Assembly: GCF_015206885.1 (NCBI RefSeq)
Contig: NZ_JADEXY010000016.1
Coordinates: forward strand, 1 to 41,357
DNA: 41,357 nt
DNA from: Microcystis aeruginosa LEGE 91341
Lineage (GTDB): Bacteria; Cyanobacteriota; Cyanobacteriia; Cyanobacteriales; Microcystaceae
Direction: 5' to 3'
Of this stretch, positions 1 to 41,357 are shown in pieces. How positions within the stretch are numbered: position 1 is the first letter of the stretch; each line of letters begins with the position of its first letter. The notes below the pieces were generated by a model. The model made no database searches and was not told where the DNA came from. It saw only the letters and a list, made by a program, of their open reading frames with translations. The position numbers and the translations under genes were made by a program.

Positions 1-92
1 CTCTTTTATGAGTTTTGAGAAATTCGTCATCAGGGCAAACTACCTATTGTGAGGTGAATAAGTTGTCTAGATTCTATCTATAATAGCATTTT

Positions 93-398
93 TTGTCTGA
101 CTTTTCTCAACGTTCAACACTTCTGGTTTTAACGCCTAAATTTAAGCGGACTTTCCGTAAGTTTGTTCTCAGAAATCCTCAACGACAGAAAGCGATTGAG
201 AAGACATTGGCACAAATGAGGGAAGATATTTATTTTTTGAGCTTGGGAACTCATTCATTAAGAGGGGAATTATTGGGACTTAAAGCTTGTTCTTGTGGTT
301 ATGATTGTCGGATTATTTTTTCTATAGAAATTGAGCCAGACACCCAGGAGGAAGTTATTATTTTACTAGACATTGGCACTCATGATGAAGTGTATTGA
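93..398 (+). CDS. RelE/YafQ-like type II toxin (mRNA interferase family)
   Basis: This 101-residue basic protein has a RelE/ParE-fold pattern: an N-terminal F-K-R-x-F-x-K helix, a long amphipathic helix, and a C-terminal strand block with C-G-Y-D-C-R-I-I-F and L-L-D-I-G-x-H. Such toxins cleave ribosome-bound mRNA and are neutralised by a partner antitoxin. It is clearly a paralogue of the broken gene at 859-1146; both keep the D-C-R-I-I-F-S core and the L-x-D-I-G-x-H-D ending. The only usable start is TTG at 93, because an in-frame TAG lies at 84-86, and no Shine-Dalgarno is visible, so the 5' end may be damaged. No antitoxin gene is visible in the 92 bases upstream, although one could lie outside the window. 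The family call is firm; activity is unknown. Confidence 0.7.
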   Translation: MSDFSQRSTLLVLTPKFKRTFRKFVLRNPQRQKAIEKTLAQMREDIYFLSLGTHSLRGELLGLKACSCGYDCRIIFSIEIEPDTQEEVIILLDIGTHDEVY

Positions 399-399
399 T

Positions 400-480
400 A
401 AAATAGGAAAAACTAGAAAGCAATCCTGCGGGTTTCGGCGTTGCGGTACACATATATTTATAATAAATAATAAGATAAAT
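400..480. repeat. Dispersed repeat, copy A (pair with 1140-1213)
   Basis: This 81-bp stretch directly follows the first RelE-like gene and is nearly the same as 1140-1213, which follows the second RelE-like gene. The shared core contains CCTGCGGGTTTCGGCGTTGC and then an AT-rich tail. Copy A has about 7 extra bases in the AT-rich tail. The rest of the 399-646 gap holds only a short tandem AAAGACACA-like stretch near 541-568. Confidence 0.75.
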
Positions 481-646
481 TTGGCTCTCTTAGGTTTGGT
501 GGGTCTAAGATACAGTCCTGGTGACGAGCGAGTGGATCAAACCACAAAGACACAAAGGACACAAAGATTGATCGCTCCTATATAAGTTAAACTGATCACA
601 CAAAGAATAAGATATCCCAGGTTTTTATCGAGAGTTAAGAGGTAAA

Positions 647-856
647 ATGATGACTTTGCAAGAAATGATCAAATCTTTTGAGAATTTATCAGAGGATGAA
701 CAAGAGTCATTGTTAGAGATTTTGTCTCAATATAGAGCTAAAGCAAGAGAAAGAGAAATTTTAGCTAATTTTAAGGAATTGAAAGAGGCGATCGCTACTG
801 GAACGGCCAGAAGGGGAACCGTAGAAGATTTGATTGCTGATTTGAATGAGGATTAA
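647..856 (+). CDS. Antitoxin of a RelE-type toxin-antitoxin pair
   Basis: This 69-residue acidic helical protein has an N-terminal amphipathic segment rich in Glu and Leu and a C-terminal tail ending in L-I-A-D-L-N-E-D. This is typical of small cyanobacterial antitoxins that precede RelE-like toxins. The stop codon lies 2 bases before the ATG of the toxin pseudogene at 859, a translationally coupled arrangement. An AGAGG ribosome-binding site at 638-642 fits either ATG 647 or ATG 650; the second has better spacing. Antitoxins of this type bind the toxin and usually repress their own operon. The assignment rests mainly on gene order. Its partner is broken, so it may now act only as a regulator or as an antidote to related toxins such as the one at 93-398. 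Confidence 0.7.
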   Translation: MMTLQEMIKSFENLSEDEQESLLEILSQYRAKAREREILANFKELKEAIATGTARRGTVEDLIADLNED

Positions 857-858
857 CC

Positions 859-1146
859 ATGGATTTAATATGGAGTGATGGGTTTAAGCGTTCGTTTAAG
901 AAGCTAATCAAGAAAAATCCCCAGTTAAAACCTAAAATTTTCGATGTACTTAGAAAACTGGCAGAAGACCCATTTACACTGTCTTTAAAAACCCATAAGT
1001 TAAGTGGTAATTTATAAGGATTATGGTCTTGTACTGTAGCTTACGATTGTCGAATTATTTTTAGTTTTTCGGAAGATGGAGAATATTTAGAAGTTATCAT
1101 CTTGTTAATTGATATTGGTAGTCACGATCAGGTGTACAGAAAATAG
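859..1146 (+). pseudogene. RelE-like toxin gene with internal stop codon
   Basis: From ATG 859 the frame encodes a RelE-family toxin (F-K-R-S-F-K-K near the start, Y-D-C-R-I-I-F-S and I-D-I-G-S-H-D-Q-V-Y at the end) but is cut by TAA at 1015-1017. The frame continues without further stops to TAG at 1144-1146, so one base change explains the break. Aligned with the paralogue at 93-398, the stop falls where that gene has a Leu codon, just before the G-L that opens the catalytic strand block. The truncated 52-residue product lacks the C-terminal strands and should be non-toxic. The upstream antitoxin is intact. Confidence 0.85.
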
Positions 1147-1213
1147 GATATACTGGAAAGCGATCCTGCGGGTTTCGGCGTTGCGGTACACATATATTTA
1201 TAATAAGATAAAT
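1140..1213. repeat. Dispersed repeat, copy B (pair with 400-480)
   Basis: This stretch matches 400-480 over its whole length, with a few substitutions and a 7-base gap. It begins at the 3' end of the toxin pseudogene. Both copies sit at the same place relative to a RelE-like gene, so toxin and trailer probably spread or duplicated together. Confidence 0.75.
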
Positions 1214-1218
1214 TTTTC

Positions 1219-2589
1219 CTAATCGTTAGGATTTCTTTTAAGATAGGATTTAAACACAGGATTAATGGGAAAATAGGACGAGGTTTCTGATGGTAATTTA
1301 TCCAGTAAACAGCGTCTCATTAATGACTGAATAGCTGCCCAAAATTGGGATTGAGAAAGGTCAAGATTAGCAGTTTTGGGAAATTTTTCTACCGCTTCAG
1401 TTTGATTAGCTAACCAGTGCATCACCTTTTTTTCTGTTGCGGATAAACGCTGTAAATGACATTCGATCGAGTTTTCTATATCCCCTAAATAAATTTCATT
1501 TTTCATTTGTTCTAAAAATAAGGATACTTCTCCATCAAATAGTTCAATAATGGTTGAGGAGATAATATTTAACCAGTTAGGATGACCTTGATAAAGTTCC
1601 CTCAGTTCTGTCCATTTCTCCTCACTTTTTAAACCGTATTCTTTGAATATTTCTTCAAATTCTGTTGTTAAACCTTGCAGGTATAAAGTTTTAATTTTAT
1701 CGGATTTTAAGGTGACAAAATCTCTGGGAAGTTCCCAACTAATTAAAATCCAACAACTTTGATGAGATGTGGTAGCGATTTGCTGAAAAAATTTATGATA
1801 GTCCTGACAGTCGCTTAAATATTTACCTGCTAATTCCCCCAGTTTAAAAATATTCTGCACATCATCAAGAATAATTAAACAACGATAGGAGCTTAGATAA
1901 TCTATTATATCAGGTAAGGGGGTTGATAGAGGTTGGGCGAAAAACTGTTTTAGATCATCTTTGAGAGCGATTAATTGAGGAATATTTTCCAGACTGCGAT
2001 AAATAATATAATCAAATTGTGGGGCAATTTCTGAAATTAATTTAAGGATTAAAGCTGTTTTTCCAATTCCAGTTAACCCATAAATAGTAATTAATCGAGT
2101 TTTATTATCTAGCCATTCTTTTAAGGTTGATATTTCTAACTTACGTCCATAGTTATACCTTAATTCTGGGGCTTTTGTTAGGTTAATTATTGGGTATTGA
2201 TGATCATTATCTGGAAAATTTGAAGACTTTTTTAAGTTATTTTCTGAGTGGGGGTTATTTTCTCTACAGATATTAACACGACTATTGCTAATATTATTAT
2301 GTGGAGAGTTAACAAAGTGATAAATAGTAGATGAAGCTTTATTTTCTAAAATAGAACGAACATTAGACTTTTTTATATCTTCTTGAAAAATATCTGATAA
2401 CAGTTGCCATAATTTCCATGCTTCTTTTTTTATATGGTCATAACTGCGCTGATTATCTTTGGCAATTTCTTCGTAATCTTGATGTTCCCAAATACCCTGT
2501 AAGATGGATTCTTGCAATGAATCAAGATGTTTACCGGTTTTCTCTAATACCTGTTTATCTGTCCATTCTAAAAGGGTTTGAATATCCAT
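1219..2589 (-). CDS. NB-ARC (STAND-type) ATPase with vMAP-like N-terminal domain
   Basis: This 456-residue protein starts with a helical domain (residues 1-82) of the kind found at the N-terminus of cyanobacterial vWA-MoxR-associated proteins (vMAP): the L-x-W-T-D-x-Q-V start, the K-T-G-K-H-L-D-S-L-Q segment and the N-V-R-S-I-L end. A variable linker (83-140) leads to an NB-ARC ATPase. Walker A is G-L-T-G-I-G-K-T at 171-178, Walker B is L-I-I-L-D-D-V at 238-244, followed by a sensor-like W-I-L-I-S strand and a G-H-P-x-W-L segment matching the GLP motif. The chain ends shortly after the winged-helix region, with no WD40, TPR or enzymatic effector domain. STAND ATPases act as nucleotide-controlled switches in signalling and defence. 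Start ATG 2589; nothing suggests truncation by mutation. Function is not known. Confidence 0.8.
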   Translation of the reverse strand: MDIQTLLEWTDKQVLEKTGKHLDSLQESILQGIWEHQDYEEIAKDNQRSYDHIKKEAWKLWQLLSDIFQEDIKKSNVRSILENKASSTIYHFVNSPHNNISNSRVNICRENNPHSENNLKKSSNFPDNDHQYPIINLTKAPELRYNYGRKLEISTLKEWLDNKTRLITIYGLTGIGKTALILKLISEIAPQFDYIIYRSLENIPQLIALKDDLKQFFAQPLSTPLPDIIDYLSSYRCLIILDDVQNIFKLGELAGKYLSDCQDYHKFFQQIATTSHQSCWILISWELPRDFVTLKSDKIKTLYLQGLTTEFEEIFKEYGLKSEEKWTELRELYQGHPNWLNIISSTIIELFDGEVSLFLEQMKNEIYLGDIENSIECHLQRLSATEKKVMHWLANQTEAVEKFPKTANLDLSQSQFWAAIQSLMRRCLLDKLPSETSSYFPINPVFKSYLKRNPND

Positions 2590-2732
2590 ATAAGTAAGTG
2601 ATAGAACATTTGTATTGCTGGTTGGTATAAGGGAACAGATTTTATTTTTCTCGTTTTCTTATAAATATTTGCCAAATTATTTTATTTCTGACATTTAAAC
2701 CTCCTGATTTGTTTCCGACTGTCACCTGTTAC

Positions 2733-3158
2733 TTAATCGATTAATATTAATGCCAATGCTTGATTAATAATTTTATTTTTATCAATCATAGCTTCAATTT
2801 CTTCTGCTTTATATATACCCTCAAAAGCTTCTAATGATGCTTGTCTTAAAGCTGAAAAATAAGCATCATCTAAAGTTTCCTTTAACTCTTCTATTGTTAG
2901 ATAATTTCCTCCAGTTTTACGTCGTTGATTAATGCGTTGAATCTGTTTAACAGAATTAGAAATAGAGGTTTCCCATGAGCGGGTACTGCGTTTTTCTGCT
3001 TGCTGTTTAATCAGATGTAATAGAACAATAATACTAAAGCTAAAAATCTTATTGAGCTTATCATCTTTGCTCATTTCTGTCATTTCCTCTACCAGGAGCA
3101 AGGCATCGGGAATATTGCCAGCTAGTAATAGATTTTTTAACTCTAATAATTCTTCCAT
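2733..3158 (-). CDS. DUF29 family protein
   Basis: This 141-residue helical protein has the pattern of cyanobacterial DUF29 proteins: an N-terminal helix on aliphatic positions, then L-L-H-L-I-K-Q-Q-A-E with R-S-T-R-S-W-E-T-S-I, an arginine-rich connector (Q-R-I-N-Q-R-R-K-T), and a C-terminal helical segment ending in an isoleucine-rich strand. DUF29 genes are multicopy in bloom-forming cyanobacteria and often lie among accessory genes. No catalytic residues are known for the family. It is transcribed in the same direction as the NB-ARC gene 143 bp downstream, so the two could share a transcript. Function unknown. Confidence 0.7.
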   Translation of the reverse strand: MEELLELKNLLLAGNIPDALLLVEEMTEMSKDDKLNKIFSFSIIVLLHLIKQQAEKRSTRSWETSISNSVKQIQRINQRRKTGGNYLTIEELKETLDDAYFSALRQASLEAFEGIYKAEEIEAMIDKNKIINQALALILID

Positions 3159-3249
3159 TTTTTGCCTTTTTTTTACTGATTAACCTCTTAATTTAGTAAT
3201 TTGTCCTGCATTTAAATTAACCCAAGTTGCTAGTTATAAGCTTCGCTAG

Positions 3250-3400
3250 TTCGATCCCCCTAAATCCCCCTTTTTAAGGGAGACTTTGAGTCTGTTTCCC
3301 TCCTTAAAAAGGGAGACTTTGAGTCTGTTTCCCTCCTTAAAAAGGGAGACTTTGAGTCTGGTTCCCCCCTTTTCAAGGGGGGCTAGGGGGGATCGAACCT
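3250..3400. repeat. Three tandem 33-bp units inside a long GC-rich inverted repeat
   Basis: Three contiguous copies of a 33-bp unit (starting GGGAGACTTTGAGTCTGTTT) begin at 3278, 3311 and 3344. Each unit contains the palindrome AGACTTTGAGTCT. The array is bounded by inverted ends: TTCGATCCCCCTAAATCCCC on the left and GGGGCTAGGGGGGATCGAA on the right. Related GC-rich ends occur around ecfT. The rest of the 3159-3579 gap shows no gene. Confidence 0.85.
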
Positions 3401-3579
3401 AGAAATCAAATTTAGCCTTTTTTATGATCCTTGCCCTCCTTTTTGCCACTAAATCCCACTTTATCCCACGAAAATTATTATATCAGAAAATCCAAAATGG
3501 CCACAAATTCCCATAGACAAAACCAAAGTGAACATCTAGATTGTAAGAATCACTCAGTTTTTTGGATTTTTATCAGGTT

Positions 3580-4758
3580 ATGAACAAGATACTAGCTAAT
3601 TGTATCAGCTTAGGGATCGGATTGGGTGCGATCGGGGTAACTTTCCCCGCACAAGCCGCCTCTTTTCAGGGATTAGGGTTCTTGCCGGGGGATGGTATCA
3701 ATTTCAATAGTCGTGCTAATGGAGTATCAGCCGATGGGTCTGTGGTGGTTGGTGATAGTTTTGGTGAGGCATTCCGTTGGACACAAGCAACGGGGATGGT
3801 CGGACTAGGGGATTTATCTGGGGGTAGTTTCGAGAGCGATGCTACTGGAGTATCAGCCGATGGGTCTGTTGTGGTTGGTAGCGGCACAAGTGCTAATGGT
3901 AATGAGGCATTCCGTTGGACACAAGCAACGGGGATGGTAGGACTAGGGGATTTACCTGGGGGTGGTTTCTCGAGCGATGCTACTGGAGTATCAGCAGATG
4001 GATCTGTTGTGGTTGGGTACAGTGAGAGTGAGAGTGCTATTGGTGGTGTTGAGGCATTCCGTTGGACACAAACAACGGGGATGGTCGGACTAGGGGATTT
4101 ACCTGGGGGTTTACCTGTGGTTGGTTTCTATAGCAATGCTGCTGGAGTATCAGCAGATGGATCTGTTGTTGTTGGTTTCAGTCAAAGTGCTATTGGTTTT
4201 GAGACATTCCGTTGGACACAAGCAACGGGGATGGTAGGACTAGGGGATTTACCTGGGGGTGGTTTCTCGAGCAGGCCTTTGGGGGTATCAGCCGATGGGT
4301 CTGTTGTGGTTGGTATCGGCAATAGTGCTAATGGTCGGGAAGCATTCCGTTGGACACAAGCAACGGGGATGGTAGGACTAGGAGATTTATCTGGGGGTAT
4401 TTTCTCTAGCGATGCTTCAGGAGTATCAGCAGATGGGTCTGTTGTTGTCGGTGGTGGCACAAGTGCTAATGGTAATGAGGCATTTATCTGGAATAGTACC
4501 CAAGGGATGCGGAGCTTACAAGAGGTTTTAACTAATGATTATGGTTTAAATTTAACGGGTTGGACTTTGACTTATGCCAATGCAATTTCTGCTGATGGGT
4601 TAACAATTGTGGGTAGTGGAATTAACCCCAGTGGTAATACTGAAGCTTGGATTGCTCGTTTAAATCCGCAAAATAATCCATCTGTACCGGAGCCTAGTTC
4701 TATATTAGGGTTAGGGCTGTTTTCTTTGGTGGGTTTTTTAATTAAGAAACGGTCATAA
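3580..4758 (+). CDS. HAF-repeat PEP-CTERM exported protein
   Basis: This 392-residue predicted exported protein starts at ATG 3580; an alternative TTG at 3562 only lengthens it. Residues 1-27 form a signal peptide ending in A-Q-A-A. The body is a series of HAF-type repeats: five copies of F-R-W-T-Q-x-T-G-M-V-G-L-G-D-L, each followed by G-V-S-A-D-G-S-V-V-V-G, plus a sixth degenerate copy (F-I-W-N-S-T-Q-G-M). The C-terminus is a PEP-CTERM sorting signal: V-P-E-P-S-S, a hydrophobic stretch and a K-K-R-S tail. Such proteins are exported and processed by an exosortase, usually for extracellular polymer or surface use. The repeats are nearly identical in DNA as well as protein. The gene stands alone, with a terminator at 4844-4868. 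Confidence 0.85.
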   Translation: MNKILANCISLGIGLGAIGVTFPAQAASFQGLGFLPGDGINFNSRANGVSADGSVVVGDSFGEAFRWTQATGMVGLGDLSGGSFESDATGVSADGSVVVGSGTSANGNEAFRWTQATGMVGLGDLPGGGFSSDATGVSADGSVVVGYSESESAIGGVEAFRWTQTTGMVGLGDLPGGLPVVGFYSNAAGVSADGSVVVGFSQSAIGFETFRWTQATGMVGLGDLPGGGFSSRPLGVSADGSVVVGIGNSANGREAFRWTQATGMVGLGDLSGGIFSSDASGVSADGSVVVGGGTSANGNEAFIWNSTQGMRSLQEVLTNDYGLNLTGWTLTYANAISADGLTIVGSGINPSGNTEAWIARLNPQNNPSVPEPSSILGLGLFSLVGFLIKKRS

Positions 4759-4841
4759 TATAACCTAACTTTGATGGGAAAGTCCATAAATTACCTATTT
4801 TTGGCATTTCAATCAGTTAGCATCTAAATCATTAGATAAAA

Positions 4842-4868
4842 GGGCATCCTCGAAAAGGGGTGCTTTTT
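4842..4868 (+). terminator. Rho-independent terminator of the PEP-CTERM gene
   Basis: A stem formed by GCATCCT (4844-4850) and GGGGTGC (4857-4863), with a CGAAAA-type loop, is followed directly by a run of six T. It lies about 85 bp after the stop codon of the PEP-CTERM gene. Confidence 0.7.
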
Positions 4869-4920
4869 TGTTGTTCGGATGTATCGATCGAGCTACTCTG
4901 TTCTCACTCAACAAGCTCGG

Positions 4921-4986
4921 AGAAAGCGGGTTTCTTAACAAAAAATCTGAGCGTTAATTTAGATATTTACCAGAAACCCGCTTTCT
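4921..4986. repeat. Palindromic repeat family AGAAARCGGGTTTCT, copy 1
   Basis: The 15-bp arm AGAAAGCGGGTTTCT at 4921-4935 is repeated inverted at 4972-4986 with 36 bp between. Two other copies (20373-20405 and 25801-25833) have the same arm with A instead of G at position 6. This copy lies between convergent genes and could end transcripts from both sides. Confidence 0.8.
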
Positions 4987-5040
4987 GTTGCACTGACTGA
5001 TAAGTATTGATATTGACTGATAACTGATAACTCAGGTTAA

Positions 5041-7593
5041 CTAACTATTTTTCGCCTCTAATTTGGTCAAACGACTTTTAAGTTCCTGATTTTCCTGTTT
5101 CATTTTTTCTAATTCCTCGCGAATTTCCTGAATTGCTTTGTCGGAACCTAATTTTTTCTGGACTTTTTGTACTGCTTCCTCCGCTACACGACGCACGCGA
5201 CCATCGGGAGTTTGATCGCTCAAAGCTTGTAAAATAGCGATAGCTTTGGTATTTTCTATCTGTCCTAAAGCGTTACACAGTGCCACCTGCGTCAAGAAAA
5301 AAGTTTCCTTGGCAATGGTTTCTAAACGTTCCAAAATTACGGTTAATTTATCCGTGGTTTGTCCGGAAGAAATCGCTCCTAGGGCGCGGATAGCGGCTAA
5401 TCTCAGGGGTTGAGGCGTGCCTAAAGCCGTGTAGGTCAAAATTGACTCCAAAGCCGCCGGCGAGGTTTTTAACTGGCTTAAACCCCCAATTGCGCCCGCT
5501 CTTACTACCTCATTCCACCCCTTTCTTGACTGTAAAATGTGATTGAGCAGGTCAATAATTTCCCCTTCTTTATTTTGCAATTGTCCCACGGCCATGGAGC
5601 CTAATCCTCGCGCTGTGGCTGCTTCCACATAATAACTAGCATCTCCAGCTTCTAGTAGGGATTTAAGCGCGTTATAACTATCTAAGGTTTTAATTTCACT
5701 TAATCCCTCGACCACTGCCCGACGTACTTGTGCTTTTTCGTCGTTTAAACCTTTAATTAAAGCAGTAACTGCCTGATCTAAACCAAGAGTTGCTAACTGT
5801 TTGGCCACCTCCACACGCACCCCCCAAAAAGGCTCATTTTCTAGGGATGTTCCTAAAGCTTCGATCGCTTCTAAACCGCCTTTTTTAGCAATGGCCGTCG
5901 CTGCATAGATACGGGAAATCGGGTCGGGATCCTGTTGTAATTGCGCTTTTAATTCGGCGATGGGATACTCAAGAGTGACGGTTTTGAGGAAATTATTACC
6001 CCGATCAAACTTGACAAAATCGGGCTTTTGTGCTAGGGGAAAATAGAAACTTTGTTCTTTTTGGTGAATCCGCAGATTGTAGGTAAGATCCTCAGAGTTG
6101 AGATAGGCAAAAGCGACAGGAATTTTCAAGTCGAATAGTTCCTTTTCATCCTGAGTTTGAGTGACAGTTAATTGGGCTAAATTATTCTCATTATCCCAAC
6201 TGTAAGCGACCTTATAATCGGGATGACCACCGCGATAAACGTACTGATCAAAGAGGAATAATAAATTGTAGCCAGTCGCTTTTTCGATCGCCCGTAATAA
6301 GTCCACAGTTTCTACGGTTTTATAGGCATTATCCCGCACAAAAGTCTGAATCGCTTTTGCGAATAAATCTTCACCTAAAATAGAGCGGATCATGTGATAA
6401 ACACAAGCAGCTTTTTCGTAGAGATGACGATCATAAAGTTCGATCGCTTCTCGATAAACATGAGTAACAATCGGACGACGATAGCGGGAAGCATCTTCTT
6501 CTAAATAACTTCTTGCTTCCCCTAATAAATAATAACTAGCATCAGCTTGTCCGTATTCCGATTCTGTCCATAAAACCTCAGAATAGGAAGCCATTCCCTC
6601 TTTAATCCAAGCGTGAGACCAGTGTTTAATCACCACTAAATCACCGAACCATTGATGAGCTAATTCATGGGCAACTAAGCTTTCTGTCCAAGTATAATCG
6701 ATGCTGGCTCTTTGATCAATTAAACAGCGATCGGTTAAAATTGTGGTGGAAGTATTTTCCATCCCACCAAAGATAAAATCATCTACACAAACTTGTGCGT
6801 ATTTAGGATAGGGATAGGGATAACCAAACTTTTGGCTAAAAAACTCGATCATACGGGGAGTTTTACCCATACTTCTTTGTCCCTCTTCTTCCCGTCCTTT
6901 TTCCACATAATAAGTGACAGGAACACCATTCCATGAGTCGCATAATTCGGCAAAATCTCCCACCGCAAGAGTCATTAAATAGGTAGGATGAATTTGCTTT
7001 TGTGACCAGTGATAAATTCTGTCCTCACCAACGGGTTCCACCGAGATTAATTCCCCGTTAGAAATAGCCATATAGGGTTGGGGAATTTTAACCCGAATTT
7101 CGGAGGTAGCTAATTGGCCGGGGTAATCAAAACAGGGAAACCAAAAGCGAGAATCTTCATCTTCTCCCTGGGTCCAAACTTGCATCGGTTTGTCAGGATA
7201 ATATTCGTCGGGTCTGATAAAATATAATCCCCGTTGTGGTTGGTTAACTTGATAGTTAATCGTCAGGATAATCGGTTTCTCGGTGGTGGGTTGTAGCAGA
7301 TGAATGGTCAGCAAAGAACGATCATAGTCAAAGGGTTGACTGATACCTTCAATGAACACAGAATTAATATTTAAATCCACCGCATCTAGGGTTAAACTGC
7401 TAATTCCCTGACGAATGGGGGTGAGGGTAATCTGACAGCTACCCTCAAAACTTTGTCCGGGAATATCAATAATTAAATCGAGAAAAATATGATTAACTTG
7501 TCCGGGTCGATCGGGGTTATAATGGGGTTTAGCCCCCGGTAACTCAAAGGGTTGACGCTGATTATTTTCCGTGTCGATGGTGAGATGAGACAT
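5041..7593 (-). CDS. pepN: M1 family zinc aminopeptidase (PepN-like) with HEAT repeats
   Basis: This is a zinc metallo-aminopeptidase that removes N-terminal residues from peptides, probably in the cytoplasm. Counting from ATG 7593 (850 residues), the substrate-anchoring G-G-M-E-N lies at 276-280, the zinc site H-E-L-A-H at 309-313, and the third ligand Glu at 332, giving the M1 spacing H-E-x2-H-x18-E. The N-terminal beta domain (about 10-215) precedes the catalytic domain. The C-terminal third is built of HEAT-like repeats (about 575-800), followed by a coiled coil rich in Glu, Lys and Leu. A GTG at 7677 would add 28 residues without family similarity and leave almost no divergent promoter space, so ATG 7593 is preferred, although a good AGGAGG-like site precedes the GTG. 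It is divergent from DUF4079. Confidence 0.85.
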   Translation of the reverse strand: MSHLTIDTENNQRQPFELPGAKPHYNPDRPGQVNHIFLDLIIDIPGQSFEGSCQITLTPIRQGISSLTLDAVDLNINSVFIEGISQPFDYDRSLLTIHLLQPTTEKPIILTINYQVNQPQRGLYFIRPDEYYPDKPMQVWTQGEDEDSRFWFPCFDYPGQLATSEIRVKIPQPYMAISNGELISVEPVGEDRIYHWSQKQIHPTYLMTLAVGDFAELCDSWNGVPVTYYVEKGREEEGQRSMGKTPRMIEFFSQKFGYPYPYPKYAQVCVDDFIFGGMENTSTTILTDRCLIDQRASIDYTWTESLVAHELAHQWFGDLVVIKHWSHAWIKEGMASYSEVLWTESEYGQADASYYLLGEARSYLEEDASRYRRPIVTHVYREAIELYDRHLYEKAACVYHMIRSILGEDLFAKAIQTFVRDNAYKTVETVDLLRAIEKATGYNLLFLFDQYVYRGGHPDYKVAYSWDNENNLAQLTVTQTQDEKELFDLKIPVAFAYLNSEDLTYNLRIHQKEQSFYFPLAQKPDFVKFDRGNNFLKTVTLEYPIAELKAQLQQDPDPISRIYAATAIAKKGGLEAIEALGTSLENEPFWGVRVEVAKQLATLGLDQAVTALIKGLNDEKAQVRRAVVEGLSEIKTLDSYNALKSLLEAGDASYYVEAATARGLGSMAVGQLQNKEGEIIDLLNHILQSRKGWNEVVRAGAIGGLSQLKTSPAALESILTYTALGTPQPLRLAAIRALGAISSGQTTDKLTVILERLETIAKETFFLTQVALCNALGQIENTKAIAILQALSDQTPDGRVRRVAEEAVQKVQKKLGSDKAIQEIREELEKMKQENQELKSRLTKLEAKNS

Positions 7594-7681
7594 ATTAGCC
7601 CTAACTTGCTGATTTTTGTCCGGTAAACTTAAATTAACACGATCGGTCGTCCCTTTCTTTGCTAACAATAATCCCACCCCT

Positions 7682-8119
7682 ATGAATCTCCCCTCCTTTC
7701 TCTGGTTATGGAAAATTGCCGCTTGGTCGATGGGATTTTCCCTCTTTGCCTATTTTTTACTAGCGGTTTCGGGGGTAAACATGGGTTATCGACGACTTGC
7801 GGGCCAATCTCGACCGAAATGGTTAAGACCCTTTCATCTCCTCAGCGGCCTGATCATGGTTGCTTTGGTCTTAATTCTGCTGGGAATCGGATTAGTGGGA
7901 ACAATCGGTCATTATGGCAGTTTAGGCCACTCTTCCCACCTGATAGCGGGTTTATCGGTGGTTTTTCTGGTTTTTGTTTCGGCAATTAGCGGCCTGAACA
8001 TTACAACTCGTCCACCCCTAGCGCGGTCTCTCCACATCGGCACTAATCTTTTATTGTTTCTGGGTTTTCTTTTTGTTACCCTAACAGGATGGGATGTTGT
8101 CCAAAAATATCTACAATAA
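7682..8119 (+). CDS. DUF4079 family membrane protein
   Basis: This 145-residue cyanobacterial membrane protein starts at ATG 7682. It shows four hydrophobic segments at roughly 8-30, 50-75, 85-105 and 115-137. Histidines lie in and near the segments (R-P-F-H-L-L-S-G, G-H-S-S-H-L-I-A-G, R-S-L-H-I-G-T-N), a pattern resembling small haem-binding cytochrome-b-like folds, though haem binding is an inference. The longer frame starting at 7616 would overlap the aminopeptidase leader and has no membrane character there. It is transcribed away from pepN. Exact function is unknown. Confidence 0.75.
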   Translation: MNLPSFLWLWKIAAWSMGFSLFAYFLLAVSGVNMGYRRLAGQSRPKWLRPFHLLSGLIMVALVLILLGIGLVGTIGHYGSLGHSSHLIAGLSVVFLVFVSAISGLNITTRPPLARSLHIGTNLLLFLGFLFVTLTGWDVVQKYLQ

Positions 8120-8221
8120 AAATAGTCGGCGATCGAGTGGAGACTGTTCGATCGAGAAAAACTAGCTATCTCATCCCGAAAAATCGCTTTTTAGTGATAG
8201 AATACTCACCCCCAAATCATT

Positions 8222-9310
8222 ATGCAAACCGTCGAATCACAAGCTATTAACACCATGTCAGTGCCAAAAAAAGGGATACCAGTAACAATTATTACTGGGT
8301 TTCTTGGTAGTGGCAAGACTACTCTCCTCAATCATATTCTCAGCAATCAACAGGGATTAAAAACTGCTGTTCTTGTCAATGAATTTGGCGAAATCGGTAT
8401 CGATAATGAACTGATTATCAGCAGTGATGACAGCATGGTAGAATTAAATAATGGCTGTATTTGCTGCACGATTAACGAGGATTTAATTCAAGCAGTTTAT
8501 AAAGTTCTCGAACGTCCCGAAAAAATCGATTATTTAGTCGTAGAAACCACGGGATTAGCCGATCCTTTACCGGTAGCTTTAACCTTTTTAGGGACGGAAT
8601 TACGGGAAATGACCCGTTTAGATTCCATTGTCACTATGGTGGATTGTGCTAATTTTAGCCTCGATTTATTCAACTCGCAAGCAGCCTTAAGTCAAATCAC
8701 CTACGGTGATATTATTGTTCTCAATAAAACTGATCTAGTGGATGAAGGGGATGTGGATTCTTTAGAAATAAGAATCCGGGACATGAAGCAAGGAGCGAGA
8801 ATTCTTCGTACTAGCAAAAGTCAGGTTCCTTTACCCTTAATTCTCAGCGTCGGACTATTTGAATCGGATAAATATTTCGACACAGAAGAAGAACACCACG
8901 ACCATCATCACCACGACCACGACCATTGCGATCATGATCACGATCATCATCACCACGATCATGATCATCACGACCATTCCAATCATTTAGAGGTGGATGG
9001 ATTTACTTCTATTTCCTTTGCTAGTGACCGACCTTTTTCGATTCGGAAGTTCCAATATTTCCTCGATAATCAGTTACCGGAAAGCGTTTTCCGCGCTAAG
9101 GGTATTCTCTGGTTTGATGAAAGTCCTAAACGTCATATTTTTCACCTCAGTGGTAAACGTTTTACTCTCGAAGATGACGAGTGGAAAGGTACTCCGAAAA
9201 ATCAGCTAGTTCTTATCGGTCAAAATCTCGATCATGAAACCCTAAAAGAACAAATTAACAGTTGTCTCATTTTACCTGCTGTCAATCGCGGTAAAGGATT
9301 TGGGAAATAG
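8222..9310 (+). CDS. COG0523 (CobW/ZNG1-like) metal chaperone GTPase
   Basis: This 362-residue G3E-family GTPase is thought to deliver metal, often zinc, to client proteins. Walker A G-F-L-G-S-G-K-T is at 26-33, the metal-binding G-C-I-C-C at 78-82, the E-T-T-G-L-A-D switch follows near 128-134, and N-K-T-D gives guanine specificity. A His/Asp-rich stretch at about 224-255 (over 15 His in runs of H-D-H-H-D) is a metal-buffering insert. The C-terminal CobW_C domain follows. ATG 8222 is used; Met12 is an alternative. The convergent neighbour is a metal-binding lipoprotein and the next gene is thrS, which suggests a metal-homeostasis context. No clear Zur operator is visible upstream. Zinc is inferred rather than shown. 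Confidence 0.85.
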   Translation: MQTVESQAINTMSVPKKGIPVTIITGFLGSGKTTLLNHILSNQQGLKTAVLVNEFGEIGIDNELIISSDDSMVELNNGCICCTINEDLIQAVYKVLERPEKIDYLVVETTGLADPLPVALTFLGTELREMTRLDSIVTMVDCANFSLDLFNSQAALSQITYGDIIVLNKTDLVDEGDVDSLEIRIRDMKQGARILRTSKSQVPLPLILSVGLFESDKYFDTEEEHHDHHHHDHDHCDHDHDHHHHDHDHHDHSNHLEVDGFTSISFASDRPFSIRKFQYFLDNQLPESVFRAKGILWFDESPKRHIFHLSGKRFTLEDDEWKGTPKNQLVLIGQNLDHETLKEQINSCLILPAVNRGKGFGK

Positions 9311-9325
9311 ATAACCATCTCTTGC

Positions 9326-9355
9326 GGGGGTGTTAGCCTAGGGTAACACACCCCC
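9326..9355. terminator. Hairpin between convergent genes
   Basis: GGGGGTGT at 9326-9333 pairs with ACACCCCC at 9348-9355, with an inner GTGTTA/TAACAC option. It lies between the ends of the COG0523 gene and the metal-binding lipoprotein gene. It has no T-run, so it may be a repeat-derived hairpin that limits read-through. Confidence 0.5.
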
Positions 9356-9392
9356 ATCACCTAAATTCCCCACTTCCCCCAATTATTTATTT

Positions 9393-10307
9393 TTATTCGG
9401 GTACTTTTCCTCCTAAAGATTCCACGATCAATCGAGTATTTTCTTTCAGCATTTTTACATAACTATCCCCCCTAGTACCCACCGCACCGATGGAATCAGA
9501 ATATAATTGTTGTGGTGCTAATTTCACCCCCGCTTCTTCGGCTACAGTGGTAATTAAAGCGGGATTAATAGTAGTCTCGGCAAAGATAGCAGGAACCTGG
9601 AGATTTTTAATAGCATCGGCTAAGTTTTTCACCGTTTGGGCGCTTGGTTGTTCTTCGGTACTAATGCCAATTAAAGTTCCCGCTACTTTTAAACCATAGG
9701 CATGAGCATAATACTGAAAAGCGTCATGAGTGGTGACTAATTGTCTTTGGGAAGGGGGGATAGTTTCAATAGCCGCAGTAATCCAGCGATCAAGATTTTC
9801 TAATTCTGCGATTAATTGGGCGGCATTTTGGGTAAAAATTTCTTTATCTTCGGGACTTAATTCAATCAATTGATCTCGAATTTTTTCCACCATAATTATA
9901 CCATTTTTAGCCGAACCCCAAACGTGGGGATCGGGGACTTTCTGCCCCTCTTTTTCTAGTTGTAAAGGCTTGATTGCTTCTCCCACAGCCACTTTTTTAG
10001 CTTTAATTCCCGTAGAATTGATCATTTTAATTAACCCTGGTTCGAGATTATAACCGTTATAGAGAATTAAATCGGCTTTTTCTAAAGCCACACTATCGGC
10101 GGGAACCGGTTCATAAACGTGGGGATCATCCCCCGGTTTTAAAATGTCTTGATGGTCAATTTCTTCACCGCCTACTCGTGCGGTTAAATCGGCGATAATT
10201 GTGCTAGTGGAGATTACCTTGGGTTTTTGGTTATCGGTGGTATTAACCGAGGCATGACAAGCAACCAATCCCAAAAATAAACAGGATAAAATTAGTTTTT
10301 TCATCAA
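9393..10307 (-). CDS. Metal ABC transporter substrate-binding lipoprotein (cluster A-I, Mn-type ligands)
   Basis: This 304-residue periplasmic-type binding protein belongs to the ZnuA/MntC/PsaA family, which captures Mn2+, Zn2+ or Fe2+ for an ABC importer. The signal peptide ends in the lipobox L-V-A-C with the lipidated Cys at 17. Predicted ligands are His63 (D-P-H-V-Y), His128 (D-P-H-V-W), a Glu of the T-E-E-Q loop at 218-219 and Asp271 (Y-S-D-S-I-G). Glu in the third position and the absence of a His-rich loop resemble manganese-binding MntC/PsaA more than ZnuA. No permease or ATPase gene is adjacent, so it is an orphan here. It is divergent from thrS with 131 bp between. Metal identity is uncertain because the neighbourhood hints at zinc. 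Confidence 0.8.
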   Translation of the reverse strand: MMKKLILSCLFLGLVACHASVNTTDNQKPKVISTSTIIADLTARVGGEEIDHQDILKPGDDPHVYEPVPADSVALEKADLILYNGYNLEPGLIKMINSTGIKAKKVAVGEAIKPLQLEKEGQKVPDPHVWGSAKNGIIMVEKIRDQLIELSPEDKEIFTQNAAQLIAELENLDRWITAAIETIPPSQRQLVTTHDAFQYYAHAYGLKVAGTLIGISTEEQPSAQTVKNLADAIKNLQVPAIFAETTINPALITTVAEEAGVKLAPQQLYSDSIGAVGTRGDSYVKMLKENTRLIVESLGGKVPE

Positions 10308-10438
10308 GAAATAGAGATGAGGGGTTAGAGGTTAGAGATGAGCGGAAATGGCATTGATATCTATCCTGATTTTTTTCCTGACTAAAGACTCCTTTTACTA
10401 TTAAAATAGAGAATAGAGAAGGTGTAAATTGAAGAGAT

Positions 10439-12238
10439 ATGGATAACCAAGCCCCGATTAAACTACCGAAAACCAGCGAATCCGACCACCTCAAGCGCAT
10501 TCGCCACACCACCTCCCATGTTATGGCCATGGCGGTGCAGAAATTATTCCCGAAAGCCCAAGTTACTATCGGGCCTTGGACTGAAACCGGATTTTACTAC
10601 GATTTTGATGTGCCAGAACCTTTTACCGATAAGGATCTCAAGGACATCAAAAAAGAGATGGTCAAAATTATCAATAAAAAACTGCCGGTGATTCGCGAGC
10701 AAGTTTCTCGGGAAGAGGCGGAAAAGCGCATTAAAGCGATTAATGAACCCTATAAGCTGGAAATTCTGGCGGGAATTCAAGAACCCATCACCCTTTATCA
10801 TCTTGGGGACGCTTGGTGGGATTTGTGCGCCGGTCCGCACCTAGACAATACAAGTGAACTAGACCCGAAAGCGATCGAATTAGAGACGGTAGCGGGTGCT
10901 TATTGGCGTGGGGATGAGAATAAAGCCCAATTACAGCGCATTTACGGCACAGCCTGGGAAAATCCCCAACAATTAGCCGAATACAAGCGCCGTAAGGAAG
11001 AAGCACTGAAACGGGACCATCGGAAATTAGGCAAAGAATTAGGTTTATTTATTTTCTCTGATTCTGTCGGGCCGGGGTTGCCTTTATGGACACCCAAAGG
11101 AACTTTAATTCGTTCTTTGTTGGAAGATTTTCTGAAAAAAGAACAGTTAAAACGCGGTTATTTACCTGTAGTTACTCCCCATATTGCTCGCGTCGATTTG
11201 TTTAAAATTTCCGGTCACTGGCAAAAGTACAAAGAAGATATGTTTCCCATGATGGCAGACGATGAGGAATCTGCTAGTAAGGAAATAGGATTTGTCCTCA
11301 AACCGATGAACTGTCCTTTTCATATTCAAATCTATAAAAGTGATTTGAGATCCTATCGGGAATTGCCGATGCGTTTGGCAGAATTCGGGACGGTTTATCG
11401 TTACGAACAATCGGGAGAATTGGGAGGATTAACTAGAGTTCGCGGTTTTACCGTCGATGATTCCCATTTGTTTGTCACTCCCGAACAATTAGACAAGGAA
11501 TTTTTAAGCGTTGTTGATTTAATTTTGACGGTGTTTAAGAGTTTACAATTAAAGAATTTTAAGGCGCGATTGAGTTTTCGTGACCCTGAATCGGATAAGT
11601 ATATCGGTTCCGATGAAGCTTGGGAAAAGGCACAATCAGCGATTAGAAAAGCGGTGCAAACTTTGGGGATGGATTATTTTGAAGCCCCCGGAGAAGCGGC
11701 TTTTTATGGTCCAAAATTAGACTTTATTTTCCAAGATGCCCTCGAAAGAGAATGGCAGTTAGGAACGGTACAGGTAGATTATAATTTACCCGAACGTTTT
11801 GAATTAGAATACGTTGCTGAAGATGGTAATCGTAAACGTCCGGTGATGATTCATCGCGCACCTTTTGGTTCTTTGGAACGTTTAATCGGTATTTTAATCG
11901 AAGAATACGCGGGGGATTTTCCTCTTTGGTTAGCCCCTGTCCAGATACGATTATTACCGGTTAGTGATAGTCAATTGGATTACGCTAAAGAGGTGACAGC
12001 GAAAATGCAGTTGTTAGGAATTCGCGCCGAAACCGATACCAGTGGCGAACGTTTGGGTAAAATGATTCGCAATGCTGAAACTGCAAAAATACCCGTGATG
12101 GCAGTGGTGGGGGCAAAAGAAATGGAAAGTAATAGTTTAAGTATTCGCACCCGTGCCACGGGCGATTTAGGAGTAATTAGCGTTGAGGAAGTGGTGGCAA
12201 AATTAGAAACTGCCATCCAAAATCACGGTAATTTTTAA
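10439..12238 (+). CDS. thrS: Threonyl-tRNA synthetase
   Basis: This enzyme charges tRNA-Thr in the cytoplasm. The 599-residue form lacks the N-terminal TGS domain of the E. coli enzyme and begins directly with the editing domain: H-T-T-S-H at 23-27 and C-A-G-P-H near 130 form the site that clears Ser-tRNA-Thr. The class II catalytic core contains the K-P-M-N-C-P-F-H segment carrying the zinc-ligand Cys, R-V-R-G-F-T-V-D-D-S-H (motif 2 region), and motif 3 near G-S-L-E-R-L-I-G. The C-terminal anticodon-binding domain starts about residue 500. The start ATG 10439 is preceded by GAAGAG. A terminator follows at 12260-12293. As I recall, Anabaena has a second ThrRS induced by zinc shortage; the metal-related neighbours make that comparison worth checking. 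Confidence 0.95.
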   Translation: MDNQAPIKLPKTSESDHLKRIRHTTSHVMAMAVQKLFPKAQVTIGPWTETGFYYDFDVPEPFTDKDLKDIKKEMVKIINKKLPVIREQVSREEAEKRIKAINEPYKLEILAGIQEPITLYHLGDAWWDLCAGPHLDNTSELDPKAIELETVAGAYWRGDENKAQLQRIYGTAWENPQQLAEYKRRKEEALKRDHRKLGKELGLFIFSDSVGPGLPLWTPKGTLIRSLLEDFLKKEQLKRGYLPVVTPHIARVDLFKISGHWQKYKEDMFPMMADDEESASKEIGFVLKPMNCPFHIQIYKSDLRSYRELPMRLAEFGTVYRYEQSGELGGLTRVRGFTVDDSHLFVTPEQLDKEFLSVVDLILTVFKSLQLKNFKARLSFRDPESDKYIGSDEAWEKAQSAIRKAVQTLGMDYFEAPGEAAFYGPKLDFIFQDALEREWQLGTVQVDYNLPERFELEYVAEDGNRKRPVMIHRAPFGSLERLIGILIEEYAGDFPLWLAPVQIRLLPVSDSQLDYAKEVTAKMQLLGIRAETDTSGERLGKMIRNAETAKIPVMAVVGAKEMESNSLSIRTRATGDLGVISVEEVVAKLETAIQNHGNF

Positions 12239-12259
12239 GCGTTTGCTCATCTAATTCTA

Positions 12260-12293
12260 TGGGGCAGAAAATATTTCTGTCCCAGCATTTTTT
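12260..12293 (+). terminator. Rho-independent terminator of thrS
   Basis: TGGGGCAGAAA (12260-12270) pairs with TTTCTGTCCCA (12274-12284), with one G-T pair, and is followed by GCA and six T (12288-12293). It lies 21 bp after the thrS stop codon. Confidence 0.85.
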
Positions 12294-12305
12294 ATCAAGC
12301 GAGGA

Positions 12306-12488
12306 GATTTTTCGGGTGCATCTGATATTTGTGACTTTCTCTCACATATAGGTGAGCAGCAGCAGTTATTCAAAGAGGGCGAATGCAATTCGCCCCTACA
12401 ATAATATTATTGCGCCAATAGTAGGGGCGCACCGCGTGCGCCCTGTAATATAGATATTTCTACAAAATTGAGATGCACCCGATTTTTC
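12306..12488. mobile_element. MITE-like element, copy 1, with 8-bp target duplication
   Basis: The element spans 12314-12480 (167 bp), with perfect 10-bp terminal inverted repeats GGGTGCATCT and AGATGCACCC. It is flanked on both sides by GATTTTTC (12306-12313 and 12481-12488), a perfect 8-bp target-site duplication. It has no coding capacity. The interior holds GGGCGAATGCAATTCGCCC and other GC-rich palindromic pieces. It lies between the thrS terminator and the 3' end of the next gene. A longer relative is at 18651-18846. Confidence 0.88.
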
Positions 12489-12499
12489 TTGATTATCTT

Positions 12500-12796
12500 T
12501 TAGGTATCATCATCTTTTTTAAAGGGATTTTCCCCAATGCCTAGGCCTTTTTTGCTCTGTTTTAAGTCTTTCCAGAGGGCTTTAATTTTTTGGTAGGCTT
12601 CTAGAGAACTGATTTTGCCCCCCGTTTCCAGATTACAAATAAAACTGACTTTTTGGGCAAATTCCTGTAAATTGGCGTTAAATAGCAAGTTTTCTGGCTT
12701 AAATTCTCCATAGTAGGGGGCGCGAGGATAGAGAAAATCCTCCTTGCGGCGATCGGGGAGATTCGGGTTATCATCGTTAGGAGGATTCTGGTTCAT
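12500..12796 (-). CDS. Small conserved cyanobacterial protein (probably DUF7219)
   Basis: This 98-residue soluble protein has a polar, proline-rich N-terminus, then a conserved block (F-L-Y-P-R-A-P-Y-Y-G-E-F-K-P-E-N-L), a helix (N-L-Q-E-F-A-Q-K-V), and a second helix rich in Lys and Leu. This pattern is widespread in cyanobacteria; I believe it is the DUF7219 family, but that label is from memory. No membrane segment, signal peptide or catalytic motif is visible. Its 3' end abuts the MITE. Function unknown. Confidence 0.65.
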   Translation of the reverse strand: MNQNPPNDDNPNLPDRRKEDFLYPRAPYYGEFKPENLLFNANLQEFAQKVSFICNLETGGKISSLEAYQKIKALWKDLKQSKKGLGIGENPFKKDDDT

Positions 12797-13132
12797 AGGG
12801 CGACGGCGGGTAATTGTGCGGAATTTCTTTAGATTTTTCGGTAATGGTAATGGGAGATAATATCAATTGTTGGCTATCATTGAGGATTTAAGTAAAAACT
12901 TGACTGATTCGCCAAAAGTTGACCCCTGGTATCGTGACACTTTTTGGTTATAGGTTAAGGTTCGGTCGCCAAATGTTGGCATTTATCTTTAAGCAGCAAT
13001 TATACATTATTTTTCTCAACAATTATCCCCCTGATGAGATAAATTTTTTGTCTGGGTTGATCGCCCAAATTTACTGATGCCACTATCTGATTAACCATCG
13101 ATTTTATTCTATCAATGCCGAGGATGATAACT
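12797..13132. other. Intergenic region without identifiable feature
   Basis: The 336 bp between two divergent genes contain no open frame of note and no clear hairpin or dispersed repeat. They presumably carry the promoters of both neighbours, but I could not place boxes with confidence. Confidence 0.5.
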
Positions 13133-13858
13133 ATGGAAAAACTCTATGAAGGTAAGGCCAAAATTCTCTATCAAACCGATGATCCCGATATTCTCCTCAC
13201 TTATTACAAAGACGATGCCACTGCTTTTAATGCCCAAAAACGCGGGCAAATTGTTGGTAAAGGGGAAATTAACTGTACTGTCTCCACTGCCCTATTTCAA
13301 TGGTTAGAATCCCTAGGAATACCTACCCATTATATCGATCGCCCTAGTTCTAGGGAAATGCGCGTCAAGGCGATTAAAATTATTCCTTTGGAGGTAGTAG
13401 TCAGAAATATCGCCGCCGGGAGTTTGTGCAAGCAAACGGGATTAAAGGAGGGGAAAGTTTTACCTTTTCCTCTTGTAGAATTTTACCTCAAGGATGATGC
13501 TTTAGGCGATCCTTTGTTAACGCCCGATCGCATAAAAGTAATTGATATTGCCAGCGAGGAGCAAGTCAATCAGTTACGAGATTTAGCCCTGAAAATCAAT
13601 CAATATCTACAAGAATTTTTTGATAAGTGCCAGATTATTCTCGTCGATTTTAAGTTAGAATTTGGAGTTGATAAAACGGGCAAAATTTATCTAGGTGATG
13701 AAATTAGCCCCGATACTTGTCGTCTCTGGGATAAAACCCAAGAGGATGCTCAAGCGCGTATTCTCGATAAGGATCGTTTTCGTCGCGATTTAGGAGATGT
13801 GGAAACTGCCTATCAACAAGTACAAGCAAGAGTTTTACAACAGATAGAGAGTTTATAA
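13133..13858 (+). CDS. purC: Phosphoribosylaminoimidazole-succinocarboxamide synthase (SAICAR synthetase)
   Basis: This enzyme joins CAIR and aspartate using ATP in the purine pathway. The product of about 241 residues starts M-E-K-L-Y-E-G-K-A-K, the usual PurC beginning, and contains E-V-V-V-R-N-I-A-A-G-S and the late L-V-D-F-K-L-E-F-G and L-G-D-E-I-S-P-D motifs that bind nucleotide and substrate. ATG 13133 is chosen because GAGG at 13120-13123 sits 9 bp upstream; in-frame ATGs at 13115 and 13124 lack a ribosome-binding site. Length matches the bacterial single-domain enzyme. coaE follows 61 bp after the stop, beyond a short hairpin repeat. Confidence 0.93.
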   Translation: MEKLYEGKAKILYQTDDPDILLTYYKDDATAFNAQKRGQIVGKGEINCTVSTALFQWLESLGIPTHYIDRPSSREMRVKAIKIIPLEVVVRNIAAGSLCKQTGLKEGKVLPFPLVEFYLKDDALGDPLLTPDRIKVIDIASEEQVNQLRDLALKINQYLQEFFDKCQIILVDFKLEFGVDKTGKIYLGDEISPDTCRLWDKTQEDAQARILDKDRFRRDLGDVETAYQQVQARVLQQIESL

Positions 13859-13862
13859 CCGT

Positions 13863-13890
13863 AGGGTGTGTTAGCGAGCGCGTAACGCAC
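13863..13890. repeat. Dispersed hairpin repeat (GGTGTGTTA...TAACGCACC)
   Basis: GGTGTGTTA and TAACGCACC form an imperfect 9-bp stem around GCGAGCGCG, just after purC. Related GGTGTGTT/AACACACC hairpins lie before each Uma2 copy at about 35222 and 36142. Confidence 0.6.
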
Positions 13891-13919
13891 CTTAATTGAG
13901 ATTAGCAATTTAATAATTT

Positions 13920-14519
13920 ATGTCGAGAAGAATTATCGGGTTAACAGGGGGAATAGCTTGTGGTAAATCCACGGTTTCTCATTATTTGGAAAATATCTAC
14001 AAAATTCCAGTCCTTGATGCGGATATTTATGCTCGGGAAGCAGTGGAAAAAGGTTCGGCAATTTTAGAGAGAATTTTGGCGCGTTATGGCAGAAAAGTTA
14101 AAACTGAGGATAATTCCCTTAATCGCCAACAGTTAGGAGAAATTATTTTTAATAATACCGAGGAAAAAATCTGGTTAGAAAGTCAGATTCATCCCTACGT
14201 TAGAGAATGTTTTAAGCGGCATTTAGAGCAGTTAGAAGCATCGATAGTTGTTTGTTCTATTCCTTTATTATTGGAAGCTAAATTAACCCATTTAGTCACA
14301 GAGATTTGGGTGGTTTCTTGCAGTTTCGAGCAACAAATTCAACGCTTAACGACTAGAAATAACTTAACTAGAGAACAAGCGATTGCTCGGATTAATAATC
14401 AAATGCCTTTAGCCGAAAAAATTGCCTTAGCTGATATTGTTTTAGACAATTCCGGGGATTTAGAAGCTTTATATACCCAGATCGATCGAGCTATAAGTAG
14501 CTGGTTAGAATTAAATTGA
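13920..14519 (+). CDS. coaE: Dephospho-CoA kinase
   Basis: This enzyme phosphorylates the 3'-hydroxyl of dephospho-CoA, the last step of coenzyme A synthesis. The 199-residue product begins with the P-loop G-L-T-G-G-I-A-C-G-K-S-T and carries the CoaE signatures D-A-D-I-Y-A-R-E, I-H-P-Y-V-R (substrate lid), V-C-S-I-P-L-L-L-E and the R-x2-T-R-N lid region. Length is normal. The final codons and the stop TGA (14517-14519) lie inside the left arm of the inverted repeat that surrounds ecfT, so the 3' end was contributed or captured by a repeat. Confidence 0.93.
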   Translation: MSRRIIGLTGGIACGKSTVSHYLENIYKIPVLDADIYAREAVEKGSAILERILARYGRKVKTEDNSLNRQQLGEIIFNNTEEKIWLESQIHPYVRECFKRHLEQLEASIVVCSIPLLLEAKLTHLVTEIWVVSCSFEQQIQRLTTRNNLTREQAIARINNQMPLAEKIALADIVLDNSGDLEALYTQIDRAISSWLELN

Positions 14520-14601
14520 AGATAGATTTTGGGTTCGATCCCCCCTTAATCCCCCCTTGATAAGGGGGGAAACTGATAGTTTTTAACACCTAACTACTTA
14601 C
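14509..14601. repeat. Left arm of inverted repeat flanking ecfT
   Basis: The outer 19 bp (14509-14527, AATTAAATTGAAGATAGAT) are perfectly inverted at 15597-15615. The inner end (about 14573-14601, containing AGTTTTTAACACCTA) is inverted at about 15464-15492 with two mismatches. Between them lie GC-rich palindromic tracts (CCCCCCTTAATCCCCCC and a matching G-run). The arm overlaps the coaE stop codon. Confidence 0.85.
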
Positions 14602-14615
14602 AATAGGGATTAATT

Positions 14616-15446
14616 TTAAAACAACCAGGCAAATTTTCCTACCCCGAATTTTACATAGAGAATGATTGCCAAAACCAATAAAAATAGAAAGCCAATAATT
14701 AATAAATAGTCTTTATTGGTTAATATTGATTCCTGTAAAAATGTGCGATCAGGATCACCAGAGAAAGCTTTAGCCTGTAGAACTACCTCTAATTTTTGCG
14801 ATTTAGCCATAGCGTTTAAAATTAAAGGTACAGCGATGGAAGCATAAATTTTTCCTTTTTGCAGCCAACCCATTTTTTCTATTGCTAATCCTCGTAATCT
14901 TTGAGCAGAAATAATCGATCGAGATTCTTCTACTAGGAGAGGAAATAAGCGCAGGGTAGAGGAAAAAATAAAGACTATTTTGTAAGGAATTCTGGCTTTA
15001 GTTAAACTCACCATCATCTGATTTATATCGGTGGTAAAAATAGCGAGGGGAATAATTAAAACCATCGTGAGAGTTTTAAAGATCACATTTAAACCGTAGA
15101 GGGTTCCCTCCACAGTCATTTTATTAGAACCGACAGTTAATAAGGGAGTTAATTCAGTTTTTCCCGTTAAAGCTTTTACCTGTTCCACATTAAAAAATCC
15201 CATGGTAATTAATAAGAATAGATAAAAAGGAGCCATGAATTTTAAAATAGTGAGGAGATAAGACCATTTTACCCCCGCCCAGAGACAAGCTAAAGCGACA
15301 ATAAGAGTTAGCAAACCGCCAGCGAGGGGACTTTCCCAAGTAAAAGCGATGAGAGTAACCACGATCATCATGGTTAATTTTGTCCGAAAATCTAGGCGAG
15401 TAAAAGGAGAATCTCGATCGACGGTTTGCCAGTTAAATGATTGCAT
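14616..15446 (-). CDS. ecfT: Energy-coupling factor (ECF) transporter transmembrane protein EcfT / CbiQ family
   Basis: This 276-residue inner-membrane protein has hydrophobic segments at roughly 25-50, 62-85, 118-137, 155-172 and 248-268. The two cytoplasmic coupling motifs of the EcfT family are present as A-Q-R-L-R-G (181-186) and A-K-A-F-S-G (225-230). EcfT couples ATPase subunits to substrate-specific S components for vitamin or metal uptake. No ATPase or S-component gene is nearby, so it would have to use shared subunits encoded elsewhere, as in group II ECF systems. The gene is convergent with coaE. Inverted repeats lie immediately outside both ends (14509-14601 and 15464-15615). No good ribosome-binding site precedes ATG 15446. 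Confidence 0.85.
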   Translation of the reverse strand: MQSFNWQTVDRDSPFTRLDFRTKLTMMIVVTLIAFTWESPLAGGLLTLIVALACLWAGVKWSYLLTILKFMAPFYLFLLITMGFFNVEQVKALTGKTELTPLLTVGSNKMTVEGTLYGLNVIFKTLTMVLIIPLAIFTTDINQMMVSLTKARIPYKIVFIFSSTLRLFPLLVEESRSIISAQRLRGLAIEKMGWLQKGKIYASIAVPLILNAMAKSQKLEVVLQAKAFSGDPDRTFLQESILTNKDYLLIIGFLFLLVLAIILYVKFGVGKFAWLF

Positions 15447-15463
15447 AATCAGGAAAAAAGTTA

Positions 15464-15615
15464 GTAAGTAGCTAGGTGTTAAAAACTGTCAGATGCCCCC
15501 CTTATTAAGGGGGGATTAAGGGGGGATCGGCACCCCCCTTATCAAGGGGGGCAGAGGGGATCGGCACACCCCTTATTAAGGGGCGATTAAGGGGATATCT
15601 ATCTTCAATTTAATT
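15464..15615. repeat. Right arm of inverted repeat flanking ecfT
   Basis: This is the inverted partner of 14509-14601, matching at its inner and outer ends. It is longer (152 versus 93 bp) because the GC-rich middle is expanded to several alternating C-rich and G-rich tracts with GGGGATCGGCACACCCC-like junctions. It occupies most of the space upstream of the ecfT start, so any ecfT promoter lies in or beyond it. Confidence 0.85.
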
Positions 15616-15659
15616 ATAACTTTAAGGGAATGAGTTAATTACCCATCCCCATTAATCAA

Positions 15660-17828
15660 CTAGGAAGGGTTAGCAACTCTCTTCATTTGCTCTTGAATTT
15701 CGGGGTTATAAATCTGGAGATAATTCCAATAATTACCAAACACCGATTCTATATAACCCTTAGTTTCTCTAAAGGGAATATTCTCGACAAATTCATCGGG
15801 ATCGCTAAAATCAAAACGCTGTCTCCATTTGGAAACTGCTCCAGGTCCAGCGTTATAACTAGCCACAGCAAAAAGTGAATTTCCAGCGAATTTACCGTGG
15901 GTATAATCGAGATACCATGTCCCCATCATAATGTTATCTTCGGGATTGGTTAAAGAATAACTTTTATTGCCAGTATTACCCGCGATATATTTACCCGTAT
16001 CGGGCATAATTTGCATTAATCCCACTGCCCCCACAGGAGAACGAATTTCTTTTTCAAAGCGGGATTCTTGCCGGATTAAAGCTGTCACTAGCAGGGGATT
16101 TAATTGTCTATCTTTTGACCATTGTAGGATGCTATCGTAGTAGGGGAAAGGGAATAAAGCGTGCCAGTATTTATCATTTTGTCGTAGGACTTTCCATGCT
16201 TCTCTTTCCTCCGGGGTATCTCTTTCTCGCAAGCGCCAAATCAGGTTAATTCCTTCTAAATTTTGATTGCGAGAGAGTTTATAGACACCGAGGTTAAATT
16301 GTTCGTCAACGGTTAAATTCCAAGGATCGACAATTTCTGCTTGGAAGAGATTCCAAGCGTCCGTATCTTCACCAATTCGATATAATTCCTTGAAAGCTTC
16401 CGAACCGGCGGGGGGATCGTTACGAGTAGCGGGTTTGACGGTGGTAGGATTATAGGAGCGGACAGTGGTAAAATCCCCCACGTCCCAACCTAATAAAACC
16501 GCCGAGCGCCAAGCATAATAGGAATGGGGATGACGAGAAATAGTGTAGGTAAAAGCTTGTTTTGCTTCTTGGTTTTTGCCCAGTTTTTGCGCCCATTTTC
16601 CCACCCAAAAGGCCGCTTTCGGGGCAATTTGACTATCGGGATTATTAACCGCAATTGGCTGCGCCCACTGCCACGCCTTGGCGTAATCACCGGATTTAGC
16701 GGCTCTTTGGGCCATTAACCAGCGATAATCGGCGGCTTCGTCGGATTTTGGGTATTTATTTAATAAAGTCTGCCATGTTTGACTAGCGGCCTGGGCATTA
16801 GTTGATTCCAGTAATTTGGCTTTCGCTTCCAAAGCTTCCGGCGCGCGATCGGGAAATTGCTTGACAATGCGATCGAGATATGCTATAGCATCGCGGTTAG
16901 GGGAAATTTGGGCGAGTCGCAGTAATCCTAACCCGGTTTCTGGGGCCTGGGGATAGGTTTTAATTAATTTTTGGTAAGCGATGCGAGCTTCTGGCAGTTT
17001 TTTGGCAATTTGTAGCCCGCGAGCGTAACGATAGGCTTGTTCGGGGCTAGGAGTGGCTTTAGCGTAGGCTTTATAGGCTTTTTCGTACAATCCCGACTGC
17101 CAATAACCCGCCCCAATCATTGCCCAATCCGCCGGAGTTAACTGATTGGCGTAGTCTTTCACCAAACGATCGCGGGCCTGATTGAGGGTAGGATCAAAAG
17201 GATTAGCCTTGGCTAACTGTAACCATAAGGGAAATTGATCGGGATTTTCTTGAAGACGTTGGCGAATTAAAGCCAAAGTACGCGGGTGTCGGGGGTATTC
17301 CTTAAGCAATTTCTCATAATAGCTGGGGTCGTATTTGCCCAAAGAGTAGTAAGCTTCCGCCACTACGGGCGATTGGGGATAGGTTTCCAGTAATTTTTGC
17401 CAAATTTCTCGCGCTTTTTCACTATCATTGCTTAATTCGTGGGCGCGTCCCTGTTTGAGGAGAATCTGGGGAGCGAGGACAGGATATTGTTTTTCTAAGC
17501 CTTCTAATTGTTTTAAAGCTGGACCCCCTTCATATTTTCTCAATAAATCCATAGCCAAGAGATAGCGGGCGCGACTACGATCTAAAGAGGGCGCATTGGC
17601 ATCAGCAACATTTTTTAACTTGACATCTCGCTCGGTTTGTGGTAGGGAAGCGCTATCAACTACGGCAGAGGGTTGGTTAGGATCTTGGCTAGGAACCGAA
17701 GCACTATTGCGATCGAGCCAAGCAAGGATTTTCGGGTGAAAGAGAAAGAGACTGGTGAGAGTAAAAAGCGCAACCCCAGAACCTAGTCCAAGAATGAGCG
17801 GGGTGTGAGGGGGGAATTTCTTAAACAT
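15660..17828 (-). CDS. Soluble-type lytic transglycosylase (Slt70-like) with TPR repeats
   Basis: This 722-residue cell-wall enzyme cleaves the MurNAc-GlcNAc bond of peptidoglycan to form anhydro ends. A hydrophobic anchor at about 10-29 indicates export or membrane tethering. Residues about 90-470 form an alpha superhelix of TPR-like repeats (recurrent Y-P-x-S-P and A-Y-Y-S-L-G motifs). The catalytic SLT domain is at the C-terminus: Glu588 in R-Q-E-S-R-F-E is the acid catalyst, followed by G-A-V-G-L-M-Q-I-M-P, A-S-Y-N-A-G-P-G and the closing I-P-F-R-E-T-K-G-Y motif. Domain order and length match Slt70. It is preceded by ecfT downstream and stands alone as a transcription unit. Confidence 0.92.
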   Translation of the reverse strand: MFKKFPPHTPLILGLGSGVALFTLTSLFLFHPKILAWLDRNSASVPSQDPNQPSAVVDSASLPQTERDVKLKNVADANAPSLDRSRARYLLAMDLLRKYEGGPALKQLEGLEKQYPVLAPQILLKQGRAHELSNDSEKAREIWQKLLETYPQSPVVAEAYYSLGKYDPSYYEKLLKEYPRHPRTLALIRQRLQENPDQFPLWLQLAKANPFDPTLNQARDRLVKDYANQLTPADWAMIGAGYWQSGLYEKAYKAYAKATPSPEQAYRYARGLQIAKKLPEARIAYQKLIKTYPQAPETGLGLLRLAQISPNRDAIAYLDRIVKQFPDRAPEALEAKAKLLESTNAQAASQTWQTLLNKYPKSDEAADYRWLMAQRAAKSGDYAKAWQWAQPIAVNNPDSQIAPKAAFWVGKWAQKLGKNQEAKQAFTYTISRHPHSYYAWRSAVLLGWDVGDFTTVRSYNPTTVKPATRNDPPAGSEAFKELYRIGEDTDAWNLFQAEIVDPWNLTVDEQFNLGVYKLSRNQNLEGINLIWRLRERDTPEEREAWKVLRQNDKYWHALFPFPYYDSILQWSKDRQLNPLLVTALIRQESRFEKEIRSPVGAVGLMQIMPDTGKYIAGNTGNKSYSLTNPEDNIMMGTWYLDYTHGKFAGNSLFAVASYNAGPGAVSKWRQRFDFSDPDEFVENIPFRETKGYIESVFGNYWNYLQIYNPEIQEQMKRVANPS

Positions 17829-17958
17829 TACCTTATTAAAGACAGCAACTCAACATACATTATCAGTGATCGTGGTGACAGGTTGTTTGTTTCAATCTGG
17901 TTGGGGAAGTGGGGTGTGGGATGTGGGGAGAAAATTAATGAATTTTGGCCAGTAGCTG

Positions 17959-18028
17959 CCTTTTGCCTTTTGCCTTTTGCCTTTTGCCTTTTGCCTTTTG
18001 CCTTTTGCCTTTTGCCTTTTGACTTTTG
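17959..18028. repeat. Tandem 7-bp minisatellite (CCTTTTG)
   Basis: Nine perfect CCTTTTG units (17959-18021) are followed by one ACTTTTG and a decayed unit. The number of units is likely to vary between strains through slippage. It lies in the gap between the lytic transglycosylase start and the DUF427 gene 3' end. The frame across it (17805-18038) is a by-product of the repeat. Confidence 0.95.
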
Positions 18029-18077
18029 CCTTTCCTAACCAAGAAGTTAATTTTGCACGACTACTTACTTAACGTGA

Positions 18078-18575
18078 TTACCAGCCCCAACTATTGGGAA
18101 CGCCTTTAAACGGACCCACCACATCGAAGGTTATCCATCCCCCATAAAAGTTGCCCGGTTGCGGTTGTACTAATTCCCCGTCGGCATAACAAGCGCTCAT
18201 TTTCGCAGGATAAAAAGCCAGATAATTCTTAATTGCCTGAAACTCTGGTGTCGGATCCGGATAATACCAAGCGGCGTTAATTGCCCGTTGATCTCCAACG
18301 GTGATATTGTAATATCCCGCTAGACCTTTCCACTCACAAAAAGACTTTTCTGCTGTGGCTTGCAGGTATTCCATTTTAATATCTTGGGGCGGTAGATAAT
18401 AAACTGGAGGATGACTGGTTTCTAGAACTCGATAACTGCTTTTAGTATCGGCAATTATCACACCATTAAAGATAATTTTTAGGTGTTTAGGCGATAATTC
18501 TAGGCGCGGGGGACGAGGATAATCCCAGACGGATTCCTGTCCTGCTTTTGCTGGTATCGGTTGGGGACGAAACAT
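18078..18575 (-). CDS. DUF427 domain protein
   Basis: This 165-residue soluble protein has the DUF427 beta-roll pattern: V-W-D-Y-P-R-P-P-R near the start, then V-I-I-A-D-T-K-S-S-Y-R-V-L-E-T-S-H-P-P-V-Y-Y, F-C-E-W-K-G-L-A-G-Y-Y, and a late Y-P-A-K-M-S segment, with a C-terminal G-G-W-I-T-F-D-V-V-G-P-F-K-G. DUF427 proteins are common in cyanobacteria, but no reaction is established to my knowledge. No signal peptide. It starts at ATG 18575, 76 bp before the MITE copy at 18651. Function unknown. Confidence 0.8.
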   Translation of the reverse strand: MFRPQPIPAKAGQESVWDYPRPPRLELSPKHLKIIFNGVIIADTKSSYRVLETSHPPVYYLPPQDIKMEYLQATAEKSFCEWKGLAGYYNITVGDQRAINAAWYYPDPTPEFQAIKNYLAFYPAKMSACYADGELVQPQPGNFYGGWITFDVVGPFKGVPNSWGW

Positions 18576-18650
18576 AATTTTTCTTATATTATTCTCCGAG
18601 TCAGTATTCTCCGAGTCATTTCACCGTTTACTGATTACTGATTACTGATT

Positions 18651-18846
18651 GGGTGCATCTCCTATTGGTGACTTTCTCTCACATATAGGTGAGCAGCAGA
18701 AGTCATTTAAAGAGGGCGAATGCAATTCGCCCCTACAATAATAATATTATCGCACCAATGGTAGGGGCGCATCGTGGTCAGTGAGTTTATCGAACTGCGT
18801 GCGCCCAAATGTAGTATAGATATTTCTACAAAATTGAGATGCACCC
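18651..18846. mobile_element. MITE-like element, copy 2, with nested insertion
   Basis: This is a 196-bp relative of the element at 12314-12480, with the same termini GGGTGCATCT and AGATGCACCC and the same interior. It differs mainly by about 23 extra bases near 18774-18797 (containing AGTGAGTTTATCGAACT). These resemble a separate dispersed TTCGACAAGCTCAGTG-type repeat seen at 37051-37115. A clean target duplication is not visible: the left flank is a short GATTACT tandem, and the right flank also begins GATTACT. Confidence 0.85.
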
Positions 18847-18862
18847 GATTACTTTTCACTGT

Positions 18863-19378
18863 TTACTGTTTACTGATCACTGAAAAGAGTTTTCTCAGGG
18901 TTTCCACTCGTTCTCGATTGACATTTAAATCCGATTCTCCTAAGCGGGAGGCCGAGCGAACATCGATCGCATTTTTGCTAGGATTAAGAGAAAATTCCAG
19001 ATCATCGACAAATCCCATCCATTGACTGCTAAATTCGGCGTAGAGATAGTTACTATCTTGGTTAATAATTTTAGTTCTCGGTTGGGAAGCGATAATTTTA
19101 GCTAATTGCTCGATCGCTTTTTCCCCGCTACCCTGATAACTAAGGGATTCGATCGCATGAGCCGGATCCTGACTCTGACTACTAACACAATTAGGACTGA
19201 CCGGACAAGGGGCCAGTTTACCCTCCCTGACTCCCAAATAATCGGGACGAGTACCAGCGAATAAACTGACGCTATCGGGAGCAATTAACCTAATTCCTAG
19301 CCAGATGAGCAGTATTCCCAGGAAAATAAACGGGGTTAGCCGGAAAGATTTTTTCACCGTGTCGGAAGTTTCAGTCAT
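18863..19378 (-). CDS. DUF1499 family protein, membrane-anchored
   Basis: This 171-residue protein has one N-terminal transmembrane helix (about 14-33) and a DUF1499 domain beginning with the signature L-A-P-C-P-V-S-P-N-C-V-S-S, followed by R-T-K-I, N-Y-L-Y-A-E-F-S-S and the closing V-R-S-A-S-R-L-G-E-S-D. The conserved Cys pair suggests a disulphide or metal site, which is inference. The family is widespread in photosynthetic organisms without an agreed function. It is divergent from the small gene at 19449 with a 70-bp gap. Confidence 0.85.
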   Translation of the reverse strand: MTETSDTVKKSFRLTPFIFLGILLIWLGIRLIAPDSVSLFAGTRPDYLGVREGKLAPCPVSPNCVSSQSQDPAHAIESLSYQGSGEKAIEQLAKIIASQPRTKIINQDSNYLYAEFSSQWMGFVDDLEFSLNPSKNAIDVRSASRLGESDLNVNRERVETLRKLFSVISKQ

Positions 19379-19448
19379 GCTAGTCTCACAGAATCACTTC
19401 AATTAACTTAACATTGATAGGTGTGACAATATCAGGAGATAGAATAAG

Positions 19449-19652
19449 ATGTTTCTCGATGAATTACAACCCGTTGTTAAAGAACTGATTCAACAACCGA
19501 TCGCTTTTTTCGGTGGTTTTGCCTCTGGATTACTGCGCTTGAAACTTTCGGACGATCCCCTCAAAAAATGGTTAGAAGAGCAGGGATTAGTCAGTTTTAA
19601 CGACAATAATCAGGATAACGGCAACGGTCCCCAGTCGATCTCGATCGATTAG
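19449..19652 (+). CDS. Small conserved cyanobacterial protein of unknown function
   Basis: This 67-residue product starts at ATG 19449, after AGGAGA at about 19434. It has an N-terminal amphipathic helix (E-L-Q-P-V-V-K-E-L-I), a short hydrophobic segment (P-I-A-F-F-G-G-F-A-S-G-L-L), a charged K-L-S-D-D-P-L-K-K-W-L helix and an Asn/Gln/Gly-rich tail. Good ribosome-binding site and amino-acid composition support a real gene. I cannot assign a role. Confidence 0.65.
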   Translation: MFLDELQPVVKELIQQPIAFFGGFASGLLRLKLSDDPLKKWLEEQGLVSFNDNNQDNGNGPQSISID

Positions 19653-19725
19653 GGATCAGGGGTTAGCTGTTGGGGGTGAGGGTATTCTCCCATCCCCAAA
19701 ACCCCCCACTTATCACCCCATCAGC

Positions 19726-20190
19726 TTAACTTGTTGCTGAAAGTAGATAAATTTCCTCGGCTACTCGTTTTAAGCGTCTTAATTGCGCTTCCATATCCTT
19801 TTTAGTCCATTTGGCGGCGAATTGCTGAAATCCCCACCCCACAACTGGATTAGGAATCGCAAACTCAAAACGATTGATGAGACAAGTGCCGCTGTCATTG
19901 GGTTGACATTCCCAGCGATCGCAACCGCGAAAAAAGCCTTCAAATTGCCAGACAATTAATCCCGGTTCCCTCTCAATCACCGTACTTTTTAGCGTTGGCT
20001 GAATTAGGGGGATTTGAATCAAAAAACGACTTCTCCCACCGATATCGGTCTTCCAATCGCCGATAGGTTCACAAACTAACACTGGATTCAACCAACGACG
20101 CATTAACTCTAAATCCGTGATACAACGCTCCACCGTCGTGGCACTAGCTTTAATCTGAATTGATTGTTCAAATACTTGACAAGATGACAT
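19726..20190 (-). CDS. SRPBCC (START/Bet v1-like) family protein
   Basis: This 154-residue protein follows the SRPBCC lipid- or ligand-binding pattern: an opening strand (F-E-Q-S-I-Q-I-K-A-S-A-T-T-V-E), the helix with D-L-E-L-M-R-R-W-L-N-P, successive strands (R-S-R-F-L-I-Q-I-P, I-V-W-Q-F-E-G-F-F-R-G, C-L-I-N-R-F-E-F) and a long C-terminal helix (K-D-M-E-A-Q-L-R-R-L-K-R-V). Such proteins bind hydrophobic ligands or act as cyclase or chaperone modules. No signal peptide. Ligand unknown. It is transcribed leftward, alone. Confidence 0.75.
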   Translation of the reverse strand: MSSCQVFEQSIQIKASATTVERCITDLELMRRWLNPVLVCEPIGDWKTDIGGRSRFLIQIPLIQPTLKSTVIEREPGLIVWQFEGFFRGCDRWECQPNDSGTCLINRFEFAIPNPVVGWGFQQFAAKWTKKDMEAQLRRLKRVAEEIYLLSATS

Positions 20191-20372
20191 TGATCTGCTT
20201 ATAAATTGCTGGCTGAGAATTATCGGTAGTCGGACAAAAATAAAGTTAACTGTGCAGACAAGGCAACAGTAAGGGTTTTGTACTTCGTTACATTTCTTAA
20301 CATAGTCTTGTTTATAGCCTTTCTCATCAAGATGAAGTGTAACCTAATTTGCTATTGGAGTCAGGTTTGTCT

Positions 20373-20405
20373 AGAAAACGGGTTTCTTAAAGAAACCCGT
20401 TTTCT
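20373..20405. repeat. Palindromic repeat family AGAAARCGGGTTTCT, copy 2 (terminator-like)
   Basis: Perfect 15-bp arms AGAAAACGGGTTTCT (20373-20387) and their inverse (20391-20405) surround the 3-base loop TAA. It lies about 70 bp after the 3' end of the transglutaminase-like gene (leftward) and could end its transcript. Confidence 0.85.
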
Positions 20406-20430
20406 GTTATTAAAGACTAATTATTTAGGA

Positions 20431-20455
20431 TTTGCTGAAAAACTTTTTCGGCAAA
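20431..20455. terminator. A/T-rich hairpin downstream of the transglutaminase-like gene
   Basis: TTTGCTGAAAAA and TTTTTCGGCAAA form a near-perfect 12-bp stem around a single base. It lies 21 bp after the stop codon of the leftward gene. Half of the same motif (GAAAAACTTTTTTAGCAAACC) recurs at about 23826-23846, so it also belongs to a dispersed repeat. Confidence 0.55.
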
Positions 20456-20475
20456 CCCTAACTATAGGCTCAAGC

Positions 20476-22788
20476 TCACTTTTTAACCAACTTGACAAAT
20501 TTTCGAAAACGTTGGCGTAAACTCTCGATATTAGCCGATTTCCCGCCATAACGCCAATCAACGTAGGCGCAAGCAATCTCCTCGATAATATTCGCCACTG
20601 GCGGCGGTTGGACGCGGCGGGCGGCGGTGGCGTATTCTAAAGGGGTTTGAGCGGGATGTTTACCATAACCGGCTTCTGTTAAGATTCCTAACATTTGCTG
20701 GTATAAACGCTCGATTGGTGGTAGTTTTGCTAACCGGCGACCCCGACGCCAACGATGGAACTGTCCCCATCCTAACCAACCAGCGTAAGCGAAAACGACC
20801 CCCACTAAACCACCGAGAATTCCCCCGAAAAGACTGCCGGAAATAAAGCGCCATAACCAGGCCAATAACTGACCGATAGTAACGATAACATTTTCCCAAA
20901 TCAGACCGAGAAAACCCGTTACTGGAGAGGGCAACCATCCGGCCACCCATTGCCAAAATTGCTTAAGGACGCTAAAAGGTTCCGCTTCCTCAAAGGATGG
21001 GGGAATTAATTCGTGGCCTGGGATAGGATCGAAAGTGTACCAACCGTAACCAGGGAAAAACACCTCTGTGATGGCGTAAGCGTCCGTATTTTGGACAACA
21101 TAAAAGCCAGTAAAAGGATTAAACTGGCCAGGGGCAAAACCGGTGGCTAATCGGGCAGGAATACCGATCGAGCGTAACATAATCGTTAACACGGTGGAAA
21201 AATGATCGGCGTAACCCCCCTGAAAACGAAATAAAAAGGCCGAGACTAAATCCTCATTTTCGGCTAAAAAGGGCAAATCGGCTTTTAATTCGTAGTTTTG
21301 CTTCAATGCTTGGGCCAAATATAGGGCCTTCTCGTAGGGAGAGGTTAAAGGTGTGGGAGATTTGGCCAGCAATTCCTCGGTTTTTCGGCGGACTTTCGGG
21401 GCAATTTCGGCAGGAATTTGTAAATAATACTTGAGAATAGACTTAGGATAAGTTTCTGATGCTGATCGCAATTGGCTGCGATTGCGTTCCGGCACTTGTG
21501 AGATTACAGTATAAGTTAGCCCTTCCGCTAACCCCCCCGGCGACCTTAAGCTATTTTCTCGGTCCAGAGATACCTGTCGAGTAGGAAAAAAGAGAAACTG
21601 GGGCGAAGTAAGAGCAGGGATAATATTCGGTAAACTAGAGACAATGCTGTAGGTTTGGACTACCTGATGGGTTTTGGCTTGGGTTGCGGGTAACGGCACA
21701 AAAAAGCGATAGGACCAACTACTGCGATTTAAATCCTCTAATTCTTGATCTCGCGAGATTTGCCACCCTTGACCAGTATAGCGATCAAACGCCATGGCGC
21801 GCCAGAATCCGGGGGCTTGGGAACGTACCCGCATGACTATTTCTGGAGTCATACTTCCCCGCAAATTTTGGTTGATTTGGCTGTTAAAACCGTAATAAAA
21901 GGTTGGATCTAACTGTCCTGACCCTTTAGTGGGACTATTACCGCCATTTACGCCACCATTCCCCGTTTCACCCTCGCGCACATAGCCGGGGTTAACGATT
22001 TGTCTGTCTCCCTGTTCAAAATCCTGATTTTCCATACCTCCTGGACTATTGACGGGAAAAGATTGAATTTGATAACCCGGAAAACGCGGCATCAGAGCAA
22101 AAATTGTCAATCCCAAGAGGAGAATTGTCAGAAAGAAAATCCCGAAACGTTTGGGAGAAAGGGGAGAATTTTGCAGGGAAACTAATTTTTTTGTGGCTAG
22201 ACGGGGGGGTTTCTTTGAGAAGAAAGGGAGACTCTGATTGAGATTATCTAAACCTAAACGAGAACGATAGTCTAAAACTAGGGTAGGTAGGGATAAAAGC
22301 AGAAAGAGGATTAACCAAGGCGCAAAAGCGAGGGTTTGGGAGATTGTCCCGGCGACTCCCAAGAGAATTAAACCGATTACCATAGAATACCCTAAATCTT
22401 TGCGTCGGGGCAGGTCAAAACTATGGAGAATTTGCAATTGAATTAATAATTGTGTTAGAGCAATGCGACTATCCTGCATCGCAACGATATTACCCAAGAA
22501 TACCGCCAACACTACCAACATTCCGATCGCTATACAAAATTTTGCCCCAATATTGCGCTTTTTCCTACGTCGCCAACTCCAGATTCCACCGATAATACTG
22601 AGAGGAACCGCCCAAATACTGGTATAACTATCGATAGCCACATCGGTGGCGATAATACCCACGATTACTAAAGCTTGCACCAGAATTCTTAAAATAATCG
22701 ATTCCTCGGTTTCTGGCAACGGAGAAGATTCTATCTTTTGCCAGAGGGTTTTTAAGGAAGGTCTTGGACGAGCGGCGCTGCTAACCAT
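20476..22788 (-). CDS. TgpA-like membrane protein with transglutaminase-fold domain (catalytic residues missing)
   Basis: This 770-residue protein has an N-terminal membrane region (DUF3488-like, several helices within about 33-235), a large extracytoplasmic part with a transglutaminase-like domain at about 480-600, a transmembrane helix at about 640-680 and a cytoplasmic tail related to DUF4129. In catalytically active relatives the core reads G-x-C-E/D-H, then D-x-H-A, then F-D-P. Here these are G-Y-A-D-H (Ala527), D-A-Y-A (Tyr571) and F-D-P (Asp587), so Cys and His are replaced and only Asp remains. It may therefore be a non-catalytic binding protein, or the whole cyanobacterial branch may lack catalysis. 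It is divergent from pcyA with 193 bp between. The fold call is firm; the role is unknown. Confidence 0.85.
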   Translation of the reverse strand: MVSSAARPRPSLKTLWQKIESSPLPETEESIILRILVQALVIVGIIATDVAIDSYTSIWAVPLSIIGGIWSWRRRKKRNIGAKFCIAIGMLVVLAVFLGNIVAMQDSRIALTQLLIQLQILHSFDLPRRKDLGYSMVIGLILLGVAGTISQTLAFAPWLILFLLLSLPTLVLDYRSRLGLDNLNQSLPFFSKKPPRLATKKLVSLQNSPLSPKRFGIFFLTILLLGLTIFALMPRFPGYQIQSFPVNSPGGMENQDFEQGDRQIVNPGYVREGETGNGGVNGGNSPTKGSGQLDPTFYYGFNSQINQNLRGSMTPEIVMRVRSQAPGFWRAMAFDRYTGQGWQISRDQELEDLNRSSWSYRFFVPLPATQAKTHQVVQTYSIVSSLPNIIPALTSPQFLFFPTRQVSLDRENSLRSPGGLAEGLTYTVISQVPERNRSQLRSASETYPKSILKYYLQIPAEIAPKVRRKTEELLAKSPTPLTSPYEKALYLAQALKQNYELKADLPFLAENEDLVSAFLFRFQGGYADHFSTVLTIMLRSIGIPARLATGFAPGQFNPFTGFYVVQNTDAYAITEVFFPGYGWYTFDPIPGHELIPPSFEEAEPFSVLKQFWQWVAGWLPSPVTGFLGLIWENVIVTIGQLLAWLWRFISGSLFGGILGGLVGVVFAYAGWLGWGQFHRWRRGRRLAKLPPIERLYQQMLGILTEAGYGKHPAQTPLEYATAARRVQPPPVANIIEEIACAYVDWRYGGKSANIESLRQRFRKFVKLVKK

Positions 22789-22923
22789 AGGGTAAATTGG
22801 GAGAAGGACAAAGAAGTTAATTTTATATTTCCCAGTTCTAATCTCGATCGCTCCATGGGGTAAAGTGGATTTTAGATGTCAGGAGACAGGGAGATAGGGA
22901 AATAGGGTGATAGGGAGATGGGG

Positions 22924-22980
22924 AGCAAAAAGCTGATAACTAATGACTGATAACTGATAACTGATGACTGATAACTGACC
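22924..22980. repeat. Short tandem repeat (ACTGATA units)
   Basis: Imperfect 7- to 8-bp units (CTGATAACTGATAACTGATG) run up to the pcyA start codon. The same unit appears inverted after ndhD (about 25630-25668) and in fragments at about 4993-5035 and 18630-18650. Confidence 0.7.
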
Positions 22981-22981
22981 T

Positions 22982-23719
22982 ATGATAGCCGTTACCAACC
23001 CTGAAATTTTACCGTTACTTCATCCCCTGATTGGACAATTAGCCACAGCAATTTTGTCCCACTGGGAAAATTATCTTGATTTGTCGCCCTTTGAGTTACC
23101 CGAAGGTTTAGGCTATGTGGAGGGACGTTTAGAAGGGGAAAAATTAATTATCGAGAATCGCTGCTATCAAACCCCCCAGTTCCGCAAAATGCACCTAGAA
23201 CTGGCTAAACTGGGCAATGGTTTGGATATCCTTCACTGTGTCATGTTCCCCCGTCCAGAATATCCGCTGCCGATGTTCGGATGTGATATAGTCTCTGGCA
23301 AAGCGGGAATCAGTGCCGCTATTGTGGATCTTTCTCCCACCAGTGGCGATAAAACCCTCTCTAGTGCCTATAATCAAGCTTTAGCGGCTTTACCTGCGGT
23401 CGATTTCGCCCAAGCTCGTGATTTGCCGCCTTGGGGTCATATTTTCTCCCAATATTGTCTGTTTATTCGTCCCGAAACCGCCGCCGAGGAACGACAATTT
23501 TTACAAAGAGTAACAGATTTCTTGACAATTCACTGCAAATGTGCTAGGGAAAGTCAGCCTCTTTCTGGGGAAGAAGCGCGTATTTATTTACAGGGACAAC
23601 GGGATTATTGTAGTCAACAGCAAAAAAACGATAAAACTCGGCGTGTACTAGAAAAAGCCTTCGGGTGGGAATGGGCAGAGCGTTATATGACGGGTGTTCT
23701 CTTTGATTTACCCGATTAA
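22982..23719 (+). CDS. pcyA: Phycocyanobilin:ferredoxin oxidoreductase
   Basis: PcyA reduces biliverdin IX-alpha by four electrons from ferredoxin to phycocyanobilin, the chromophore of phycobilisomes and cyanobacterial phytochromes. The 245-residue product is of normal length. Glu73, His85 and Asp102 sit three residues before the catalytic Glu76, His88 and Asp105 of the Synechocystis enzyme; context [15 protein letters not shown] and M-F-G-C-D-I-V matches. The late R-Y-M-T-G-V-L-F-D ending is also typical. Start ATG 22982 directly abuts a short tandem repeat, and no ribosome-binding site is obvious. This is one of the strongest signs that the host is a cyanobacterium. Confidence 0.95.
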
Positions 23720-23770
23720 GTAGGGAGGCACAATTATTTGTCGGATGGGTTAATGGTATAAAACCCTACA

Positions 23771-23806
23771 CCCCCCTGCCCCCCCGATGTCGGGGGGGCA
23801 GGGGGG
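23771..23806. repeat. Perfect 17-bp GC-only palindrome after pcyA
   Basis: CCCCCCTGCCCCCCCGA (23771-23787) pairs exactly with 23790-23806 around a 2-base loop. It lies 52 bp after the pcyA stop and is followed by another C-rich stretch. It may stop transcription or be a repeat that inserted in the gap. Confidence 0.85.
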
Positions 23807-23955
23807 GCCACACCCTGCCCCCACCGAAAAACTTTTTTAGCAAACCCTAATTAAGCTGGAAGTCTCTTGAAACTTAACAATATTAACAGACAAGGACAGG
23901 AAAATAATTGCTAGATTGGGTTAGGTGCAGTCAAATGTAACCGCGAGAACAAGCG

Positions 23956-23987
23956 AAAAAAAGGCGGTTTTGCTAGGTAAAACCGCC
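23956..23987 (-). terminator. Strong leftward-oriented terminator-like hairpin in the ndhD leader
   Basis: GGCGGTTTT (23963-23971) and AAAACCGCC (23979-23987) form a perfect 9-bp stem with loop GCTAGGT. Seven A (23956-23962) precede it on the plus strand, so on the minus strand the stem is followed by seven T. This is a classic intrinsic terminator for leftward transcription, but no leftward gene is visible there. The rest of the 23720-24044 gap holds only the GC palindrome and repeat fragments. Confidence 0.6.
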
Positions 23988-24044
23988 AAAAAGCCCTAGC
24001 TTAATTTCTCGATTCTGACGATTAAATAAATATTAAAACAGCCG

Positions 24045-25628
24045 ATGAATCTAACGAACTTTCCTTGGTTAACTGCCATCATCCTTTTTCCCATCGTCGC
24101 CGCTTTATTGGTTCCCATAATTCCCGATAAAGACGGTAAAACCGTGAGATGGTTTGCTCTGACGGTGGGATTAATCGACTTTGCCCTAATTATCTACGCT
24201 TTCTATACCAGTTACGATTTCGCTAATCCCAATCTGCAATTAGTGGAAAGTTACCAATGGTTGCCAGAAATTGACCTAAGATGGTCCTTAGGAGCCGATG
24301 GCCTCTCCATGCCTCTGATTATCTTAACGGGATTTATCACCACTCTCGCTATCTTAGCGGCTTGGCCGGTCACTTTTAAACCGAAACTATTCTACTTCCT
24401 GATGCTGTTGATGTACGGGGGACAGATTGCAGTGTTTGCCGTGCAGGATCTGTTACTGTTCTTCCTCGTCTGGGAATTAGAATTAGTCCCCGTCTATCTG
24501 ATCCTCTCTATTTGGGGCGGTAAACGCCGTCTCTACGCAGCCACCAAATTTATCCTTTACACCGCCGGAGGCTCTCTCTTCATCCTTGTAGCGGCGCTGA
24601 CGATGGCTTTTTATGGCGATACCGTCTCCTTTGACATGGTGACTATTGCCGGCAAGGATTTTCCCCTGAAACTGCAATTATTCCTCTACGCCGGTTTTCT
24701 GATTGCCTACGGGGTAAAACTGCCCATCTTCCCCCTCCATACTTGGCTGCCGGATGCCCACGGCGAAGCCACTGCCCCTGCCCATATGTTACTAGCGGGA
24801 ATTTTGCTTAAAATGGGTGGTTATGCGCTCCTACGCATGAATATGGGGATGTTACCCGATGCTCACGCGGTTTTCGCTCCCGTTTTGGTGATTTTAGGGG
24901 TAGTTAATATTATCTACGCCGCCTTAACTTCCTTTGCCCAACGCAATCTTAAGCGCAAAATTGCCTATTCTTCCATCTCTCACATGGGATTTGTCCTGAT
25001 TGGTATGGCTTCCTTTACCGATATTGGTACAAGTGGGGCGATGTTACAGATGATTTCCCACGGACTGATTGGGGCGAGTTTATTCTTTATGGTCGGTTGT
25101 ACCTACGATCGCACCCATACCCTGATGTTAGACGAGATGGGCGGTGTCGGCAAGAAAATGAAGAAAGTTTTTGCCATGTGGACCACCTGTTCCCTCGCTT
25201 CCCTCGCTTTGCCCGGGATGAGCGGTTTTGTGGCGGAATTAATGGTATTTATCGGTTTTGCCACCAGTGATGCCTATAGTCCCACTTTCCGGGTTATTAT
25301 CGTCTTTTTAGCGGCTATCGGTGTCATTCTCACCCCGATTTATCTCTTGTCCATGTTGCGAGAAATTCTCTACGGGCCGGAAAATAAGGAATTAGAAGAA
25401 CACCATGCCCTCGTCGATGCGGAACCCCGGGAAGTCTTTATCATAGCTTCTCTATTAGTGCCAATTATCGGTATTGGACTCTATCCCAAAGTGGCCACGA
25501 CAATTTACGATGCTACTACCAATAAATTAACCGCCCTAGCGCGTAATTCTGTCCCCAGTTTAGTGCAACAGGCAAAGGCAAAAACCCCTAGTTTCTCCTT
25601 TTATTCCCTAAAAGCTCCCGAAATCTAA
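24045..25628 (+). CDS. ndhD: NAD(P)H-quinone oxidoreductase subunit 4 (NdhD)
   Basis: This 527-residue integral membrane proton-pumping subunit belongs to the thylakoid NDH-1 complex, homologous to NuoM. There are about 14 hydrophobic helices. Signatures include W-E-L-E-L-V-P-V-Y (the transmembrane Glu), [23 protein letters not shown], and Y-S-S-I-S-H-M-G-F, all typical of NdhD/NuoM. It serves respiration and cyclic electron flow, or CO2 uptake if a specialised paralogue; the paralogue type was not resolved, although the N-terminus resembles NdhD1. No ndhF is adjacent. ATG 24045 is used. The leader contains a conspicuous hairpin. Confidence 0.93.
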
Positions 25629-26031
25629 GAAGTTATCAGTTACCAGTTATCAGTTATCAGTTATCAGATTTGAGTTTTAAGTGAGCAGTATTAAATCCCA
25701 CTTTCCGCACTTCCTAATATTCAATTGATAATTTTTACTAATATTAAATCCGGTTATTAAAGAATGATTATTTATTCTCCCTTTTGCCTATTGCATGAGT
25801 AGAAAACGGGTTTCTCGGAGAAACCCGTTTTCTGTGCGTTACTCAACGGATTTAGTATTATTATACTTTTAATTGATTGTGTGATTATTTTAATGCGATC
25901 GCTACCGAGTACAGCCTAGAGAATTATGAGAATTAGTCCCCACTGGAGCAATCGCGCCCACAGAAGATTAGGCGGTCGCAACGCGCTCGCTACGCGAGAC
26001 CGCAACATAGCAAAATATAGGAGTTTAGCTC
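25629..26031. other. Repeat-rich intergenic region
   Basis: No gene is seen. The 403 bp hold a TTATCAG tandem (25630-25668), the palindrome at 25801-25833, a HIP1 octamer GCGATCGC near 25897, and a GC-rich hairpin at about 25973-26004 (GCGGTCGC...GCGAGACCGC). A good ribosome-binding site (AGGAG, 26020-26024) introduces the truncated gene at 26032. Confidence 0.7.
25801..25833. repeat. Palindromic repeat family AGAAARCGGGTTTCT, copy 3 (terminator-like)
   Basis: Arms AGAAAACGGGTTTCT (25801-25815) and their inverse (25819-25833) are identical to those at 20373-20405; only the 3-base loop differs (CGG instead of TAA). It lies downstream of ndhD. Confidence 0.85.
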
Positions 26032-26127
26032 ATGTCTAACGAAACCGTGACTTATTCCCTAGAAGCTGTTCTAACAAGGATTGAGGGGAAAATAGACTCT
26101 CTACAAAAAGATGTTAATCAAAAATTC
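26032..26127 (+). pseudogene. 5' fragment of a gene cut off at the ISL3 element
   Basis: ATG 26032 is preceded by AGGAG with good spacing. The first 32 residues (M-S-N-E-T-V-T-Y-S-L-E-A-V-L-T-R-I-E, then K-I-D-S-L-Q-K-D-V-N-Q-K) look like the start of a small coiled-coil cyanobacterial protein. At 26128 the frame enters the insertion sequence and reaches a stop at 26167-26169. The matching 3' part is not seen on the other side of the element, so the original gene has been lost by insertion plus deletion. Original function unknown. Confidence 0.7.
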
Positions 26128-27363
26128 GGCTCTTCTGGTTTTCGTGTGTTAATTTTTGTTATGAATTAAAGCAAGCAAACAGCTTAAGTCGAAGATGTTC
26201 AAAATTGGTAAATCCATAACTCATTCTTTTAATAAGCTTTATTTTGGTATTCATTCCCTCAATTAATCCGTTGGTTGTATGATTTTCAAAGTAATTACAA
26301 ATACCAGGCAAATGCTTCTGGATCATGCTGGCACTACTTTCATATAATATCTTGCCTATTCTTATCCATTTTTCCAATTTTCTCTCAGCACCTCTGAACG
26401 TTCTACTACTTTGATAAATTTGTCTAATTTCTTCTTTCATTTCCCAGGCTATTCCCAAGCAGGGATGTTCTTTTAAGATAACTTCTAGTTGTTGTTTTTG
26501 CTCGTCCTTTAAGTCCTCTTTATTCTTCCATAATAAATGAGGTAATCCTTTTTCATGCACCCCCATTAACTTTCTCAAGTTATTAAGCTCGTCATTGATG
26601 ATAGCCATTACATGAAAACGGTCATAGATGATTTTAGCATTGGGAAATAATTCCTTGATCACTGCCGTAAATCCTGACCACATATCGACGCTCACTTTTT
26701 TCACCTTCTCCCGAACTGCGTCTGGCTGTGCCTTTAAGGCTTCCATTAATTCTTCTTGCTTATGTCCTTTAATCACATCTAGTAAAATTTTTTTGTCCAG
26801 ATCTACGACCGTTGTTATGAAATCTTTATGTCCTTTTAAGTTACTAAATTCATCTAAGCTTATTCGTTCTGGTGCTTCCCACTCTTCCTTTTCTAGTTCT
26901 TTAGCACAGTGATTAAATATTAACTCAACTTCTTCCCATCCCAACCCTTCTTCTCGACTTATTTCTTCGATACTACAATTTTTTACTCTCTCATAAATCA
27001 TCGATTCATAGCGAATTGTATGATGCTGTCTTAATCTCATACAACTCAGTCTTTCGCTGATATACTTTTGACAATGAAACTGGCGGCATGGTACTTCTAA
27101 ATATACTCGATTGCCTAATATTGACAAATCTCTGACTAGATTATACTCTGTCTGATTGATTCTGTCCAAGGTTTGATGGCAATTCGGACATTCAATTGTT
27201 TCATTTAAAAGAGCGAGCTTTAGGAAAATTGTCTGAGCAATTTTTTGATAATTGACCACTGTTACATTTGGTAAATCGAGGAGTTGATCAAAATTTATCC
27301 ACATAATCCACCCCCTGTTCTGTGTCACTATTATACCATGCTCACACAGAACCTAGAACAGCC
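26128..27363 (-). mobile_element. ISL3-family insertion sequence
   Basis: The element of 1236 bp is bounded by imperfect terminal inverted repeats: GGCTCTTCTGGTTTTCGTGT on the left (26128-26147) and its inverse ACACAGAACCTAGAACAGCC on the right (27344-27363), matching at 15 of 20 positions. It carries one transposase gene read leftward. The flanking octamers (AAAAATTC and ACCAAAAC) do not form a target duplication, which implies a deletion or rearrangement next to the element. Confidence 0.8.
26159..27304 (-). CDS. ISL3-family transposase
   Basis: This DDE transposase of about 381 residues is apparently intact. The N-terminal zinc-finger-like region has C-P-N-C and C-x3-H-C cysteines, followed by a helix-turn-helix. 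The catalytic triad is visible as I-S-L-D-E-F, V-S-V-D-M-W-S-G-F and N-G-L-I-E-G-M-N-T-K-I-K, with the D-R-F-H-V motif between. ATG 27304 is preferred: GGGGGTGG lies a few bases upstream and M-W-I-N-F-D-Q-L is the usual beginning of related proteins. A GTG at 27328 would add 8 residues. With both ends and a full frame present, the element may be active. Confidence 0.9.
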   Translation of the reverse strand: MWINFDQLLDLPNVTVVNYQKIAQTIFLKLALLNETIECPNCHQTLDRINQTEYNLVRDLSILGNRVYLEVPCRQFHCQKYISERLSCMRLRQHHTIRYESMIYERVKNCSIEEISREEGLGWEEVELIFNHCAKELEKEEWEAPERISLDEFSNLKGHKDFITTVVDLDKKILLDVIKGHKQEELMEALKAQPDAVREKVKKVSVDMWSGFTAVIKELFPNAKIIYDRFHVMAIINDELNNLRKLMGVHEKGLPHLLWKNKEDLKDEQKQQLEVILKEHPCLGIAWEMKEEIRQIYQSSRTFRGAERKLEKWIRIGKILYESSASMIQKHLPGICNYFENHTTNGLIEGMNTKIKLIKRMSYGFTNFEHLRLKLFACFNS

Positions 27364-27405
27364 ACCAAAACGAACAGATAACTGCTGTATTTCAATTTTT
27401 ACAGT

Positions 27406-29352
27406 TTATTTTAAATAAATCAAGAGATTTAACCCCGGAATCGTGCGCGAGAGGGTCCAGATAAGGAGAGTGATATAAAAGATGCCGATACCCCATTGAT
27501 ACCAAACTAAAAAAGAAACAATGGTGGGTAATTCTCGATCGCGAACTCGCCAATCATTAAAGCCTAATTTTAGCAAATTATTGAGACTTAAATCGTAATA
27601 ATTTAACCAATTCCAACGCTTTTGCCAAGGAATAGGAGTATAACGATCGCGAAAGAGGGGAAATTCGGGAACTACGGGTAAACGGGTAATTAATAAGCGT
27701 AATTGTCGCATACTACCATCTTGGAGGAAATAGGAACTATCCATTAAATCGTGATAGCGTCCCCGACGATAAAGTTCGATAATTAAAATTAGGGGTAAGG
27801 GGACAAGAATTAGGGCAATAGCTGTTAAAGTTAGGAGAGGACGACTGGCAGATTGCAGAATATTAAACACACCAGAAAGGGTGAGAATAATATAGCTAGT
27901 TACCATACAAAAGATTTCATAACCATTAGGAATTACTGGTTTAGGAGTGAGACGACGCACGCGATCGATTAACCAAAATAAACAGCCAAAATAGGCAAAA
28001 ATTATAATTCCTGTGCCGAAAACTAAACTAAAATTTGTACCATCTTGACTTAAGAGTAATAGTAAAGTAAGGAAAGAAGTATGCAGAAAATCAGCTACCC
28101 AAGTGAGGTTAATTAGGCGAATAATTGAGATATTATTTAGTTTTTGTTTTAACTGTTGTAATCGCAATTTTTCAGTTTTGTATTCAATTTGATTAGCATC
28201 GGCAATTTGTTCTAGGGAGCGAAAATTACGAACTAAATTTCTTAAAACTGTTTCATTTCCTGCTAGGTTTGGTAAATAAATTGCTTGACCAATTACTCCT
28301 CTATCTCCTAGTATTTTCGCTTTATCGGAATCAAAAGCTAATCCTGATACACTCAAATAACTATTTTTACTAAAAGTGGAATTGCTAAAATCTACCTGAT
28401 CTAAAAGTTTCACATCTTGAAAACTAACCACACCATTAAAATAACTAGACCGGAAAGCACCCGATTTTTCAAAAGTGGCATTTCTAAAGGTTAATAAACT
28501 TAAAAATCTACTCTTAGAAAATAGCGGACGATCTCGCCATTGACTTTGGGAAAAATTGGCTTCTTTTTGCCAGAAAGTACGGGTAAAATCTGCGAGTTTA
28601 TCGTATTTGGTTTGATCAAAATAAGCTTCGGCAGTAAAATGACTGCCATGGAAGTTAGTAATACTTTTAAAATGGGCCGTGCGAAAAATAGCTTTATTTA
28701 AAAATTGACTTTGACTAAAATTTACATCTCCCATAAAAGTGGCTTTGCTAAATTTCGCCACCCTAGCAAAACGGGATTCTAACCAATTACTTTCACGACT
28801 AAATTTTGCTGCCATTGCTTCGACAATTTGCAGAAAAAAAGTCTTAGAAAAGTCCACTTCTCCCATAAATACGGTTCCCTGCAACTTCACCGGTCCACGA
28901 AAAACTGTGACATTAAAAACCGGTTCATCGCTATCGAATAAAAAATTTTCGTCCTGTTGTAATAACTGTTCTTCCATGGGTGATAATAAGGTAGCGAGAG
29001 CTACTTTTGTTAAAGGAGTCGGTAAACCGAGACGGGAAGCGATAAAATTGCCTTGAATTAAGGAATTACTAAAATCTAAACCTAGGGGTTGTTTAGCGCG
29101 ATTAATTTGACCTTGAATCTGTTGATAAAATTGTTCTTGCAGTTCCTTATTTTCATCGCGGATATCGATAACTAAATTGGCTAAATCGATGGTAGTCATC
29201 CCTTCTTTAAGGACGGGTGCGCTTAAACGTTCCTGCAATAAAGTTACTGTTAAGGGAACCCTATCCACTACTGCCAAACTAGGGAGAGAATGTAAACAGA
29301 AAAACAGAAAAACAATAATTAGTAACCAGCAGCCTTTCAACAACGCACCCAC
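27406..29352 (-). CDS. Pentapeptide-repeat membrane protein
   Basis: This protein of about 648 residues has a signal or anchor helix at the N-terminus and then an extracytoplasmic domain. A long run of pentapeptide-like repeats (about residues 140-345) shows A/N-F-S-x-S/T patterns such as D-F-S-K-T-F, N-F-S-Q-S-Q-F and F-R-N-A-T-F, which form a quadrilateral beta helix. The C-terminal third has several transmembrane helices (about 415-460, 475-540, 615-645). GTG 29352 is chosen: AGGA lies about 10 bp upstream, it falls just after the DUF2103 stop, and it leaves a clean signal peptide; the TTG at 29373 overlaps the upstream gene by 16 bp. It is the last gene of the clpS-DUF2103 run. Role unknown. 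Confidence 0.8.
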   Translation of the reverse strand: MGALLKGCWLLIIVFLFFCLHSLPSLAVVDRVPLTVTLLQERLSAPVLKEGMTTIDLANLVIDIRDENKELQEQFYQQIQGQINRAKQPLGLDFSNSLIQGNFIASRLGLPTPLTKVALATLLSPMEEQLLQQDENFLFDSDEPVFNVTVFRGPVKLQGTVFMGEVDFSKTFFLQIVEAMAAKFSRESNWLESRFARVAKFSKATFMGDVNFSQSQFLNKAIFRTAHFKSITNFHGSHFTAEAYFDQTKYDKLADFTRTFWQKEANFSQSQWRDRPLFSKSRFLSLLTFRNATFEKSGAFRSSYFNGVVSFQDVKLLDQVDFSNSTFSKNSYLSVSGLAFDSDKAKILGDRGVIGQAIYLPNLAGNETVLRNLVRNFRSLEQIADANQIEYKTEKLRLQQLKQKLNNISIIRLINLTWVADFLHTSFLTLLLLLSQDGTNFSLVFGTGIIIFAYFGCLFWLIDRVRRLTPKPVIPNGYEIFCMVTSYIILTLSGVFNILQSASRPLLTLTAIALILVPLPLILIIELYRRGRYHDLMDSSYFLQDGSMRQLRLLITRLPVVPEFPLFRDRYTPIPWQKRWNWLNYYDLSLNNLLKLGFNDWRVRDRELPTIVSFLVWYQWGIGIFYITLLIWTLSRTIPGLNLLIYLK

Positions 29353-29357
29353 GACAG

Positions 29358-29642
29358 TTATTTTCCTAAACAAGCTTGGATAGCCATCTCTAAGTCCTCT
29401 TGGTTTAAATCGGTGATAACAAAGACTTCCTGAACACTTTTTCCTGTCCTCGCAATCAGCTTAAAACCACCACGAATCGGCACTGAGATCCGCAATTGTA
29501 ACCGAGGACAATGACCTTTTGAGCGAGAAAGTACCCCGGGGGTGACAGTAGTGATTCCTTGATAGGTAATTAACTTTTCTAATACCGCAATCAACCCCGG
29601 GATATGAGTAGAATGATTCCAAACTAAGCGACCATTATTCAT
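29358..29642 (-). CDS. DUF2103 family protein
   Basis: This 94-residue soluble cyanobacterial protein has the DUF2103 pattern: G-R-L-V-W-N-H-S-T-H-I-P-G-L at the start, T-P-G-V-L-S-R-S-K-G-H-C-P-R-L in the middle, and F-K-L-I-A-R-T-G-K-S-V-Q-E-V-F at the end. Conserved His, Cys and basic residues suggest nucleic-acid or metal contact, which is inference. It starts 2 bp after the clpS stop, so the two are almost certainly co-transcribed. Function unknown. Confidence 0.85.
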   Translation of the reverse strand: MNNGRLVWNHSTHIPGLIAVLEKLITYQGITTVTPGVLSRSKGHCPRLQLRISVPIRGGFKLIARTGKSVQEVFVITDLNQEDLEMAIQACLGK

Positions 29643-29644
29643 AA

Positions 29645-29938
29645 TTATGCGGCCTCTAGGGGAGCCATGGTTAATCCTTCCCGTCGCAATTGTTGGTGAT
29701 AAAGTTCCGCTTGTTCTTGGGGACCGGTCCAGACAATTGCCTGTCCTTCGTGGTGAACTTGATTAGTTAATTCCCAAGCTCGATCGGTAGTCATATCCGG
29801 GATATATTTAATTAAACAATTGGCCACATGATCGAAGGTGTTAAAGTCATCGTTGAGAACAATAACTTTATAGTTGGGATAAGTCTTTTTGACCACTTGG
29901 GTGGACTTATCTAAGGTGGTACTGGGTGCGCTGGCCAT
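29645..29938 (-). CDS. clpS: ATP-dependent Clp protease adaptor ClpS
   Basis: ClpS hands N-degron substrates to the ClpC/ClpA unfoldase for degradation. The 97-residue product contains the core V-L-N-D-D-F-N-T-F-D-H-V at about 27-38; Asn29 and Asp30-31 line the N-terminal-residue pocket and bind the substrate amino group. The second conserved segment V-H-H-E-G-Q-A-I-V is at 61-69. A flexible Ser/Thr-rich N-terminus precedes the core, as expected. Length is standard. It is followed after 2 bp by DUF2103, and then by the pentapeptide gene. Confidence 0.93.
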   Translation of the reverse strand: MASAPSTTLDKSTQVVKKTYPNYKVIVLNDDFNTFDHVANCLIKYIPDMTTDRAWELTNQVHHEGQAIVWTGPQEQAELYHQQLRREGLTMAPLEAA

Positions 29939-29993
29939 AAAAGTTACAATAGGTCAAGGTTTTTGCGATTAAATTCGAGCATTTTGACAACAA

Positions 29994-31127
29994 TTAAGCG
30001 GCAATAGCCACAGAATTATTCTTCAAAACTTGGTGATAGTAATTTAATAACTGTTTGGTGGCCGCTTGCCATGCCCATTTTTCCGCTTCTAGACGCGCAT
30101 TTCGTCGTAATTCCTCTCTTTCTGCCTTGGCGGTTAGTAATCTTTGGGTGGCACTAATTAAACCTTTTTCATCCCTAGGATCGAAGAGATGACCATTAAC
30201 TCCATCGGTGACAATATCGGGAATTCCCCCCGAATTTGCCGCTACTACCGGACAACCGGCAGCCATGGATTCTAAGAGTACCAAACCGAGGGTTTCTGTG
30301 CGTGAGGGAAAAAGAAAAGCATCTGCGGAAGCAAAAGCGGAGGCTAATTCTAACCCTTGTAAATAACCGACAAAATGGGTATTTGTGTCGGCAAAATGAC
30401 TTGTTAAAGCTTCCCGATGGGGACCATCTCCCACAATGGCAAATCTTGCTTCGGGAATCGCTTCTAATACTGGTTTAATGCGATCAATTTCTTTTTCGGC
30501 CGACACTCGACCAACGTATAATAAGAGAGGACTATCGGGGTTATTTTGGGATAATTTCAGTCTCATAGCTGGGGATTTTAAATGAGGTTGAAATAATTCC
30601 GTATCGACTCCCCTTTGCCAAAGCTCTACCTTTTCAATGCCACGACTAGATAATTCTTGTACCATAGCGGTGGAAGTGCAGAGATTTAAACTTGCTTGAT
30701 TGTGGGCCAATTTTAATAATTCCCAGAGTAATCCTTCTAGGGAACCTAACCCGTAGTGCTGTAGGTATTGGGGGAGATGGGTATGATAGGAAGCGACGAG
30801 GGGAATGTTCATAGTTTTGGCAAAATAAATGCCGCCCACCCCTAAAATAGCCGGGTTAACCACATGAATAATATCAGGTTTAAACCTCTCTAAAGCTTGA
30901 CCGACTGAAGGCCGGGGGAAAGCCATTTTTAATTCTGGATATAGGGGTAAGGGAATCCCTGTAACTCCATGAATCTTAGCACCTTTGTACTCTTTTAAAC
31001 CGCCATCGGGAGAGAAAACTAATACCTGATGACCTAATCTTTGTAGGTGTTCCACAGTATGTTTAAGACGGGTGACAATGCCATCGATTTTCGGTAAGAA
31101 AGTTTCTGTAAAAAGAGCAATTCGCAT
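29994..31127 (-). CDS. sqdX: Sulfoquinovosyltransferase (sulfolipid synthase)
   Basis: SqdX transfers sulfoquinovose from UDP-sulfoquinovose to diacylglycerol, giving the thylakoid sulfolipid SQDG. The 377-residue GT4/GT-B protein begins M-R-I-A-L-F-T-E-T-F-L-P-K-I-D-G and has V-A-S-Y-H-T-H-L-P-Q-Y at about 110-120, the donor-domain start L-L-Y-V-G-R-V-S-A-E-K-E, and the nucleotide-sugar motif with E-T-L-G-L-V-L-L-E-S-M-A-A-G. These match cyanobacterial SqdX rather than generic GT4 enzymes. It is transcribed leftward with the phosphopantetheinyl transferase 95 bp upstream and clpS 55 bp downstream. sqdB is not in the window. Confidence 0.9.
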   Translation of the reverse strand: MRIALFTETFLPKIDGIVTRLKHTVEHLQRLGHQVLVFSPDGGLKEYKGAKIHGVTGIPLPLYPELKMAFPRPSVGQALERFKPDIIHVVNPAILGVGGIYFAKTMNIPLVASYHTHLPQYLQHYGLGSLEGLLWELLKLAHNQASLNLCTSTAMVQELSSRGIEKVELWQRGVDTELFQPHLKSPAMRLKLSQNNPDSPLLLYVGRVSAEKEIDRIKPVLEAIPEARFAIVGDGPHREALTSHFADTNTHFVGYLQGLELASAFASADAFLFPSRTETLGLVLLESMAAGCPVVAANSGGIPDIVTDGVNGHLFDPRDEKGLISATQRLLTAKAEREELRRNARLEAEKWAWQAATKQLLNYYHQVLKNNSVAIAA

Positions 31128-31222
31128 AGAGAAAACAAGGTTAAGTAATAATTAAGGGCAAGCTTTTTGAGATAGCTAGGAATAATTACTGAATTTCTCA
31201 AGGCAATTAACTCCCCAATTAA

Positions 31223-31885
31223 TCATAGATCAGAAAGGCCAAAGGTTTTAATCACTCGATCGCTACCTTCGATAACCACCGTCGCTCGATAATTATCGCC
31301 GATTGCCGTTGTCCATAATTGCCATTCCCCCGCCACATTGTCTAATTTTAAGGGATTAAGGCCCACTTCCACTCGATCGAGTCCCCCGCTAATTCCCGTT
31401 CCCAGTGCCTTTAAATAAGCCTCTTTTGCCGTCCATAACTGAAAAAATAACTTTTCCTTCTCTGCGGACTTTTCAACAAGCTCATGTTCCTTAGCACAAA
31501 AAAACCTTTTTGTCAAGCTATCTAAATCTTTCATCCGGCGCATTTTCTCTAAATCTACCCCAATGCGAGCGGTTAAAGTCAAGCCACAGATGGCCATCTC
31601 CTCGGAATGGGAGAGATTAAACTGCAATTGGTGGTTAATACTCGGTTTTCCCCGTTCACTGTAGATAAACTCGATTTTTTCGGGACTTATGGTCAAATAT
31701 GACCCTAAAATCTCGCGTAAACATCCCCTAGCCACCAAAAAACGCCGCTTGTGTTGGGGAAAATGGTAACGATTAGCTCTAATTATTTCATCTTCCGAGA
31801 GCAAAGAAGCCAGTTTTTCTAGTCTATCCCCAGAGGGATCGAGACTGATAAAATAGAGATGAACCTCATCGGTAGATATAAACAT
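31223..31885 (-). CDS. 4'-phosphopantetheinyl transferase (Sfp/HetI type)
   Basis: This enzyme moves the phosphopantetheine arm of CoA onto carrier proteins of fatty-acid, polyketide or non-ribosomal peptide synthases. The 220-residue length is typical of the Sfp group. Motifs: R-G-K-P at about 78-81, F-N-L-S-H-S at 89-94, I-G-V-D-L-E at 108-113 with the magnesium-binding Asp111 and Glu113, and W-T-A-K-E-A-Y-L-K-A at 151-160 with Glu155. In cyanobacteria one broad-range enzyme often serves both lipid synthesis and secondary metabolism. No synthase genes are in the window. Confidence 0.9.
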   Translation of the reverse strand: MFISTDEVHLYFISLDPSGDRLEKLASLLSEDEIIRANRYHFPQHKRRFLVARGCLREILGSYLTISPEKIEFIYSERGKPSINHQLQFNLSHSEEMAICGLTLTARIGVDLEKMRRMKDLDSLTKRFFCAKEHELVEKSAEKEKLFFQLWTAKEAYLKALGTGISGGLDRVEVGLNPLKLDNVAGEWQLWTTAIGDNYRATVVIEGSDRVIKTFGLSDL

Positions 31886-31995
31886 TAAACTCAGAAGCGA
31901 TCAAATAATTAATTATCGGTAAATTTTACCGTAAAATGAGAATTGCCGACTCAATAATTTATCCACCTTCTAACTCTTGACTTTGCAGCACACCT

Positions 31996-32937
31996 ATGAA
32001 CTTTTTTCATACTGAAGACCACCTCCAACAGTTCGGTACAGATATTTTAGAAACAACTTGGCGAGAATTTCCCCAATTAGCTCAAGAACAAATCGCCCTA
32101 ACTTGGATAGTATATGATCCTCCTGTTATCGTCAACACGGGGGGAGCAATTTCTCACGAAGAATTCTGGAAATATTCCCCCCGCGGATTTAGCTATCGCG
32201 GACAAGAAAGAACCTATCCCGCTAGTTTAGTGAAATTATTTTATCTAGTAGCGATTCATGAGTGGTTAGAGGGGGGGATGATTGCCGAAAGCAGCGAATT
32301 AAATCGCGCCATTCGTGACATGATTGTTGACTCTAGTAATGATGCTACCAGTTTAGTTGTAGATCTAGTCACGGGAACCACTAGCGGTCCAGAAATTGCC
32401 GCCGGTCCCTTTGAAACTTGGAAGCAACAACGCAACATAGTTAATCGTTATTTTCAATCCCTAAATTGGCCAGAATTAGCGACAATTAACGTTAATCAAA
32501 AAACTTGGTCTGATGGTCCCTATGGACGTGAACGCGCTTTTTTAGGGGAATTAATGGAGAATCGCAATATGTTAACTAGCAATGCAGTGGCGCGTTTAAT
32601 TCATACTATTATCGGGGGGATTGCTGTTTCTTCCCAACGTTCTCAAATGATGATGTCTTTACTAAAACGAAGTCTTAATCCTGCTGATTGGACAAGTCAA
32701 GGAGATGATACACAAATCTTAGGATTTCTAGGACAAGGATTACCAGAAAATAGTCAAATTTGGTCAAAAGCTGGTTGGACAAGTCAAGTACGTCACGATG
32801 CAGCTTATATTGAAATTCCCCATCATACTCCCTATCTATTGGTGGTATTTACCGAGGGAAAAAATAACAGTCAAAATCGCTTAATTTTACCTTTTATTTC
32901 CCAGAAAGTAGCCGAGAAAATTATGCAGTTCAATTAA
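31996..32937 (+). CDS. Serine hydrolase of the beta-lactamase / DD-peptidase fold
   Basis: This 313-residue protein resembles class A beta-lactamase-related hydrolases. The nucleophile motif is S77-L-V-K80 (S-x-x-K), preceded by R-T-Y-P-A. The second motif is S113-S-N115 within M-I-V-D-S-S-N-D-A-T, corresponding to S-D-N. The third is K-A-G in W-S-K-A-G-W-T, where most enzymes have K-T-G or K-S-G. No signal peptide is evident, which argues against a periplasmic beta-lactamase. A terminator-like palindrome follows (32949-33000). Actual substrate unknown; a resistance role should not be assumed. Confidence 0.75.
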   Translation: MNFFHTEDHLQQFGTDILETTWREFPQLAQEQIALTWIVYDPPVIVNTGGAISHEEFWKYSPRGFSYRGQERTYPASLVKLFYLVAIHEWLEGGMIAESSELNRAIRDMIVDSSNDATSLVVDLVTGTTSGPEIAAGPFETWKQQRNIVNRYFQSLNWPELATINVNQKTWSDGPYGRERAFLGELMENRNMLTSNAVARLIHTIIGGIAVSSQRSQMMMSLLKRSLNPADWTSQGDDTQILGFLGQGLPENSQIWSKAGWTSQVRHDAAYIEIPHHTPYLLVVFTEGKNNSQNRLILPFISQKVAEKIMQFN

Positions 32938-32948
32938 TTGAAGCTGTG

Positions 32949-33000
32949 AGTAGGATGGTTTTTTCTGCCATTATCAAAAGTGCTAGATAAACATCCTACT
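32949..33000. terminator. Inverted repeat after the serine hydrolase gene
   Basis: AGTAGGATG (32949-32957) is inverted as CATCCTACT (32992-33000), with a T-rich inner segment. It lies 11 bp after the stop codon of the hydrolase gene and next to the remnant at 33002. Confidence 0.5.
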
Positions 33001-33001
33001 G

Positions 33002-33163
33002 CTATGAACCCGTAAATTGACTGATATTCATCTCAATATGTAGCTTTTCTGGGATAGATGGGGTTTGTTCTTGCAGCTGAAATACTTGATTAAGTAAGGA
33101 TTTAGTCTGTGCTTCACCTTGACGAGAAGGGCTATCACCATTTAAACTAACAATAAGTTGTTC
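33002..33163 (-). pseudogene. C-terminal remnant of a lost gene
   Basis: On the minus strand an open frame of 53 codons ends at TAG (33002-33004). It reads like real protein (V-S-L-N-G-D-S-P-S-R-Q-G-E-A-Q-T-K, then L-L-N-Q-V-F-Q-L-Q-E-Q-T, then E-M-N-I-S-Q-F-T-G-S). It has no start codon and is closed upstream by an in-frame TAA at 33164-33166, 20 bp from the start of the nuclease-ParA gene. This looks like a gene truncated when the island to its right arrived or was rearranged. I do not recognise the family. Confidence 0.5.
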
Positions 33164-33183
33164 TTACGTATTTCCTCATATGT

Positions 33184-34533
33184 GTGACTTTTAACCCTCA
33201 TCATTGTCATAACGAAAGGGAAGTGGAGAGTAAATTCATTGTCCAGTATTTACTCCCCAAACTAGGCTACAATGCCGAACATTGGTATCAACAAGTTAGC
33301 TTCGGTAAAGTTCGCTTAGATTTCCTTGTTTCTGCTCAAAAACCTATCAACAAAAAGCAGTTTTTATCCTCTCACTGCCTAATTGTCGAGGCTAAAAATC
33401 CCAGAGAAAAGCTCATCAATCATCGTCATCGTTTAGGTTATTATCTCAACTACTTTAAAGTGCAGTGGGGATTATTAACTAATGGTGATGAGATTCAACT
33501 TTATCAAAGGAAACCCGATAAAATTTATTTAGTTTTTAGATGTTCTGGGTTAGAAATTGCCTCTCACTTAGAACAGTTAAAATCTCTGATTGGCTACGAA
33601 ACCTTATCCCTAGGTATTCCACCGCTCAATTCTCCAACAATCAACCACAGAAATCCCATGAAAACCATCGCAATTTATCATCATAAAGGTGGTGTTGGTA
33701 AAACCACCGTCGCTACCAATCTAGCGGCAGCTTTGAGCAAAAAAGGTAAGCGAGTATTATTAATTGATATTGATGCTCAAGCTAATAGTACCTTTGCCGT
33801 TGGTTTAATTAAGTTTCAATTCGACGATGACGATGATTTAAAAGATAAAAATGTCTTTCATTTACTCAATGATGGAGACATAACTTTTGTGCAAACTATT
33901 GTCAGAAAATCTCAGGGATTTAACCATCCAGAAATTGATGTAATTCCCGCTCATATTAGCTTAATTGAAAAACAAACTACCTTAACCAGATACGGAACTT
34001 CTAACACAAGATTATCTAAAAAATTAGATAAAGTTAGAGATGATTATGATTTTGTTATTATTGACACACCGCCATCCTTAGATTTTTATGCTCAAGCTGG
34101 TTTAATTGCTTCCGACTATCTGATTATTCCATCAGATCTTAAACCATTTTCTAATCAAGGTTTAAATAGTGTAAAAAATTTTATCAAGGAAGCAATTAAC
34201 GAAAGTCGTGAAAATTTAGGTAAAGAACCCCTAAAAATTTTAGGCGTTTTACCTTCTAAAATTTCTACCCATGCTCAATACTTAAGATTTAATTTTCCCA
34301 AACAAAAACAAGTAATTCCAGACAAATATGGTTTACCCTTGATGGAATCGACTATCTCGGAAAGAATGCCTTTATCTCGCTGTATAAATCAATCCGTTAC
34401 CGTGGGAGATTTAGAAATTCCTGCTCCCCAATCTATAATGGATTATGCCGAAAATCAAGGCGATGCGGGAGTATCAGCAGCAGAATTTGAAGCCTTAGCA
34501 CTGGAAGTTTTAGCTAAAATAGGAGTTAAATAA
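33184..34533 (+). CDS. Fusion of PD-(D/E)XK nuclease-like domain (HsdR N-terminal type) and ParA ATPase
   Basis: This 449-residue protein has two modules. Residues about 8-150 match the N-terminal nuclease-like domain of type I restriction HsdR subunits: Glu15 in E-V-E-S-K-F, Asp46 in V-R-L-D-F-L-V, and the E69-A-K71 signature in L-I-V-E-A-K-N-P, followed by L-L-T-N-G-D-E-I-Q-L-Y. Residues 159-449 are a complete ParA/Soj ATPase with deviant Walker A K-G-G-V-G-K-T-T (168-175), L-L-I-D-I-D-A-Q-A-N and Walker B F-V-I-I-D-T-P-P-S. The first start is GTG 33184; an in-frame stop lies at 33154-33156 and no clear ribosome-binding site is seen. An internal ATG at 33658 (Met159) starts exactly at the ParA part. 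The next gene begins at the base after the stop. DNA binding or cleavage is inferred. Confidence 0.8.
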   Translation: MTFNPHHCHNEREVESKFIVQYLLPKLGYNAEHWYQQVSFGKVRLDFLVSAQKPINKKQFLSSHCLIVEAKNPREKLINHRHRLGYYLNYFKVQWGLLTNGDEIQLYQRKPDKIYLVFRCSGLEIASHLEQLKSLIGYETLSLGIPPLNSPTINHRNPMKTIAIYHHKGGVGKTTVATNLAAALSKKGKRVLLIDIDAQANSTFAVGLIKFQFDDDDDLKDKNVFHLLNDGDITFVQTIVRKSQGFNHPEIDVIPAHISLIEKQTTLTRYGTSNTRLSKKLDKVRDDYDFVIIDTPPSLDFYAQAGLIASDYLIIPSDLKPFSNQGLNSVKNFIKEAINESRENLGKEPLKILGVLPSKISTHAQYLRFNFPKQKQVIPDKYGLPLMESTISERMPLSRCINQSVTVGDLEIPAPQSIMDYAENQGDAGVSAAEFEALALEVLAKIGVK

Positions 34534-35214
34534 ATGTGGGATTTTTTACTAATTGATTTACAGGACGTGGTAGCTACTAAAGAGCGTTCTTATTTTCCAG
34601 AAACAGATTTACACAACTTAGCTAATCTTATTGTAGCAATGAAGGGCTTAATGCGTCCTGTCATTCTCAAAAAAATTGGCTTTGAACGCTTCCAGATTAT
34701 TGAGGGAAATTTAGAGTATTATGCCTGTTTAATTGCTAAAGAAAAAGAACGCAGCCTAGAAACTATTAACGCTTTTGTGGTTGATAAAGAAGCGGAGAAT
34801 ATCGCTTTACAGCAAATGCAGTTATTATCTCCTTCTCCTGGGTTAATTACCACTTCTGAAAAAATAGATAATCCTCTAGAATTGAGGGTGAGTAATCTTG
34901 AAAAACGATTAGAAACCCAGTTACAAGCAATCCGAGAGGAGTACCAAAAAGAAATCAAAAGACTGGAAGAAAAAATTATTATTATTCTTCCTCCTCCTCC
35001 TCCTTCTTCTAAGTCGATTTTAGAGCTTTTGAATACCTGTGATGCTAATCAACTTAAAAAAGCGGGAATTCCACCGGCATCTGTTAATGACTTTCTGAAA
35101 AAACGTTCAGAAAAGCCCTTTGATTCTGTGGAGGATATACGCAAGCGACGAGTCAAGGGAATTGGGGAAGCAAGGTTGGCTAAACTTGTCGATTATCTGC
35201 TGACTTACAATTAA
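34534..35214 (+). CDS. ParB-like protein with coiled coil and C-terminal helix-hairpin-helix
   Basis: This 226-residue protein begins directly after the stop of the ParA fusion, so it is surely co-transcribed. Residues about 5-95 follow a ParB N-terminal layout (L-L-I-D-L-Q-D-V, then L-A-N-L-I-V-A-M, R-P-V-I-L-K-K, F-Q-I-I-E-G-N-L-E-Y-Y-A). The usual G-E-R-R segment is replaced by E-G-N-L-E, so CTP or phosphate contacts may differ. A coiled coil spans about 114-148, then five prolines (153-157). A helix-hairpin-helix domain at about 162-224 contains I-R-K-R-R-V-K-G-I-G-E-A-R-L-A-K-L, a non-specific DNA-binding motif. No central ParB helix-turn-helix is present. It probably works with the ParA fusion. 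A diverged copy of its last 18 codons lies at 36081-36134. Confidence 0.7.
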   Translation: MWDFLLIDLQDVVATKERSYFPETDLHNLANLIVAMKGLMRPVILKKIGFERFQIIEGNLEYYACLIAKEKERSLETINAFVVDKEAENIALQQMQLLSPSPGLITTSEKIDNPLELRVSNLEKRLETQLQAIREEYQKEIKRLEEKIIIILPPPPPSSKSILELLNTCDANQLKKAGIPPASVNDFLKKRSEKPFDSVEDIRKRRVKGIGEARLAKLVDYLLTYN

Positions 35215-35344
35215 TTTTTGTGGGTGTGTTGAGATGCTTTAACACACCCTACCGATGGGTGTTATAATAATGGAAGATCAGGAAAAAAACCTGATCCGAT
35301 AGCGGGCAAAGATTAACTAGAAGACGGGTGAAAAGAGAAAAATT
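35215..35344. promoter_or_regulatory. Leader with two hairpins before Uma2 copy 1 (duplicated at 36135-36264)
   Basis: GGGTGTGTT (35222-35230) pairs with AACACACCC across a 10-base loop. A TATAAT box lies at 35263-35268. Then GATCAGG (35277-35283), seven A, and CCTGATC (35291-35297) form a perfect 7-bp stem in the presumed 5' leader. The whole stretch is repeated 920 bp later, almost unchanged except in the loop of the first hairpin. A promoter followed by a structured leader is likely but inferred. Confidence 0.5.
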
Positions 35345-36043
35345 ATGATAATTACCCCAGTAATAGCTGCTTCTTTAACAATTCCTCCCCTAGAAAACGG
35401 CGATAAATTAACTCGATGGGAATTTGAACGACGTTATCAAGGGATGCCCCATCTCAAAAAAGCGGAACTAATTGAAGGAATTGTTTATATGGCATCTCCC
35501 CTCAGATTTGAAAGTCACGCCGAGCCTCATGCTAATATTATCGGATGGTTAGCTCTCTATAAAGCGGCGACTCCAGGTGTTAGATTGGGTGATAATGCCA
35601 CCGTGAGATTAGATATTGATAACGAACCCCAACCGGATGCCCTATTAAGAATTGACAAGGGAGGACAATCGACAATTAGTCAAGATGATTATGTAGAAGG
35701 AGCGCCGGAATTAATTGTCGAAATTGCCGCTTCTAGTGCTTCCTACGATGTTCATCAAAAATTAAATGTTTACCGTCGCAATCAAGTCCAAGAATACCTA
35801 GTCTGGCGGTTTTATGAACAAGAAATTGATTGGTTTCGGCTACAGGCAGGAGAATATATTAAACTAGAACCCGATAGTGATGGCATAATGCGCTCCCAAA
35901 TCTTCCCCGGTTTATGGCTAGATAAAAACGCTTTATTAATGGGCGACTTAGGAAAAGTTTTAGTGATTTTGCAGCGGGGGTTAGAAACAGCAGAACATCA
36001 AGATTTTGTTAATAAATTAACTAGCGATCGCTCTCAAGTTTAA
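35345..36043 (+). CDS. Uma2 family (DUF820) putative endonuclease, intact copy
   Basis: This 232-residue member of the large cyanobacterial Uma2 family has a PD-(D/E)XK-like restriction-endonuclease fold; activity is rarely demonstrated. Visible core residues: Glu in A-E-L-I-E-G-I-V-Y, Asp in E-P-Q-P-D-A-L-L, and Glu in P-E-L-I-V-E-I-A-A-S-S, followed by the D-x-x-x-K-L-x-x-Y segment typical of the family. The C-terminal part (F-P-G-L-W-L-D) is also standard. It lies 130 bp after the ParB/HhH gene in the same direction and is duplicated at 36265-36957. Uma2 genes are multicopy in these genomes and often part of mobile or accessory regions. Biological role unknown. Confidence 0.85.
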   Translation: MIITPVIAASLTIPPLENGDKLTRWEFERRYQGMPHLKKAELIEGIVYMASPLRFESHAEPHANIIGWLALYKAATPGVRLGDNATVRLDIDNEPQPDALLRIDKGGQSTISQDDYVEGAPELIVEIAASSASYDVHQKLNVYRRNQVQEYLVWRFYEQEIDWFRLQAGEYIKLEPDSDGIMRSQIFPGLWLDKNALLMGDLGKVLVILQRGLETAEHQDFVNKLTSDRSQV

Positions 36044-36080
36044 AAATTAGATAATTATTTTCTCTCAAGTGTTCTATAAT

Positions 36081-36134
36081 ATGGGAGAAAAAACTTTGCT
36101 CAAATTAATGGATTATTTATTGACTTCTAACTGA
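36081..36134 (+). pseudogene. Relic of a helix-hairpin-helix C-terminus
   Basis: This 18-codon piece (G-E-K-T-L-L-K-L-M-D-Y-L-L-T-S-N, then TGA) matches the last 18 codons of the ParB/HhH gene (G-E-A-R-L-A-K-L-V-D-Y-L-L-T-Y-N) at exactly the 920-bp offset of the Uma2 duplication. Identity by hand count is 34 of 54 bases. It marks a lost second copy of that gene upstream of the second Uma2. Confidence 0.75.
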
Positions 36135-36264
36135 TTTTTGTGGGTGTGTTGAGCTACTTTAACACACCCTACCGATGGGTGTTATAATAATGGAAGATCA
36201 GGAAAAAAACCTGATCCGATAGCGGGCAAAGATTAACTAGAAGACGGGTGAAAAGAGAAAAATT

Positions 36265-36957
36265 ATGACAATTACCCCAGTAATAGCTGCTTCTTTAACA
36301 ATTCCTCCCCTAGAAAACGGCGATAAATTAACTCGATGGGAATTTGAACGACGTTATCAAGGGATGCCCCATCTCAAAAAAGCGGAACTAATTGAAGGAA
36401 TTGTTTATATGGCATCTCCCCTCAGATTTGAAAGTCACGCCGAGCCTCATGCTAATATTATCTGATGGTTGGCTCTCTATAAAGCGGCGACTCCAGGTGT
36501 TAGATTGGGTGATAATGCCACCGTGAGATTAGATATTGATAACGAACCCCAACCGGATGCCCTATTAAGAATTGACAAGGGAGGACAATCGACAATTAGT
36601 CAAGATGATTATGTAGAAGGAGCGCCGGAATTAATTGTCGAAATTGCCGCTTCTAGTGCTTCCTACGATGTTCATCAAAAATTAAATGTTTACCGTCGCA
36701 ATCAAGTCCAAGAATACCTAGTCTGGCGGTTTTATGAACAAGAAATTGATTGGTTTCGGCTACAGGCAGGAGAATATATTAAACTAGAACCCGATAGTGA
36801 TGGCATAATACGCTCCCAAATCTTCCCCGGTTTATGGCTAGATAAAAACGCTTTATTAATGGGCGACTTAGGAAAAGTTTTAGTGATTTTGCAGCGGGGG
36901 TTAGAAACAGCAGAACATCGAGATTTTGTCAAGAAACTAACTGCCAATCACAGCTAG
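36265..36957 (+). pseudogene. Uma2 family gene, second copy, interrupted by a nonsense codon
   Basis: This copy lies 920 bp after the intact one and is nearly identical for about 650 bp. Codon 67 is TGA (36463-36465) where the intact copy has GGA, a single G-to-T change, so the frame is cut into a 66-codon start and a 162-codon remainder (36469-36957). The split separates the first acidic residue from the rest of the predicted active site, so neither part should work. Only a few other substitutions are present. The last 15 or so codons diverge, as does the 3' flank. Confidence 0.9.
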
Positions 36958-37050
36958 ATTGTAAAATTAGACAATTATTCTTGATCCACTGTCCTATAAT
37001 GACAGAAAGGGTATTTTTGACTTGAATTTGTTCTTAACTCTACCCCACAT

Positions 37051-37115
37051 TTCGACAAGCTCAATGTAAAATAATCTCGCCCCTGATAATCTTCACTTCG
37101 ACAGGCTCAGTGACC
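37051..37115. repeat. Two direct copies of a dispersed TTCGACARGCTCARTG repeat
   Basis: TTCGACAAGCTCAATG (37051-37066) and TTCGACAGGCTCAGTG (37097-37112) lie upstream of the photolyase gene. Related sequence is nested in the MITE at about 18777-18797 and, as hairpin forms, inside the RND gene (39709-39734, 40787-40828). Confidence 0.75.
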
Positions 37116-37132
37116 ACTCATCACCTTACTTT

Positions 37133-38557
37133 ATGTCAAACCTAATCCTTTTCTGGCATCGTCGCGATTTACGTCTCTCGGATAATATTGGACTGAGTAA
37201 AGCTAGGGAGCGCAGTCCGAAAATCATCGGGGTTTTCTGCCTCGATCCTGCTATTTTAGAAGGGGATGATATTGCCCCTGCTAGAGTTGCCTATCTCCTC
37301 GGTTGTCTAGAGGAATTAGAAAAAAATTATCGCCAAAAAGGTAGTCAATTACTGATTATTCGCGGCAACCCCAGTCAAACACTCGTCAACTTAGCCAGCA
37401 ATTTATCGGCAAAAGCAGTTTTTTTTAACCTCGATATCGAACCCTATGCGCGTCAACGGGATCAACAGGTAATCGCCGCTTTACAAACAAAAGGAATTGA
37501 AGTAGAAACCTTCTGGGATCAACTTCTTCACGCTCCAGGGCAAGTCCTCACCCTCTCAAAAAGCCCCTACACCGTATATACTCCTTTTTGGAAAAATTGG
37601 AGCCAATTAGCCAAAGCCAGCCCCACAACCCTAGAAAACCTGCAAGGATTAGAGGAAAATGAGGGGGAGAAACTCACAGAAACTATTAATTTACCAACCC
37701 TAGAAAATTTAGGTTTTACTTGGCAAAACCCCTTACCCCTCACCCCCGGAGAAAAAGCCGCCAATAGCAGATTAGAAGAATTTTGTCAAGGGGTTATTAA
37801 CAATTATCAAGAAGATCGTAACTTCCCCGCTTTTGATGGCACCTCGCGCTTGAGTGCCGCTTTAAAATTTGGGGCGATTGGCATTCGCACGATTTGGACG
37901 GCAACCCTAGAGTTATTAGAAAATTGCCGCGCTCAGGAAGCAAAAGATAGTATTATCACTTGGCAGCAAGAGTTAGCTTGGCGGGAATTTTACCAGCATT
38001 GTCTCTATTTTTTCCCAGAATTGGCGGTCGGTGCTTATAGAAAAGAATTTCGTCATTTTCCTTGGCAGGATAACGAAGAACATTTTCAAGCTTGGTGCCA
38101 GGGAAAAACCGGCTATCCGATCGTTGACGCGGCGATGCGACAATTAAATGAAACGGGATGGATGCACAATCGTTGTCGCATGATCGTGGCGAGTTTTTTA
38201 ACCAAAGATTTAATTATTAACTGGCAAAAAGGCGAAAAATACTTCATGCAGAAACTTTTTGATGGGGATTTAGCCGCTAATAATGGTGGTTGGCAATGGA
38301 GTGCGTCTAGTGGCATGGATCCGAAACCTTTAAGAATTTTTAACCCCGCTAGTCAGACACAAAAATTCGATCCAGAAGGGGAATATATTCGTCAATGGTT
38401 GCCGGAATTAGCTTCCGTAGATACGGAATATTTAGTAACGGGGAAAATCCCCCGTTTAGAAAGACATCGTTGCGGTTATCCTGAGCCAATTGTCGATCAT
38501 AATCAACAACAAAAAGAATTCAAACGACTCTATAGTAATCAGAAGCCAAAACGGTAA
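37133..38557 (+). CDS. phr: Class I deoxyribodipyrimidine (CPD) photolyase
   Basis: This light-driven enzyme splits cyclobutane pyrimidine dimers. The 474-residue length and sequence match the Synechococcus-type enzyme that uses a deazaflavin antenna. The N-terminal antenna domain opens [15 protein letters not shown]. The FAD domain holds [35 protein letters not shown], and [11 protein letters not shown]-x-D-P-x-P-L-R-I-F-N-P, which bind FAD and the lesion and contain the electron-transfer Trp residues. ATG 37133 is used. Its 3' end converges on the RND gene with 6 bp between. The antenna type is inferred. Confidence 0.93.
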
Positions 38558-38563
38558 AACTTG

Positions 38564-41281
38564 CTACTTTTGACCGGCTTTAATCTGGTTCCAAACATCC
38601 TCTAAACTTAGATATAACACAGGCACAACAATTAAACTCAACAGGGAAGAAGTGACTAAACCTCCCACAATCACCATCGCCATGGGTTGCCGCAATTCCG
38701 CACCAGTACCCAATCCCAAAGCGATCGGAATCATGCCTAAAATTGTCGAACAGGTGGTCATTAAAATCGGTCTTAACCTAATCATTCCCGTTTCTAACAC
38801 CGCTTCCTCCCGACTCCAACCCTGTTGACGCAATTGGTTAGTATAATCCAGCAATAACACAGCGTTTTTATCCAGTAATCCCAAGAGGAAGATAAACCCG
38901 ATCAAAGAAATCATACTAAACTCACTACCCGTTACCAATAACCCCAACATTGCCCCCACAATCGCTAAAGGTAAACATAAAGCGATGACGATAGTTTCTA
39001 ACAGTCTTCTGAATAATAACCATAAAACTCCTAACATTAAAATTGTCGCCAGGATTAAAGTGCGACCAAAACTGCCCAAAACATCGCTACTTTGAGAAGA
39101 AGTACCCCAACGCTGTAAAGTTATCCCTTCTGGTAAAGGAATCGCTTCAATTTTAATCGCCGCATCTTCTAATCCTAAATCTGGACTGAGATTAGCACTG
39201 AGAAAAATCGCCTGTTGACCATTTAAACGCTCGATCGCCAAAAAATCCCCCCGCTCATTTAATCTAGATGATAGGGAAATATCCTTTAAACCGGGGATTT
39301 TAGCGGCCTCAACCCGCAATTTCTCGGCACTATCGCGCAATAGCTGCAAATCATTGCTTTTAATCGCAATTTGGATCGGCTTTTCCGCTTCCGTCTGCAC
39401 AAAAGGAATGTCCTCGATACTGACATTCACCCCTCTAATTGGCGGTAAAATTTGCCGAATCCGTTGCTGCACGGCACTGGTGTGAGATTTACGATCGCTC
39501 TTCAGTGTAACGTGAATTTTGCCCCGATTCGGCTCACCGCGTAAACCGGCGATCATAAAAGTCGATTCCACTTCCCCATCGCGTAAAATCGGCGCTTCTA
39601 ATTTGCTGCCATCCCGGATAGTGCGACGCAGGAGAAAACTTTCGGGAGAACTCGCTAACTGGGAAATCCAAGCGAAACTATCGCTAGAACTCTTAGCCGT
39701 CGGTTTATTCTTGCCCTGAGCTAGGCCGAAGGGAGGACTAATTTGCGTTATTTTCGGCAAAGGAGACGTATAAACCAGATTAAACTCGCCGCGATCGAGT
39801 CGGGGAATAAATCCCCTAGAAATAAAAGGAATCAGGGCAATACCCGCAAAAAAGGTAATTAGGGCAATAGCAATGACCAGCAAACGATGACGCAATGACC
39901 AGTTTAAGAGCCGTCGATAGGCGTTTTCAATCGGTCGCTTTTGTTTCGTCATTTTTGCCTGCGACTGCGGTTTCAGCCAATATACTGCCAAAACTGGCGA
40001 TAAAGTTCTGGCGATCAACAGAGAAAAAATCACCGCAGCCGAGACAGTTAAACCGAAGGGTTGGAAAAACTGTCCCACCGCACCCCCCATAAAAGCCACG
40101 GGTATAAACACGGCAACAATGGTTAAAGTGGAAGCAGTCACAGCTAATCCGATCTCCCTTGTCCCCTTGAGTGCCGCATTTTTCGGGGTTTCCCCCGCGT
40201 CGATTAAACGGGAAATATTCTCCACATCCACGATCGCATCATCCACGACAATGCCAATCACCAAAGCGAGAGCCAGCAGCGTCAGGGTTTCCAGATTAAA
40301 CCCATAGATGGCCATGATAATGAAAGTCCCCAAAAGAGATAGGGGGATAACCAGAGCAGAAATGATTGTAGCGGCGAAACTGCCTAAAAATATCAATATC
40401 ACCAGCACCGACAGCAAAACTGCCAAAAGTAAATCATCGATCGTGCCTTGTAGGGCAGCGCGAATATATTCCGCTTGGGTTTCAGCTAAAATTATCTTGA
40501 CATCGGGCAGTTTTTGTGCTATGTCTTTAACCAGTTTTTCTGCTTGAGCGGCCAGATCGAGACTATTGGCGGCACCTTTTTTGATTACCTGCACTGCGAT
40601 CGCTTCTTGCCCATTAAAGCGCACCAGCGTGGGTAATGGTCGGGTTAAGCTTTTATGGGGATTATCTTCCCCAACTGTACCTTGACCGAGTAAATTAACT
40701 TTAGCCGTACCTGGGAGAGCTTTTAAGGGTGGAATTAAATTATCTTGGGCGATTTGGCTTAATTCTTCTAGAGTTTTCTGCTCACTCCCTTCGACTTGGC
40801 TCAGCTTGCCCTGAGCCAAGCCGAAGGGGGCAGGCACCAGCGCATAGGTGACTGTTGCCGACTCATTTAAATCAACGGGAATAACTTCTGTGGTAGCTTG
40901 AGAGGGTAAAGGGACTTGCGAGATAGCCTGTTTAACTGCTGCGGTAGCCTTGTCTAAATTTGTGCCAATTTTAAAGAAAATGCTGATTACTGACTGTCCG
41001 GGGGCAGTAGTCGAGGAAATATCACGACGACCGGGGAGAGAGAAAAGAGGATTTTCTAGGGGTTTAGTTAATTGCTGTTCCGTGGTGATAGCAGTAGCTA
41101 AATCCGCTTGGGCGTTAATTATTACGACTGGAAAGCTGATATCGGGGAAAAGAGCGTATTTTAGGGAACTAAAAGCCAAAATTCCCGCCATGGCCACCGC
41201 TAACCAGAAAGCAATGGTTAACCTCGGGGCATTAATCGCTATTCGAGAGATATTCAGACGTTCTCGCCATGATTCTTTCAT
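38564..41281 (-). CDS. RND efflux transporter permease (AcrB/HAE1-like) with repeat-derived inserts
   Basis: This 905-residue inner-membrane proton-driven pump subunit would work with a periplasmic adaptor and an outer-membrane channel. Helix 1 (about 18-40) is followed by F-P-D-I-S-F-P, the classic RND opening. Transmembrane helix 4 carries V-I-G-I-V-V-D-D-A-I-V-D-V-E-N, with the paired Asp for proton relay. The C-terminal half repeats the fold, with L-I-G-F-I-F-L-L-G-L-L-D-K-N-A and a final V-V-P-V-L-Y-L-S-L. It is shorter than E. coli AcrB (about 1049). Residues about 151-167 and 516-524 are unusual: both read P-F-G-L-A-Q-G-K and are encoded by copies of a dispersed repeat. The adaptor gene is not in the window but could lie beyond 41357. 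Confidence 0.88.
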   Translation of the reverse strand: MKESWRERLNISRIAINAPRLTIAFWLAVAMAGILAFSSLKYALFPDISFPVVIINAQADLATAITTEQQLTKPLENPLFSLPGRRDISSTTAPGQSVISIFFKIGTNLDKATAAVKQAISQVPLPSQATTEVIPVDLNESATVTYALVPAPFGLAQGKLSQVEGSEQKTLEELSQIAQDNLIPPLKALPGTAKVNLLGQGTVGEDNPHKSLTRPLPTLVRFNGQEAIAVQVIKKGAANSLDLAAQAEKLVKDIAQKLPDVKIILAETQAEYIRAALQGTIDDLLLAVLLSVLVILIFLGSFAATIISALVIPLSLLGTFIIMAIYGFNLETLTLLALALVIGIVVDDAIVDVENISRLIDAGETPKNAALKGTREIGLAVTASTLTIVAVFIPVAFMGGAVGQFFQPFGLTVSAAVIFSLLIARTLSPVLAVYWLKPQSQAKMTKQKRPIENAYRRLLNWSLRHRLLVIAIALITFFAGIALIPFISRGFIPRLDRGEFNLVYTSPLPKITQISPPFGLAQGKNKPTAKSSSDSFAWISQLASSPESFLLRRTIRDGSKLEAPILRDGEVESTFMIAGLRGEPNRGKIHVTLKSDRKSHTSAVQQRIRQILPPIRGVNVSIEDIPFVQTEAEKPIQIAIKSNDLQLLRDSAEKLRVEAAKIPGLKDISLSSRLNERGDFLAIERLNGQQAIFLSANLSPDLGLEDAAIKIEAIPLPEGITLQRWGTSSQSSDVLGSFGRTLILATILMLGVLWLLFRRLLETIVIALCLPLAIVGAMLGLLVTGSEFSMISLIGFIFLLGLLDKNAVLLLDYTNQLRQQGWSREEAVLETGMIRLRPILMTTCSTILGMIPIALGLGTGAELRQPMAMVIVGGLVTSSLLSLIVVPVLYLSLEDVWNQIKAGQK
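39709..39734. repeat. Half-copy of a dispersed palindromic repeat within the RND gene
   Basis: CTTGCCCTGAGCTAGGCCGA and the following AGGG match the loop and right arm of the hairpin at 40787-40828 with one change. On the coding strand it gives P-F-G-L-A-Q-G-K in frame. Confidence 0.8.
40787..40828. repeat. Palindromic repeat inserted in frame in the RND gene
   Basis: CCCTTCGACTTGGCTCAG (40787-40804) pairs with 40811-40828 at 17 of 18 positions around the loop CTTGCC. The segment is coding and yields P-F-G-L-A-Q-G-K-L-S-Q-V-E-G. It belongs to the same TTCGAC...CTCAG family as the repeats before the photolyase gene. Confidence 0.85.
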
Positions 41282-41296
41282 CTTTGTTGAATAAGT

Positions 41297-41357
41297 GGGG
41301 TGTGGGGTGTGGGGTGTAGGGTGTAGGGGAATTATGAATTATGAATTATGAATTGGG
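41297..41357. repeat. Short tandem repeats at the window end
   Basis: Three perfect GGGGTGT units and one AGGGTGT are followed by about three ATTATGA units. They lie upstream of the RND gene start. No gene is visible in the last 76 bp. Confidence 0.8.

Follow-up and report, generated by a model that had tools for sequence, protein, structure and literature searches.

A ParA ATPase with a restriction-type nuclease-fold head and a ParB-fold partner: a candidate DNA-surveying module in cyanobacteria

The stretch of DNA analysed here, 41,357 nucleotides from Microcystis aeruginosa LEGE 91341 (hereafter the window), encodes a protein in which a nuclease-fold head is joined in one frame to a ParA ATPase, and directly behind it a partner protein with a ParB-type fold. 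We propose that the pair constitutes an ATP-driven DNA-surveying module that carries a nuclease, probably for genome defence through the clearing of foreign or aberrant DNA, a reading that we hold tentatively and place a little below an even chance.

The gene pair and its nuclease-fold head

The fusion gene (33184..34533, 449 aa, GTG start; this and all features given below lie on the + strand) was delineated from its ORF, profiles and a structural model, as was the partner gene (34534..35214, 226 aa), for which structure matches were also used and whose ORF begins on the base right after the fusion ORF. Among the Pfam profiles, AAA_31 matches the ParA part clearly (3.9e-54), while HSDR_N_2, ParB_N and HHH_3 fall just below their cut-offs. 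An earlier note on this DNA had described an HsdR-type N-terminal domain with E15, D46 and E69-A-K71, a complete ParA ATPase in the same frame, and a next gene combining a ParB-like N-terminus, a coiled coil, five prolines and a helix-hairpin-helix (HhH), with no helix-turn-helix; this description is borne out by the profiles and models.

Residues 1–150 of the fusion (33184..33633) are modeled as a PD-(D/E)XK core with the order α-β-β-β-α-β, and the nearest structures are those of HsdR and type IIG/IIL restriction enzymes; the structure prediction that the note had recommended thus returns a putative nuclease core. The codons of E15 in the first helix (33226..33228), D46 (33319..33321) and E69-A70-K71 (33388..33396) are where the note had placed them, and the acidic and lysine residues are conserved across fusions. 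The 116 family proteins and 94 head-bearing rows hold repeats (e.g., L031/L173 and L038/L205), and residue counts are therefore quoted on 88 rows less than 90% alike: E69 and K71 are present in 88/88 of these non-redundant fusions, D46 and E11 in 87 and E15 in 83. An exception, L191, whose head is outside the 88-row count, has F46 and N71 in place of D46 and K71. Within the window's genus, dN/dS is lower in the head (0.12) than in any other part of the system, the ParA part having 0.24 (11 of the 12 genomes, L004 being left out). The head shares its fold and the E..D..E-x-K pattern with the HsdR N-domain and with type IIG/IIL nucleases such as BpuSI and DrdV; unlike in those enzymes, it is joined to ParA and not to a helicase or methyltransferase. 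On the reading proposed here, the head would cut DNA. PHROGs returns weak endonuclease-type matches to it, and one scan of viral contigs with the N-domain found no relative, hence spread by viruses was set aside as an explanation. One sequence match of the N-domain among solved structures, 7ue2 (RPB_PLP3_R6, 1.3e-5), is probably a designed repeat protein and was likewise discarded.

The ParA part (residues 159–449, 33658..34530) has an intact deviant Walker A motif with the signature lysine, KGGVGKTT (residues 168–175, 33685..33708), and K168 and K173 are found in 88/88 non-redundant fusions. Of the 116 family proteins, 99 entered a ParA tree. The remaining 17 comprise 10 from the window's genus that are near-copies or repeats, two repeats of other regions (L015 and L024), four halves of two split frames (L171 and L207), and one cut end (L029). 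The tree divides into a clade of 74 proteins, 54 fusions and 20 head-less forms, and a clade of 25, all fusions.

The earlier note had named as evidence against its idea homologues in which the N-terminal part is consistently absent or devoid of the key residues. The domain is indeed missing from 20 of the 99 tree rows, so that the head is optional rather than constant and the pair works without it, and the residues are kept in the fusions. The head-less forms correspond to ten changes on this quick tree, nine of which are forced by well-supported branches, and as judged from these sequences they arose most simply by repeated loss of the nuclease head, about ten times. A comparison of head-less L186 with L168 from the same genus gives a plain case of loss: the two align at 87% in the upstream gene and at 90% in the ParA-partner stretch, and the distance between these is 445 bases in L168 vs 15 in L186. 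Eighteen of the 20 head-less proteins begin at the residue equivalent to Met159 of the window's fusion, and the remaining two begin 1 and 10 residues earlier.

The start codon at the ParA boundary

Met159 (ATG, 33658..33660) is a predicted internal translation start from which a bare ParA would be made. At this boundary, which in clade II lies one column downstream, 128 of 130 fusions have an ATG or GTG codon, as do 87 of the 88 non-redundant ones; the two exceptions are L212 and its near relative L246, one of which is within the 88. Start-type codons occur in 0 to 4 of 88 rows in the adjoining columns and, TTG included, make up 4.7% of all codons. Where the boundary residue is Val, its codon is GTG in 6/6 cases, while the Val and Leu residues that replace Met in other Met-rich columns have mixed codons. 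Three of the GTG cases are tree sisters, and the GTG codons thus represent perhaps three or four independent changes.

A Shine-Dalgarno-like motif was defined as a piece of AAGGAGGT of at least four bases that ends 4 to 13 bases upstream of the codon. Such a 4-mer precedes the boundary codon in 55% of 87 fusions, compared with 12% for codons elsewhere in these genes and 14% in a control with shuffled linker codons. It is found in both deep clades (53% and 60%), and at annotated gene starts its frequency is 25%. In the 12 genomes of the window's genus, the window's own copy included, there is no such 4-mer at either start. The conservation of ATG or GTG, in conjunction with the enrichment of the upstream motif, points to a second, bare-ParA product, and we predict that the gene likely makes it from the conserved internal start. 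The earlier note had raised a short ParA-only form from Met159 as a possibility, and the start-codon pattern, the upstream motif and the GTG valines now lend it strong comparative support. Internal in-frame starts by which the C-terminal part of a protein is remade as a separate subunit have a reported precedent in Cas11 (PMC11899642); the proteins are unrelated, and the short ParA product is a predicted one here.

The partner protein and its matched allele classes

The ParB N-domain fold of the partner is recognized by profile and by structure match, and Pfam ParB_N, just under its cut-off in the window, is above it in the partners of L016, L025 and L027. For a central helix-turn-helix there is no Pfam match, and the model instead has a long helix, the coiled coil, at residues 115–151 (34876..34986). 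It is followed by a Pro153–157 linker evident in the sequence (34990..35004) and by an HhH tail at about residues 160–226 (35011..35211), which is assigned from a structure match and from HHH_3 and comEA (3e-5) matches under their cut-offs. The GERR box of ParB is altered: relative to a reference sequence, the commonest letters in 87 clade I partners are G-[HD]-[LF]-E (H or D in 68, L or F in 70, E in 72), which renders canonical CTP use by the partner doubtful. The ParB-type fold is preceded by almost no sequence, and in canonical ParB, as described in excerpts of PMC12462528, the ParA-binding motif is located ahead of the fold.

The tails vary among the 10 partners that were examined. The window's tail is HhH-like and that of L035 matches HHH_3 over the cut-off; L028 has a Rho_N match over the cut-off and L038 a HeH/LEM match just under it, and Pfam names no domain in the tails of L013, L018 and L030. 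When the partner profile was compared by sequence with solved structures, a tail protein, 9k3a, came out on top (3.1e-6), with Noc and ParB ranking behind it; PHROGs has no match for the partner.

In combining a cyanobacterial ParA-type ATPase and a partner that has a coiled coil, the pair is reminiscent of carboxysome positioning by McdA/McdB, although that system differs in the fold and tails of the partner and in having no nuclease-fold head. Placement of the McdAB kind would mean that the partner holds a cargo, protein or DNA, which ParA positions, with the head as a leftover or docking domain. While the coiled coil and the sequence of the ParA part, which matches McdA chains (2e-12) about as well as it does some ParA chains, are in line with such a role, it is made improbable by the nucleic-acid-binding tails, by the near-invariant active-site residues of the head, and by the neighbour clusters, which show no recurrent cargo gene next to the pair.

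Within the window's genus (12 genomes), the gene upstream of the fusion is 96–98% identical in 11 genomes and the N-domain 93–97% identical in all. ParA residues 1–220 and 381–449 diverge by a few per cent and do not group the genomes, and residues 361–380 diverge slightly more. A ParA segment of about residues 226–360 (33859..34263) and residues 1–80 of the partner, within its ParB-type fold (34534..34773), each sort the genomes into three classes, with 4, 7 and 1 members. In 60-base windows, where the ParA segment spans residues 221–360, the divergence is 1 to 4% within classes and 16 to 55% between them, with class 3 differing further into the coil too; at the protein level, identity between classes is 62–67% for the ParA segment and 46–51% for the ParB fold, which is about as far as to other genera. 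In 12/12 genomes both segments belong to the same class, an outcome reached in 0.0003 of trials by random dealing (kinship ignored), and there is hardly any class signal in the stretch that separates them. A class match maintained across such a stretch suggests an interface that must match, and the simplest reading of these alignments is that ParA residues 226–360 and partner residues 1–80 form it and need matched versions. The HhH tail, of which at least three types can be discerned by eye in this genus, reassorts across the classes. In a second genus, g81, the class pattern was not seen among 21 fusions; all segment distances correlate there (rho 0.64 to 0.91), like plain descent.

A deflationary account of both observations would have Met159 be left over from an ancient joining of two genes, with no second product, and would put the classes down to sequence that recombination brought in by chance, in a genus whose members recombine freely. 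Such an account draws on the lack of a Shine-Dalgarno-like 4-mer in the window's copy and its 11 genus relatives, on the sister relationship of 3/6 GTG cases, and on a class pattern that is plainly mosaic and unseen in g81; however, the motif enrichment over shuffled linker codons in both deep clades, the invariable GTG at boundary valines and the 12/12 class match across an unlinked stretch count against it, and we regard it as unlikely.

Distribution, defence context and proposed role

The full fusion is present in 12/12 genomes of the window's genus at 86–100% identity, and the ParA family, head-less forms counted, in 123 of 388 class genomes and 65 of 159 genera (profile E≤1e-60); in g81, 24 of 26 genomes carry it. 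Broken copies in the class sample are those of G153 and G350, with a stop, and of G063, which is split. Among the matches listed for named genomes are fusions from Beggiatoa (L035) and Desulfobacteraceae (L034), both with partners, and 6 of the 8 closest named fusions among the matches listed are cyanobacterial. Directly behind 110 of the 116 family proteins there is a same-strand ORF of at least 90 aa, and at 84 of the 86 loci with longer flanks (L038/L205 being one region counted twice) the next gene belongs to a single partner cluster; the partner is missing at +1 in L209 and in L214, in the latter because the contig ends. The second-commonest neighbour cluster, by comparison, is found at 23 of these loci in scattered positions. 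The pair accordingly recurs as a two-gene system in distant genomes with mostly unlike neighbours, the check that the earlier note had called for.

The note's suggestion that the flanks are those of an accessory island did not hold, since all 12 genus genomes carry the locus, the upstream gene is conserved in 11 of them as detailed above, and a comparison of the fusion with plasmid records gave no match at E≤1e-30. The last result also speaks against plasmid partition; the partner has one weak match among plasmid records (Methylomagnum, 8e-4). Seventy phage records match the fusion, none covering over 80% of the query, and the best 20 of the 70 matches start at query residue 105 or later, so that it is the ParA part that is matched. 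Downstream of the pair, the window contains tandem near-identical Uma2-type genes (35345-36043 and 36265-36957), the second interrupted by a stop after 66 codons.

A chromosomal locus in 12/12 genus genomes, 0/12 of which have a canonical ParB gene above the profile cut-off, and with neighbours conserved within the genus, could signify housekeeping: a site-independent DNA-binding ParB-like clamp and ParA would organize the nucleoid or partition the chromosome by spacing genome copies, and the head would be a DNA-binding or repair accessory. We consider this possible but rather unlikely, as the family is absent at E≤1e-60 from 265 of the 388 class genomes, broken copies exist, class-matched interface alleles are unexpected for such a pair, and carriers have canonical ParB more often, not less (67/123 vs 105/265 at E≤1e-12, kinship ignored). 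General replacement of canonical ParB was rejected on this co-occurrence. In the window's genus, the canonical ParB profile weakly matches, apart from the partner, just a frame of ~93 codons (G000:C231:27149-27400), which recurs in most genus genomes.

Another ParA-type gene (beginning MGYVIATANMKGGVGKTT or alike), mostly on the opposite strand, accompanies the pair in both clades, near 12 of 62 and 3 of 24 loci. It is at -1 in L033, L145, L151, L156, L157, L159, L160, L164, L196 and L197, and nearby in L140, L144, L148 and L192. A gene that we read as glycosyltransferase-like is near 6/62 and 5/24 loci, one region being counted twice. In four clade I loci (L036, L037, L141 and L142) a lone second partner-family gene occurs two to six genes after the fusion; none of the family's ParA was seen adjoining it, and by eye it resembles clade II partners. 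The same genes near both clades, together with lone clade II-like partners in clade I loci, suggest that replacement has occurred at an ancient site on the chromosome.

In L181, L182, L185 and L208, a head-less ParA and its partner have a relative of the same methyltransferase on one side and a relative of the same helicase on the other. Profiles run on L208 and part of L182 identify a DrmMI-like methyltransferase and a GajB-like helicase in both, and in L208 additionally a DpdE/DrmD-like and a DruE-like helicase; in this content the GajB-like gene, which on our own reading carries a RelE part, precedes the DruE-like gene. These are the gene kinds of the ARMADA type II operon, which according to excerpts of PMC12458937 comprises a BrxHII-like helicase, a PglX-like methyltransferase, a YprA-like helicase and a RelE-GajB-like helicase; ParA and ParB do not appear as whole words in the main text of that paper. 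The fusion itself, in contrast, is outside such operons: an ARMADA-like helicase lies close to 4 of the 15 head-less loci but to none of the 71 fusion loci (some flanks cut by contig ends), and judged by this helicase neither the window's locus nor the 71 fusion loci qualify as ARMADA type II. The link to defence thus rests on the head-less copies. A close relative of the helicase (E≤1e-170) occurs in 22 genomes, with the pair adjoining in 4 when positions are compared; genome-wide, a helicase relative is found in 23 of 123 carriers vs 22 of 265 others (uncorrected for kinship and genome size), and this positive co-occurrence may reflect large genomes. PADLOC gives a ParA-level match, PDC-M28B, as its only hit on the window's pair.

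Two of the head-less loci have further peculiarities. The ARMADA-like operon of L208 (7022-10286) has two tandem head-less ParA genes, each then followed by a partner-type ORF (261 and 126 aa). In L182 (7878-9686) the methyltransferase is separated from the ParA pair by a HEC-05 family protein, named by PADLOC, as though the operon accommodated varying insertions at this position.

In the mechanism that we propose, one gene would give rise to two ATPases, the nuclease-headed long form and a bare ParA from the internal start, and by analogy with ParA both would bind DNA as ATP-bound dimers, mostly bare and some nuclease-headed. The partner would dimerize via its coiled coil, hold DNA through its replaceable HhH or SAP-type tail, and contact the ParA middle segment with its ParB-type fold, thereby triggering ATP turnover. 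The nuclease would in this way be delivered to partner-bound DNA, most likely for finding and clearing foreign or aberrant DNA. Counted for defence are the four head-less pairs in ARMADA-like operons, the deep allele classes at one locus and the uncorrected excess of helicase relatives among carriers; counted against the proposal as a whole are the head-less tree rows, the lack of the ARMADA-like helicase near fusion loci, the presence in 12/12 window-genus and 24/26 g81 genomes, which is steadier than that of typical defence genes, the lack of a Shine-Dalgarno-like 4-mer at the internal start in the window's genus, and the class pattern unseen in g81. A more specific form of the proposal, possible although we doubt it more, is a novel kind of innate genome surveillance, in which ParA assemblies would contain a minority of nuclease-headed subunits at a ratio set by the internal start and would be directed by a partner whose ParB fold is combined with exchangeable DNA-binding tails; the interface would then exist as matched allele sets under conflict-driven selection, exerted by phage or plasmid inhibitors or by the exclusion of foreign ParA/ParB.

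Compared with the ParABS systems (ParA/Soj, ParB/Spo0J, Noc and KorB), the window's pair has the same layout, a ParA with intact Walker motifs and a partner with a ParB-type N-domain directly behind. It differs in the nuclease-fold head of ParA, in being chromosomal with no plasmid match at E≤1e-30, and in partners that lack a helix-turn-helix or a ParA-binding extension before the fold, have an altered GERR box, and end in HhH or SAP-type tails. Joining of ParB-type folds to other domains has been surveyed for ParB-CTPase-fold fusions (PMC12704722); in the excerpts of that text, a DUF3850 fusion is the only one named as consistently beside parA, and HhH is unmentioned. A search of the open-licence PMC literature, where absence is a weak indication, found no combination of HSDR_N with ParA.

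ParA ATPases are known as movers of cargo. The present analysis describes a restriction-type nuclease fold on ParA as an old arrangement that is common in cyanobacteria and fit for the mixing of headed and bare forms. If confirmed, it would link partition motors to DNA destruction and add a candidate defence module that is missed by profile cut-offs in the window's proteins, and the matched allele classes would constitute a natural record of a ParA-ParB interface co-evolving.
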